Source of the DNA: Ephemerocybe angulata
Lineage: Eukaryota; Basidiomycota; Agaricomycetes; Agaricales; Psathyrellaceae
DNA length: 64,000 nt
NCBI GenBank assembly: GCA_013368325.1
Contig: JAACJK010000126.1
Coordinates: 55,026-119,025 of the forward strand
Direction: 5' to 3'
In this document: positions 1 through 64,000 of the stretch, piece by piece
Layout of the letters: each line of letters opens with the position of its first letter
Numbering within the stretch: the stretch's first letter is position 1
Notes under the pieces: model-generated
What the model saw: only the letters and a program-made list of their open reading frames with translations
Database searches by the model: none
What the model was told of the DNA's origin: nothing
Made by a program: the position numbers and the translations under genes

Positions 1-2309
1 AACTCCCCCCATTGTATCTGCTCTAATAGCCACTGCTGCTGGTGTTGACACGGATCCCCGCCATGGTGAATCTACGGGCCCATGCTGCATGTCTGTAGCA
101 TACGGCAAATTGAAGACATTTCCATGAGAGCCCAAGGGCGGTGATTCTGATATGCCTCACATTCGCTGATTGCATATTCCGCATGCCGCAGTGCGCCAGG
201 AAGAGCAAGGGGTAGACAGAAGGCGGACTCGTCAGTAAGCGTGAATGGCTTCAATAACCGACCCATGCACCATAATTATACTCCCTCAATGCCTTTACAG
301 TATTCACATACTTCAGATCCGGATGTAGGCAGGCGGCAGTCTCTGTTGGAATAGTGCTCGACTATTCCACGGACTTGTACAATATTCTATTGACTCGATT
401 TTATTATCTTACTAATTACCTTACTAATTACTTACTTATTCTTCGCCCCCTCGTACCTCGTAGTACATTCTAGATACAATGTTTGTATAGTATATAAGCT
501 CTCGTTGAGAGCCTCTGGCAATAATTATCTGTATATCTGCGCACTAAACCATATTCCGGAGCTGGGTGTATCTCATGTTGCAGTGAGGGTTTATACATAC
601 TTGGGCTTCGAAAGAAGGTATTAGCTAATAGCAAGTAGAATAAAGATGAGTTGTATTGGCGAAGGAGAGGCGGGAGAGTGAAGTGTGAAGTCGAGGAAGC
701 CCGAGGGGCGGCATGAGCGAGGCAGATGAGGACTTCCGACATTGAATACCACGCCGAAGCATGCCGCAGTAGAATGCTCGCCAAGCGCGAATCCGATGCA
801 CGTTCTCCTCACTTCGTATTTCAGGGATGGGCAATGAGCACCTAGCAGATTGAATCAAGTTCACTTTTAAAATAGAAGTGACCTTTAAAATGCTGAGCGC
901 TGCAACATCGGAGTGACGTCGAACATTACCACTGCAGCATAAGCTCACCTTTATGTTTCATGTTTCTCATTAAGTCATTGTAGTGCACTAAAATGACCGG
1001 TATTCAGGCAAAGGATCAGATACCTTAGATGTTGAGACCAAAAGTCCGCGGCTATTCATGGGCGCTTACTACCAGCGGTTGTTGGAACTGGCTAGCGAAA
1101 GGGGATAGCGGAGGCTGGACACAAACCCGATTAGTCCGGGCTTCGGTCACGGGCCGGTGCCTGTATCCGATGTCGCAACGCAACGGCCACGACCCCTGCA
1201 ATGCGCACCTCCACTCCTAAGCTTCTGAACGACAAACTCTTAGCGGTTGGTATTCGCAATCCTGGATAGCGACATGCTGCGCCAGTGCCATCCGACCGTC
1301 CTCGTCCTTCCTAACCTCAGTCCCCACCATCCCGTTGCAGATTCGCACATTCTCCCTTGCCCTCCTCTTCGAGTTCATTACTCTTCGCTCAATTGCAGTT
1401 GCCAGTTGCGCAACCGCGGCTATTGTTCTATGGCTACTTGCTTACGATTTGTTGCCCCACGCGCAGGGCGTCGGCGCCATCGGAGAATCAATGAAGCTCG
1501 AACTGGCGTTGGCGATTATGGGGCACAGCACTGGGCTATCAATAACCAAGGGTCTAGGAAGAAGGTACATAGGCTGTTTTTGTGCCCTGGGGTGAGGCGA
1601 GTTACGAGTAAGTTCCACACCATATCCAGTGCGTCTTCGTGCATCATTCCTTGCTGGGAATCGTGATCGAATACACTTAGCCCTTTCCAATTCAACGCAC
1701 TTTTTGTCTATTATTCACATCTTCCAGACTGTAACTAAAGCAGTCCTATAGAGCTTTCACACCTCTCTCGTCACTTCGATTCAACTTCCATCGCCTACCT
1801 CACCGCGGCCGCGGCCGTTCCCCGCCAAACTCAATCTCGATACTGCAGGGCACCGTTATTTAACACCTGGGAGAGTGTACTGTGATTTCGGCTGAGCCCA
1901 TGTTCGAAGTACCGCAGTGCCAGGTGCGTCCGTTGCTGCGATATATCCGCTGAGACTGACCTCCTCCTCCTCGTACCTCTCCTTCCCTCAGATCACCGTC
2001 TCTTGGTCAAGTCGACCCCAGGCCTCCACTGCGGTTTATCAGTACCTCTTATCTACGCTTTTTGAATCGCTTCATTCTGTACGTCGCCCGCGTCTGTTCC
2101 TTTCTTCCTCACGTTTCTAATATTCTGTCCTGCAGAAACCTCCAACCAGTTCTTCTACTGGGAGTTCAAGCTCTTGTGCACCCCATTAAACTACCTACCG
2201 ATTTATACCGTCTTGTCTCGCTGCCAAATGCCAGAGTCTGGCTCTTATGACCTTCAAGACCACCAGCGCGGCCACACACGTCTGGATCGAGGCCCGAAGG
2301 TTGAGACTT
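1..2309. other. No supported gene
   Basis: I see no convincing spliced gene here. Short open frames occur on both strands, but none has recognisable motifs or a consistent exon chain. The best candidate is a plus-strand frame at about 1335-1595 with two hydrophobic stretches, preceded by a plausible intron acceptor near 1337; it could be a remnant of a membrane-protein gene. The 5' end of the decayed ABC-F gene may extend into the last 200 bases, but similarity is too weak to draw a boundary. Confidence 0.4.
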
Positions 2310-3775
2310 CAGTGTTGGACGTCTCCTGGGCGGCATCTCAGAGGTCAACACTGCCAACCCCATCGTCGGCGGTCGCTGCCATTTGCGAAAAGGTCCAGCC
2401 CTACATTCAAGAACCCTCTGTTGCCGACGGCGTCAATGATATTGCGTTCGATGTGGCCTACGGGCAGTTCTAAGAGTCCGATCTTCGAGACCAAGGCTGG
2501 CTCTATGCCCACGGTCCCTGCGCCTGAAGAAGGATATATCTGATGGTTGGCGTATGCGTGTCTCCCTTGCTCGTGCTCTCTTCAAGCCCCCTCTCCTCCT
2601 CTCCTCCTTGACCAGCTCACGAACCATTTGGATCTCGGTACCATCTTTTGCCCCGAGGCGTATGTCTCTACCACCATATCTCCGGCTCCCAGAATTACAT
2701 GGACTCCATCTGCAAGTACATCATGGACCTTACGTGGAGGAAGGAGCTCACGTACTACTCCTGTAACTATTTGACCTATATCAAGACAAATCAGGAGAAT
2801 GAGGTCGATTCACTGAAGGCCTACTACAACAAGCAGCAGGATGAGATCGCCCGTATCCATGTAGAAGTGGGTCATTCTTTCTTCTCATTCGATGACATTC
2901 GATGACATTGTGCTTACGGGTCCAAGGTTCATCGCTTCCGCCGGTGCCTACACTAACTTGGTTCGTCAAGCTAAGTCAAAGCAGAAAATCATTGAAAAGA
3001 TGGGGGTCGCCAGCCTCATCGAGGAGATCGAAGTTGGAAAGCCCCTCCCGCACATGCCAGATCTTGATCCTCTCTTTCTTCTCCACTTACGCCTTCGCAG
3101 CTTTAAACAAGCTTTAACGTCGAGTTATCAATCGTCTCCCTCCCTCCATCGTCGCCTTCTCGTACTCGGGCAAAAATGAGGACTACCTGTATAAGAACCT
3201 TTCGTCCGATATTGAGCGGTTGTTCTTCCTGCCTCTCAACTTCGATCGACACGCATCCCCGCAGCATAGACTCCTGCATCACCATCCTCGGTGCGAACGG
3301 TACCGGCAAGTCTACCTTCCTCCCACTCATCACTGGCGCGCTCCAGCCGTGTGAGGGTACCGTTTCAAAGCATGTTGGTCTCAAGCTCGCCACGTACTCT
3401 CAGTATTTGGCTGATCAGTTCCCCCGCGACCCCTGGCCGATCCAGTATCCAGAAGTTGTTCTTGATCAAGTACCCCGAGGAGGATGCGCAGGCGCGGAGA
3501 GCGCAGTGCGGACGATGTCGGTCTCAGTGGCCAGCATCAGACGAGTCCTATCAAGAACCTTTCGGACGGTTTGAAGAATTGGGTTGTGTTTGCATGGTTC
3601 CGGTTCAAGGTTGTGTTTATCGGTTGGGGAATGTGTGCTGATACAGTCATTGGGGTGTAGATGAGCCCACTGACCACCATTTGGATGGGGAGAGTATCGA
3701 TACACTCGCCAAACGCTTGCCTGCGCGATCAAGGCATCTGAAAGTGGAGCTGCTACTGCTACCCATGACTTCTCT
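2310..3775 (+). pseudogene. Decayed ABC-F ATPase (Arb1/ABCF2-like)
   Basis: Fragments of a twin-ATPase ABC-F protein of the ribosome-associated Arb1/ABCF2 type run in order through all three frames. First come an acidic linker ('SVADGVNDIAFD') and an 'FETKAGS' match near 2380-2510. The first signature and Walker B follow near 2550-2640 ('MRVSLARALF', 'LTNHLDLG', where the family has EPTNHLD). Next are the inter-domain helix near 2740-3000 ('NLVRQAKSKQKIIEKM') and the second Walker A near 3270-3320 ('GANGTGKSTF'). The second signature ('PIKNLSDGLKN') lies near 3548, and the second Walker B ('DEPTDHHLDGESIDTLA') starts near 3661. Frame changes and stops separate the pieces, and the N-terminal Walker A is not recognisable. 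Family proteins act in ribosome biogenesis, but this copy cannot encode one. The D-loops and linker point to Arb1 rather than eEF3 or Gcn20. The identification is firm; the outer limits are not. Confidence 0.88.
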
Positions 3776-4582
3776 AAGTCTTCTGCCCTCTCACTTTGCA
3801 CTGCATCTCATTTCGTGTTCGCTTTCGATTTCACCTTCGTTTCAAATTGGATATAGTTTCCGTCTAGTTTTCTTTCGATATCCCTTGTCTGTTCGGTGTC
3901 GCCAACGTAGACGTTTAGGTCTGCCATCTTCTGTTCGGCGTTGCAACATGGGTTCATGTTTGCCCTCGGTGCTTTCGATGCTTGTTGGCTGTTTGATGCC
4001 CATTGTTGGCGTCGGACTTGGTGTCTGCAATCTTCCACCGCATCGTGCGCTTTCATATTTTCCTTCGGTTGTCTTTGTTTCGTTCCACGTTTGTGGTCGA
4101 TGATGCAAAGAAGCGGACAAGAGTGGAGCTGGCAGCGGAAGGGGAGATTCACCTTCCAACACGCACGTGCAAAAGAACACTTTAACTCTAAAATAAAGTC
4201 AGATTGCAATAGAACATCGGAATAATCAGAGATACTGAGGACCAGGTGGAAGGCACTCAAGCGATGCAAGTGCAGAAGGGGAGGAATCCATTGATGGTTA
4301 GACAACGATCCACCCAATAATATTGTGGGCAAGAGTAAAGTAATAATGCAGTGATCCGCAAGTGAATGAAACCAAAACGACGAATGACGAAGGATAAAAA
4401 CAGGGATTCAAACACACGGAGAGACTACAAACAAGATGTGACTTTCATAATGGGGTGTGGATGTGAAGGTTGCAACACACGCGGCGCGGAGCGATGGGCG
4501 CCTGTGTCGGTGCCTGTTCTGTGCTGGTACTTGGGGTACAGCATCATCGGAGTGCAGTCAAATGGCCGTGGCCTAGAGGTAC
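3776..4582. other. No supported gene
   Basis: This stretch lies between the ABC-F relic and the small minus-strand gene. A 174-codon minus-strand frame (3808-4332) and a 140-codon plus-strand frame (3681-4103) overlap each other. Neither has a recognisable domain, a plausible promoter or an exon chain. The T-rich plus strand near 3780-4090 resembles decayed 3' sequence. Confidence 0.4.
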
Positions 4583-5116
4583 TCAAAGAGCAGTAGTCAC
4601 TGCATAGCGTGCATTGATAAGTTCCCTGCAGGCAAAAAGACATCAGACAGTGCTGCGGTGAGATATGCCAGGTACTCACTTCGCGATCCTAATATTATCA
4701 CGAATCCAGCCAGATTGCGCTGGGTTGCCCAACTGGCAGAGAAGGTCTCTGACAGTACTTATCTCTCCCTCTACCTGATCTCGCTTTGCTTGCGTGGCCA
4801 CAAATTCTACTTCCGCATCCCTTTGCCTAGGGTTGGCAAGGCGGCCCGCGTTTGGATAAGCCTCGGAGTCCAGAGCCGAAGTATCAGCTGAATTGCTGGA
4901 GTGATGCTCCATTTGCGTCAGAGCGGCTTCTTGAGCCCTGAACATCTCATATGTATCAATATACCTGTCCAGGAAGAGCTGGACCAAATCTTCAAGTGTG
5001 GCCCTTGGCCACAAAGGGCCAATGTTCAAACGATGGACCTTCACACGGAGATTAGAATGTAGTTACGCAGTCAACGACATGCAGACACTCACATCACCCG
5101 AGGTTGAACTTTCCAT
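4583..5116 (-). CDS. Small uncharacterised protein, 3 exons
   Basis: The proposed exons are 5116-5093, 5038-4680 and 4625-4583. Both introns start GTGAGT and end AG, and the phases join to exactly 426 nt, giving a 141-residue protein. The start MESSTSGD is the first ATG of exon 1. The protein is acidic and helix-prone: an N-terminal 'TLEDLVQLFLDRYIDTYEMF' segment, a polar Ser/Asp/Asn linker, and a charged stretch ('VEFVATQAKRDQVEGEIST') that could form a short coiled coil. No signal peptide, membrane segment or known domain is visible. It sits alone between the ABC-F relic and gene-poor sequence. The consistent splicing argues for a real gene, but I do not recognise the family. A longer third exon would need a different acceptor. 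Confidence 0.6.
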
Positions 5117-6544
5117 AGTGGAGGGGCTCGAGATTGTTGTTGGAGGGAGGAGGTAAGGGCGGAACAAGTTACCAGATGCAGAATGAACCAGAAAGTCCCA
5201 TCAGGCCCCAGGGTCTCCCACGAGCCCCCACGCCAGATTTAGATAGGTGATAAATGCAATTGGCGTACAGCCAGAGCTACACTAGCACGAGTCGAGGATA
5301 GGACTATTCTTATATGCTGCAAGGCCAAACCTGGCGAGAAGCTCATCTTAGGCTATGGTGAACCAGATACCGCAGGGAAACCTTCGATCTCGCCAGCAGC
5401 TACGTCAGTGATTATATTGTGTCGCACCCTCCTTGGATTGGTTGTCAATCGAGGAAAACCACCACCCCCCTTCTATTCTACATGTTGATGGATATGCAGC
5501 ATATATTCTATTTATTAGTCCAATCCTGATTGTCTTGCATATCCAGCGTCTGGAGCTAGTCGACGAGTGATGGAAGTTACCAACAGGCAAGAGGGTAGGC
5601 AGGACACAGGGCAGAGGTAAGAAAGGCTGCGTTAACTCTGAGCGCTCGTTGCTAGCTATGATGTTACCATATATCGAGTGCCAGACAAAGTCGGAGACCC
5701 AAGATACGGGTGGTCTGCTTACTTCCGTGGGGGTACAGTCACAATCGAATACAGCCTTCCCTCCGATCGTCGTACTCATGCTGACACTCATTGCGGTTGA
5801 AGGTGTCCCATCTTGCCATTTCTATTAAGCACCAGACGAGCACTACAAATTACAATCACGCGCCTCACCAAAAAGGGATGTATTGAACACCGGAATACAA
5901 ATGTTGGAAATATTTAAAGGACTCGTCATATCATATATTTTACTTGGAATCGACGGTGCTGAAGGGAATGCGATCGGCCTGCGCGCCGATCGCGTCGCCA
6001 TCATGTTTGGGGGCTTAGAGCCCTGTATCCTGTCGGGGTTTCCAGATTTTCTATGTAGTATTATAGCTCTCTTGTGATTCGATTTCTTAGTTACTCCGCC
6101 CATCATCGTCCCGATCCCCTCTCCGTGAGCAAATATCCATTTCATTTGTTCTACCCTACGAGCTATGGCCAGAGCCCCCTCACACTTAGAGCCTTTGTTA
6201 GCTCATCTTGAGTTTGAAAAATCCCCATCTGGTTCCTCTCGCTTTCCCACTTTTCTATCCGATTGGTATCGGGGCTTGGGTGCAACATTGAATGATCGGG
6301 GAGCAGGGTCCATCCGGCTCTGCCTGACGATGACGGAAGCTCTATTGCGAGGTTGTGGAGGCTTAATTTCGTGCTCTCACCAGTCCTGACTTGTTGACTA
6401 ATAATCTATCCGCATTCGCAGCCATTAAATAAGTACCAGGGATGTATTGCAAGATACAGTGTAGATGAAACTGCACTATTGGTTCCAACCTTGTTCCAAC
6501 CAGCCTTCTTTATCCTGGTGGGAATGACATAGAGGGATGAGGCC
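5117..6544. other. Intergenic, one unassigned ORF and one short repeat
   Basis: A 128-codon minus-strand frame at 5405-5791 begins MSVSMSTTIGGKAVFDCDC and has no recognised motif, so it is kept only as a weak hypothetical. The dispersed palindromic repeat at 5961-6060 is listed separately. I see nothing else I can name. Confidence 0.35.
5961..6060 (+). repeat. Dispersed palindromic repeat R1, copy 1
   Basis: This roughly 100-bp stretch begins GAAGGGAA and then has a perfect inverted repeat: GCGATCGGC at 5970-5978 and GCCGATCGC at 5985-5993 with a 6-nt spacer. The same order of blocks (GAAGGGAA, palindrome, 'GTCRCCAT', 'GTTTG', 'CTTAG', 'TATCCTG', 'CGG') occurs inverted at 10190-10285 and 34390-34482. 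Copies diverge by indels and substitutions, so they are old. The conserved core looks like a short non-autonomous element, but no terminal inverted repeats or target duplications are clear. Confidence 0.7.
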
Positions 6545-6553
6545 TATATAAAG
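6545..6553 (+). promoter_or_regulatory. TATA-box-like site without an assigned gene
   Basis: TATATAAAG stands in a good core-promoter context, followed about 25-40 bases on by a C/T-rich stretch. The first ATG downstream (near 6605) opens only a six-codon frame, so this may be the promoter of a lost gene. Confidence 0.35.
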
Positions 6554-7529
6554 CGACTCGACACTCCACTCCGATTCCCTGGCCCTCTTAACGATCCGCA
6601 CCTAATGAATGGTGATGTTGTATGAGTAGACTCTGTTTCTGCCTGCGCTTTATGGTGTACTTATATGATAATTTAAATCGCGCCGAACCAACCTGGGCAG
6701 AGTGAACGTAAGTTGGAGTCAAGTGAGAGAACACCCAATATGGAGCCTGCCCTCCCCATACACCTCAACTGCTCCGCTATCATATTCATCCTTCAATCTC
6801 TGTTTATCCGCTGCATCTCCGCACGCACAAGAACTCGACAATCGGAATTGTAAACGATCGCAGCAGGACGAAGGAGTACTGCGATGCACGCCGAATGCCA
6901 GCATGCACGAACTTCAATTGGGCGGGAGAAGCCGATGCTCGAGCCCGAGTTTCGTCGACTCCTGTGTATCGAAACATAGCGGCAAACGACATACCTAGCG
7001 CAAATCGCACTCGTTCCCTCCGGTGATCGTTCCTCAATCAACTGTAGTCTGCGGAGCCAGTGCAGGGTTTGTAATGGACCCGACAAGGAACATACCGAAA
7101 TGCATGTGTCGGGTGGATCGGGTGTGCGTGGTGTAGGTGCCAGATTAATTTGATTCGCTTTGTGTAATGAGTTATCAGTCGTAGGCGTCGTTCTGTTGCA
7201 AAAAAGTCTCTAATTAGAAGGAATAAATGATTGCAAAATCCTTTCTAACTAGAAGCCGCAGCTTATGTCAACGTTACCTGAATAGAAAGGAGCACAATTT
7301 GACTGATGTCTCTCAGCAACTTAGGTGCGCGTGGAAAGCTATTCGACGAGATAGCTGATGTATCTGTATAGAACAGGTTTCCGATACAAACTTGCCACCA
7401 ATTCATCGTTCTGCGGAATGCCGATTCCGGAGGAAAGGGTACACAGTTTTCAGAAGATTACCGTGCAACAGACTCCACCGTCCATAGGAGTAAATCCAAC
7501 CAGCGTAAACGGGCGCCGCCCACTGCCCA
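6554..7529. other. No supported gene
   Basis: Frames at 6702-6998 (plus) and 6793-7086 (minus) overlap and carry no recognisable motif. An approximate direct repeat ('TCTAATTAGAAG' near 7209 and 'TTTCTAACTAGAAG' near 7241) is present. I see no gene. Confidence 0.4.
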
Positions 7530-9860
7530 GGCCGATGGGCGCTTAGCGGACCTTGAATCAGTGGGGTCAAAAGCACGGGGATAGGCTGCGGATAGGCGAG
7601 CTAGATCGCAGTGGGACGCCGATCAGTCCGGGGTCGTCCCAAATTTGTTTTATGGGACGGTCGGTGACTGTACATCTCGGTTAAGCTCAACCACCACAAC
7701 CGCTGGCGCCTAGTGACTACGACCTGTTCCCCACCAACACGAATGATAGGAGAAACGATGGATGCCGTAGTAGAGCAGGAAATCACAGCCGAGATTGTAC
7801 AGATTCCGTCGGATCTCGTGTTGGGAGACGACGAAATTCAAGCCATGTACGTATAATTATCTCAAGGTAATTTCACTTCTAACGATGATATAGTGCAGAA
7901 ATAATGGTTAATGATCGACTAGAGAGGATTCCAGAGCTCCAGTTCGCTATCGCGTCAACCCAGCTAACCAGGAGGCGGCCGTTCTCACCTGTGCTCCTCC
8001 ACCGACTACTCTTTCGACCCGCACCCGCCCATCCACAACACCACGCCCAACGACGGTTATTTCTCTTGTAGACCACCACGCTCGAGCAGCTTGTCCTGCG
8101 CTCGCTCTCACATGAGCCGTGGTCTGTCGCCCAGCATGCGCAAGAAGAGCGCAGATACGATCTGCAGTGTGACAAACCAGGGGATGGAGAGGGGCCTTCC
8201 GTGGCATCTCCTGCAAGTGCGGATAAAGCTGACGGAGCTGACGGAGCAGGGAGCGGGGTAGGGGGAGAGTACGTGTAGGGTCGTTCCAGGGTTCCCGCTG
8301 AGCTCGGTGATGGTTTTGCCTCTGGACGCCCTTATTTGGGTGCTCTAGAAGGGTCTACAGGATAACGAGAGAGTCGAGGTGCGTAAATTCCTTATCGCGT
8401 TCGACGAATATCCTTCCTTCAATCAACATTCGTTCGCCTGTTCATTCCCTTCACGTCGTCTTCTGTCTGAATTCTCCTCGGCAAAGTGACGTTCATCCCC
8501 AATTTTCATATTCGCTCTAACCCACGAGTCTCGCATCTCCATTTTCTCGTTGGGTTCTTTGCACCATTTCTTTCGTTCGTTCGTTCCGACGATGTTTACT
8601 TTTTGAGTATACCTTACCTTTCATGCCCAGCTTGAATCTTCACCCATCCCATAACTAACAGCTCTTGCAGGCCCGAAAAGCCGTCTTCATGGCTTCCGCC
8701 TCCTTCCTCACCCCCCGCCGAACTAGCCCAATTCGCCCGATCCTTGTCGTCCCCGCCCCCGCCTCGGACCGCACAAATGCCAACTATGTGCACCTCACCA
8801 AGCTCATCTCAGTGCTCATCTCGCTGTGCACGAACCCATTGATCACCGCGCCGTACCTCCCTGTTTTGGTCTTCGTCTTCTGTTTCGTTCTCGCGTATTC
8901 GCCCCCCGGCGGCCACGTTTAATGAGCTGGAGTGCAATTTGCGTTTGGCGGATAAGCCGACTGATACGCAGGCGCGACGTTCATTGGCCCTCGTCCTTTT
9001 TAATTCCATGCTCTCGATAGGTCATAATCTGAATGCTCCCCGTGTTCATCATCCTTTTTAGGTCATGCAAGATGAGCTATCGAAGACCTTCCAGTACGTT
9101 GTTCCCTTCCGCCTCTCCTTCTGATCACATGTCTTAAGCGACCCAGTCTCGTCACGCCAGTGTTCACTGAGGGTGTGTTGGTTTGCGGTGTGTCAGTGTA
9201 TATGAGTACGTTTCTGTCTTTCAACCTTTCTTGAGCGTCTAGGCTAACGGAGTGAACGCCGCGGGTAGTTGTGTATGGATATAGCGGTGGCCCAGCGGGG
9301 CGTGTCTGATCGATGTAACACAAGAGAACGAATGCTGAGGTGGTACGGGTGCAGGACGCCATCCAGGGGCAATAGAATGAGCAGCTCATCTCCATTCTCC
9401 TGAGTGCGTTGGAGGGCCTGAAGCCAAGGTACGTAGACTTGTCACTTGCATTCGCAATCTGTCCATTGCTGATCTTGCCTTGATTCACCATTTCGCATCC
9501 CACTGACGACATTCGTCTCCACCAATCCTGGTCTATGCCAATCGGCACCATCCTGCGACAACCGACCCCTAGTGACTCATTTCTACTCCCCGTCTCGTCA
9601 TCGGGCGCATGCCGATATTCGGTGATTAACAAAGGTGCTTTCAACTTCTGCGAGGGTGTCGAGCGTTGCCTGACCTTCCCAGACCTCGATTTCATTGGCG
9701 AGCCGCTCCTGAAGCCCTTGAACCCCAAAGGCAATCATGCGCATGTCAAGCGGCGCGTGCAGGAGCAAGCAATCACAGCACTTGCTGCGGTGGCAGACAC
9801 GGGTGAGGCTGCATTCGTGAAGGTGTGTTCCAACTTCCCTGGTCCTATCCAAAGTGTGTA
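7530..9860 (+). pseudogene. Decayed importin Kap121/Pse1 (IPO5-like), copy A
   Basis: The relic starts at ATG 7758 with 'EITAEIVQIPSDLVLGDDEI', matching the importin-beta-3 N-terminus. A typical intron (about 7854-7894) leads into 'AEIMVNDRLERIPELQFAI' and then 'VLLHRLLFRP'. 'TLEQLVLRSLSHEP' follows near 8070, and an 'FRVPAELGDGFASG' repeat near 8285. A HEAT-repeat segment covers about 8690-8920 ('NPLITAPYLPVLVF'). The best-preserved part is near 9620-9840 ('NFCEGVER', 'VKRRVQEQAITALAAVADTG'). Pieces lie in different frames with stops between, and the C-terminal half is absent. Kap121 imports ribosomal proteins and other cargo into the nucleus; this copy cannot. About 220 bases upstream (from GGGCGCTTAG at 7537) resemble the flank of copy C at 39237, so duplication included 5' sequence. 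Confidence 0.85.
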
Positions 9861-10189
9861 TTTAGTCTGATCCTCAATGAACATCTCGAACTGACGCTCG
9901 CTTAGATACCACCGACAACACCAGACAAGCTGACTGGCTCATTTTGCTCGCAGAATCACCGTGAAGAGCAAAGGGTGGCTCTGGGTGTGAAGGGGGCTCG
10001 GACCTCCGCCGCCGATCCTCACATGGCTCACCGTAGGTAGAAAGTGAACGAATAAAATGAATTAGATGTGCACTGAGGGGGAGTCGGAACGAGGGAAGGT
10101 GAGCTACATGGGGGGAGTAGCTACTGTATCGAAACCAAAGAGACCTGCTATTTGCCCGCTATATAGAAAATCATGAGATCCGAAATCCC

Positions 10190-10285
10190 GACGGAACACC
10201 GCCAGGATACGGATGTGAGCTCTAAGCGCACAAACGCCATGGTGACGTGATCGGCGCTTAGGCCGATCGTGTTCCCTTCAACCGC
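10190..10285 (-). repeat. Dispersed palindromic repeat R1, copy 2
   Basis: The core is GATCGGCGCTTAGGCCGATC (10249-10268), an inverted repeat with arms GATCGGC/GCCGATC. Flanks align base by base over about 90 nt with 34394-34486 in the same orientation and, inverted, with 5961-6060. It lies between Kap121 copy A and the membrane-protein gene, the same neighbourhood as copy 3. Confidence 0.7.
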
Positions 10286-11156
10286 ACTGCCCGAGCGACG
10301 CGCAACTCATGCACTAGTATCTGATTGTAAAGTGGACAAAGATGCGTCAAGCGATGGGTGCGAGGATGCTCGGGATGTTCGATGGGAATGTGCACCTGTT
10401 GTTTGTTGCGGTGTCGAGTATGAGGGATTTGGGGACGTGGACGGGGTGGGGATGAGGGGATTAGAGAGTGGGGCGACTTGGGAGGTGGATGGATGGGAGA
10501 GGTGATTTGGAATTTGTGTATATACTTATTGCTCGGTATTGTGCTCTGAAGGTATTTGTGCTTCAGTACGATCCGCTTGAAGTTTGAACTCTGACTTAGA
10601 GGACCGGCCTTCAACCTATTGCATGACTATCAGGATAAACGGGCCGCAGCAAAGTACCATTCGTCAGTTTATATGCCCTTGGATATGGCATGCCAACCGT
10701 CGTCCTTCAAATTGATACCGTTACAGTGTACACAGGAAAGAGATATAGGCTCGCCATTCTAGCAACCCTCCCCTGCATGTCATCTTGTTCATCCCTTTGT
10801 ATATGCTCAATTTGAGGCAGCTCGCTGGGGTTGAGCTAGATGCCACGAGTATGTTTCGTTACCTTCAATACTCAGACAGGGTTCTATTCAATTTATACCT
10901 GGAACAACAGAAACAGGGGGATATTATTTAGACTGATAACAAGCGGCAAAGATGGAAACATATTCTCGTGATGACCCTTTTGATTACCATGTTCACTCCT
11001 GGCTAGAACTGGGATTGAGACATTGGTACACTACTCAAAAATGCCCCTCGTGCCCTTCGCGGCGAGGCTGTCATCCTGAGCTCGTTCCCAGAGCCCAAGG
11101 CCCCTTCTCCAGGATCGGCACCCTCGCTCAGGGTAGGCACTAGCGGTATCGGTGGG
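10286..11156. other. No supported gene
   Basis: Overlapping frames on both strands (10269-10505 plus, 10258-10614 minus) are low-complexity shadows of a G-rich stretch. Nothing with a motif or an exon chain was found before the 3' end of the membrane-protein gene. Confidence 0.4.
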
Positions 11157-12620
11157 TCACACTCTCCGAGTCGTGACTTGCTGTATCGAACGGAGTTCTT
11201 CAGTCGCAGCTCTCCCTCGATTCCATCCACCGGCGGCCCCGCTCAAACTGAGATTGTCTGCAGTACCGGGCAGAGTCCCTGGACTGCTGCATATGTGGGG
11301 AAGTGTGAACTCCAACGGTTCTTCGCTCTTTGCTGCATCTACACGAATCATCATGAGCGCAAATGTACCGCCTGCGGATTGAAGAGAACCTCGTGAGAAT
11401 CCTCATTTAAATGGAAGAGAAAATGTGATGTACCTATGCTCGAAACAAGTATTTCGTTGAAGATATATTTCAACCCGGGATTATTGGTGTAGAAGGCAAT
11501 GCAAATGGCGACCTGAAGAGCAGTAAATATCATCGCACTCTCTACGATAATGCATATGACCGCGAGCAGGCCAACACCTCGACCATGTGTGCGCAGTCCT
11601 GCTTCGCGAGAGTCACGATGCTGGAGCCCTATTTTGAAGGTAATGAGGCCCGTCGTAAGACAGATTACCCCAATGTTGACTGGCAAGACGATGCCGGTCA
11701 ACAACTTCGATAGATGGGGGGGAGCTGTGGCTGGGTCGCTGAACGCCGCAATGACGATGCTGCTGCTGACTGAAAAGAATCAACTTTTAGACGGGAAGCC
11801 CAGTGCTGGAAGAATAGAGAAAGATAAGCACGAACCAATGCTGAAGGTTAACAAGGTAATAAGGGGAAGGGCAATGCACCATCTCCTATCCCAGACGATG
11901 AAACACCGGAGTATCTATGGCTCTGAGCTCAGTCTCGGATGAATGGTGAGGCTGAGAGGAAGCGGCAGGGTACCCACTGCTAGAGCATTCCCCGACCATA
12001 TCAGGACGGCCATAATGACTATTTCAGCAATGCCTCGGCTGGATGTGTAGTCCCGAAGGTGGTGTATCGGAAGCTTGCCGTTCAAATCCGGTGTCCACTC
12101 TGGGCTGAAGGCGTAGCGAAATCGGGACACATTTAGTCCTGTTTTGCAAGCAAAATGAATAAAGGTCTGACTAAGATATGGAGCAGGCCTACCCATGTAC
12201 ACCATTGTGAGGATAAAAATGAAGAGTGTTGCAATGTAAGAGACCTGTTGAGTGGAAGGATACAGTGGGTCAGTATTCATTAGCATAGTGCGTCAATAGC
12301 TCAGGCACACCAGATATGCACCTTTGCTGACCATGTACGATTCATCCTTCGCTTTTGGACCATGATCTTCAAAGAGAACAGGAAAAGCACACAGTATAAC
12401 CCTATGGTAGGGTATGTGTTCAGTTGCGGTGACAAGAGCATTTAGATGGGGGAAACGTACCAAATGCAAATCCCTTTGCCATCAGGTAGTAATGTGAGCA
12501 TGAGAACAAGCAGTGCTTCACGTAGCACAGAACGAGGAGACTCACTCCGAGCCAAAACGCGAGAATATATCTGTCCTGCTCCGCCCTATCCCTTTCCCAC
12601 TCGTCGGTGAGGTTTGTCAT
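11157..12620 (-). CDS. Multi-pass (about 7 TM) membrane protein of a basidiomycete-expanded family, paralogue 1
   Basis: A seven-exon chain can be read. It starts at ATG 12620 (MTNLTDEWERDRAEQDRY), followed by helix 'FWLGVSLLVLCYV'. Next exons carry 'LYCVLFLFSLKI', 'VSYIATLFIFILTMVYM', then 'PIHHLRDYTSS' with 'IVIMAVLIWSGNALA'. Then come 'ILRCFIVWD' and 'LPLITLLTFSI', and a long exon with 'VNIGVICLTTGLITFKI' and 'GVGLLAVICIIVESAMIF'. The last exon gives 'FALMMIRVD' and a polar tail ending at 11157. Introns start GTACGT, GTGCAT, GTAGGC, GTGGGT, GTTCGT and GTACAT. The 'RCxxVW', 'SLxxYKIW'-like and 'IxIIVESA' motifs are hallmarks of a large Agaricomycete membrane-protein family of unknown function. 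A paralogue with the same exon plan lies at 35307-36681. No lesion is visible. Confidence 0.75.
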
Positions 12621-12889
12621 GGACCTTTCGGGTGGTGTCTGGTAGTCTGTGTACGGTTTGGGACTGTTAAGAGCAAGTCAAGAGGTTTGAGAATTGGCCA
12701 AGGGCAGGGAAGGGAGGAGTGGGAAGAAGAAAACCTTTACCAACAGCCATTTGTCCCTTCGATGTGCCTTGTATGATGGCAACCACAAATGAATAGGCCG
12801 CTAAGGAAGTCCGTACAGAGTTCGGACCCACTGACATCTGGCATTGAAGTATAATAGTGCCGCCGCATCAATGACGCTGAGAAACGTTC

Positions 12890-13680
12890 ACCTTGGCTTG
12901 TCGGTTTGCACCAGGTTTTATTGCCTACTTCCGTACGGTCGTTGAAAACAAGGATCGCTCGACTCACCGATATTTCTCTTGGTCTCCTCTCCTGGATCCG
13001 CTTACTGGATACGAACACTTTCATCATGGACGGACGACACGATACCCCAGTTTCACTCGAGCGACAGGTGCGCGTTTGGACCCCTCAGACTTTGCGAAGT
13101 AGCTAAACACCCGTCATAGACATTAATCTAACATTATCAGAGTTCGACCGCATTAGCTCGTACTTCAATCGCAGGCAACATCCCGAATGAGTGAACGATC
13201 AGGCGACCGACTCAACTTATAACAACGATGCCGAGAGGGGGGAGCCAAGGGAGTAGCATGGCCTACCCTTTATCAACTATGAACTCCCTTTTCCACCTCG
13301 ACCCCGACGCAGCACCTTCTCTCCTTCCTTCATTGTCGAACTCTCACAATACGCACCCCTCATGCCCTAGAAGTCCAAATTGAATAAGTCACAGTTTTCG
13401 TCGTGCAAGGACACCGGCGACAAACTCGAGTGCGAACACCTCCATCTCTGAAGCAGCAGCGTGTTGCCACAGAGTTGTTTCAGGGTAGCGGGAGCATGGC
13501 GCCGCCTTCTGCACTCGGACGAGTGCGATCGGGGAGCGTGGGTTCTTCGACTTGAATCGGGAGAGGGATCGAAGGGTTCCCGTTGACGGGATTTGGAGGT
13601 TGCGGCTCATCCTTTGTTTGCACCGCGTACACGGTATACTCAGGTGGTGTACCAAGACTGTCGCTTGTGACACACTCCCC
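12890..13680 (+). repeat. Block Z, truncated copy 1
   Basis: Two stretches match the Z family. At 12900-13030 the complement of 'TTCGTATCC..' matches 46270-46380. At 13275-13470, plus-strand 'NSLFHLDPDAAPSLLPS' corresponds to 'PVPDATPISPS' on the minus strand near 45340, and an 'EVFALEFVAGVL' reading on the opposite strand matches near 45190. Orientation is opposite to the 44.3-46.5 kb copy. Indels break every reading frame, so this is a degenerate fragment. Confidence 0.6.
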
Positions 13681-14580
13681 CTACCTACCTACATACCCTG
13701 CCATAATCCATCTTTGAACTTATTTTACCTAATTCTTTCAACCCTTTGTGTACATCCTGACGATACTCATGAATATGGAGAAGCGAGTCTTGGAGGAAAG
13801 GAACTGCAGACAGCTAACAATTTTCTTTGTGACGCCTGGATCCTCTTGTCGAGACCTTTAGAAAGTCAAAGGCAAAACAAGAACGTCTCGTACAGGGCGC
13901 CTTCGGTGCGCATCGTGCGTGGAGATCGCGTGCCCGTGCAGCCATCCGCTCAGGCGGAGCCTATGCCTATACACGGTCGCGGGTGGGCAACATAGTCAGT
14001 GGGGTTCAACTCGGAATCAATGAATATGGGTGTATGGGATTTGAGAGGTGAGCGAGTGGCAAGCGCAATCGAATCAAGGTCAGATGCAATCTTGCAAAAA
14101 CTACATCTCAGGTTACAGTAGGCCGGAAGGTTAATGATTTAGGTCCTATAGATCAACCGCCACGCCGCTACAGATTGGTCTCCAGTCTTTCGACCTCCTT
14201 TTCTCTCATTATACACTGTATCGACATGGAATCAGTCAACTGCGAAGCAAATATCATGTAATCCGTCGATTTTGAAATTAAGATAAGATTGCTTGGTCAG
14301 AGCACGGGAAGCGACGAGGAGGAGAGCTTGGATCCGGAGGTCTCAGTCAATGGGTACTAGGTATATATGTGGTACGAGTACTATGTGGCATGTAGCTGAG
14401 TTGGGGGGATATTTCGCTCATGAACCACCGACTTGGTTATCACGACCAAGTATTTGGTGCACCCACTTGGGAATGCGCGCTTATCTTGGCAACTGGCCCG
14501 CTTGGCGCCTAATTCAATGTGGTTAAGGAGCGGAAAAGGTGTGGCGAGATAGAGACTTGGTGTCATTGGCGCACTCATCG
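13681..14580. other. No supported gene
   Basis: Frames here (13552-13995 plus, 14293-14526 plus, 14381-14608 minus) have no motif or splice chain that I trust. I see no regulatory element worth naming. Confidence 0.4.
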
Positions 14581-14690
14581 CGCAGTTCGGAGTGTGCGCG
14601 AAATCCATGAAATCCTTCCCTGAACTCCCCGCATTGAGGGGAGTTCAAATCTGCCCTGCCGTATTGAGCGGAGCGGGTTGGATGGGAGTG
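14581..14690 (+). repeat. Lone diverged monomer of the four-hairpin satellite
   Basis: This matches most of one 159-bp unit of the array at 55.1-56.3 kb. The GAACTCCCC / GGGGAGTTC hairpin is intact at 14622-14646, with a 7-nt loop GCATTGA. A second stem region near 14653-14676 has the loop CGTATTGA. The lines 'TTCGGAGTG' and 'GGATGGGAGTGCG' also align. It shows that the unit moves or spreads outside the array. The next 325 bases (to 15016) hold nothing I can name. Confidence 0.75.
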
Positions 14691-15016
14691 CGTTGACAAG
14701 GCGCAGGGCCTAATCGACGATGGGAAATTCTTCCTCTCCTCGATCCCCAATGTCGATCCAGATGTTGGCCGAGGCATATCTCGCCAGCTATCGAGTGCCT
14801 GAGGCATCCTCTCTGACATAGACGACTACTCGCTCACGAAGCGCGAACTCCGCAGGAGGTCGTTGGCCTCATAGACGCCGCTTGAAGCCACTTCGTACTT
14901 TCTTGAGGGGAAATCCAGGTGAATCTCGGTTGTGGTACTAGTACATAGTCGTTCTAGACCGGGGTCTTCCATGTAGTTAGGCGTTGGGCTACTAGGCGTT
15001 GGCGCTACACCTTTCG

Positions 15017-16690
15017 CGCGAATAAACAAGTACATGCCAACGACGTCATCCGAGTCCGCCTCGCCGAATCAGGCGCACCCCTGCATCAGCTGTCGCCGCT
15101 TGTCTTCGACCTCCATGTGGGCGCCCTCTGCACTCGCGCCCTCCCATCGACGACCCCTGGTCCAGGATTTCGCATGTACGCCAGCACCCCCAGCCGTGAT
15201 AACGACACCCCTCGATCTACTCATGCAAGGTCAGTCAATCCAACTGCCCTAACGAATTCCAATACTCATATACCTTTAGCCGTCTTGTGGGCTCTCAGTC
15301 CCCCGATATCGCTTCAAAGTCAAGAGGCGAACGTCGCGCATACGAGCAAGGCAATGGGAGAGTGCGCCTGTGCATCTACGCTCCACGGTGCGTTAATACT
15401 CGCCGCTATGGCCAATACAGACTTACTTACCAGTCACTAGCCGTGGAACGAAGATACTGGCGCGGGCTGAAGCATCGAAACGACGACAGCACGCGAGCAC
15501 GACACTCACCCTCACTTCGCGATCCCAGCCGTACGCCAGACCGTCATTCCAACGCCAGACCCGTCTCTCGAAACAACACGAAACTCGCCATATAAACGTT
15601 CATAACCCCAGAGGCGAAGCAGAGGTCTTGGAAGTTCTCGATGTGCGCCGCGATTTTCTAGTCGAAGGTGCATCAGAATTTGCGACTGTGCTCAAGACTT
15701 CGTCTAACATCCCTTCAGCAAGCCTAGGAGTCGCACGGAACGGTCAACACGAGTTCACGGCGCAAGAAAATGCTGCCCTCACAAGCGAAACGCGCTCTCG
15801 ACTACCCGAGCCGTCCACATACCAGGGCAGTATCCTTATTCAAATGATTCTAACATAGACTTACTTCGTGCACAGGTTGTACAATGAGATCGACGGCCTC
15901 TTGGATAGGCAGCCGTGAGCAACGAGTGAGCACAACGAGCCCGCACCCACACCAACCGCTACGAACGGCGTCAGAGGCATTCAAATTCCACACACGGCGA
16001 CGACAACTTACCCGCCACCGACCCCTCGCCCTCTCCACCAATGGCGCACGCCCCCGGCTATATGCTACACCGACAGCACCCCAAATACGGTGCAATGCAG
16101 GGGCGATCTTGTAAACCCAGAGCGCAAACTAGGCCAAACGGTGCGTCAGTACTCCAAGATATAGTTCTGAAGCGACTGACTTACCCTTCGCTAGCAGCAC
16201 TTCACAAGACTCGACCATCGTCTACGAAGCCCGAATGACCACACTTACCGAGAGCGGCGATATCTCCACGACGACGACGATCACGAAGACGGGCTTGGGG
16301 CTAGAAAACACCGTCAGCACAAAACCACAACGGCGGTGGTAGCGACGATGGACATACCTCTCCCTCGTCGACTCCCGACCATCGATCGCCCTGCGGCAGG
16401 GCTATCAGCGACGCACAACACACAAGAACGACGTCGAGGACTTACGCTTGCCTGGCCTTCAACCCTTCAGCACTGTCCGACCTTGTGGGCTCAACATCGC
16501 AAACCACGCCCAGCGCAACCGATCCTGTGGGCCGAAATGGCGTACGTAACACCAGCACGACGTAGGCCGGCTTACCTCCTTGTCCCGGAGCACAGCGACG
16601 CCGACGACCGGCTCATAGACGACGCCTCGAAGTCCATGCCAGAACGCCCTTCATCACGCCGTCACTTTGTCACTGCGATCGGCGATGAGC
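15017..16690 (+). repeat. Block a, copy I (long duplicated segment)
   Basis: About 1.67 kb is duplicated in inverted orientation at 48105-49737 with high similarity and scattered indels. The plus strand has regularly spaced intron-like donors and acceptors, for example GTCAGT near 15230 with CTTTAG near 15280, GTGCGT near 15389, GTATCC near 15831 with GCACAG near 15880, and GTGCGT near 16140. These suggest a decayed multi-exon unit. One Thr-rich reading near 16210-16310 ('TTLTESGDISTTTTITKTG') is kept in both copies. I do not recognise the product, and no frame is open through the block. Confidence 0.7.
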
Positions 16691-16904
16691 AGCCTTCCTG
16701 CACGCGACCCGACTGGCATGAAAGCGAAACTCGGACCAGAAAGCTTCATCTGCACTCAAGAATCCGGCCGCACCTCGACCAGTACATTCACATCCATACC
16801 CACCATTCGAGGCCATACCTACGCACGCACGGAGGCGTGTAAGTACATATATTAACCGCGCCAAGCCCTCCCGGAGCTCGGAGGTTTGGACAAAATCCCA
16901 AGAT

Positions 16905-18745
16905 GTTTGACCGGAAGCTGCTCACAAGCCCACTCTGCGCTTTCGCATCATTTTTACGTAGCTAGCGCACATAATCTACGTATAAATGTATACTAGAAGC
17001 AAATAGAGGCTCTATAAACCCGGATTCAGATCTGAAATGTGACCCAGAAAAGCTGGGATGCACAATCCGACGCGCGAAAGCTGCGAGCGCTTAGCGCTCA
17101 TCTGGGCGCTTATCCTCGGAGACCCTCGATTCCACCTCTCCCTCACACGCCAGCTTCACATAAAAACGAAAACTACCTATGCCTCTAATTATTTCAGATC
17201 GGCTGCAAGCCCCATCGATCGCATCCCCAGAGGACCCGGAGAACTCAAGGAGAACTGAAGCAATCCGACGCACACCCGATCTCTGGTCCGGGAAACATAA
17301 CTTACGTGCGTACCCGCTGTTGGGCTGGGAAATATGAGTTATCGGAGGGAGTGAGTGCCGAGTAACTAGGACTGGCATGTCGTGGCGGGTGTGTAAGATG
17401 CGGATTGCGAGATTGGAAGGATGGGTGGATGGGTGGGTGCGGGAGGATGGTGCGGGCATGGATATCCGGTTCCGCGCGCTAACCGCCGTCTTTGGCTTTA
17501 GCTTGGTGGGTCAGTTATGTGGATATAAGTTTCCGGTGTGTTGAAAAATTCTGTGATTGAGGTCCATGAGATTGAGGTGGAGAGGCCGCGATGTCGAGCG
17601 AGCATCGATGGTTAGACCTTGATTCGGGTTTTGGCGCGCTAATGAACGAAAGCACAAGTACGCTCTAATTACGCCAAACCCACACTTTTACCACACATTA
17701 ACATTAGTATATACCTCTCCCTATATACCTCTAGTCTTTACCCACCTTCCCTGGTCCCCTGAAATCATCCACACGGGCAGATTCACGATGCCGCCAGCCC
17801 TCCCCTCCTCGCCCCATCCATCCGAAACAACGCTCTAGAACTCGCTTCCACGCACCGGACCCATCATTCGGCTCGATTATCTATGCCAACCGACACCCGA
17901 AATGCCCGGCTCAGGGCGAACAGCCAGCCAAGCCCGCACTAGCACGGCGAAGCGCGAAGGCATCGGTGGGGTGCATAATGCGATTCACCGAATCGGAGGT
18001 TTGGGGCTTTGCGGTGCCATTTTGGCTCACATGAGGTATGATAGGAGCCGAAGAGTATTTTGGGGAAGGGGGTGAAAGGGGTATATAAGATGGAGGGACG
18101 GACGGTTGGTCGCCATCATCCAGCCTTCCCTCCCTTTCTCTCATTTTACCTCTGCGCTCTTGACCACTCTTCAAGGGTCTCGTTTACTCCTGATTGTCGC
18201 TGCTATGCTCGTCGACGATCTGGCTGGGTCGTATTCCAATGGGTGAGTCCCTCCGCGTCTGACCCGCTTGTGTGTGTGTTACATTCGACTGACTTGGTTC
18301 CTTGTGCTAGTCTTCTGTCCAGCTGCTCACTGCGTAGCGACTACTTACTTTGCACCTTTGGTGCTTCATTCGAAGAGGTGAGTTTCGAATGTTTTCATTT
18401 GATGTCCACTTACTCCATCATTTCCTCAGAAACCCCTTACCCAGTAATCATCACCACCTGTTACCAGCCCATGATACTGACTAGCTCGTGCTGCAGAAGC
18501 TTCGCTGTTTATTCCAATCACAGGTAAGTAATGACTCCATCCATTCAAAAGAAACTCGACCAACCTGACCACCGCAGTCAAACCGCAGTAGAGTATTATC
18601 GCCCTCAGACACAACGGTTCAAGGTATCGAAAGGGGTTTCATTCAAAAGGTATGGACATACATTGCGATACCCTACGTGATCCTACTGACTACGCCTACC
18701 CGCAGAAGCACAACATGGTAATTGACAAAGCCTACCGACACCGGG
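16905..18745 (+). repeat. Block c, copy I
   Basis: This is duplicated in the same orientation at 46510-47875. Both copies begin GTTTGACCGGAAGCTGCTC, share a TATAAA site (17013 here), the palindrome GAGCGCTTAGCGCTC (17085-17099) and a GGATGGGTGGATGGGTGGG tract (near 17418), and end near 'AATTGA.AAAGCCTACCGAC'. Copy II lacks about 450 bases corresponding to 17850-18300, including the promoter at 18082. In copy I a short spliced frame can start at ATG 18205 (MLVDDLAGSYSNG) and continue through introns after 18240, 18377 and 18527. Its exon joins are ambiguous, so I do not annotate a CDS. Confidence 0.65.
18082..18089 (+). promoter_or_regulatory. TATA box inside block c copy I
   Basis: TATATAAG is followed by a C/T-rich leader (about 18118-18190) and ATG 18205 in good context. 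It is a plausible core promoter for the short spliced frame in this block. The whole stretch is deleted from copy II. Confidence 0.45.
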
Positions 18746-19429
18746 CCAATTAGTGCTCAATGTACGATATCATATCGCCACTATGCTATGTTAATAAAGC
18801 TTGAAAAGGGGTGAATTTTGTACTTGTTCTTGTGTGTACTGTATGAGGTACGGATCTAGGGGCTAAGGAGTATGGGATCCTTATCAGGGTTTTGGATAGT
18901 TGACACTCGAGAGATAAACCTAGTCTAGCAGGGATTTTACTCTATTGAGAAGAGACGGGATAGTAAGATAGCTATCACATATGTGTAAGGGAGGCCGGAA
19001 TCATTGATTGTGTCTCCCCCGGGCCCCACTGTGCTCATCTCAAATCCGGGGTGTAATATGCAAAGCGTAGCTTGCTAACACATCGGCGCATACCCGAGAG
19101 AGAGTAGCATCCGACTGCAGACGTTCATCTGGAAATGGTGAACCTTCGGGTACATAATAAAGCATTGAATAAGAGCATCAATAAATTCTCTTCCTTGTAC
19201 TCGCCAGAGCCCCTTCGGCATACCTGGATGACGGTTCAAAGCACCAAGATCCATGACTTGCTTCTTCAGGTTAACGGATTGTCATCATAAGATACGCAAT
19301 AACTTGAAAGAATTAGGTCCTAGCATAAGCCTACATTGAAAATTACATGGTATAAGATACTCATAGCGTGGAATGCGACATCGCAAGCGACAGACTTTTT
19401 TACACAGCCTGGGTATACACCGCGGGTGA
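18746..19429. other. No supported gene
   Basis: AT-rich, with no frame of note. I see no motif, repeat match or promoter here. Confidence 0.45.
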
Positions 19430-21190
19430 ACCATACCCTCGAGTCACCGACTCGAATCCCACCCGCACTTCCGCCACCCCTCGCCCCTGGAAACGCAACC
19501 ACATGATTGCGCTCACTTGCCCCCCGTCTCTTGCCTAGCCCTCCCAAATCCCGTCGACGGGAACTCCTGGGCAACTCCTGGGCCCTTACTACGCTTGCTC
19601 TCACCTAGCCCTCTCGACCCCGCATCGCTCCCGCATCGCTCCCGCCAGTCCTACTCGCCGCGCACTCCCTCCTCGGCAGCTTTGCCAGTGCAGTCGCAGG
19701 CAATACCATACCATCGGTATCAAAGCATCCAAGATCTTGCTCGACATGTATAGTTGGGGAGTTGGCGAACGATGGCGAGATGGGCGACGCAATGGAAGGC
19801 GACTAGAATGTTCTCGAGCTCGTTGCTGCCCTCGAGGACTTGGCCTTGGACTTCTTCACCTTCGGTTTCGGCATCGGCACTTCCGCGACTGGCTAATCGA
19901 AAAGAGGGTCAAACGACACCACATTTGCCAAGAGGGTACCAGGTACGCTCCTTCGATTCGTCAACTGAACTCCTCCCCCCACTTCTAGACGACGACGATA
20001 ACGAACCCCGTCCCGGAATGCATGCTCAGCAGTAAATCATTCCTCGGATTCCGCTTGTCGCAAAGCTCCCACTCCCTGGACTACTCGCTCGCAAGAAGGT
20101 AGCTCTCGAACGAAGTACCCCAACTCCTCTTCAAGAACTGATATTGGGGTCAGACACGGACCCGAGGTCCATGCCCTACTCCCGCTCCAACTGCCACGAC
20201 TCCCAGTACTGCAGTGACTCTTGAGTCTCTGGCTCCCGCTAGCGCTCGATGAACCAGCGCTCTCCGATCGCACACGTCCAAGTGCAGCTCCTCGTTTTTT
20301 CGGGCACGTTGGGAGGGTGGTAGAGAGGCTGGAGGTAAAGGATATGGAGAGGGTGGAGGGTGTCGAACCAGGGGAGGGGGGGGGATCGGCGTGGCCCTCC
20401 GGTGAGGTGTCGTCGAGGGGTCACGGTGGCAGCGAATGCATAGGGAGAATGGTATGTGGCGAGAATGCAAAAGCAAGCTATGGTACGTAAAGATTCAGTC
20501 AATTTGGTATACAGGTCACAAGTGGGAGGGGAATAGAACATACGTCCATACTTCTTCTCAGACCAGGTGTCGTAGCTCGGGGAGCGCAATCCCGCAGTTA
20601 CCGCAAATGTATGGGATAGGTTAGTCCTACAATAAATGGTGTTGTCAGTATCTAGTGTTCCGCAGTTCGAGCAGCGGGGCAAAGGTACATACCTGAATAC
20701 AAGTCCAGGCGGTTGCCTAGTCAAGCTGGACCATCAACTGTGCGCTTCTCTGGCGGATCTGAGAGAACTTGGAGATGAGGCCCAGTTGACAGTAGGAGGC
20801 TTGGTGCGTCGTGAGTTGCGCAACGCTGAGGGCGTAGCACTTCGGACTTGTAATTTCGCGGGTGCCAAAGGACCAATTCCCCCTAGATATCGTTACATTG
20901 GTAGAGAGCCCGTAGGTAGAAGCGGGTTGCTCTACCCCTGTTGGAGGTGTCGTCGGTTGAGACCAGAGCCCGAATCTACGTTCCCTCCCCTGCTCAGGTT
21001 GGGCTGGGAATCTTTGACTTGAGTAAGTTGTTCTTGACCGTATTCTGAGATAGGGAGAGCGGCGGTGGTCGACAAGGAGATGCTTCAACGGACTTCGAAG
21101 TACATACTTGCAATCGGAGCTGAGGGTTTCGCAGAAGGGTTCATCTCGCGACGCACTTGAGGATAAGAAAAAGCAGTCAATATCCATGCT
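19430..21190 (-). repeat. Block Z, copy 2 (relative of a Cys-pair protein gene)
   Basis: Aligned in order with 44290-46200: shared blocks include 'GCATCGCTCCCRCCAG', 'CTCGGCAGCTTT', 'AAGATCTTGCTCGAC' and 'TTTGCCAAG.GGGTACC'. On the minus strand a 'RCSNCGTLDTDNTIYCRTNL' stretch (near 20630-20690) matches 'RCSNCGTLDTENSIYSRTNL' in copy 4. CxxC pairs suggest a zinc-binding N-terminus followed by a Ser/Pro-rich tail. Frames are broken throughout. Confidence 0.6.
20717..21187 (-). CDS. Possible two-exon protein upstream in block Z copy 2
   Basis: Exon 1 (21187-21108, MDIDCFFLSSSASRDEPF) joins exon 2 (21017-20717) through a GTATGT...AAG intron with matching phase, giving 126 residues. No domain is recognisable and no equivalent frame was found in the other Z copies. 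It may be the 5' part of the Z-family gene or chance coding. It is held at low confidence. Confidence 0.3.
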   Translation of the reverse strand: MDIDCFFLSSSASRDEPFCETLSSDCKYVLRSPLKHLLVDHRRSPYLRIRSRTTYSSQRFPAQPEQGRERRFGLWSQPTTPPTGVEQPASTYGLSTNVTISRGNWSFGTREITSPKCYALSVAQLTTHQASYCQLGLISKFSQIRQRSAQLMVQLD

Positions 21191-21434
21191 GTGAATCTCG
21201 GTGAAATTGAGAATATGTGGGTGGGAGGCACGGGTTTGAGCGGTGTATCATATACGTAGTTGTTTAAATAGTATATTATTGGATCCCGGCCTGTATGACC
21301 ATAACGGATCACCGCTCCGGAGATCCGGCATCGGTCAGTCTCCGCTGGACACCCAGCCTTGCGCTTTAACCTGAACATAACAACCAGTGGGCCACATCCT
21401 TCCTTCCTTCCTTCTGTCGCATCGCTCTCTTTCT
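21191..21434 (+). promoter_or_regulatory. Promoter region with C/T-rich leader
   Basis: The 35 bases just before ATG 21435 are strongly pyrimidine-rich (CCTTCCTTCCTTCCTTC from about 21400). This is a common leader type for basidiomycete genes. No TATA box is obvious. Confidence 0.4.
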
Positions 21435-23873
21435 ATGCCCGGCATCGTCACTGGCAGCGCTGGGCAGCGTTACACCTGCAAATGCCTCAACATTCGCATC
21501 AAAGGTTCCCCACGAGAGTCTGTCGACGATCAAGCATATTTACAGGTCTACGTTGGTGACGACAGTATTGCTGTGGTGAGCCATAACCCTCATGATCGTA
21601 AAGTACCATCGTTGGGCTAATTATGCCCTCTGGAAAATCAGAAACACACCCAGATGACTCTCAGATCTCGTCGAATTACGCATATCTCAGAGTCAAATCA
21701 ATATTCACGATATACTGTCACGTTGACGTGCCTTGTGTGCAATCTCCCCGTATACCGCGTCTTTCAAGTCGTTCCTGCAGATGCAGAACAGAAGGGTGGT
21801 CCGATTTTGCCGGCAGATGACGGGGTTGAAAAGGAGACGACGAAGAGTCCGACTGGATGGATAGAAGTCAACAAGGAGTGCTTGGTTCGTCCCAATTTTC
21901 TTACCTATCTCGTTTTTAGAGGTGTATTGCGTCTGCGCGTCTTCTCTCCCACTTACACCGCTTTCTCCGTGCCTTACTGACTGTGCACTAAACAGACTTG
22001 GGATGCCATCGTCCATACAGAAAGCGACTCAAGCTATTCGTCAAGACTCTCTGTGGTCGTCCCTCCACTTCCCCCAATGCCTATGGAACCAATCGAGAAG
22101 GCTTCCCCCAGAACTTCCGAGGAACCGTCAGCTGCTCCTAAAATGCCTTCATATCTCTCCTCCATGAACATCGGAGCATCGTCGATGTCAAAGCGGGGTT
22201 CGAGTCCATCTTATCGCACCCCAATAGCCATCCGGGGCTTCGACCCTGTTTCTGTACTGGAACAAGGGAGGCAATCGCACTACCCTCCCCTACGGTCATC
22301 GAAGCCATCAGCTCTCTCCGCCTCTCTCACTACAAGTACTTTGTATCACCCCAGGGCTCTGCGATCACCGTCACCCGACCGTTCTCGTGGTTCACCAGAT
22401 TCGGCTTCTAGCAAAATGTTATCTACGCGATCGGGGTCGGCCACACTCGTGCAGCCTGCAACCACGGAAGGCGTAACTGTGCTTCACTTCCGCCGCAACG
22501 TCGACGATACCATCAATACGCAGGCAACATATCGGTTCTTCGTCATTGAAGAAGAGATGGCTAAGGATCGTGAACGGAGACAGCAAACCGGGAAAACGAA
22601 CGGCGGCACCTCCGACAACAATCAAGGGACGAAACCAACTACACAAGCGACTACCTCACCGTCGAAAGCCACCGGTCAAAGTGACATCGGCGCGCAAGCA
22701 ACGGAGACGGAGGTCCCTGCGCCGCCAGCTAAGGAAGACGCTAAACCCGCATCTGAGTCCAAGGATCCTCCGGCATCTTCGCGAGGCCGAGATCCCAAGG
22801 GTAAGCGTAAAGTGACGTTTGACGTTGCACCGGATGTGGTTACTCTCAAGACGGAGGAGACGGAGGCGGAAGTTGCTCATGCGGCCGCCGTGGAACAGCA
22901 AGATCAGCCTGGTACGTATTTCCATACCCCAGTCTTCCACGTTGCTGGGATATTTATATCTGCCCCGAACATCCAGATACGATATTCGAACTGGAGGACT
23001 TGGATGGGGACAAACTATCCTCACCTCACCTAGCTCAGGCTTTTCCCTTGCTTGAACAGCCAGCAATTTCGCGGCCCAAGCGTCGGGCAAACAGTAAACC
23101 AAAGATGAAGGGGTTGCCAGAGTCGTTTGCAGGTCTCCGACCAGCTTCTCTCCCGAACCCTTCGCATATACGTGCTATGCGCAGCCCAGCTGGTGTGAAT
23201 GTACCGCATTTGGTTAATCTAAGCGTACTCCCGGCACAACCTTCCCCTCTTCGCTGGGGAATGAAAGTTGTTGGTGCAGCGTCCCCCAGGGAAGATGGAA
23301 AGGAAAAGGACACCACTGGTAAGCTCCTTCGATTTGCGGCTTCGCCTGTTATTCTGGAGGAGAACGAAGCTGACAACATTGAGATAGCTGGGGACTCATA
23401 TCCAACAACCAGCTCAGTGATAATATCTTCTGGGAGTGGCATGGAGAACATCAGCGGTACGTCTCAGCTGAATTACAGTTCGCCTTTATATATGGCTCAG
23501 TGCCGGTACTGACGTCCAATACTTGATTTTCCCGTTTTGTTTCTCCTCGGACAATGAAGAGAGCTCGCCTTCCGAGTCTGGGGCAGGCACGTCGACAGCT
23601 GGAGTACCAGGATCACTCCCTGTTCACATTCACCTGCGGAACAAGCCTCGGCAAGTATTGAGTCTTGCTTCTTATCAGCTCACGCACGCTATGCCTGAAG
23701 CTGGAGCAGGCGCAGGCGCAGACGTGCCGGGGAAAGCCAATGAAAAGCCTCTTTCGTCGAGGGCTATAAGGAAGGCAATGTACGCGGAGCGAGACCGCGC
23801 TCGGCTCATTGACCCTGGGCTAGAGCCTATTGAGGAGGATGAGGACGATGAGTCGGAGGTGGACTCGAATTAA
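21435..23873 (+). CDS. Conserved Agaricomycete-type protein with CxC/CxxC domain and long disordered tail
   Basis: Five exons (21435-21575, 21642-21884, 21996-22911, 22977-23456, 23560-23873) join without a frame error into 2094 nt, or 697 residues. Residues about 8-60 hold 'YTCKCLNIRIKG' and 'YLQVYVGDDSIAV'. About residue 70 on comes 'YTVTLTCLVCNLPVYRV', then 'GWIEVNKECL'. The CxC plus CxxC arrangement on beta-rich sequence recalls Mss4-like/GFA zinc folds, but that is inference. The rest is low-complexity, rich in Ser, Pro, Thr and Lys, with 'KGKRKVTFDV' (a possible nuclear signal) and an acidic end ('EEDEDDESEVDSN'). I believe similar proteins occur across Agaricomycetes without a known role. 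The ATG chosen follows the pyrimidine leader; an upstream in-frame ATG (21387) lies inside that leader. Repeat block b begins about 160 bases after the stop. Confidence 0.75.
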
Positions 23874-24052
23874 GAGGCTCCAGGACTTAATTCTTTTTGA
23901 CGACGACCTGCGGAAGGAGGAGGGACCTCAAGATTTTGCAAGCTGCTGACCAGTTGCCCGAACCACCCATGCGGAGGAGTTTAGCGCCTTAACCTATGTT
24001 CCGTTCCTTTGTCCATTTGTATAGCATTGGGCACCGCGTCAGACACCTTTCC

Positions 24053-24069
24053 TGGATCACATTTTCCTT
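24053..24069 (+). repeat. Target-site duplication, left
   Basis: TGGATCACATTTTCCTT, identical to 25757-25773 and to the single copy at 42165-42181 in the uninterrupted paralogue. Two or more terminal T are shared with the poly(T) tract, so its right edge is uncertain by a base or two. Confidence 0.9.
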
Positions 24070-24251
24070 TTTTTTTTTTTTTTTTTTTTTTTTTTGGTGG
24101 AATCTAGCCATCGGAAATGCACCACCGAGCCAGTGTCGCTCGGGAGTACTCAAGGTACTCGTGCACCCTAGGCGTTAACGATGGTATGTGGGTTTCCCCA
24201 CAAGGGCGAGAGTAAGTCAGTAACCACGAACGGAGGAAATGCTTTACGCAC

Positions 24252-24274
24252 ACCTGGCGGCAAGGCCGCCAGGT
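24252..24274 (-). other. Perfect 10-bp hairpin in the retroelement 3' UTR
   Basis: ACCTGGCGGC and GCCGCCAGGT flank a 3-nt spacer, about 80 nt after the ORF stop and 155 nt before the poly(A) tract. Hairpins near LINE 3' ends are often the recognition site for the reverse transcriptase; that role is inferred here. Confidence 0.65.
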
Positions 24275-24353
24275 AGTGTGGGACTCGCATCTCGTCCTAG
24301 CCGTCTGCCGGGTCGGATCCAGATAAGTCTCGGCGCTTAACGCGCGCTAAGTC

Positions 24354-25745
24354 TCATCTGTTCCTCCCCCGCGGACGCCTCGAACTCGCGCTACCCACTA
24401 AAACCCCCGGTGCGACTAAGTCGCTGCGTATGGACTCTCTACCGGATGCTACCTTATACCATGTAGCCTCTACGACCCTAGCGTTCAGCGCTTTCCTCCC
24501 ATACGCCTGTTTGTTTGCTAGAGCCCAGTCGATCCGCAAACGCTTACTCACGGCCGCGCGCAGACGGTTTCTTATCTCTGGTTCCGTGTGTAGCTGTGAG
24601 AGGTCTCCCTCTCTCCCGATGCGCCATTCGCATCTGAGGCACCAAATTAAGTGGGCGCACTCGGAAATTAAAATCTGAAGGAGGCGAGTCCGTCCTTTTA
24701 GGACCTTGCCATCAGCATCCTTCACGGTCAGGAGTCCCACGCCCAGGACTGTCTCGACCGTTATGTACGGCCACTCATGGCCTGTCTCGGACCATATCTC
24801 CTTAGCCAGTCTCCACACCAGCTCCTGCCCCGAGACCCTGCACTCTCTCAGGATGTGATCCATCGACTCTACCGGGGCCTCGCATTCGAGGCAGGGCATG
24901 CGATCGTCCCGTAGGGCGTCGATATTATCCCAGTACTTACCCAGTTTGTAGCCTTCATGGAGGGAGCGCCAGGCGTACGCACAGAACTTCTGGGTCAAAG
25001 TTGCCATTTTACGGCGTCGCAGGGATGTCCAGATGGCGCCCCTCGTGGGGTTCACACCGGTGAGTTCGTCTATCACCGCCCTCGTTTTCTCAATCATTCG
25101 CTCCGTATTGCGCCTCGGTTTCGGCGCACTGCGGGCCTGGATGGCCCTGTACGCCATGGCCTGTGTTAAGGCATGGACCGCAGCCCCCATTTTTTCCACT
25201 TCTCTCGCTTTCGATAGGTCCAGGGGGTCTGGGGTTGGCTTCACCGCTCCTTCGTTCGCGAGTCGGTCTGCTCCGTCATTCCCGACGTCGCCGCTGTGCC
25301 CTTTCACCTTTTTGGTGAGGACAGATGCTTTCGTGTGCATCAGCTCCCCAACGAGGGCTTGTATCACCTTCTTATTGGCGGTGTTGATGAATCCTTCGTC
25401 CAGCCGGAGCTGGGCGTGCTTCGTGATAGCGTCGATGGCATACTGGGAGTCGCTAACTATCCTCAGCCGCTTGTCCCCTCGATGCCGTTGCACCGCCGCC
25501 AGGACCGCTACCAGTTCTCCAACGTTATTGGACTGCTCAGGGAGGTCCACTCGCAGGGCCTGATTTCTAGGGTCGTCCTCTCCATACCAAACCCCAGAGC
25601 CGCACTTCGCGTCCGCCGTGCCATTGTTTATGCACGAGCCATCTGTGAAGAGTTCGACGTCTTCGCGGGGAGACTGCTGTTCAGGTGCGTCGTTGTTTCG
25701 TCGCCGCGAGTTTCTCGTCTGACGACCTTGGGTGCTCGGCGCCAT
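24354..25745 (-). CDS. RNase H type 1 protein with C-terminal CCHC finger (retroelement ORF)
   Basis: A single uninterrupted 463-residue ORF. A basic N-terminus (residues 1-27, 'GRQTRNSRRRNN') precedes an RNase HI domain. All catalytic acids are visible: D35 in 'FTDGSC', E77 in 'VGELVAV', D99 in 'VSDSQYAID' and D160 in 'GNDGADRLA', with H150 in 'KGHSGD'. The middle region is helical. 'CLECEAPVESMDHILREC' is a zinc finger of the kind found after RNase H in LINE polymerases (zf-RVT-like). The predicted activity is removal of RNA from RNA-DNA hybrids during target-primed reverse transcription. The RT and endonuclease domains are missing. Either ATG 25745 is the true start of a short element, or it is an internal Met of a truncated ORF2; its position 11 bases from the 5' junction fits both. 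Integrity implies recent arrival. Confidence 0.92.
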   Translation of the reverse strand: MAPSTQGRQTRNSRRRNNDAPEQQSPREDVELFTDGSCINNGTADAKCGSGVWYGEDDPRNQALRVDLPEQSNNVGELVAVLAAVQRHRGDKRLRIVSDSQYAIDAITKHAQLRLDEGFINTANKKVIQALVGELMHTKASVLTKKVKGHSGDVGNDGADRLANEGAVKPTPDPLDLSKAREVEKMGAAVHALTQAMAYRAIQARSAPKPRRNTERMIEKTRAVIDELTGVNPTRGAIWTSLRRRKMATLTQKFCAYAWRSLHEGYKLGKYWDNIDALRDDRMPCLECEAPVESMDHILRECRVSGQELVWRLAKEIWSETGHEWPYITVETVLGVGLLTVKDADGKVLKGRTRLLQILISECAHLIWCLRCEWRIGREGDLSQLHTEPEIRNRLRAAVSKRLRIDWALANKQAYGRKALNARVVEATWYKVASGRESIRSDLVAPGVLVGSASSRRPRGRNR

Positions 25746-26524
25746 GGGTGGGTGCGTGGATCACATTTTCCTTGCGCTACCACTTGTCGCACACTCACTT
25801 TTCTTGGTTTTCTAGGTTGTTGGTTAAATGGATGGAAGGCTGGAAGGATGTCTTGAGCGACAGTATGCGGTCGAATGATGCTTATTCCATAGGTATCGTT
25901 ACCCCTTTCTTCTCGTGCTTTGTCCATATTATTCCAACCATCCTTATTGCTTCTTGTTGTGCTCGCATTTTCGTCCACCTTGTATATATCCCTCGCCTTC
26001 GCTTTCTGTACTTGTACTCACTGCGCATCTTGTTTTCTTTATGCTGTATATCTCGCCGCAGTTACCCTCATTCCCTCCCCCATCCATACATCTGCAATCG
26101 TCCCCTGTATCGTTGCATTGCATTGCACCATTGATCCCTCTGTCCTCCTGAGCCTCGTCTTATATTCTTCTTACATTCATATAGTAACAACTCTTGGTTG
26201 TATGTTCAACTTGTATCACCCGCAGCATGTTAATTGCCCTCGGACCTCTTGACCCCTTTGACCAACTTTTGACAATCATATCGATGTTCAACCATTTCCC
26301 CGCACCGAAAATTTGTCTAGTCCAGTGTACTTACTACCCTATGTCAATCGAAGGATGCGTACAATCATCATTTCTGTCCGTGCCCATGCCATGTCAACCT
26401 CCATTCATCCCAAGTATGACGGACATTCTCCGAGACTGACCATGTGCTTGGAACTTGATTGAATTATAAGATTAATACATATCCCAGATATAGGATCCAC
26501 TGAATACATATAGCATCTAGATGG

Positions 26525-26965
26525 AGGCTTGAGTCCGTGCAGCGCAAACGTAGCCTCACTCTCATCTGCAGACTGCCACCATAGCGAGCGTCGTGATCAC
26601 TTGCTTCTGCATGTACCGCTTGTCACCGACGTGTTCACCCTCGGTCTTCAAGGGTTTCAACAGCCGATCGAAGATGGGACTGAGGAGGTGCGGAAGGTGC
26701 GTATTGCGCTCGTCGCCCTCGCAGAAGGCGATAAGCGCCGCGGCAGGGTGCAATTGTAGTAGTAGTAGAGTAGCGGGCATGGCAGATTCCAGAATGAATG
26801 GCGTCGATTGGATGATACGGCGGATTGGCAGTGGTGACGTCGTCTGCAGCACTTCGTGGCCCCAGCCGCCGCAGCAAAACCAGCCCCCAGCCCAATGAGC
26901 AGCCCCTCGTTGTTCTTCATCCAGGTCTCGGATGCATACATCTCCTCCCAAAGGATGGACGTGGC
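26525..26965 (-). pseudogene. Decayed importin Kap121/Pse1 fragment, copy B
   Basis: The minus strand reads 'RCMGHLCHVHPLGGDVCIRD' (the 'AAC.CIGQLC.D' repeat of the family), then 'AAALIAFCEGDERNTHLPHL', 'DRLLKPLKTEGEH', 'KRYMQKQVITTLAMVA' and, one frame on, 'ADESEATFALH'. This covers only two or three central HEAT repeats. The order and wording agree with copies A and C. It starts about 30 bases beyond the end of block b and cannot encode a functional importin. Confidence 0.85.
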
Positions 26966-27092
26966 ACAAGTGACCCATACATCTCATACTATTTGTTATC
27001 ACTCCACATGGTCACCACTCCCCAAATCTATTGTAACATCGATTCTCAATAATCGGCGGCAGACGCCCGTCGCGAAGAAAGCGCCAAACCCA

Positions 27093-27705
27093 ATGGATTT
27101 TCCGAATGATGCCGGCTTTGACTTCTCACCTTTAAACCTACTCCTCGCTACAATTCTCCCGTTCTCACTCGCAGTCCCACTTCAGCGTAATGAATCGCTC
27201 TCGCCTCGCCAGAGAGTCCACAAGATCGACCCGGTTGCGGTATACGAGACGGTCGTGACATGTACCCTCGTCCTCAAACCTGTTCGGAGGCCCAGCAAGG
27301 TCCCGGCGAGTATCGAGCTGAATGGTGGTGCGTGTCTAGCCTCATCGTCGTACCTACGTTTCAGTGTTCACGTCGAACAGTCATTGGGAGGACGCTTGCC
27401 TTTGGATCGCACTCTGGGATGATAAACGTACGTCTATCTCCAGCTTCGACTCCCACTGCAGCCCTGATTGAACTCTTGCTCAGTCAGGTAGCATCACCAC
27501 GGTGCAGGGGCCCAGCTGGTGGAAGGGCGAATACACTGTGACGGAGATCATCAGTGCGGTCAACTCGACGGCCGAAGAGACGGCGGCAGTTATGACGAGC
27601 TGGGCCGGGAAAGCGAGGCTGCCTGGCGCGTTCTCAGGGACGGATTGGAACATGCGTTCTGTTACTTGCCAACCGGAGCCCCTTGCTTCGCGAATTGGCA
27701 AATAG
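27093..27705 (+). CDS. Candidate small secreted protein, 3 exons
   Basis: Exons 27093-27327, 27365-27427 and 27488-27705 join in phase (516 nt, 171 residues). Introns start GTGCGT and GTACGT. The N-terminus has a hydrophobic run 'LNLLLATILPFSLAVPL' (residues 14-30) after an acidic start (MDFPNDAGFDF), followed by 'SPRQRVHKIDP'. It could be a signal peptide or anchor. Later segments: 'VVTCTLVLKPVRRP', 'WEDACLWIALWDD' and 'GPSWWKGEYTVTEIISAVN', with three Cys. No known domain. The stop at 27703 lies in the frame chosen; a different frame stays open to a GTAAGT site near 27791, so the 3' end may be longer. It stands first in a row of three small secreted-protein genes. Confidence 0.55.
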
Positions 27706-27987
27706 CAGTGAGGGGATATGTGGGGGTATCATACGTACCGTTGGGAGAATCGAGGTCATTGGACGGACGTCGTCGAACTACTCCGCGCTTGTAAGTTCTC
27801 CTTATATCATTTTATGGACTATCTTGGATTGCCTACTGGTTGGTGCGGAGACGGTGGCCATACTCAGTGAACCCCGAGGCCCAAACACCTTGCCACCTGA
27901 GGGTATAGGCTGGAGGAATATAGAGAGATCACAAGAATATCATTTCATTTGTTTAATAACTGATCTAGATACCACCAGCATCATCTA

Positions 27988-28542
27988 CTAACGCGCCTCG
28001 CGCTCGAGTTCGCGCCGCTTCAAATTCCTGAACGCCGTGCGCACACCGCGCTGCACAAGCTCGTCGCGGTCAGCAGCTGAGAGAGACCTCCTTCCGAAAT
28101 ACCGCTCGCCCCCGTAGTTCCTCCGAGTCCTCGAATCCGCGTCCCTTAAGCACGGTGTTCGGGGAGATGGCCGCACCGTGGTTGACCCCATTGTCCTTGT
28201 TGTTCCCGCCGAAGATAGGGAAATGGCCTTTCAACCTCTCGAGCGCGTCGTGCAGACCGCCGCGCTCCACGAGCTCCAACTCGAGTTCGCGACGCTGGAC
28301 CTCGGTGCATGGAGAGCCAGCCGCCTCGAAAGCGCGGGTATCTACAGTGGGCTCGTAGGAGAGGTCTCGGGCGTCGAGGGAGGTGAGCTCAATGGAGGGG
28401 TGGAGTTCAGAATGGGTTAGGTTGTGAAGTGAGAGGGATGTTCAGAGGTGTATGTAGTGGGACGTACGGAAATGGGGGCGGCGAGGACGCTGGAGCCGCT
28501 GAGGACGACGGCGCTGAAGAGTGTCAGGGTCGTGAAACGCAT
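27988..28542 (-). pseudogene. Small secreted protein with SLDARD motif, frameshifted
   Basis: Exon 1 (28542-28468) encodes a clean signal peptide, MRFTTLTLFSAVVLSGSSV-LAAPIS. A GTACGT intron ends at 28388. Exon 2 opens 'LTSLDARDLSYEPT' and continues 'RRELELELVERGGLHDALER', with one Cys. The frame stops at 28070 ('EVSLSC'), but the next frame carries on with matching style to 27988: 'GRRSLSAADRDELVQRG' and 'AFRNLKRRELEREAR'. One small indel near 28090-28130 would explain this, so the gene is either recently broken, or the short form is real. It shares exon plan and the 'TSLDARD' motif with the divergent gene at 29401. No enzymatic domain is visible. Confidence 0.6.
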
Positions 28543-29400
28543 TGTTGAAAGTTTACTAGACGGACGAATATCGTTAGCTTCAGCGTCGCGGCGATGTGTT
28601 CGACGATGGCTTACCTTGGGTGGGAGGTGGAGTTGTGTTGTGTAGGTGAGGATGTAGGACCAGCCGATAAATCTAGAGAACGAGAAAGAAGAGTCGTTTA
28701 GAGCTGGATGTCGATGGGGGAGACGAACGGTGGATGGACGGATGGGACGTACGATGTGGGCGATGCACCGGGCACTTGGGGAACCACCACTGGCATGGGT
28801 GGTATATATCTGTGCGTTCTACATCATCCCGACCCTGTTTCCGAGTTGGAAGTGAGGTGATGCGAGCGATTGGTCGACGTGGAACTCTGGATGCGTTCCA
28901 TCGTAGTCCATCATCCATCCGCGTTGTTGCCGTCGCCGCGAGAAGGTTGTAAACTGTTGTAACTGGCGTTTGGGAAAGGCAAGGTCGAGACAGTCGTCGG
29001 GCGTATGGTTATACGGCCAGTTCAAGCATCTCGGGAGCACCAGAGAAAGGATCCAAGAGGGGGTAGTACGGATATGTTTTGATCATGGATGGAATTTCAC
29101 GAATCTGATTCCGACGCATCTGCATACCTCGCTTTCATTACGTCACCCTGCCAGACTGGGAAATGTCTGTATTACGACTGATGTTTGTGTGGGCGCCAAG
29201 TTTAGCGCCGAGCCGTGAGGAGCAAGTGAGGAGGTCGGGATCATCGCTTCTATAAACTGCTCTTTCAAGCAAAATACAAGCCGAGCCGTCCGCTGTGTTA
29301 CAAGACATTCAAAGCAGCCTCCTCTTACCTAAGTACGTCCAGTCCTCAGTCCTACCCTTGATCTTCAAACGCGACTCACGCTATCCACCATGCGTGTAGG
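28543..29400. other. Shared upstream region of two divergent secreted-protein genes
   Basis: The two SLDARD-type genes fire outwards from this 858-base gap. Frames inside (28734-28952, 28970-29218) have no motif. I see no clear TATA box, though the C/T-rich stretches near 28550 (minus strand) and 29330-29380 would suit leaders. Confidence 0.4.
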
Positions 29401-30071
29401 ATGATAGGATCTACTATCCTCAGCCTTGTTCCTCTCGTACTCTCCCTGAGATCGCTTGCGAATGCCCACTCCGTCGGCGACGTGCGTATGCATAGTCATT
29501 TATCCCCCCACATCTTGTCGTAACATGCGTTTCATTGCATAGCACACGCTCGAGACCCGGGAGTTCGTAGACAAGATTAGTATTCGTGAGACCGAAGTCA
29601 CCAGTCTCGATGCTCGCGATTCACTCTCCGAAACCTCCACTCGCGAGCTCATCGACGAGCTTAGCGATCGCTTGGAGAGACGTGTCTTCAGGTGGCATTG
29701 CAGGCTGTGGAATTCACCACTAACAAGGTATGCTGCCACTGCATAGCACCCTACTTGGGGATTATTTCAACTCACCTTCAATCCTTAAGCCCACAGGATT
29801 GAGTGCACTTTGCCAAAAGAGGAACATCGACCACATCCTTGGGCTTGACACTCGCACTGGCATTTATACCTGTCACAACTGCAAACGGTTCTGGCATACC
29901 TCGGTGCGTAGCTAACCCGGTCATTGTGTAATACGTCTACCCTGACACTTTGCCTTTCATCCGAAGGGAATGGACATGGTATGCTTCCAGCACAAAGACC
30001 TTCACGACTTGCAACACGAATTGATCGACCTGGACGACCCCGACTTTGCTTTTACCTTAAAAAAGACATGA
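29401..30071 (+). CDS. Small secreted protein with SLDARD motif, 4 exons
   Basis: Exons 29401-29481, 29543-29691, 29747-29903 and 29967-30071 join in phase to 492 nt (163 residues). Intron 1 follows the signal peptide directly (MIGSTILSLVPLVLSLRSL, then ANAHSVGD), as in the gene at 27988-28542. Exon 2 has 'VTSLDARDSLSETSTRELID', close to 'LTSLDARDLSYEPT' in that gene. Later parts: 'GIYTCHNCKRFWHTS' with a CxxC pair, and an acidic C-terminus ('LIDLDDPDFAF'). It is predicted to be secreted, function unknown. If intron 2 is not removed, translation ends at 29746 after 94 residues, so that join needs transcript support. Confidence 0.6.
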
Positions 30072-31211
30072 ACTGTTTCCCTAGAATATTTGCCTGAGAT
30101 CCCGGTCCTGGAAGTTTCCGTATGACATGACTCTTGTGACGATATTATGATTCATCCCCTTTGGTTGGCAGCACTGTCGTCCTGGAGAGGTGATGCGACA
30201 TCCGAGTTGGATCTCTATTTCGGGGAGACCCTGCGCAGAACTGTATCTACAGTCCCGCCCGTCCCCCCGTGTCACTGGAGGGAGCATTGACAGGGGACAT
30301 GTCCAACAGCACCTTACCGTACCACTCTACTCTCTGAGATCGCTGAGGCAACACATAGACGTTCGAAGGGATGCTCGATGTGTCTACAAAGTCGTAATCT
30401 AAGATGGATACTAATGAGAAAATAAATGGGATGACCTTCGGGAGTGCGCAGATCGGACCCCTGGAGCACATAAACGAGGCGACGGAGTCGAGCTACTCGA
30501 TGAGGGAAGCCTCTTCGGCTATATAACCACTGTCGACTAGACCCAGATCTCTAATTTACGGCCGCACTGGGAGAAGAAAACTGGATTGCATGAAGCTAGT
30601 AACTGCGGCTGAGCTCTGGGATATTACTATACGGTGTGTGTTTCAAATCCCAATATAAGCAGATATGTATCCAAGCACCTTGACTGACCATTGCTCCAAC
30701 CAACCGAGCTGCCGAGGCCCTTCTGCGTTGATTAACAGCGACCCCGCCAAGCACATTTAGCATCGATACACGCTCTCGACGGGAGCCCATATTTTCATCT
30801 CTTCCATTGATATCTTCCTAATATTTTCTGGAGTTGATCTCGAGCTCTCCTCGGTAAGGTCTTGTCTCGATCCCAGCCGTTCTGATAAAGGAAGTGACCC
30901 TCCGTGGGAGGCCCGTTTTTGTGACGCTGTCACTCCCTCCTCGGTAAGGTCGGCGCACCACAGGGGTTGCACTTCCCAGAGCGGCACAAGTTGGGCAGAA
31001 GGGCTGAAAAGGCAATATCGAGGTGCGCATATCTCTATTATGGATCTATAACAACTTATATTGTTCTCCAGGAGTTCAGCTTTCCGAGTGGACGTACAGT
31101 TCGACGTGCAGCGGAAATTGCGTTAGGCGCCTGTGCCAGTCGGCAATCGGACCTCAAGATCTAATCTTATCTCGTCAACCAGCATCATCAGCACCGCGTT
31201 GCTCCCACGAC
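30072..31211. other. Intergenic with a tRNA-like D-arm
   Basis: No gene is recognised. Complementary to 30681-30719 is a tRNA-like 5' half: a GCCTCGG stem, then CA, then a D-arm GCTC-GGTTGGTTG-GAGC. No matching anticodon arm, T-arm or 3' acceptor follows, so it is at most a tRNA or tRNA-derived SINE remnant. The 15-mer CTCCTCGGTAAGGTC appears twice, near 30846 and 30938. Confidence 0.4.
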
Positions 31212-33936
31212 ATGTCTTCCCTAACGCCCACCACCTCCTCGTCGCCCTCGATCACCTCCCCATCGGCTCAGACACAGGCCAAGAATCCTATATCGCTACG
31301 TCTCTATAAGGTTCTGAGCACGAATTTCGAGGACTACGCGACGCGGGAGGCTCTGGGTACCCTCTCCGAGCTCTACGGGACACCTGACGCCGACGCCGAC
31401 GGTGCACTGATTGGGGAACATGCGGCAAAGGCACGTAGGAGCTTGACCAGGGATATGGAGAACAAGCTCGCGGAGAGTAGCGCTACGTTTGTCGAAGCGC
31501 TGGGCGAGGTCGATCAGGTGCGTCGAACCCCATAGCTGTTGTTTACCCATGCTGATGCTTACACCAGAAACTCACCGAGCTTCAAACACACATATCCGCG
31601 ATGCACATGGCGTGTGCAGAGGCAGAAGAGCAGCTCAGGTCGACGAACGACGCGAGCAAGACGGTTCTTGAACGAGCGGGCACCTTGAGGGATGAACGAC
31701 AGTCAATATCCGCCAAATCCACCATCATCACTCTGTTCCTAGCGTCCTTTACACTGTCGCAGGACGAAATGAACGCGATGACGTCCAGGGACGTTCCCGT
31801 AGGCGCCGCATTCTTTGCTGCGATGGAAAAGTGCGAGAAGATCAGGGAGGATTGTCGAGTCCTCATGGCAGGCGAGGAGGGACCTACTCGTGCAGGGTAC
31901 GTCTCGATATCTTTCCCAAGGCGCGATATTGATTCCCTCCTAGGCTAGACATCATGCATAGTACCTCCACGGCACTCGAAGCAGGCTACGAAAAGATTCT
32001 TCGCTTCCTCACGCACGAGTTCCGCCGCACAGGGAAGGACCTCTGCCTCGAGGTGAACGACACCATCCAAGAAGGCGTGAAGAGGCTCCAAAGCCGTCCA
32101 GAGCTCCTATCGTACGTATTCTTACTCCCTCCTGCGAACTCCATCTGAACGATCGCAGAGAAGCGCTATCCATCCTCGCATCGACACGCCAGAACGCCCT
32201 CCTCACCTCGTTCCTGCATGCTCTGACTCGGGGCGGGCCTAGTGGCCTACCAAGGCCCATTGAGCTGCACGCGCACGATCCCATACACTATGTCGGCGAC
32301 ATGCTCGCGTGGGTCCACCAGGCTATCGCGGCGGAGCGCGAGTTCTTGGGCACGGTGTCTGGAAGGGGCGAAGAGGGCGCGGGAAGGATGGTCGGGAGTG
32401 TGCGGCGGTTCTCAAAGGCTGAGGCGGGGGAGGAGGAGTGGATTCGGGAGCTCATGGATATTGGCGTTGGGGGACTCGTGGGTCCGCTGAAGGTATGTCT
32501 TTCTTGCATCGAAATCAGTGGATGGGAACTGACACGAGCTTTAGAATCGTGTGCTTCAGACTGTGAAGAGCCAGGAGAGTAGTATTGTGAGCTACAAGAT
32601 CGCGAATTTGTTGATGTTCTACTGGGTTACGATGCGGCGGACTGTCGGAGAGGAGAGTGAGGTGACCAAGGGGCTTGAAGAGTGCGTCGATTCCACATCT
32701 CCATTATCGCGTCATAGCTGACTCGGATGCAGGCTCACCGAGGCGGCGTACAAGGTTTTGAGGCATCCATCGAAGCTCAGAGTTGGGCGTTGAGTAGTAT
32801 TGGACTCGTGCGTCTTCTCCTCCACTATCACCCCGTACCATTCGCTGACTCTACCTAGGATCTGGATGACCCAGCGCTCACGCCGCCGCTGTACATCCTC
32901 GACCACGCGCAAGTGCTCAAAGAAGTCATGTCCGTATACCAGTCGTCCGTCCTGGACGAGGAACAGGAGCGCCTCATGTCGCTCCCCAGCGATGCTGATC
33001 ACACGAAAACCGGGGAGAAGAAGAAGCCTGGGCTTGGGAGTGACTTTGGGAAGGTGTTGGATGTCGCTATCGATCCTGTGGTTGAAAGCGTGATCAAGGG
33101 CGGCGAGGAGAAGGGGAAGCTGAGGCCTAGGTGGGATGCGAGTGTGTGGATCGTCAACTCTCTCACGTATATCCTGGTGTGTTTCCCGCCTTCGTTTCAA
33201 ACCGTATCATCAGGCTAAAAAATCTCGTCTATCAGAGTGTACTGGAGCCTTTCTCCTCCTTCACGCAGGAGAAGCAGGAGGGTATCAAGACCCTCCTCGA
33301 TACCCACGTCGCCGCGCTCATCGAAGAACACACCACCTCCCTCCTCGACGAATCCGGCCTTCTCGCCGTCTAACAAAACATCGAGGACCTGCCAAACACC
33401 TCCGAGCTGCTATCCCATTTCCCCGAGACGTCGCCTGCAGCGATTCTACGTGCCTTGCACCAGTTCTCACTATTCTTATCGTCGCCTACGGTGCTGTCGA
33501 GTGCGCGCCTTCCGCCGCTGGGGAGTGCGGGGATGGCGGAGCAGGTGCATAAGAGGGCACTGGGGAGGGTGGCGCGGGTGTATGAGGAGGTGTGTGCTGT
33601 TGTGAGAGGTGATGCTGGGGGGAGGTGAGGGCAGAGGAGGGGCAGGTATGAGGTGGGGAGTGTTGTTGTGGGGAGTGAGAGGCCGTGGGGGAGGGGGGAT
33701 TTGGTTAGGCAGGTGTTTGGTGTTGACGAGAGGGGAGTAGCGAGGAAGGTAAGGACGAGGAGGATGAGGAAGACGAGGAAGATAAAGACTAGAGAGAAGA
33801 GGAAGATGAGAGTGAGGAGGGGGAGGAGGAGGAGGAGGAGGAGAGTAACGATGATGAAAGCGAGGATGGAAGTGGTGAGGACAGCGAAGGAAACACGGCA
33901 GCAGCACCTACTTCCTCGAGTGCTAAAACCTCGTGA
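31212..33936 (+). pseudogene. COG6: Conserved oligomeric Golgi complex subunit 6, with frameshift and nonsense codon
   Basis: COG6 is part of the COG tether that returns vesicles to and within the Golgi. Ten exons can be read: 31212-31517, 31568-31896, 31944-32111, 32159-32492, 32545-32681, 32733-32807, 32859-33176, 33236-33589, 33635-33748 and 33793-33936. Diagnostic stretches include 'PISLRLYKVLSTNFEDYATREAL' (first 20: PISLRLYKVLSTNFEDYATR), '[14 protein letters not shown]', 'KLRPRWDASVWIVNSL' and 'SERPWGRGDLVRQVFG', ending in an acidic tail. The coding sum is 2279 nt, one short of a multiple of three: a T is missing from the run at 32756-32759 ('YKVFEAS' needs TTTTT). A TAA at 33371 interrupts a frame that stays conserved for 70 more codons ('QNIEDLPNTSELLSHFPET'). 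Either the gene has begun to decay or the assembly has two errors. Everything else looks under constraint. Confidence 0.88.
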
Positions 33937-35306
33937 GCGCATAGGATGGTCGGCCCTTGAATTTACTTTCTGGGTTCAGTTTCCTTCCTATCCAATGCTT
34001 CAATTATCGCTACTGATATTTCTCCTGTCGTTCTATTTGTCTGATCCTGACCATGTTTCTTAGCTACGTACTCCGTTATTGCTCAGTTATCACCCTCAGT
34101 CTCAATCGTTAGCTTATCCATTATGCCACAGATACAAGTATACTTCCACATGATATTATAACCCCTCGATCAAGTACCCATTAGGATGGCATACTGGCTC
34201 CCTTGGCGGCAGGTTGGGGCTTGGGAGTCGAGGACTGTGCACGGGCTGCAAGATGAAACACACAGGCGCATTCCACTCGCACTGTACTACCAATGCTTGT
34301 GCGTATAGCTGCTGACGCCTTAGACAGGACCCTTCACAGTCACGGTACAGGGCGGGTGCAGAGGCGAGTATGTTATTGATGGAATATGTATACCATGGAA
34401 CACCGACAGGATGTGGATAGGGCACTAAGCGCCCAAACACAATGGTGACGCGATCGGCGCATAAGCTGATCATGTTCCCTTCACGTCAGACACAACGACA
34501 ATATGCGGTGAGTGTAGTACAGTGTAGTGCACGAAGCGCCGAGCCGCGGTCAAAAGCACCGCGCCATGGGTGGGTCTTATCTACCTCTGGACTTACCACT
34601 GGAGTTGTGAACTCGGAGAGAGGTGCCGAGTCATGGCATCCATGGGCGATAGGATCCACGAATCACGATGGGTACTACAACATCGGGGCGTACACCATCC
34701 ATTAATTGTTGCACTATACCAGCCTCTACTACTGCACCTCCTCTATTACCCTTTCCTCGCACTAAACAGGGTGAATTGTCGGTGCAGACCGCCTTGGTGG
34801 ACAGCATCATTTGAATTTTGTTGTGTTGCGTGCGTTTGCGATCACGAGCGTCCTGGACTGAATACGAGCAGTCCCATGCCAATGCACCAGCGGCAAGGCC
34901 TTAGGAGAAGCGTAGAATATCTACGTTGGACTTGGGCAGTGAGTTGGAAATGATCTGTCTGGCGCTGTGAGGATGAAGGTGTTGCTTTTGGCGGATTTCG
35001 TGACAGGTGCTCTTGTTCGGCAACACAGGCAAAACGCAGGCACATCGCACCCGAAACTCTAACCGGGTTGAATGAGTGTGAAAATTCTGAGTGACCAGTT
35101 GTTCATATCTCCAGGCGGTGCTATATAGAGTTTCGTCATCAGTGAAGCGATCGTGAGCGGCCATTCAATTCTAGTTGCCACTGCCAGTGGGTTGATATAT
35201 ATACTGAAATATGCCAGGAGCGAGTGCGAACTTTCTTCCTCCCGACTTCCTCCACAGCAAACTTCAAGCAACGCGACCAACCCTCTCCTCCCATCTTCAG
35301 TCAGCG
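33937..35306. other. Intergenic, holds R1 copy 3
   Basis: Apart from the R1 repeat, only unassigned frames are present (34442-34705, 34570-34953). A TATATATA stretch near 35195 lies about 110 bases before the start of the next gene and could be its TATA element. Confidence 0.4.
34390..34482 (-). repeat. Dispersed palindromic repeat R1, copy 3
   Basis: Shares about four-fifths of bases with 10190-10285 in the same orientation, including 'GAACACCG.CAGGAT', 'CTAAGCGC.CAAAC', 'ATGGTGACG' and the (now imperfect) palindrome GATCGGCGC-ATAA-GCTGATC, then 'GTTCCCTTCA'. It precedes paralogue 2 of the membrane-protein gene, as copy 2 flanks paralogue 1. Confidence 0.7.
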
Positions 35307-36681
35307 ATGACTTCCCAGGCGGCACATGCGGAGGATCTAACTGAGCAAAACATTGCTCTACTAGCATACTGCTTAGGCGTGAGTCATCCCATTTGGCCCC
35401 CTCGACACTTTACTCAACGTCTGGTCATCGTCACGCCCATATTTGGGACTGTAGGGAATAATGTTTGGTATGTCCTTTCTCTTTTACCTCTCCCTTTACG
35501 CAAAACCAATTAACCTCTACTCTAAACCAGGGGTGCATTGCATCCTGTTTTTCTTAGCCGCACGAATCCACTGGAGGATTCGAAGGGCTGACTGTAGGGC
35601 GCCAGCCGCGGTGCGTCTTGGGATCAAGTCTAGTCATCTACTCATGCTGAACTCAGTTCCTTCACTTGATAGATCCTCCTTATTGGGTCAACTATTATGT
35701 TTATCCTTACAGCCACGTATAAAGGTAGGCTTCCTCAGTCCTCCTTGTTTCACATCTGACATCTAAATGGTCTCTCATATAGGCGTCAGCACTTCCCAAC
35801 TTATCTACGCGTACAGCTCAGAGTGGAAAGAAGGCCCTAATGGCCCGCTGCTCCCGATATACTATCTACGAGACTATACTTCGGTCGAAAGCTGTGCGAC
35901 AATGTCGCTCATGTGTGTGCTAGTATGGCTGGGTGACATGTTAGCGGTGAGTACCCTAGTACCCTAGCCTTTCGCTGTTACCACATCCTGATGTAACAAC
36001 CATAGATATACCGTTGCGTTATAGTGTGGAACATGAACTGGTGGATTGTATCGCTCCCCATCATGCTCTTGATATCGAGCATAGGTACGCCCGTCTCTTT
36101 TAATCTTGTATCCGTGTAGCTTCTTATACTGATATGTATCAGCCATGGGTACCATCGTCAGCGTTGCATATAAGGACCCAGCCACCCTTTCCCCGCAGCA
36201 ATTGCGGTCGCTAATCAATGTAGCCTTCCCCGTCAACATCGCGCAGAGCTGCCTCATAACAGGACTCATAGTGTTCAAGATATGGCACCAGTATCGCGTC
36301 TCTCGCGCAGCTGGACTGCGCATGCATGGGAGGGGTATTGGGCTGCTCACAATCGCGAGAATAATTGTTGAGAGTGCGATAATCTTCACCATACAGCAAG
36401 TGGCCCTCTTTATCGCGTTCTACATGCAGAGTCCACTGCAATATATCTTTAAGGAGACCCTTGTGCCAAGCATAGGTGCGTAGCGCTTCATGTCTCTCCC
36501 AATACCTAAGCCGAAATGGCTGACCCTGGAATATGCGACTGCTCTAGGTAGTATCTTTGCGCTGATTACAATTCGCGTATACGGGGGAGTGCAAGAATTG
36601 CCTTCCGAATTCGCAACAACGGAGATCCAAATCCACCATCCCTGCAGTGGCGCTCCAACGCAAAGGCCGATTCCTGAGTGA
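35307..36681 (+). CDS. Multi-pass (about 7 TM) membrane protein of a basidiomycete-expanded family, paralogue 2
   Basis: An intact exon chain matches paralogue 1. It begins MTSQAAHAEDLTEQNIALLAY. After a tiny exon ('GIMF') comes 'VHCILFFLAARIHWRIRR', then 'ILLIGSTIMFILTATY'. The next exon has 'PIYYLRDYTSVES' and 'MSLMCVLVWLGDMLA', followed by 'IYRCVIVWNMNWWIVSLPIM'. A long exon holds 'YKDPATLS', 'SCLITGLIVFKIWHQYR' and 'GIGLLTIARIIVESAIIF'. The last exon is 'SIFALITIRVYGG' plus a polar tail to 36681. Introns begin GTGAGT, GTATGT, GTGCGT, GTAGGC, GTGAGT, GTACGC and GTGCGT. The 'IYRCxxVWN' and 'ARIIVESA' motifs are the family signature. Function is unknown; location should be a cell membrane. 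Both paralogues being open while their neighbours decay suggests the family is maintained. Confidence 0.78.
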
Positions 36682-39224
36682 AGCCCTTGCATTGGTTCGA
36701 TAACCGCAGCTACCACCATCTCACCACTCTAATGGGGGACGATGGTCTTGCCTTTTAATTATACAAATAGACAATAATCTTGTTTCTTTGCTTGCATTAT
36801 GTCTCTCACTGTTCCCTTCCTCCTCCCCTCTAGTCACGATGTTCTTTCTCGCAGTTTTAGATACCCTCAATCTCACTTTTCTCGCAGAGCTATATGCCCG
36901 ATGCCTTGCATCATAAATGCGACACTGGGATGGCAAATTCTCCAAGCAAATATCAGGTTTGAGTTGGTGTGGAGCCAATGTTGAGCATGAATCATACGAC
37001 GCTCAAATTCACCTTACGTAGGTGATTGACGAATGGGTTATCCGGACGCCAAAGTACCATGGTGTTCTTCTCTCGAAGGATGACTGGAAGGACCTGAATG
37101 TCTCGACATGATCTTCTCCATGCGAATATTGAGTTTGAGCATACCTGCATGTACTGATACTGGATCAGCGTAACCGCCGGAATGAGGAGACGAATGACGA
37201 AGATTCCGATACTGGAGACTCGGATCATCATGATTCATTGAACAAGGACCTAACAGTTAGCCTTCCGCGCAGTGATGCTTTCAATGAACGCTGATTCTCG
37301 AATCCGCTTCCAGGTCTCACACCCCCAGACGCTTCACAAAAATCTAGCCTTGTCCCAACAAAGTTCTTAGACCAGTACAACCAGTACAACTTGGTCTACA
37401 ACACGAACTACAATAATGTCCTGAATCCTGATTTGCTCACTCTGCCGCTCTGGAATCCCCAAAAACAGGGTGTATCGACGCACGCACTCGACCAACGCGA
37501 ACTCGAAAACGGCACACGCAGGCCCGAACAAACCCCGCCCCGTCACTAACCAGCCTCCACCACCGTCTTGGACCCCAGCAACCAACAGCCAACCGCTTCG
37601 CACAAACCCGCCCTCCATTCCTCCTCTACTGGCAATTGTTCTCCTCTCCCTCCACCCTCTATCCGACCCTCCCTGGCTACCACAATCCTGGTACCGACAC
37701 CCAATTCCGCCATCGCCCAACCCTCAACGAGTGATTTTATGACACATCCCTCTCTTCCCGAGGGAACGTGGGGGCGCAGGTGGGCGACGTTGGGGTGAAC
37801 GGATGGGGACGGGTAGGCGGCGGTCGCATCAGAACTGGATGGCAGCAGGGTCGATCGAGCAGGTTCCCTCCTCCCGAGGCAGAGAAGATGGAGTCCACAT
37901 TGGAAGGGCGACTGAGTCATCAATTATGAGAGATTATCGGGATTGAGTTAGTATAAGACCGTGACGCCCAGCCTGACGCGCCGATCAATGAGAGGAGCGT
38001 CTATCGCAGCGCATGGACGCAGATCTCATCACAGCCGCACTCCCGGTCAGCAGGTCAGAGCGCCACCTCCATCAGTCCGTTCACCATCTTCCCTGCCCCA
38101 CTGCTTTAACAGGCAGCCCAAAGAGAATGAGAGGCGCAACCTACCTCGAAGACGTGGGCGTCCAGCAGCGGCAGCTTCTACGCCCGTGTGTGCTCGCACC
38201 TGCACCTTGACTCACCTGAGACCCCATTACGACGCCGTGGACGACCATTATTTCGGGATTAGAGATGACCTATGCTGTGAGGAGTCGAGATGTGAGCGTG
38301 GACGGTGGGGCATAGTGGGGCGCAAGGTGACATACCATAGGAATACGCACTTCTGCATATGCACCTCTGCGCATCCCCGATTCCCGACTCCCCTTCCATC
38401 CCTGGATCTTGAGCTTTCTGATGATCAGACGCGAGTCGTTTTGATTTTGAACAGATACTGAGACATGCCGTACTGTTCAAAACTGAGAGCCTGCCAGGAG
38501 CCCATTGCTGCGAAGGATGGCAGGATCGAGACATGGAATAGAAACGTGTTAGCAAGGAGCAACAATCATGAGAGGAAACTCACGAGATTGGGTGTGCGGC
38601 GCCCGCGCTACCACCCCGCTCAGCTCTCTGCGAACTCGTTGACTTCGTTGGTCAGCCAATAATGATGCCCAGCACTATGCGACCGCAAATAAGTGTTCGC
38701 GGCGATGATGGTCGCTGAGAACAAGAAGTGCCTACCTGTGCGATCGCTTGATCAAACGCCGATCCACATGGTCGCGGGAATTGAGACAAGCGCCCAAACA
38801 TGTTTGCCTGCACGTATAGATCAAAATGCTATCGTAGCCAGTATAGAAAGATATAATTTCAATTGAATCAGCCTGATATGAGACTGGAGGTGTACGACGT
38901 ACCTCGGGACATATGTTAACTACATCCAAGCCCCCCCTGATGGGCAAGATCAAAGGGGTGTCGCTAGTATATGACACCTACCACAGGACCTTTATCTACC
39001 TACCTATCTACATGTACCTGTGCGACCACTAGATCTCTGGCCCGAGATCATTAGTGGCGACTTATTGTCATCCTTGCGGACGCGCACCAAGCGAAGCACA
39101 ACCCAAGTGCAGTATTATGAGCAATTTGACATGAGGTGGGTCCTGGTGGGACTAGAGTTCAATGTTTGAATGTTGCGTAGTGACTCACGCTCAATCATAC
39201 ATTGCGTATGGCTCGAACAGAACC
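36682..39224. other. Gene-poor stretch
   Basis: This 2.5 kb has overlapping low-complexity frames (Pro/Ser-rich at 37470-37742 plus, Gly-rich on the opposite strand; 37961-38461 plus) and no recognisable domain or trustworthy exon chain. A hydrophobic minus-strand reading at 37150-37231 ('IGIFVIRLLIPAVTLIQYQY') is the only notable segment and could be a membrane-protein remnant. Confidence 0.4.
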
Positions 39225-40040
39225 ACCACCACCGATGGGCGCTTAGCGGCCTCCGAATCGGCGGATGAAAATACGGGGATAGCCGCGGGTGATCCATCCG
39301 TCCCAAATTGGTTGGCGTTGCGGTGCCTGTATGTACCTCTCGTTTTCGCTAACCTCCATGACCGCCGGCGCCTACGACCTGTTCACCGCCAAACCCCTCA
39401 AACCGAACTGTATCTGGGGGCAAAGATTGGGAGACAACGAGATTCGAGCAAAGTACGTATTGCGATTTCCCTGTGATTTCACTAACCGTGATATCGAGGT
39501 GAGTATTCCGCATTCAAGTTTCGTCTAATCTAACGCACGCGCAGGTCCACCACACCGCCCTCCTCGCCTCCGTCGCCCACCTCACTGCCGCCGAAACCGC
39601 GCAACTCGCCCAATCCCTCTTGCTCATGTATCTCTCGCAATCGCTCTCCTACCCCGCCCACACCTGGGACCCCGCCAAGTCGAACCACGTGCACCTCACT
39701 GAGTTCCTCTCTGCACCGACGCCGCTCTGCAGCACCAACCCCTCGCTCTTCCCATCGCACCTCCCCGCGCTGCTGATTTTCGTGCCGCAGCTCATCCTCC
39801 CTGCGGTCGACTGCGGGCCCATGCCGACGGTGGGTAGGCCATTCCCAGCAAGCGTCGGGATTGAGCGCGGGGGGTGCATTGACGTTCGAGTTCTCCTTGC
39901 CCAGCTGTTGAAGCTCTTGAACCCCGAGGGTGAACACGCGGGCGTCAAGCGGTACTCGCAGGAGCAGGCGATCACGACACTCGCCATCATCATCGCCTTG
40001 TCACTGAACAGTGAAGACCGATGGGTGATAGAACCTCGGC
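39225..40040 (+). pseudogene. Decayed importin Kap121/Pse1, copy C, internally deleted
   Basis: 'WGQRLGDNEIRAK' (near 39415) is the N-terminal exon; after an intron-like gap it jumps to 'HHTALLASVAHLTAAETAQL' (39545 on). 'NPSLFPSHLPALLIFVPQLI' and 'PAVDCGPMPTVGRPFP' follow, then 'LLAQLLKLLNPEGEHAGVKR' and 'QEQAITTLAIII'. About 700-800 bases present in copy A between the first two pieces are missing. The 5' flank from GGGCGCTTAG (39237) resembles 7537 onward. The long open frame 39620-40096 is better preserved than copy A but lacks most of the protein. Confidence 0.85.
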
Positions 40041-40269
40041 TCAGGCGCAGTGAGCGTCTGATGGGCGGATTTGGAACTAAGGATAGAAGGGAATAGAGGG
40101 AATCTTTTTAGGTATCTGTTCTTGTACTCGCTCTCATGAATTTTGAGCTAACCATTATACAGGATATTTGCTTCTACGTGTACAATACGCCCATCGCCAA
40201 TTCCATCATGCGTTTCCTAACCTTCCGAACCCATCGCTGGTGTACCTCCTAGTCCCCGCCACACCATTC

Positions 40270-41940
40270 CCGCACTCCTTTTACAAAGAGAATATCTGGA
40301 GCTGAGGCAGCATAACAGCTCTGCAGGCATGTCGCACTGGTACATGCCGAACCAGTCGTACCCACGTACATCGCAATAACTCTCCGCCAAGCCTTAACAG
40401 TTCATTGCCTTGCAAATTGCGGGATACCATTCGACCTCTAGCACGGAACGCCATGTCAACCCTACCTCGCGATGATTTCCCAAACGGCGGCCACACCGGT
40501 GATAACTTCTCCTGATCCGGCACCCTCTCTATCGCGGTCGCGTCCACCCGTTCGCATCTGATTCTCCCGTCTGCACCGAGCGCAGTCCAACCAGAGCCTC
40601 AACAACCACGTCTCCTCCTCGCACCCACCCCACCTGCTGGAATGATGAACCGCATCCCAAGAGCATGGCCAGATAAGCTGGAGACGCATTGGAGTCTGAT
40701 TCGGACGCGGACAGGGTGTCGATGCTTTCGAACCTAAGGAGGGGGAGAACGAGGGCGAATAGGAAGAAGACAAGACGATTACGTTCTTCGAGTTCGATCT
40801 CTCGGGGAGGGAGGCCATGCCAGTGAAGCTGAGTGGCGAGGATGATGTGGTCTAAGGGGTCCCGGGTGTGGAAGGAGGAGGAAGAGAAATCGAGTGTGAT
40901 TCCGGAGGCTGGAGGGGTAGGGAAGAGAACTCGATGATGATGCCAAGAAAGAAGAGACGCGAGAGGCGAACACCCCCCCATTATCGAATACCAACTCACT
41001 GTTCCTCCCGATCCCGACGCAACACCTCTTTCGCCGCCCGTCATCGCTGAACTCTCCCAGTCCACACCGCCCTCGCCCCAAACCGAACTTGAAGCGCTCC
41101 CAGACGTCGTTGTCCTCGATGTCCAAGGTTACGCGCAGCAAGCTCGAGAGCGAACGACGACTGAATCAGCAGGGCATACTGCCCGAAGACGCGGGAGGCG
41201 ATGAATTCGTCCAACGCAAATGCAGCTGGAGCTGAAGTTGGACTGGCCCGACTGGGAGTCGAAGTGGGCGTGGGTTGGGTAGTGGGAGTAGGGCGAGCTC
41301 GAGTCTGCGTCAGACTCCGAGGCAGGTTCAGGAGGGATGCATCGAGGGATAACGGTACTCTCTGTACCGGAGGAAGATGAGGACAGACAACCTGGATGGA
41401 GAGATGTATGCTGGGTCGGGACTTAGAGGAGGAGGAGCTATGCTGCGAAGAAGGCGAATAGTCAGTGAGGTGGGAGCGCTGCGAGTAACGAGTGGGGCCT
41501 GTGAAAGATCCGCCGCACAGGATTCACTCCAGGATGGAGCCGAGCTCCGCCTCGTCGGCGGCGAGCTCGAGGACGTCGCAGTCGCCTTCCATCGCGTCCC
41601 CCATTTCGCCATCATTCGTCCACTCCCCAGGTATACATGTCGAGCAGGGTCCTGCGATGTTCGATCATGATGTGGAGGATATGTTGGCGCCTGCGACTGC
41701 ATTGTGGAAGCCACCGGGGAGGGAGCGGGCTCCGAGTAGGGCCGATGTCAGCGATACAGGGTCGAGTGGGCTGGGCGATGGGGAAAGGAGCCAGGAGCTC
41801 GCGTTGACGGAATCGGGAGTGCGAGACGGGCAACCGGCGCGAGCGAAGAGGATGTAGTCGTGTTTCTGGGTGCGAAAGGTAATGGTGGTGCGGGTGTACT
41901 CTGAGTCTGTGACCGCAGTCTAGTTCTCCGATACTCATAC
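40270..41940 (+). repeat. Block Z, copy 3
   Basis: Inverted relative to the 44.3-46.5 kb copy and aligned with it over most of its length. Plus-strand 'VPPDPDATPLSPPVIAELSQ' (about 41004-41064) matches the minus-strand 'PVPDATPISPSVIVELSQ' of copy 4. The other end (41620-41900) matches 44380-44600 and 19520-19750 with the motifs 'CTCGACATGTATAC.TGGGGAGT' and 'GGCGAA.TGGG.GACGCG' (complement). No frame spans it. Confidence 0.65.
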
Positions 41941-42147
41941 TTGATCAAGATAAAATACCTGTTCGGTCAGCGTTCGGTGACTTCCCCATGGCGCTCTGCG
42001 GACGTCGCACAGAGATTATTTACACTTGTAGATCCCCGCATCGGATGGGCTCAGGTTGAAATACCCGGTTGGTGTTTCCCGCATGGCGTTCTGCGTACAG
42101 CGCGCAGGGAAGTGTGTATTTCTATGCCATTTACAAATCCCACTGCG
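41941..42147 (+). repeat. Degenerate ~95-bp direct duplication
   Basis: 'TTCCCCATGGCGCTCTGCG' near 41982 and 'TTTCCCGCATGGCGTTCTGCG' near 42076 head two similar stretches in tandem, just before block b copy II. Confidence 0.45.
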
Positions 42148-42832
42148 GCGTCAGACACCTTTCCTGGATCACATTTTCCTTGCGCTACCACTTGTCGCAC
42201 ACTCACTTTTCTTGGTTTTCTAGATTGTTGGTTTATCGTTACCCCTTTCTTCTTGTGCTTTGTCTATATTATTCCAACCATCCTTATTTCTTCTTGCTGT
42301 GCTCGCATCTTCGTCCACCTTGTATATCTCCCTCGCCGTCGCTTTCTGTACTTGTACCCAGTGTAATACTCTCATTCCGCTGCGCATCTTGTTTTCTTTG
42401 TACTGTATATCTCGCCGCAGTTACCCTCATTCCCTCCCCCATCCATACATCCGCAATCGTCCCCTGCATTGTTTGCATTGCATTGCACCATCAATCCCTC
42501 TGTCCTCTTGAGCTTCATCTTATATTCTTCTTTACATTCACATAGTAACCACTCTTGGTTGCATGTTCAACTTGTATCACCTGCAGCATGTTACCCTCGG
42601 TCCTCTTGACCCTTTTGACAATCATATCGATATTCCATTTGCCCGCACCGAAAATTTGTCTAGTCCAGTGTGCTTACTACCCTAAGCCAATCAGAGGATG
42701 CGTGCAATCATCATTCCTATCCGTGCCCATGCCATGTCAACCCCCATTCATCCCAAGTATAACAGACATTCTCCGAGACTGGCCATGTGCTTTGAACTTG
42801 ATTGAATTATAGGATTAATACATATCCCAGAT
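42148..42832 (+). repeat. Block b, copy II, with intact empty site
   Basis: The uninterrupted paralogue of 24036-26492. The retroelement target sequence TGGATCACATTTTCCTT occurs once, at 42165-42181, continuing directly into GCGCTACCACTTGTCGCAC as in copy I beyond the element. It ends at 'CATATCCCAGAT', after which the copies share nothing. Confidence 0.88.
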
Positions 42833-42846
42833 GAGCATTGACCTAA

Positions 42847-43134
42847 GCCCAATCTCGCTTTGAAGAGGCTGAGAAGGCGTATGACAGTGCTGTCAAAGCG
42901 CGACTCAGCTCCCCAACCTTCTCATGCGTCAGTCATGGGGTATCGGATGCAAAGCTTGGGGGACTGTATGCGGAGATGAAAGGAGAGGAAGAGGCTTGCC
43001 GCTACTGGCAGGATTCTTACAAAGCTTCTAGGAGCAATGTCAATTGTTTAAACGAAATCCTCCGTCATATGGCTATGACCTCTCATGTGCCGTGGCTATA
43101 CACGACACTAGCGACTGGCCAGTGCTATGAATAA
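42847..43134 (+). pseudogene. Tetratricopeptide-like fragment
   Basis: A 95-codon frame without its own ATG start reads 'AQSRFEEAEKAYDSAVKARL' and 'GGLYAEMKGEEEACRYWQDS', with the small/aromatic spacing of TPR helices. It begins directly after block b and ends at TAA 43132. No upstream exons were found. I take it as a piece of a TPR protein gene moved here by rearrangement; which one is unknown. Confidence 0.45.
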
Positions 43135-43224
43135 GTGATGAAGGTCAATAAATCACCATCGAATACCGGAAAGCGATGCAGTAGCCTGAGATATGGCAGT
43201 CAGGCTCCCAGCGTCGATACAGGA

Positions 43225-43740
43225 TGAATACAAGACTCACGATAGCACTGTCCTTCCCAGTGCTTAATGATGTTCTGGCCAGGAGCGAAGATCGATGAGA
43301 GATCCGAATTTCGAGAGCGACGCCCGCTCGCCGGTAATAGTGGTTGCAGCGACTGTGATCACTTTCCGAATGCGAGCTGGAGTGTTAGCGTTCCCAGAGG
43401 CAACGGCGGTGTGACTTTGGGCACTAGAAGCGACAAGCTATTACCAACGAATAGGTATTAATAACACCTCAGAACAAGGTGGGGAGAATCGCACATTCTT
43501 AGCCGCCGTATCGATGGCCGAGTTCACAGCTTCTCCGAGGGACATAGACACAACGCTGGGGTCGCCGGAGGTCTGTTCCGTGGTTATCGCGAACTCCATA
43601 CCCGCAATACTATGTATCGAAGTCAGAAACAGAAGTCGGAATCGGGGCGCACGCGACTCACACATCGGAGGCAAAGCCCGAGCCAGCAGAGCTTAGCAAC
43701 ATCATATCAACCTCGTTGGCAACAGCAGATCCACTGAGTT
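43225..43740 (-). pseudogene. Subtilisin-like serine protease fragment (S8)
   Basis: The minus strand reads 'SSAGSGFASDV', then after a GTGAGT intron 'IAGMEFAITTEQTSGDPSVV' and 'SMSLGEAVNSAIDTAA'. A second intron (GTGCGA...TAATAG) leads to 'LVASSAQSHTAVASGNANTP', which includes the oxyanion-hole Asn, and 'VITVAATTITGERASLSKFG'. One or two bases are out of register before 'IFAPGQNIIKHWEG'. The catalytic Asp and His exons upstream and the Ser exon downstream are absent. Proteinase-K-type subtilases are secreted proteases of fungi; this is only an internal fragment. Confidence 0.82.
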
Positions 43741-44289
43741 TTATAGTCAATTAGTCAATGGCAACGCAGCGTACACTCGAGTCTCGGGTATTCAACGCGA
43801 CAGACGCATTCTCGATATTTAGGCGCGCAAGCGCTTATTTCATCGGACCGTTATATCGACGTATTTTGGGCATCAGTAAAATTTATACTACTTTGATATA
43901 CCCTTGGCTTCGAAGGCCACGACTAGCCCACCCAACCCGCCGAATTGGGTAAGTTGGAGCGAAAGTGGACCGAGTTGAACTCACTCATGTCTGCAGGGGG
44001 TTCAGCACTGAATGGCGAGCAAAAATAGAATGAATGTACCTCAGGTTAAACCCCGTCATTGTCCGTGCGCTAAAAGCACCAATTAGTGATGGACTGGCAT
44101 GTAAGGTGGTCATCCATACCGGGGTGCAGGCCAGGTGATTTCTTCGCTGCACCTTGGTGGTTCCGGCAGTGGACACTAGCTGGACGAAGCCTTGACGACG
44201 CTATTCTCAAACCTCGGTGATGATAGCCTCAGCACGAGGATACTAAGACTGGGATGGCCGACTTCGATTCTATCGGTCACATATCAGTA
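43741..44289. other. No supported gene
   Basis: A 64-codon plus-strand frame at 43758-43952 is the longest; it has no motif. I see no other structure. Confidence 0.4.
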
Positions 44290-46500
44290 TGTCAGAAGGC
44301 CCGAGGAGAGCATACCTTCGGGTCACTGATTCAGAGCCCACTTCCATCACCCTTCGTTCCCAGGAATGCGACGGCATTCTGCTCACTCTCCCCAGTCGCC
44401 CACTTCGCGCGCCTAACTCCCGTCAAGGGGATTCCCTTACTCCGCTGGCTCTCACCCAGCCCACTCCACCCCGCATCGCTCCCACCAGCTCCACTCGCGG
44501 CCCGCTCCCACCTCGGCAGCTTTTTCGGTGCGGTCGCAGGCGGTAGCATATCCTCGGCGTCGAAGAATCCGAGACCTTGCTCGACGCGTATAGCAGCGGA
44601 GTCGGGGAACGATGGCGAAGTTGGAGACGCGAGGGAAGCTCGTCGTCGTCGGCTTCGACTTGGACTACTTGACCATCGTTTTCTGGATTTGCACTTCCGG
44701 GAACTGACTAGTTGTTGAAAGAAGGTTGAAAGACACCTCGTTTGCCAAGGGGGTACCGGGCGCGCTCCTTGGACCCGCCAACCGAGCCCCTTCCCCACCT
44801 CTCGACGAGCGGCGCCGCACTCCGTTCGTCACTCACAACACTCCCACTGCCCCGATTACTGGCCCTCTTCGCAGCATAACTCCTCCTCCCAGATCCAGCG
44901 TACATCCCTACATCCAGGTCGACGGCTTCCTCGTCCTCCTCCAGCATAGAAGGCATGCTATCCCCCGGTACGCCTACAAAGTCACCAAACTCCTCCTCTT
45001 AAACCGGCCTCGGGATCTGACATAGACTCGAGCTCCGCGCTCTACTCCCACTCCCTCTGCGACTCGCGGTACGGGTACCGCTCTGACCCCCACTTCCGCT
45101 TCCACTCGACGAACTAACGCTCGCTGATCGCACACGTCCGAGAGCTGCGGGCCGCGCCATGCTCCCGCTACATTGGGACCGTCTCTCGAGGTGGAGACGT
45201 TCGCGCTCGAGTTCGTCGTGGGTATCCTTGGAGGAGGACGAGGGCAATTTCTTCGATTTGTAATTTGCCTTCTTCGAGCTCGTTGGGAGCGTTTCGAGTT
45301 CGGTCTGGGTGTAGGCGGTGCGGACTGTGAGAGCTCGACGATGACGGAAGGCGAGATCGGTGTCGCGTCGGGGACGGGGTGGGAGAGGGAGTTCGTATCC
45401 GATAGAGGGCGAGGTGTTCCACTCTCCCGTCTCTTCCTTCTCGGTGTCGTTTTCATCGTTGTCGAGCCTCCTTCCTCCCCTGCACTAGCCTCCCCATCTC
45501 CCCCATCTGCATACGTAGACGCCTCCGGACGTGCTCCTGATCCTCCTGTCCCACCCAATAGAGCGCATTGTCCTCGCCGCTCAGCTTCCCTGGTACCGCC
45601 TGCCTTCGCTTCCCAACGAGATCGAACCCGACGAGCGTGACCTTTATTCTTCTTCCTGGGGGAGCTGTGATCGTTGAGGCTGTCGTCGGACTGGGCTTGG
45701 TGAAGACATGGCATGCAGGCAGATATGGAGGCGACAGTGGTGGAAAGTCAGGAGGAGAAGGCGATGGAGAGGGTGTCGGACCATGAGAAGTGGGGTTCGG
45801 TGTGCTCGCCGGGTGAGGGTTGGTCGAGCGGGAGCGACGGCATGGCGGGATGTGAGATGGCATATGGTGATATGCGAAAGGGAGCTGTGGGGTATAGATC
45901 GGATTAATTGGGTACACAGGTGAGAGGGTAATGGAACGTACGTCGAGACGGTGTCTCCGACCAGGCGTGGTAGTTCGGGGTGCGTAATACCGCAGCTACC
46001 GCAGTCGATGGCTCAGGGTAGTTCACCAGAGGTCGGTGTTTCGGGTAGGTTAGTCCTAGAGTATATGCTGTTCTCAGTATCTAGTGTTCCGCAGTTTGAG
46101 CAACGGGGCGAAGGTACATACCCTAGTATAAGGGTCGTTCAGCCACCCGGGATTTTGCTTGAGATCGAAGTACGATCTAATTTGAAATTGGTCGAAATTT
46201 GGGTATGTTAAGGGGATGGTTAGCTACTTCGGGGAGTGCGAGGGGTCGAAACGCCCACCTCATCCGGCCATGTCGAAGTGTTCGTATCCAAGAAGCGGGA
46301 CCCAGGAGAGACCAAGAGAAATGCGGGTGAGTTCAACGACCGCACGGAAGCAGGTGATAAACCTGGTGAGCATCAGGAATGCGACTGTCAGCAGCGATCG
46401 TTGGATAGGGAAGGAGACTCCCACGATTGGATTTCCTCCGCCGAGTCGGCCGGAGCGCAGACCTTATCTTATCTGGCAAGGCTCCCTTCGCAGGTCGGTG
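44290..46500 (-). repeat. Block Z, copy 4 (longest copy)
   Basis: On the minus strand this reads as a degenerate gene. Near 46100 comes 'RCSNCGTLDTENSIYSRTNL', then a second pair in 'CGSCGITHPELPRLVGD' near 45960-46010. A Pro/Ser-rich stretch and 'IKVTLVGFDLVGKRR' follow near 45600-45650, then 'PVPDATPISPSVIVELSQ' near 45340-45390 and a charged tail. The CxxC pairs could bind zinc. Long overlapping frames (such as 44974-45714 minus) exist but do not join into one product that other copies support. The upstream part (46210-46500) also matches 12900-13120. It abuts block c copy II with only about 10 bases between. Confidence 0.65.
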
Positions 46501-46509
46501 CCTCAGGTG

Positions 46510-47875
46510 GTTTGACCGGAAGCTGCTCACAAGCCCACCTGCGCTTTCGCAGCATTGTTACGTAGCTAGTGTGCATAACCCCTACGTAGAAATGTATACT
46601 AAAAGCAAATAGGGGCTCTATAAACCCCGATTCAGACCTGAAATTTGACCCTGAAAGAGTGGGAGGCACAATCCGACGTGCGAAAGCCGCGAGCGCTTAG
46701 CGCTCATCTGGGCGCTCATCCTCGAAAACCCTCAATTCCACCTCTCCCTCACACGCGAGCTTCACAGAAAAAGCGAAAACTACCCCTATGCCTCTCCTTA
46801 TCCCAGATCAGCTGCAAGCCCCATCGATCGCATCCCCAAAGGACCCGGAGAACTGAAGCAACCCGACGTGCACCCGATCTCTGGTCCGGCAAACATACGT
46901 ACATGCGTACCCGCTGTTGGGCTGGGAAAGCAGAGTTATTGGAGGGCGTGAGTGCCGAGTAGTTACAAAGTAGTTAGGCCTGGCGTGTCGTGGAAGGTGT
47001 TTAAGATGCGAGTTGTGAGATTGGAAGGATGGGTGGATGGGTGGGTGCGGGAGGATGGTGCGGGCGTGGATATCCGGTTCCGTGCGTTTACCGCCGTCTT
47101 TGACTTTATCTGGGTGGGTCGGTTATGTGGATATAAGTGTGCGGTGTGTTGGAAAAATGCTGTGATTGAGGTGGATGAGATTGACGTGGAGAGGCGGCGA
47201 TGTCGAGCGATCATCGATGGTTGGACCTTGATTCGGGTTTTGGCGCGCTAATGAAGGAAAGCACAAGTACGATCTAATTACGCCAACCCCACACTTTCAC
47301 CACACATTAACATTAGTATAAACCTTTCCCTATATTACTCTAGTCTTTGCCTACCTTCCCCGGTCCCCTAAAACCATCCACACGCGCAGATTCACGATGC
47401 CGCCAACCCTCTCCTCCTCGCCCCATTCATCCGAAACAACGCTCTAGAAATCGTTTCCGCTTTCTTGTGCTAGTCTTACGTCCAGCTGCTCACTGCGTAG
47501 CAACTAGTTGCTTTGCACCTTTGGTGCTTCATTCGAAAAGGTGAGTTTCGAATGTCTTCATTTGATGTCTGCCTGTCCACCTACTCCCAGAATCCCCTTG
47601 CCCAGTAATCATCACCACCTGTTGCCAGCCCATGATACAAACTAGCTCGTGCTGCAGAAGCTTCGCTGTTTATTCTAATCACAGGTAAGTAATGACTCCA
47701 CCCATTCAAAAAGAAACTCGACCAACCTGACAACCGCAGTAGAGTATTATCGCCCTCAGACACAACGGTTCAAGGTATCGAAAGGAGTTTCATTATACCC
47801 TACGTGATCCTACTGACTACGACGACGCCTAACCACAGAAGCACAACATGGTAATTGATAAAGCCTACCGACTCG
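46510..47875 (+). repeat. Block c, copy II
   Basis: Matches 16905-18745 in the same orientation, with TATAAA at 46619, the palindrome GAGCGCTTAGCGCTC at 46691-46705 and the GGATGGGTGG tract near 47026. About 450 bases equivalent to 17850-18300 are deleted at 'CGCTCTAGAA' (47444). A 99-codon plus-strand frame (46952-47251) is broken in copy I, so it is probably not a gene. Confidence 0.7.
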
Positions 47876-48104
47876 GTACGTCAATTGTAGCATGTGAGAT
47901 AGTAAGTAACGAAACTAACCTTCATTTTGCTCGGCCCTGCGCCCGACCAGGTCCACGTGCAGTGAGCCAGCCTACGTTTCGCACAAAAGTGAGTATGATT
48001 TCGCATGATCATTAACCTGGACACTCACCTATACATCTCGCAGCATGACCAATCCCCAGCCATCGGCGAAGTCATCCGCGCTGCAGCCATCGCATGAACT
48101 CGGG

Positions 48105-49737
48105 CTCATCGCCGATCGCGGTGGCGAAGTGGCGGCGTGATGAAGGGCGTTCTGGCTGGGACTTCGAGGAGTCGTCTATGAGCTGGTTGTCGGCGTCGTC
48201 GGGCTGGTGTTGCAACTGACACACACGCCCTTTCGGTCCACAGGATCGGTCGCGCTTGGCGTGGTTTGCGATGTTGAGCCCACAAGGTCGGACAGTGCTG
48301 AAGGGTTGAAGGTCAGGCAAGCGTAAGTCCTCGACGTCGTTCTTGTGTGTTGTGCGTCGCTGGTCGGGAGTCGACGAGGGAGAGGTATGTCCATCGTCGC
48401 TGCCACCGCCGTTGTGGTTTTGTGCTGGCGATGTTTTCTAGCTCCGAGCCCGTCTTCGTGATCATCGTCGTCGTGGAGATATCGCCGCTCTCGGTAAGTG
48501 TGGTCATTCCGGCTTCGTAGACGATGGTCGAGTCTTGTGAAGTGCTGCAGCGAAGGATAAGTCAGTCACTTCAGAACTATATCTTGGAGTACTGACGCAC
48601 CGTTTGGCCTAGTTTGTGGTCTGGGTTTACAAGATCGCCCCTGTGTTGCACCGCATTTGGGGTACTGCCCGAGACTTCGTCGGTGCAGCAAATGGCCGGG
48701 GGTCGAGGGATCGGTGGCGGGTAAGTCGTCGTCGCCGTGTGTGGAATGGGTGCGGGCTCGTCGTGCTCATTCGTTGCTCACGGCTACATAACCAAGAGGC
48801 CGTGCGACGTCTTTGACATTGTACAACCTGTGCACGAGGTAAGTCTATGTTAGCATCATTTGAATAAGGATACTGCCCTTGCGGGTAGTCGAGAGCGCGT
48901 TTCGCTCATGAGAGCGGCATTTTCTTGCGCCGTGGACTCGCGTTGACCGTTCCATGTGACTCCTAGGCTTGTTGAAGGTATGTTAGCCGAAGTTTTGAGC
49001 ACAGTCGGAAATTCTGACCCACCTTCGACTAGAAAATCGCGGCGCACATCCAGAACGTCAAGAGTTCTGCTTCGCCTCCTCCGTTCTGTTTCGAGAGACG
49101 CATCTGGCGTTGGAATGACGTCTGGCGTACGGCTGGAATTGTGAAGTGAGGGTGAGTGCCGTGCTCGCGTGCCGTCGTCGTTTCGATGCTTCAGCCCGCG
49201 CCGGTAGCTTTGTTGCATGGCTAGTGACTCGTAAGTGAGTCTGTATTGGCCATAGCGGCGAGTATTAACGCACCGTGGAGCGCACAGGCGCACTCTTCCA
49301 TTGCCTTGCTGACGATAAGCGGTGGGTGCACGATGTGCGTCGTCGTATGCGCGACATTCCCCTCTTGACTTTGACGCGATATCGGGGGACTGAGAGCCTA
49401 CAAGAAGGCTAAAGGTATGTGAGTATTGGAATTCGTTAGCGCAGTTGGATCTTGCATGAGTAGATCGAGGGGTGTCGTTATGCACGGCTGGGGGTGCTGG
49501 CGTGCATGCGGAATCCTGGACTAGGGGCATGGTGAAAAGGGCTCTTGGTGCAGGCTAACGTCGCTTGTAGGGAAAGGTCGATGGGAGGCGCGATGGAGGC
49601 GGGACGGTGTGCAGAGGGCGCCCACATGGAGGTCGAGGACAAGCGGCGACAGCTAGCGACAGCTGATGCAGGCGCCTGATTCGGCGAGGTCGGATGACGT
49701 CGTTGGCGTGTACTGGTTTATTCGGCGACAGGTGCAG
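48105..49737 (-). repeat. Block a, copy II (inverted)
   Basis: This is the inverted counterpart of 15017-16690. On the minus strand a 224-codon frame (49530-48856) is open through what look like two or three introns in copy I. This is because indels differ between the copies. The Thr-rich reading 'TTLTESGDISTTTMITKTG' is shared (48507-48440). Confidence 0.7.
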
Positions 49738-49859
49738 CACCAAAGCCCAATGTCTAACTACATGAAAGACCACTGGCCATTATTCCCCCCAAACATCTCA
49801 TGACGATAATCTCCGAAATCAGAGAGTAAACTCTGGGTGCTGCACGCCTTACGCATCTC

Positions 49860-50272
49860 CTAGACTTCTTTCTCAGCAACATTGTCTCCCGCATCCTCAC
49901 GCCCACCCTCCGCATCTTCAACATCGTCTTCAGAACTCTCCGACTCCGTATCCGTATCCGTATCGGTCGAGTCGTCCGGATCGCTAGCTTCCCCATGCCT
50001 CCTAACATCCCGCCTAATTCCTTCTGGAAAGCGGACCCATACCCCGGGAGGTATGTACCAAATCCTTTTCATTGCCATCATGTGCTCCTTCAAACCAGGT
50101 GATTCACAGGCAGCAGCGTGCTGTCCGAAGTTATTACACTGGACCCTGGGGAGTGTTTAACAGCACTCACCTGATTGTCCCAGTATGTATGGGAAAACTC
50201 GACTATCTTACGTGGTGCTAGGCCCCCGCCGCCTCTTATGAACTGGGTCTGGGGTGCCGAGCTTCCAGACAT
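49860..50272 (-). CDS. Small acidic-tailed protein, 2 exons
   Basis: Exon 1 (50272-50171, MSGSSAPQTQFIRGGGGLAP, then 'KIVEFSHTYWDNQ') joins exon 2 (50087-49860) through a GTGAGT...AAG intron in phase 0, for 109 residues. Exon 2 has 'IWYIPPGVWVRFPEGIRRDV' and a long acidic Ser/Thr/Asp run ('DSTDTDTDTESESSEDDVED') to the stop. The tail is encoded by a GGATAC-type hexamer repeat, which may vary in length. No domain is recognised. It sits just outside block a and faces away from the gene at 50601. Confidence 0.55.
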
Positions 50273-50600
50273 GTTGGTGGTGTAAGTGTTGTTAATCAAT
50301 TGGGATCTGCCAGGGTCCCAATCTTTCTCGGCTATTGCCGTACCCGGTCCAGGCCGGGAATCATACGATCATTCAGATCAGAGTGGTTCGGTTCCCCGAC
50401 GTGTGCTCCCTGTTAGCGGCTCTCATTGCTGTTGCAAGCTATCTTTGCTCTCCTCGCTCATACACGATTATATACCAAGGACGCTGGACGTACGAAACAC
50501 AACCCTTACGAATTGAAGGACACACCAGGAGGACCTTACACGAGAACACGAGGGGGGACAAGAGTTCAAAGATCGAACGTTTACAGATAGACACGACATA
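50273..50600. other. Shared upstream region of two divergent small genes
   Basis: Between the starts of two outward-facing small genes. No TATA box stands out; frames here are shadows. Confidence 0.35.
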
Positions 50601-51088
50601 ATGTTCCACAAAGATTTCGACCGATCCACACACAACAGGTACGGTCTGTGTGTGCGCGCATCTACGTGTCAACTAACGGATCGCACTTTTCCAGCTTCTT
50701 CTCTTCGCTCATCAGCAGATGCAAGAGCTACTTCGTGACCGCCTACGCCCCGCCCCATCCAGACCCAACTACTCAGCGATTCAACCCCAACACAGCTACT
50801 AGACCGTCCCGGCATCGGCATCCGACGGCTGTAGACCCACCACCTATCGCGAGTCCAACTAGTCGTTCGAGTACGACAAGTCCAGACTCGCCGTACTTTG
50901 CGGACGTCGTCATTCGGAAGTACAACGAGCGAAAAGAGAGGGAGAAGTCGAGGTCTGCGCATCCGACAGGCGAACGTCCGAGCCTCGCGGAGCTAGCAGG
51001 CTATAATCCAAACTCTGAGCCGCGTACGGGTACCCCCAGCTGGCTGGGTGCCGGTGAAAACGAACACGAGCAGCGCCCTTGGGGCTGA
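50601..51088 (+). CDS. Small basic Pro/Ser-rich protein, 2 exons
   Basis: Exon 1 (50601-50638, MFHKDFDRSTHN) joins exon 2 (50695-51088) through a GTACGG...CCAG intron with matching phase, for 143 residues. Features are 'FFSSLISRCKSYFVTAYAPP', a Pro/Thr/Ser-rich middle, and 'SPYFADVVIRKYNERKERE'. Near the stop, a second frame (to 51294) continues as an almost pure Lys/Arg/Glu helix ('RERKKEDRRWEGREKKERKE'), so one indel near 51080 may have cut off a charged C-terminus. The family is unknown. Confidence 0.5.
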
Positions 51089-51299
51089 GGGATCGATCGA
51101 GCGGAATCGGAGTTCCGTGCGATATTGGTGTTGATGAGGAGCGCGAGCGGAAGAAGGAGGACAGGAGATGGGAGGGGAGGGAGAAGAAGGAGCGGAAGGA
51201 GCGCAAGATGAAGGAGAAGGGTCGGAGGGACGAAGATAAGGGGAAGGAACGCGAGCGGAGGAAGAATAAGAGGAAGCATCGAGAATATTCGTGAGAAGG

Positions 51300-54200
51300 A
51301 TTATCGAAGGGCGCGTCGAACGAGTCGTCGCAGCCTCCAACACCTCCAACAAAATTTGCACATGGTTCGGGACCCTGCACCCAGCATTGAACCCATCTTC
51401 CCCACACGCCATGTTCACTCCGTCTCCCTGGTACGCGCTCGCGACCTCCACTCCTGTTGAGGGGCTCGGTGCGCCTATTCCCGACTTTGACTCACGGACA
51501 CCGACCCTCATTCAGGGTGTCGCCATCGTTAAGCTCGGCCAGTTCGCCAAGGAGGTCACTCGCATCAGTCAGGAGGTCGGAACGGAGGGAGAGCTCGGCG
51601 GTCAGGCGCATGTGCTTGATGTCGAGGGGACGTGGAGCATCGGTGTCGTCAACAAACTCGCCGCCAATCTAACAAATTAGGTGCGGCGAATGTACAATCA
51701 TGGTCTTCGTGTACTGATCATATCTCGAATATCTCTTACTCTCTTTCTTGTGCCGCCTATCGCTATCCAACGCGACACTCACGCCGGCTGTGAACTCGGC
51801 CTGACCTGTTTCAACGCTTTCGCCGCACACGACGCATACCGCCATCGCATCCGGATCTCGACTCGACCTTTTTTCGCCAGATTCATCGTCACGTCACACC
51901 GTCGTTCGCTCTGCAACGCTTTATCTTTTTCCCTCTATCGTTCGATCTCTCCCCTTATACCGCCTCATCACACGATCTTCCCAACGCCCCGGCCTTCATC
52001 TCGATGCCACTGATCCCGATCTGAAGTCACTCGCCGTAGATATGCGCCATCCCCGCCGCCAGGTTCCACCCATCGCCAAAGTCACGAAAGCCGTCGCTCT
52101 CGGAGACCTCTCGAAGCAAATCGAAGTCGACACTCGCAGTAAAATTCCCGGTCTCAAGAACACGGTCACGGAATGGTCGTCCGACGATGCGCGCTCGCCG
52201 CTGGAGTCACTCGAGGTCGAGTAACATCGGAAGTCGGTTCTCATGGGAAGCTAGGAGGAGAGGCGCTCGTCCCGGACGTCGAGAGGCGGCGGACCAGTTG
52301 AGAGCGTTTGCGAGTGAGGTGGCGAGGGTCGCGTTGAAGGTGGAGACGGGAAGCAAAGTTGGGGATTCTTGGGGAGCGCGAAGGTCGAGGGTGGACGAGG
52401 AAGATTGATGTGAGTATTCGTTCGTTCGTTGATTCGTTTATCCGTTCGTAGCCTTCGTTCGCGTAGGAAATGGTTGCTCACAATTTGCGATAGAAAATTG
52501 CCTCGAATTTGACAGATGAGGTGCACTAGGTCTCGGAGGCTGCGAACAAGCTACGAAGGCTGTCGCTGCGGGAGATCTCACAAAGTTCATGAATATCGAA
52601 GTGCTGGAGGAGATGTTGGATTTGACGATGACAGTGAACCCTATGGTGCGTTCGGGTTTCGTTTCTTAATCGCCTCGATCCTTTCTTCGAGTTCGAGTAC
52701 CCTCCGTCGTTCATATCCCTTTGAGTGTGTCCTCCCTTCAACACCGTCTTTGTGTTCCTCCGGACATCCTTTCGTTACCGATCCTCCTTCGCTTTCGTGT
52801 TCTCATTCGTTTTCCTCATTCCCCTATCTACCGTCCTTCCACTACTCGATACTGACACCTTTCCTCCACCATCGCAGGTTGTCCAGCTCAGCACGCTCGC
52901 TAACGAAGTTACTGGAGTTAGTTTCGAGGTCGGAACGGAGGCTATCCTTGGAGGACAGGCTGTGGTACCGGAGTGCAGGGCATGTGGAAGGTGCGTTCAG
53001 ATTGGCTTTCGAACTCGACATCGACTTACGGTTTCGTTCTTCTTTCGTTCTTTCTTACTTGTCATCCCATTCTCCTCCCTCTCTCCGCCATTGATCTATA
53101 CCCTCGCGACATCCCTTCAGTCACCTATCTACGCTGTCATCTCCATCGCCGCCGCCGTCGTTCAGATCCCTAGGCGCCCATGGATAATCTGAATTTGATG
53201 GCCGTGAACATGGCCAACCGAGTGCGGTCGATTGCGCAGGTAACGAAGGCCATCGCTAAAGGAGACTTGACGAAGAATATCGACGTGGATGTGCGGGGTG
53301 AAAATTTGGAGTTTTGAAGGAGGACGGTCTGTTGCTTTTACTTCTGTTCAGTTTATTCGCCGAGCGTCACTACGAGTTTGCTCGGGGTGTGGGTGATATA
53401 AGCGACATACTGATGTTCTCCTTCCTTAGTGAATGGAATGGAATCGCTGAGCGCGGAATCGCTGAGCGTGTTTGCTGGCGGGGTGATGCAAGTCGCGAGG
53501 GCGGTCGGAACAGGGAGACAGCTGGGAGGACAAGCGAGGGTGACGAATGTCAACGGGACTAAACTGATAACGTGAACGTCATGGTTAATAATGTACGTCG
53601 CCATTCCCCTCTTGCCATCCTCTACCCCTTCGTTCCGACATGTTGTTCGTGTGTGCTGACGTTTCCCTTCATTCCCTTTTCCCACTCAATACTCGACGTC
53701 AATATCATTCTGCCCACCTACCCACCTCGCACCATCGACGCCCCTCTACCCAACACCCTCGATAGCTCACGCTGCAAGTACAAACTATGGCAGCCCGACG
53801 GTGACCTTACATACCCGAAGATGATAGATTGGAGTCGTGTCCATCACAGGATGGCCGGAAACAGGGCAACACAGGTTTGACGCAGGTGCGCGGCTTCGCG
53901 CAGATCTCGGCCGCGGGGATGGACGGAGACTTTATTTACGTTGTTTATTGCGGTGGAGGCGTCTGAAGAGATGGACTCAGATCAACCAGATGGTGTTCAA
54001 CTGGGACAGTATCCAGAAGAACACGGCGTTAGGGGGCGGCTGCGCTTTCGAATAAGAGTAAGAATGGTCTCTTGGCGAACTTGAGTCACGAAACCCGGTG
54101 ATCGTTTACATATTCCAGTTAGTGTCCGGATTATGATGCGTCTCGACTATAGTACGCCCATATCATTGGAATGACGGAGCTCACGCTCGATAGCGACCTC

Positions 54201-54470
54201 AATCGGGGGATTTCATGTTCATTCGTTGGCGAGGAGTCTGCTGCTCATTGTCGATAATATCTTGATCTCGAAGAGTACATAGTCCCTATTTTCTGCTTAT
54301 CATGGTTATATAATTACACTTTCGCCCCATGGTCGAAGTTGGACAACATGACGATGGAAGCGCCGACAAGTTAAACCTATGTCAGTCAGACCGCCTTGGT
54401 ATCCTCAAGACTCTCGTCGTCTGCGCATTCAACTTGCATGCATTGAATGATTCTAACTCGACCTCGACTT
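51300..54470 (+). pseudogene. Decayed group III (HAMP-repeat, Nik1/Os-1-type) histidine kinase
   Basis: At least six HAMP-linker units are readable in order. Examples are 'FAKEVTRISQEVGTEGELGG' (51541), 'KVTKAVALGDLSKQIEVDT' (52078) and 'FASEVARVALKVETG' (52310). Further on are 'KAVAAGDLTKF' (52555), 'LSTLANEVTGVSFEVGTEAI' (52886) and '[20 protein letters not shown]' (53239). A unit with 'QLGGQARVTNVNGT' lies near 53523, and 'QVRGFAQISAAGMDGDF' near 53885. The H-box follows as 'NKSKNGLLANLSHET' (54051-54095, His codon 54087). 'GMTELTLDSDLNRG' and 'LLLIVDNILISK' sit near 54168-54270, and 'LGILKTLVVCA' near 54398. The ATPase and receiver domains are not seen. The pieces are split by frameshifts, stops and insertions. 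Intact relatives sense osmotic stress and are the target of several fungicides. Confidence 0.9.
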
Positions 54471-55074
54471 TCTTCTTCGCAGATGGAAGTGTCAATGCCC
54501 TTTATTGGTGGTATGAGTTTATTCAGGCGAGGTGCACAAGGGCCTGAGCCGATACTTACCACCGATACTTACCACCACTTACTGCGCTCGCTAGAACGTT
54601 CTTTCCCTCCGCCTCGTCAACTTTTTCGGCGACTGATTTACCTGCTTGTGTACTTCTTTCTATCGGTGACTCCGAGCAATGCTAGTAGATGGACGGCTAT
54701 GGACGGTCATATCGCGAAGCCACTTCATCGTGTGATCTCTTGAATGCGATCAAGCGGGTGGAGGGAAGAAGCAACACCATTTGAATGCGCGACTAGAACT
54801 TCTCGTATTGGACTGGGCTTTGGTGCGCTGGATACTACTAGTGCTCTTATTCATCTTCTCCGTCAAATCTATTCTGTACGTTCCCTGTTCCCAGTGTTCA
54901 GCCGAAAGTTCCGAGTTGCAATTGTTGAAATGCATTGCATGGGGTGAGCGTGAGTGGATCATGTAGAATTCTATGTGTATAAAGCACCCTCTACGCATTG
55001 TATCTCCGCTTCCTTAATTTTTCTGTGCGTCATCGTCATGCACGAGGGGAGATATTGAGAGGATCGGGGCAGCT
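54471..55074. other. No supported gene
   Basis: Short overlapping frames only. It separates the kinase relic from the satellite array. Confidence 0.4.
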
Positions 55075-56277
55075 GGACGGAGCAGAGCGAAACCAGGCAC
55101 ATCTCCGCGTCGAGAGAGTGCTGCTCCGACCTGCCGCATTGAGCAGGTCGGAGTGGGCGCTAAAACCCATCCCTGAACTCCCCCGCATCGAGGGGAGTTC
55201 AAACCCGCGCTGCCGCATGGAGCAGAGCGGGATGGATGGGGGTGGGCGCACCCGAGCACATCTCCGCGTTGAGAGCGTGCTGCTCCGACCTGCCGCATCG
55301 AGCAGGTCGGAGTGGGCGCTAAAAGCCATCCTTGAACTCCCCCGCATCGAGGGGAGTTCAAACCCGCGCTACCGCATCGAGCAGAGCGGGGTGGATGGAG
55401 GTGGGCGCACCCGAGCACGTCTCCGCATCGAGAGAGTGCTGCTCCGGCCTGCCGCATTGAGCAGGTCGGAGTGGGCGCTAAAACCCATCCCTGAACTCCC
55501 CCGCATCGAGGGGAGTTCAAACCCGCGCTGCCGCATGGAGCAGAGCGGGGTGGATGGAGGTGGGCGCACCCGAGCACGTCTCCGCATCGAGAGAGTGCTG
55601 CTCCGGCCTGCCGCATTGAGCAGGTCGGAGTGGGCGCTAAAACCCATCCCTGAACTCCCCCGCATCGAGGGGAGTTCAAACCCGCGCTGCCGCATGGAGC
55701 AGAGCGGGATGGATGGGGGTGGGCGCACCCGAGCACATCTCCGCGTTGAGAGCGTGCTGCTCCGACCTGCCGCATCGAGCAGGTCGGAGTGGGCGCTAAA
55801 AGCCATCCTTGAACTCCCCCGCATCGAGGGGAGTTCAAACCCGCGCTACCGCATCGAGCAGAGCAGGGTGGATGGAGGTGGGCGCACCCGAGCACGTCTC
55901 CGCATCGAGAGAGTGCTGCTCCGACCTGCCGCATCGAGCAGGTCGGAGTGGGCGCTAAAAGCCATCCTTGAACTCCCCCGCATCGAGGGGAGTTCAAACC
56001 CGCGCTGCCGCATCGAGCAGAGCGGGGTGGATGGAGGTGGGCGCACCTGAGCACGTCTCCGCATTGAGAGAGTGCTGCTCCGACCTGCCGCATCGAGCAG
56101 GTCGGAGTGGGCGTTAAAAGCCATCCCTGAACTCCCCCGCATTGAGGGGAGTTCAAACCCGCGCTGCCGCATGGAGCAGAGCGGGATGGATGGGGGTGGG
56201 CGCACCCGAACACATCTCCGCGTTGAGAGAGTGCTGCTCCGACCTGCCGCATCGAGCAGGTCGGAGTGGGCGCTTAG
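55075..56277 (+). repeat. Eight-copy 159-bp satellite; each unit encodes four hairpins with one loop sequence
   Basis: GTGCTGCTCC recurs at 55119, 55277, 55436, 55595, 55754, 55913, 56072 and 56231, a period of 158 then 159 bases. Each unit has four inverted repeats. They are CTCCGACCTGC/GCAGGTCGGAG (55124-55153), TGAACTCCCC/GGGGAGTTCA (55174-55201), CCCGCGCTGC/GCAGAGCGGG with one mismatch (55204-55231), and AGCAC.TCTC/GAGA.GTGCT across unit joins. Their loops are CGCATTGA, CGCATCGA, CGCATGGA and CGCATCGA or CGCGTTGA. Because 159 is divisible by three, long frames of 350 (plus) and 412 (minus) codons exist; I take these as by-products. The two ends are single partial units. A lone monomer lies at 14581-14690. 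Confidence 0.92.
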
Positions 56278-56690
56278 TTTCTTGCGATGCTGATCCACAG
56301 AAACATGCCCAAAGAAAGGAGATATGCTTTCCTCGAGGTCATGTTGTGGAATCATACTGGGGGTGTCCGAAGACTGTGAATTGTAGCGCTCTGCTGGGAT
56401 GGACGTGCGACAGGATTTGTGGGTATTGAAATCCATCGTACGTCCATGAATCTAAGTGGGAGGGGTAGGTGACAATAGGAAAGCTCCCGTCTGCGGAAGG
56501 GCGATGGGTCAGCGGGGGAGATGGAGGTCGTGGTGGTCACCGGAAGGAAAGCAAAATCGTCACCATCAGCCAGGTTTCCGACGTCGTGATCTGTCGTCAC
56601 GCGTGACTGATCGGCAACTATGTATGTTAAATGGTTGATCAGGCCGTGCAAACAGCGCCATCAATCCCAACCTTTTCTCCTCCCGCCACC
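56278..56690. other. Upstream region of the PHD-like gene
   Basis: No gene. The GGGCGCTTAG motif ends the satellite at 56268-56277. A pyrimidine-rich leader ('CCTTTTCTCCTCCCGCCACC') precedes the start codon at 56691. Confidence 0.4.
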
Positions 56691-58374
56691 ATGCCCTATG
56701 AGTTGCGCAAGAAGCAAGCGGCAAAGAAAGGCCCAGAGCTTCCATCCTTCCGCCCCCGGACCCGGAAGACTCCTAGAAAGTCGAACGGTGCTCCAGCCCC
56801 ACGCCGCACACTGGCAGTTTCCCCCGCAACCGCCGGTGCGCCGCACGCCTCGGAGCAGCCGGCCCTCAAGCGCATGCGCACCCAGGAGCCCGATCGCATC
56901 TCGGACAGCATCGTTATTGTTCGCTCTGGGAACACTATCGAGGCGAACAGGGTAGGTGCTGATCAACTTTGTTCAGAATCTATTACTCACGCCGGCCATT
57001 CAGTTCTGTTCTCTGTGCGCAAACGGAGGTACGCTCTCCGTGTGCTCGAAATGCGATGGGTCTGTATGCCAGGACTGCGTAAAACCTGCCAATAACATCG
57101 CTTTCACCTGCCCTAACTGCCACGACCGAGGTCCATATGTGAGTAACGGCGACTGCCCCCTTTATTAAGACCCAGACTGACGCACAACCTGTCAAAGCCG
57201 CACAAGCTCACCTACACCTCGCGCTCTCGCGGGAGCACACAGATGCTTGATTCCTCTCCCTTATGCATCATTGCTTTTCGCCTTGCTGGCTCCCCTGATG
57301 ATGGTAGCGCAGAACATGTTGCATACCAGCGTGTCTACCCCTACTTCCGCGGGAATGTAGCCCTCATCACGGTGTGGTTTAACCTGGAGGACGATGGGGC
57401 CCAGATCAGAATTGCTGTTGGTGACCTGATCGACACACTCACCGGTCACGATTTTGCGCAGTGGGTATTTCCTAAAGTGCGTTTAACACCCACTTACTTG
57501 CGTCCACAGGTATAATCGCTTTGTTGTGACGATCACTACGCATTCCGATCCTGGACGCGGTGATCTGCACATTGTCCCGAAGAATCAAGGATCACTCACC
57601 GTGTCCAATGTGAGTTGTTTCTTACGGGATGGCGTGTGTTCTGCGTGTTCTGCGTATGCTGATACATACTACCCAGCTTATGGAATTTCTTCTCCCCGCT
57701 GGGCTGCAAAAGATCCTGGGGCGCGGCTCGGAGAAAGATCGCAATCTGTGTGTATTCTTTACATGCGGGGCTGCTGTGAAGCGGGTCAGCTCGTTCGAAG
57801 ACATCCGCAGTCTTGAGGATAGGTACGTTCGAACCGTTAATTCAAATTTTTCCCACGTCCCTAACACCGCACCAGTGGCTTATTCGCTGAGGTCATTGGG
57901 TTCACCCAGAAAGATCTTCAGCCAGAGCTTCTTTCGTCGTGGTTCAGTGACCTCGTATACTCGTACTTTGTTCTGAACTACAACAGTTCTGAACCAGTTC
58001 TGAAGAACCACCACGTAACCGGCTCTCACACCGGTATCGTTTCTTTCCGAAACAACGCCATCTATGAGTACGCCTGGGTACACCCTACTCGACAGCCGTT
58101 TGGCAAGCCGGTAGTCGCCCAATGCCTGGAATGCGGGCATCTGAACTCTTGGACAAAGAGCTTGCGCCAAGGCCCGAAGTCCACCAAGAAGGTAGCACCT
58201 TTGAAGGACGGATACGACCTGCGGTGCAAGACTCATGATTGTGAGGCAATTATGTCTTGTGATCCCCCTTCGACAAACGATTGGATTTGGGTTGGCCAGC
58301 CACTTCTCGACGGGCCACACGGTGCCTGGCTCAGGTTTGACCGCACTTTGTGTGAGTGTATTCCTACGCTCTAG
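56691..58374 (+). CDS. Cys-rich PHD-like zinc-finger protein, 6 exons
   Basis: Exons 56691-56951, 57004-57138, 57198-57460, 57510-57609, 57677-57822 and 57876-58374 join to 1404 nt (467 residues) with no error. ATG 56691 is preceded by a perfect CCGCCACC context and is preferred over in-frame ATG 56631. Residues 1-87 are basic and disordered ('YELRKKQAAKKG', 'RPRTRKTPRKS'), which suits nuclear entry. Residues about 88-125 form a C8 finger, CX2CX8CX2CX4CX2CX11CX2C ('FCSLCANGGTLSVCSKCDGS' and so on), PHD-like but with Cys where PHD has His. A globular C-terminal part ('YPYFRGNVALITVWFNLEDD', 'GRGDLHIVPKNQGSLTVSN') ends with a second metal site, 'CLECGHLNSW' and 'CKTHDCEAIMSC'. I recognise no named family; a chromatin-reader role is inference from the finger alone. 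Confidence 0.78.
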
Positions 58375-61300
58375 CTAAGCGGTGACACTCTTGCGTTCGC
58401 CCCTCCTTCTTTTCATTTGTGTTCCGCTGTATTTTCTTGACGCTCGATATAGAGAGCCCCTTTTGTTTTGATACCTTAGCTACCTGCCCCCTCCCTCGTC
58501 TTGAACCCCTTAAATAGCTTGTCAAATCAAATTTATTTCTGTCCTTACCTGCCGCAAGCTACGTGAGGATCAAGGAGGTCTGATAAACAAGCCTCAAACC
58601 ACGTAAGACTAAAGGTATTTGACATAGCAACGAAACACAGGAGAGACACGGCGAGGCCTACCCCCTGCAAAATCAGCCGCAAGACAGTGCTCGGACATGC
58701 TCGAACAAGAGGCAGCAAGTAGCGCCCACCTATAGATGTAAAAGTCCAAGCAAGTGCGAAAGGCATGCGAGGGCAAATTAAGAAATGCGCTATTTACACG
58801 CGTACGGAGTCCCAGTCATTCTCCTCAGCGACACCTAGGATGGGATGAGATGAATCAGTGATTAGGGAGAAAAATGGAGTCGATACTCAGCTTTGCTGAG
58901 AGCAGGTACGAGCGGCCTTAAGTTGGTAGCGAAACGGTCCCGAGGACGAGTCAATGATGGCGGGTGCGTTTCTTGATGAGACACTTGAAGATGGTCGCAG
59001 AGTACATAAATCTATGGAAGTCTAAAGGAAGATACTCACCCAAATAAGCACCCCAGCCACAGAGTCGAGACTGTCGAGTGCGCGAATCAGTCTACTTACT
59101 CGAGCACGGCTGAGCATTTCTGCCTGTCATATTCAATGATGAAGTGAGCGAGAGAGTTTAGATAGAGCTTAACATGTGACTTACTAGTACTGATCGTCGT
59201 TGACAGCGCAACGAGCGCTGCACAATGAGGGCGACGGAGGGATTCGGAATCTTGGGGAAAGGGAATAGAGGGGCCTTGGGGGATGGGAAGGGGGGGAAAT
59301 TCAAATAATTGCGGCATCGGATGAGAGGATTCACGAGGGGTAAGTACAACCATCAGCTCATATCAGCTCCGAGATCCACACTATCTCCTGATCTTCCGCT
59401 GATACACCCGTGAGCGAAAAAGCGGAAATTCGTGTGATTTACCGTAAAACCACGGTTTTAGCGAGAGAGAAGTCCCTCGCAGGAGTCTCGTTCTGTGCTA
59501 TTACAGTACAGCAGAATTCCTACCAATGTCCAGAGCCGTAAGACGTGATGAGACCGCGGAAAGTACGGAGGCAAGCACACGGTGTCGTAAGCGCCTGTGC
59601 AAGTGCCCGAACTTCGAAAACATCAACCATATTTATTCGGTCAAACCGCGCAGGCCGGTTACACAGTCCTACCTAATCGTACTGCACTCGCGCGCCCTCT
59701 ACAGAATTAGGCGCCCGCAGACAGGTGCACGGGCGCTACGAGCTTCCCTCTCAATCCTATCCTCTCGTGTCCTCTCCGGGATCCGGAAAATAGGTCCTGA
59801 ACGTCAGAATCCACGTCTATCAACCGAATAGACAGACGTACCTTATTCTCCGAGCCATACGGCCATCTCTTCATGCATCCTGTCCCACTGAGATGATTTC
59901 TCAGTGAAATCATCTCCGAACACCTTAGAACCTCGGCGGAGGGACGCGCAAGCGTCCAGCCGAGTGGTGCGTCATACACCGGGTCCCCAGAAGGGTAGAG
60001 AGCTTACGCACAGTGCTCCTTCGAGGAATGACGCGTCCGAACGGCCGCAAGCAAGGACAATAGAAAAACTTCTACTGTCGCCGCAGGCGCGAGGCCCGAC
60101 CGATCGGGATGAGGTCGTATGACCTCGCCTCCACCCAACACGTTGCAGTCCGCATCGATCCGATGCTTTCGTGTCCATTCGGCAATGCGGCACCCTCAGA
60201 GACGAGGGAACGTGTCCTTCCGGCAGGCGCCAACCAAAGGCACGAGCCCCTGCTCACGGTTCTATAATATATACTTTGTACCTGTAAACGTAGAAGGGGA
60301 GCAAGCAGTACTTTGTGTTTTCGACTCACCGTTGTCCGGTTCCCCAACCTCGACCTCTAGGTCTTCTGCTCTCGCGAGTCTCCGTCGCGATCGAGCTGTC
60401 TTGTCTCCCTGCGCCGCACACCACCCGGCGACCCGTTCCTCCCCTTATCCGTCCGATCCAGTCCGATCCAAACCCCCCAAACCCTTCCTCCGTGCACCCT
60501 TCGCTCTGTAAAAGAGCTTCAGCGTCGATCTGAGCAGATCCGACACCCACCTGTGCTGGTAGTGGACGTACGAGACTAAGCGCCCACGTCCCAAGTCAGG
60601 ATTCCCAATCCGGAAGCTTGGTCAGCGATCGATCAGCCGCGGCACATAGCCACTGAGCGCTTGGCCGGCGTCTAAGCCTTAGCGGCCGTCGAAGGTCGAT
60701 TCCTGGGCCGAATAAAACCAGGAAAAACCTTGATAAATCATAAATAAATTAGATTTTACCTTCTGACTCCGAATATACGTTTGTCAGCGAATCGAGAGCT
60801 CGGAACGACGGTAATAAGTAAAATCCTAGTATATTGGAGAACCTAAGAACCCTGAGACCACACCAGTCCTCGTCGAAGAGCGGCTGTGTGTTGTTTGTGT
60901 TTGTGTGTGCGGTTTTCTGCGAAGATCTTGGAGAAACCGAGTCAGAAAAGGGCTTGGAGAGCGACGAGACTCACCGAGCATGCGCATCCTCCTCAGGCGC
61001 AACCCTATCCACCTCGGCCACCTTCCGAGGTCTCGCACCTGGTGAACGAGACCTCCAGGCAGTGACTACGAGTGCCCGGAGTTACGCAGACCCGCTACAC
61101 CGTTCCGGACCTTTGTACAACGTCGTAGATGTTCGTGTTTGGCGTCGATTGTATCCAAGGAGTGCACCGCGCCGTTCACATCGAAATTGTGAAACAAACC
61201 TTGAGAAAAGCTCGTGTTAGCACACCTGTGCGACGTACCAGAGCTCTACGAAACGTGTGGGCGCGAGAGTCTTCCCCCCAAGCACCTGCAAACATTGCAG

Positions 61301-61728
61301 ATCGCGTTGAAGCGCTCTCCGCGAGAAACTACGCGACAGACTAGACGAAAATACTTCGAGGACAAGCGTGACGCGAGAAGTGAGCATCCAGCGCGAAGAC
61401 TGGATGCAACGCACCTCATTGACCTGTGTATTCAGCGAAGTAAATCGCCGAGAGGTCATCCGTTCTGAGCACGCAGTCGCGAGTAGACTGTTGGGCGAAC
61501 ATGCACACGCAACCGACACAGTATGCAGTCCAATGGAGTGAGCTAAATCACCAACAGCCAGGATGCGATGTACAAGTCCAAAGAAATGGCGAGAATGAGC
61601 AACGCGTAGGAGCAAACGAACTAAGAACCTGACTGAATGTGCAAGGGAAAATCGAAAGAACAAAATCAAGCGGTGTATTTGTGCAAAGCATTGCCTGAAT
61701 AATCAAATTGTCCGAGTAAGAACAGCAA
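58375..61728. other. Gene-poor stretch between two intact genes
   Basis: Several frames exist but none convinces. A minus-strand frame at 58545-58766 is hydrophobic ('LILQGVGLAVSLLCFVAM') and may be a membrane fragment. One at 59096-59353 (minus) has a GTAAGT donor and possible further exons, but the phases do not join. Frames at 59526-59831, 60119-60511 and 60834-61220 (plus) and 61217-61669 (minus) lack motifs. CTAAGCGCCC occurs at 60576-60585, the complement of the motif at 56268. Confidence 0.4.
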
Positions 61729-62814
61729 TTACAAGATAATTTCACCCTCTTCGAGTTCAGGCTTAGGGGGCCTAGGGGACCTCGGAATATGCCAGTGCTG
61801 GTTGGCGTGTAACATAAGGAATTTATCAAGGAAACAGGTTACGACAAGGCGTCGGCCGCCGGTGGCACGCGTACCGCAGTGACCGAGTAAGTTGGTCATT
61901 GCCGCCATGATGTCACCAGGGCGTACTGGGATTGGTGCACCTAGGTTGGGGGAGAAGAAGTACCCCCCGGAATACGATCCCTCAAGGGCGAACGGGACCA
62001 TGAAGGTCAAGAAATTTCGGGTGTCGTGGAAGTCGAGGTGAAGCTTCTCACTTGAACCTTCCTTGACGGCAAATGCGGAAAAAGCGCCGAGAAAGTTGAT
62101 ATATCGCCACTTCCCGGAGGGGTCGTCGAGATTGGCTTGGACGTATGCGTGAGCCCTGGTCATCCAAAGGTTAGAAAGAGTGGCTTATGTTCCCGGGAAC
62201 ACTCACCGTTCAAGCTTAGGGATAAGACTGGGCGAGTGAATCTGGATAATTCGCTTGATGATCGGCGCGAGATGCTGTGCGACAAGATGGCAGAGCTCAT
62301 CCGTTGCCACCTGGACCTCCGGCGACGACTTTCTCTGGTATGTATCCTTGGTGATGTAGGGCACCCCGGAGTAGTGACTCCAAATGCCGAGGTGTGCTGC
62401 GCCAGTGACAGACCGGTTGCCGTCTTTCGAGCATTCGGTTTTCACCCCGCCCAGAGCCACCAAACGAAGCCACTGATTCCCAATGAGATCCTGGACTTCG
62501 AGAGGAACGATGGCACTGAGGCGGATCGCGTACACCTCGGGATGCTCTGGGTCTCTCTTCATGACGTCCCGTGATACGGGGAATCGGATGAGTCCAGTCT
62601 CAGACCGAGGGGGTAGTTTCGTGGCCCCGGTTGTAGAGTTGTATACACCGGGAAAATTTCGACGAGTCACGGTGCGGACTTTCGACGCATGCAAAGCGCC
62701 GTCGTACTCGGTCGGCTCCCTTGACAGCTCGACTTCGACTATTCTATCGGTGAGACTTGTGACTATGCAGTAAAAAGGGAATACAGACCATTGCCTTCCT
62801 TTTTCCACAGCCAT
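61729..62814 (-). CDS. 2OG-Fe(II) dioxygenase, resembling fungal TET/JBP-type proteins
   Basis: Two exons (62814-62207 and 62155-61729) join through a GTGAGT...CCAG intron to 1035 nt, or 344 residues. Exon 2 holds a double-stranded beta-helix core. It has HxD at H242-L-D244 ('KLHLDFHDTRN'), a 'GSYSGGYFFSPNLGAPIPVR' segment typical of the strand pair before the distal His, 'PGDIMAAMTNLLGH' with H295, and R304/R305 in 'GGRRLVVTCF' as the 2-oxoglutarate-binding Arg. Exon 1 (residues 1-203) shows no known domain. Such enzymes use Fe(II), O2 and 2-oxoglutarate. The TET/JBP-like group, which oxidises 5-methylpyrimidines in DNA, is greatly expanded in Agaricomycetes and linked to transposons. Assignment to the superfamily is fairly firm; to TET/JBP it is tentative. 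A prolyl-hydroxylase-like alternative cannot be excluded. Confidence 0.72.
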
Positions 62815-63052
62815 TTCGAGCGTTTCGCACCGACGATTTCGGGTTTCTTCGCCCCACGCTTTGGCATTGGTGGTATGTGTCGTGGGGGTCGACGGGAAGA
62901 AAGGAAAGACTGGCGCAAGACTGGCGAAGTCAAGAATTAAAGTTCCCGCTGCCCATCAAAAACGGATCAAAGTGCGCTTATGTCGGCGTTGCCATCGCCA
63001 GCGCAACCTTCATTGCTCCTACCACCATTGACTATGCGCATTCCGCCGGCTG
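62815..63052. other. Upstream region of the 2OG oxygenase gene
   Basis: No gene or repeat identified. It precedes the oxygenase start on the minus strand. Confidence 0.35.
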
Positions 63053-63410
63053 AGGGTACGAGGACGCTGCCCTGGGATTAGCACCTCGCGAAGACACCCA
63101 AAATGCCAACGCATTCGATATTGGAACGGGTTCGACCGAACCGACCGGCGACGACGCGTAAGGGGTACGAGGACGCGGCCCTGGGCTAGCACCTTGTGAA
63201 GACATACCTCGAACGCCAACGCCGGAATGAACTCGCCAATGACGCGTAAGAGGTACGAGGACGCGGCCCTGGGCTAGCACCTTGTGAAGACATACCTCGA
63301 ACGCCGACGCCGGAATGAAACCGAACCCATCGCCGATACGAGGTATGAGGACGCTGCCCTGGGCTAGCACCTCATGAAAATACCTCGACCGCTGACGCAT
63401 TGGCAATCGG
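63053..63410 (+). repeat. Four-copy degenerate tandem repeat, ~88-109 bp
   Basis: 'GGTAYGAGGACGCNGCCCTGG' recurs near 63056, 63166, 63254 and 63344 (quoted as a 21-mer consensus split: GGTAYGAGGACGC then NGCCCTGG). Each is followed by 'TAGCACCT' and 'GAAGACATACCTCG'-type sequence. Spacing falls from 109 to 88-90. Frames across it (for example 63032-63484 minus) are by-products. Confidence 0.75.
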
Positions 63411-64000
63411 AATGGAGGTAAATACACGGCAGTGCTGGGACTTGGAAGGTACGCGTCGATTGACGATGGCATTGGTACTTCCATGCTAACCCTATCTCAT
63501 GTAGGAATGACGCCTATCCACGCCCTAACCCGCCCGTGACATTCCCCGCTACACCACCATCCACACCTTCCCTACCGACGTCGTTCCCGGCCGCTCCCAT
63601 CATACGGCCCATAAACCATCCCCAACCGCCGCTCGCTCAAGTTGCCGGGGCCCTTCTGCATCCCTGCTCGCGTTCCTCCGAGCTGCCGCTTTCACGCTCG
63701 CCGATGCCACGCACACCTTTGCGTCCCACTCATGGCCGAATCGTCGCTCGCTCACGTCGTCGATGTCATCCCTCCTCGCATCGATCACGTCGGCTAAGCA
63801 TCTCCCGCTCCCTTCACTCGTCCCCAACGCATCCGTGTCCCGCACCCTCGACCAATTTCGCCACTCGGTCCCTTTGTACTCGCCTCGTCTCCATCTGATT
63901 TACTCGGGGCGGGTATCGTGCCCAATGGATTCAGCCGCTCTGGCTCTCGCTCACCTCGTCCCCTCCATTCGCTGCCTGCGTAACACCACCACCGGCTTTC
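63411..64000. other. C/T-rich end of window, no supported gene
   Basis: A 120-codon Pro/Ser-rich plus-strand frame (63536-63898) is low-complexity. Near-repeats of CTCGCTCACGTCG-like sequence occur. It may be the start of a gene outside the window, but nothing shows this. Confidence 0.35.

What the first reader, a model, noticed from the sequence alone, without database searches (positions are those of the whole stretch)
55075..56277. Satellite whose every 159-bp unit encodes four different hairpins with the same 8-nt loop
The sequence shows four inverted repeats per unit. Stem sequences differ completely, yet the loops are all CGCATYGA or one base away (CGCATTGA, CGCATCGA, CGCATGGA, CGCGTTGA). 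Chance or simple duplication of one hairpin would not give unrelated stems with a fixed loop. Compensatory structure with conserved loops suggests the loop is recognised by something: a recombinase, a replication protein or an RNA-binding protein if transcribed. The nearest analogue I know is the double-hairpin elements of fungal mitochondria, but those have different loops and location. I know of no described nuclear family like this.
Basis: partly seen in the sequence, partly recalled or inferred. Interest (0 to 1): 0.88.

Follow-up and report, generated by a model that had tools for sequence, protein, structure and literature searches.

The report
Y-shaped hairpin minisatellite in inkcap
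In the genome of an ink-cap mushroom, a short repeat predicted to fold into Y-shaped pairs of hairpins that share one 8-letter loop is repeated in tandem at several separate places, in two of them inside a transposon-like element; its stems probably stay matched through copying slips in DNA replication, so it is likely a structured selfish repeat, and a loop-reading protein is possible but unproven.

Summary
Window 55097-56274 is a 159-bp x 7.4 array with 30 hairpins whose loops are all within one base of CGCATYGA. Host: the ink cap Ephemerocybe angulata. Each unit is two Y-shaped modules, an outer stem enclosing two hairpins; 38 of 43 distinct modules fold so on the + strand, 37 of 43 on the - strand. 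Related arrays lie at six other places, one duplicated, plus a single copy at window ~14.6 kb. Two sit in a TIR transposon-like element, one near an integrase-type gene.

Hairpins 1/3 and 2/4 look homologous and differ by matched changes. Recent variants drift almost uncompensated (1 against 35). Within a type the loop is no more conserved than the arms; between types it is (1/32 against 16/76 sites, p 0.02).

I favour a structured selfish minisatellite whose arms are kept complementary by template switching, which spares the loop. A loop-binding protein is not excluded. New variant of a known kind.

The parts
55097..56274 (+). 159-bp tandem array, 7.4 units; each full unit = one A-module plus one B-module
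55405..55478 (+). Example A-module (third copy): outer stem GCGCACCC/TGGGCGC enclosing hairpin A1 (55415-55439) and hairpin A2 (55442-55471)
55485..55557 (+). Example B-module (third copy): outer stem CCATCC/GGATGG enclosing hairpin B1 (55493-55518) and hairpin B2 (55522-55549)
55097..55121 (+). Hairpin type A1 (first copy; loop 55106-55113, CGCGTCGA), 8 bp with a one-base bulge
55124..55153 (+). Hairpin type A2 (first copy; loop 55135-55142, CGCATTGA), 11 bp
55175..55200 (+). Hairpin type B1 (first copy; loop 55184-55191, CGCATCGA), 9 bp
55204..55231 (+). Hairpin type B2 (first copy; loop 55214-55221, CGCATGGA), 9 of 10 pairs
14576..14690 (+). Single diverged copy of a B-module (hairpins around loops CGCATTGA and CGTATTGA), 79% identical to the array in the match
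54978..54985 (+). TATAAAGC, 119 bp upstream of the array on the + strand (TATA-like; a motif match only)
55044..59409 (+). 4.4-kb segment holding the array and open frames of an unnamed gene downstream (about 56.7-58.4 kb), duplicated on contig C121 (562416-566948; 94.7% identical over 4354 aligned bases)

Best explanation
This is a dispersed nuclear minisatellite family of Ephemerocybe angulata whose repeated module is predicted to fold into a Y (an outer stem holding two hairpins with nearly the same 8-nt loop), and it is likely a selfish structured repeat kept palindromic by template switching during DNA replication. SHOWN: the arrays, the shared loop, the module plan in the sequence, matched arm differences between hairpin types, mostly uncompensated recent drift, and two arrays inside a TIR element. 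INFERRED: arrays lengthen and shorten by slippage or unequal exchange. The polymerase occasionally copies one arm from the other, rewriting a patch of stem so that it pairs again, while the loop, which is not templated, is inherited unchanged; this would give different stems around one loop. At least the C87/C104 lineage was probably carried by a TIR transposon. Some constraint on the module or loop may add to this, because modules are better conserved than spacers.
For: Seven distinct arrays, an identical second copy on C68 and one single module. Between types, arm differences fall at partner positions: C1 to B1 2 of 2 compensated (p 0.003), A2 to the C208 form 3 of 3, adjacent (p 0.001; one further 5'-arm change is unmatched), A2 to B2 3 of 3 at partner positions with 2 Watson-Crick (p 0.02). 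Arm-2 covariation score 0.246 against 0.107 in shuffles (0 of 500 as high) and at most 0.093 in the six slid controls. In C208 two of four modules carry TT where most C modules carry AA (or GA, CA), opposite an unchanged partner, so two adjacent pairs are whole; [quoted passage not shown] Recent variants drift: 1 compensated against 20 + 5 + 10 not. C104 and C87 arrays lie between 31-bp TIRs whose pattern has four hits in the genome, with near-matching 8-bp flanks (C87 7/8, C104 6/8); in C87 frames matching the rva_4 integrase domain read toward the array and end about 0.7 kb before it.
Against: Modules are better conserved between loci than spacers (88% against 70%; shuffled 59% and 52%), and loops change less than arms between types (p 0.02): purifying selection would give both, a purely neutral repeat would not. 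The direction AA to TT in C208 is inferred; TT may be older. A2 against the C2 consensus gives 1 compensated pair among 3 changes of the 3' arm (p 0.25). In one search two measures do not beat the shuffles clearly (pairs with changes on both sides 206 of 500 as high, pair types 44 of 500), the same two are 436 and 498 of 500, and the arm-1 covariation score (0.193) is hardly above one slid control (0.183). No inverted loop, the strongest footprint of template switching, was seen. Five of the seven arrays, the window's included, were not shown to be in a transposon.
Confidence: 0.45

Rival explanations
1. The array is a cis-acting binding platform in transposon DNA: a transposase or accessory protein reads the constant loop on extruded or single-stranded hairpins, as subterminal repeats are thought to serve other DNA transposons (recalled). 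The window copy would be a relic or a captured platform.
For: C87: TIR, array 0.7 kb inside it, then rva_4 integrase-type frames reading toward the array. C104: a 1.4-kb element with both TIRs and a whole array but without that gene. C208: frames matching Plavaka transposase end 2.7 kb upstream on the same strand. Loops conserved between types; modules better conserved than spacers.
Against: The array is at one end of the element only. The TIR pattern has 4 hits genome-wide, all on C87 and C104, so five of seven arrays lack it. KDZ (170 matches) and Plavaka (122) are so common here that the C208 neighbourhood may be chance; the two frames between Plavaka and the C208 array have no Pfam match, which weakened this rival (0.25 to 0.22 on rechecking). 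Searches list no KDZ or Plavaka match inside the C87 element (cut its list).
Confidence: 0.22
2. A non-coding RNA: the array is transcribed and the Y-modules present many copies of one loop to an RNA-binding protein.
For: Both strands fold well. TATA-like motifs lie within 400 bp upstream on the + strand at 5 of 7 arrays (on the other strand of the same stretches at 2 of 7). The - strand folds better than the + strand in 18 of 18 C and 10 of 11 B modules.
Against: The strand evidence conflicts: TATA motifs point to + transcripts, while changes that keep a wobble pair favour the - strand (20 against 5, p 0.004; 14 against 5 when loci are merged, p 0.06), and A modules show no preference (6 against 6, 2 ties). 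No Rfam family at gathering score; weak hits only, E 2.1 or more. Drift is mostly uncompensated. No transcript data.
Confidence: 0.15
3. A protein-coding repeat of 53 residues per unit; the hairpins are a by-product.
For: Unit length 159 = 3 x 53; open frames of 350 aa (+) and 412 aa (-) cross the array; one gene model over a related array exists in another E. angulata record (P0055).
Against: Related arrays have spacings such as 89, 91 and 92 bp that break every frame. P0055 changes frame inside the array. The two frames found 1 and 0 relatives at E up to 10 among the about 8000 best word-sharing candidates scored from 5.8 billion proteins. Both strands are open.
Confidence: 0.03
4. Simple neutral duplication of accidental palindromes, with no mechanism acting on the arms.
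For: Recent changes are mostly uncompensated, and loop and arm rates are equal within types.
Against: In the C1/B1, A2/C208 and A2/B2 comparisons all 8 changed positions of the 3' arm have a changed partner and 7 of 8 pair; the Y fold is kept in 38 of 43 modules over diverged loci; modules outlast spacers.
Confidence: 0.12

Closest known systems
Short palindromic repeats of Volvox carteri (PMC2670323; passages seen)
   Same: Families of hairpins with stems of differing length and a nearly constant loop (TAAA/TTTA); argued to be selfish; nuclear copies often degenerate in the stems.
   Different: Organelle origin, 3-5-nt loops, dispersed and nested rather than regular tandem arrays of Y-modules.
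Repetitive hairpin-forming elements and double-hairpin elements of mitochondria (PMC2800124; passages seen)
   Same: Paired hairpins, tandem copies, types differing by complementary substitutions.
   Different: Mitochondrial; in sponges the stems are conserved and the loops vary, the opposite of the between-type pattern here.
Template-switch-maintained hairpins (PMC8794818; passages seen)
   Same: Mechanism that rewrites stems with several compensatory changes at once and keeps the loop.
   Different: Described there for rRNA and microRNA genes, not for a tandem repeat family.
Subterminal repeats of TIR DNA transposons (CACTA papers seen only in the listing; transposase-binding role recalled)
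   Same: Tandem motifs just inside one TIR at C87 and C104.
   Different: The constant part is a hairpin loop, not a linear motif; the window array has no TIR found.
Parvovirus terminal hairpins (recalled, no call)
   Same: Topology: outer stem enclosing two hairpin arms.
   Different: Terminal in a virus; no viral relation is suggested here.

Membership tests
Tandem minisatellite | Head-to-tail copies of one unit | tested here: met
   159 bp x 7.4; other arrays with spacings such as 88-95 bp
Tandem minisatellite | Unit number varies between copies | tested here: met
   Type A1 hairpins: C165 8, C121 9, C117 2; copy number in the second record (P0055) could not be fixed
Fungal mitochondrial double-hairpin element | Lies in mitochondrial DNA | tested here: not met
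   119-kb contig at 49-59% GC with no tRNA gene in the window and RNase H and Plavaka transposon genes, in a 58.7-Mb assembly
Fungal mitochondrial double-hairpin element | Two adjacent hairpins per element | tested here: met
TIR DNA transposon (window array as part of one) | Terminal inverted repeats and target duplication around the array | tested here: not met
   The C87/C104 TIR pattern has hits only on C87 and C104; other TIRs were looked for around the window array only by eye at the borders of the duplicated segment
TIR DNA transposon (C87 and C104 arrays) | Terminal inverted repeats and target duplication | tested here: met
   TIRs; flanking 8-mers 7/8 (C87) and 6/8 (C104)
TIR DNA transposon (C87 and C104 arrays) | Transposase gene | tested here: inconclusive
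   C87: joined frame pieces hit PF24764 rva_4 at 39.3 bits, cut-off 26; no match of these pieces in C104, C68, C208, C117, C121 or the window
Structured non-coding RNA | Covariation of paired columns | tested here: inconclusive
   Score well above controls for arm 2, weak for arm 1, almost none within types
Structured non-coding RNA | Transcription | not testable with these tools
   No RNA data held
Described Rfam family | Match at gathering score | tested here: not met
   0 matches to 4227 families in the window
Template-switch-maintained hairpin | Several adjacent pairs restored at once, loop kept | tested here: inconclusive
   C208 TT against AA, and three adjacent compensated pairs between A2 and the C208 form; the direction of change is not known
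Template-switch-maintained hairpin | Loop inversions | tested here: not met
   A both-strand search with the hairpin model over window, L002, L003, L005 and L057 gave matches above 15 bits on one strand per array only; C87 and C104 were not in that search

The most novel reading that the evidence does not exclude
A nuclear repeat class in which one constant 8-nt loop, shown twice per Y-shaped module and up to dozens of times per array, is the functional part: a transposon- or host-encoded protein reads the loop whatever the stem, making the array a multivalent structured platform that transposons pick up and spread.
Probability: 0.25. Interest if true: 0.82.

Novelty: new variant of a known kind. 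Interest (0 to 1): 0.5.

Why it matters
Covariation in hairpins is usually read as selection on RNA. Here is a nuclear repeat family in which paired arm changes, a fixed loop and free recent drift occur together, so it can help to separate selection from replication-level palindrome repair. If the loop is instead read by a protein, it would be a new kind of structured repeat spread with transposons.

Tried and rejected
Coding repeat: rejected (spacings, frame change, relatives 1 and 0). Rfam: nothing at gathering score, three weak hits E 2.1-2.9. Loop mini-stem (C1-G7, G2-Y6): appears in folds, but loop position 6 takes C, T, G and A, so pairing there is not conserved. Loop hairpins as a genome-wide motif: not seen with the two patterns (46 hits outside arrays, at most 4 contiguous pairs, 4 hits with 7 of 11 pairs); the patterns fix the inner pairs and exclude stems ending A-T, so others could be missed. 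One search listed only about 100 of 265 hits and is not used for a count. RNA-strand test by wobble pairs: favours the - strand against the TATA evidence; with the majority base as reference the bias vanishes (17 against 20), so I treat it as unresolved. KDZ or Plavaka as the carrier of C87: not in the rows listed. Plavaka frames directly before the C208 array: my first impression, not borne out by Pfam.

Rows dropped: C165s from the rate, wobble and direction counts; in the wobble count one C121 A1 hairpin with a deletion and, on rechecking, one C68 C2 arm with an insertion that had made false events (one search replaces: 22, 6, 10 and 1 became 20, 5, 10 and 1). The C121 ninth A-module, the lone C87 C1 hairpin, the partial first and last C117 modules and the second, identical C68 array are not in the module alignments. 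In one search two C87 hairpins with a shortened arm were gapped by hand. The 16/76 and 1/32 sites were counted by hand from type consensus sequences (first as 77; corrected). In one search frames over 100 aa starting inside the array were not printed. No loci were fetched from the viral, bacterial, phage or plasmid collections.

Literature: nine searches listed no paper whose title or shown abstract describes this repeat or a nuclear hairpin family like it; those papers were seen only as listings, except PMC2800124, PMC2670323, PMC8794818 and PMC7218506, of which passages were seen.

Full report
Observation. It contains 8 A-modules and 7 B-modules, 30 hairpins. All 30 loops are CGCATYGA or one base away. 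Folding one unit gives z -5.4 (+) and -6.1 (-), with 0 of 200 shuffles as good.

Where it is. The window is contig C165:55026-119025 of a 58.7-Mb assembly. A window reading frame is 99% identical (71% of its length) to an Ephemerocybe angulata protein whose contig has the same length as C165, 119025 bp, so I take this to be that ink-cap mushroom.

Anatomy. The hairpins come in pairs closed by an outer stem: A = GCGCACCC [A1][A2] TGGGCGC, B = CCATCC [B1][B2] GGATGG, and in other arrays C = CATCCAC [C1][C2] (G)TGGATG. With at least 4 bp in the outer stem and in both arms, 38 of 43 distinct modules fold as this Y on the + strand and 37 of 43 on the - strand. In longer context 5 of 7 examples did; C208_3 and C68_4 did not. 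One C104 module shows a matched outer-stem change (CCAC/GTGG to CCGC/GCGG).

Family. DNA and pattern searches of the own genome found arrays at C165 (window), C121, C117, C68 (twice, identical), C87, C104 and C208, a single module at window ~14.6 kb, and two equal relic matches at C117:3014039 and 3022896, one of them read. Outside the arrays the 46 hits of two patterns (loop plus two closing G-C pairs) have at most 4 contiguous pairs; 4 of 46 have 7 of 11 pairs in all. So the loop does not look like a general genomic hairpin cap.

Are stems and loop maintained? Between types, largely: C1 to B1 differ at 2 positions in each arm, all partners and complementary (p 0.003); A2 to the C208 form at 3 adjacent partners (p 0.001), with one unmatched 5'-arm change; A2 to B2 at 3 partners, 2 Watson-Crick (p 0.02); but A2 to the C2 consensus gives 1 (p 0.25). 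The arm-2 covariation score is above all 500 shuffles and all six slid controls, but the number of pairs changed on both sides is not (206 of 500 as high) and pair types barely (44 of 500). For arm 1 the score is above the shuffles, one slide is close (0.183 against 0.193), and the other two measures are not above chance (436 and 498 of 500). Within types, hardly: of 36 stem departures 1 is compensated, 20 keep a wobble on the - strand only, 5 on the + strand only, 10 are mismatches (replacing). Events per site are loop 0.40, arms 0.46, outer stems 0.97, spacers 1.83; loop against arms p 0.6, and in B modules the loop is the more variable (0.31 against 0.21). Between types the loop differs at 1 of 32 sites against 16 of 76 in the arms (p 0.02). 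C-modules are 88% alike between loci, spacers (outer stems included) 70%, shuffled 59% and 52%.

Carrier. C104:124410-125802 is a 1.4-kb element with 31-bp TIRs and the array inside; C87 has the same TIRs at 126660 and 154817, with the array 0.7 kb from one end. The flanking 8-mers match 6/8 and 7/8. C87 frames between about 129.7 and 128.5 kb read toward the array; joined, they hit PF24764 rva_4, 39.3 bits over a cut-off of 26. A further frame on that strand ends at 127950, about 175 bp before the array; that it belongs to the same gene is inferred. Whether the 28 kb between the C87 TIRs is one element or holds nested insertions I could not read. C208's array lies 2.7 kb after frames that match Plavaka; two frames between them have no Pfam match. 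The window array shares 4.4 kb, an unnamed gene's frames included, with C121, and the C87/C104 TIR is not there.

Other record. P0055, a gene model from another E. angulata record, covers an array and continues into the flank of C121. The two array frames found no protein in any other species among the candidates scored; this tests predicted proteins, not genomes.

Mechanism. The combination of related but re-paired arms, a little-changed loop and free recent drift fits intrastrand template switching, which copies one arm from the other and spares the loop (PMC8794818). C208 shows two adjacent pairs whole in two of four modules where other C modules have mismatches; which state is older is not known. 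Slower loop change between types and module conservation over spacers leave room for a reader of the loop. RNA evidence is split: TATA-like motifs upstream on the + strand at 5 of 7 arrays against better folding of the - strand in 18/18 C, 10/11 B and 6/14 A modules.

Comparison. Palindromes with a nearly constant loop are known from Volvox organelles (PMC2670323), and paired hairpins with complementary differences from sponge mitochondria (PMC2800124). The regular nuclear Y-module array with an 8-nt loop is a variant I did not find described in nine searches.

Noticed in passing
window 63152-63392: Second tandem repeat, 88 bp x 2.7, 87% matches.
   Followed up: no
window 24354-25745 (-): RNase H reading frame (PF00075) with relatives in E. 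angulata and other mushrooms, probably a retroelement piece.
   Followed up: partly
L074 (C87:122003-126532, -): Long open copia-type Pol frame (RVT_2, integrase-related domains) directly outside the TIR of the array-bearing C87 element.
   Followed up: partly
C104:125428 onward: Dispersed repeat with a sharp common start; matches on C126, C152, C121:466 kb, C38, C115, C114 and C12 with no array match beside them in that list.
   Followed up: no
C68:240-252 kb: 10.8-kb tandem duplication carrying two identical arrays.
   Followed up: partly
own genome: 170 KDZ and 122 Plavaka transposase matches (lower bounds, matches not genes): a transposon-rich genome.
   Followed up: no
C117:3014039 and 3022896 (L067, L068): 49-bp relic of a C2-type hairpin with loop CACATCGA, two equal matches 8.9 kb apart, one read.
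   Followed up: partly
window 19619-19645: CCCGCATCGCT x 2.5, which shares CGCATCG with the loop but forms no hairpin by eye.
   Followed up: no
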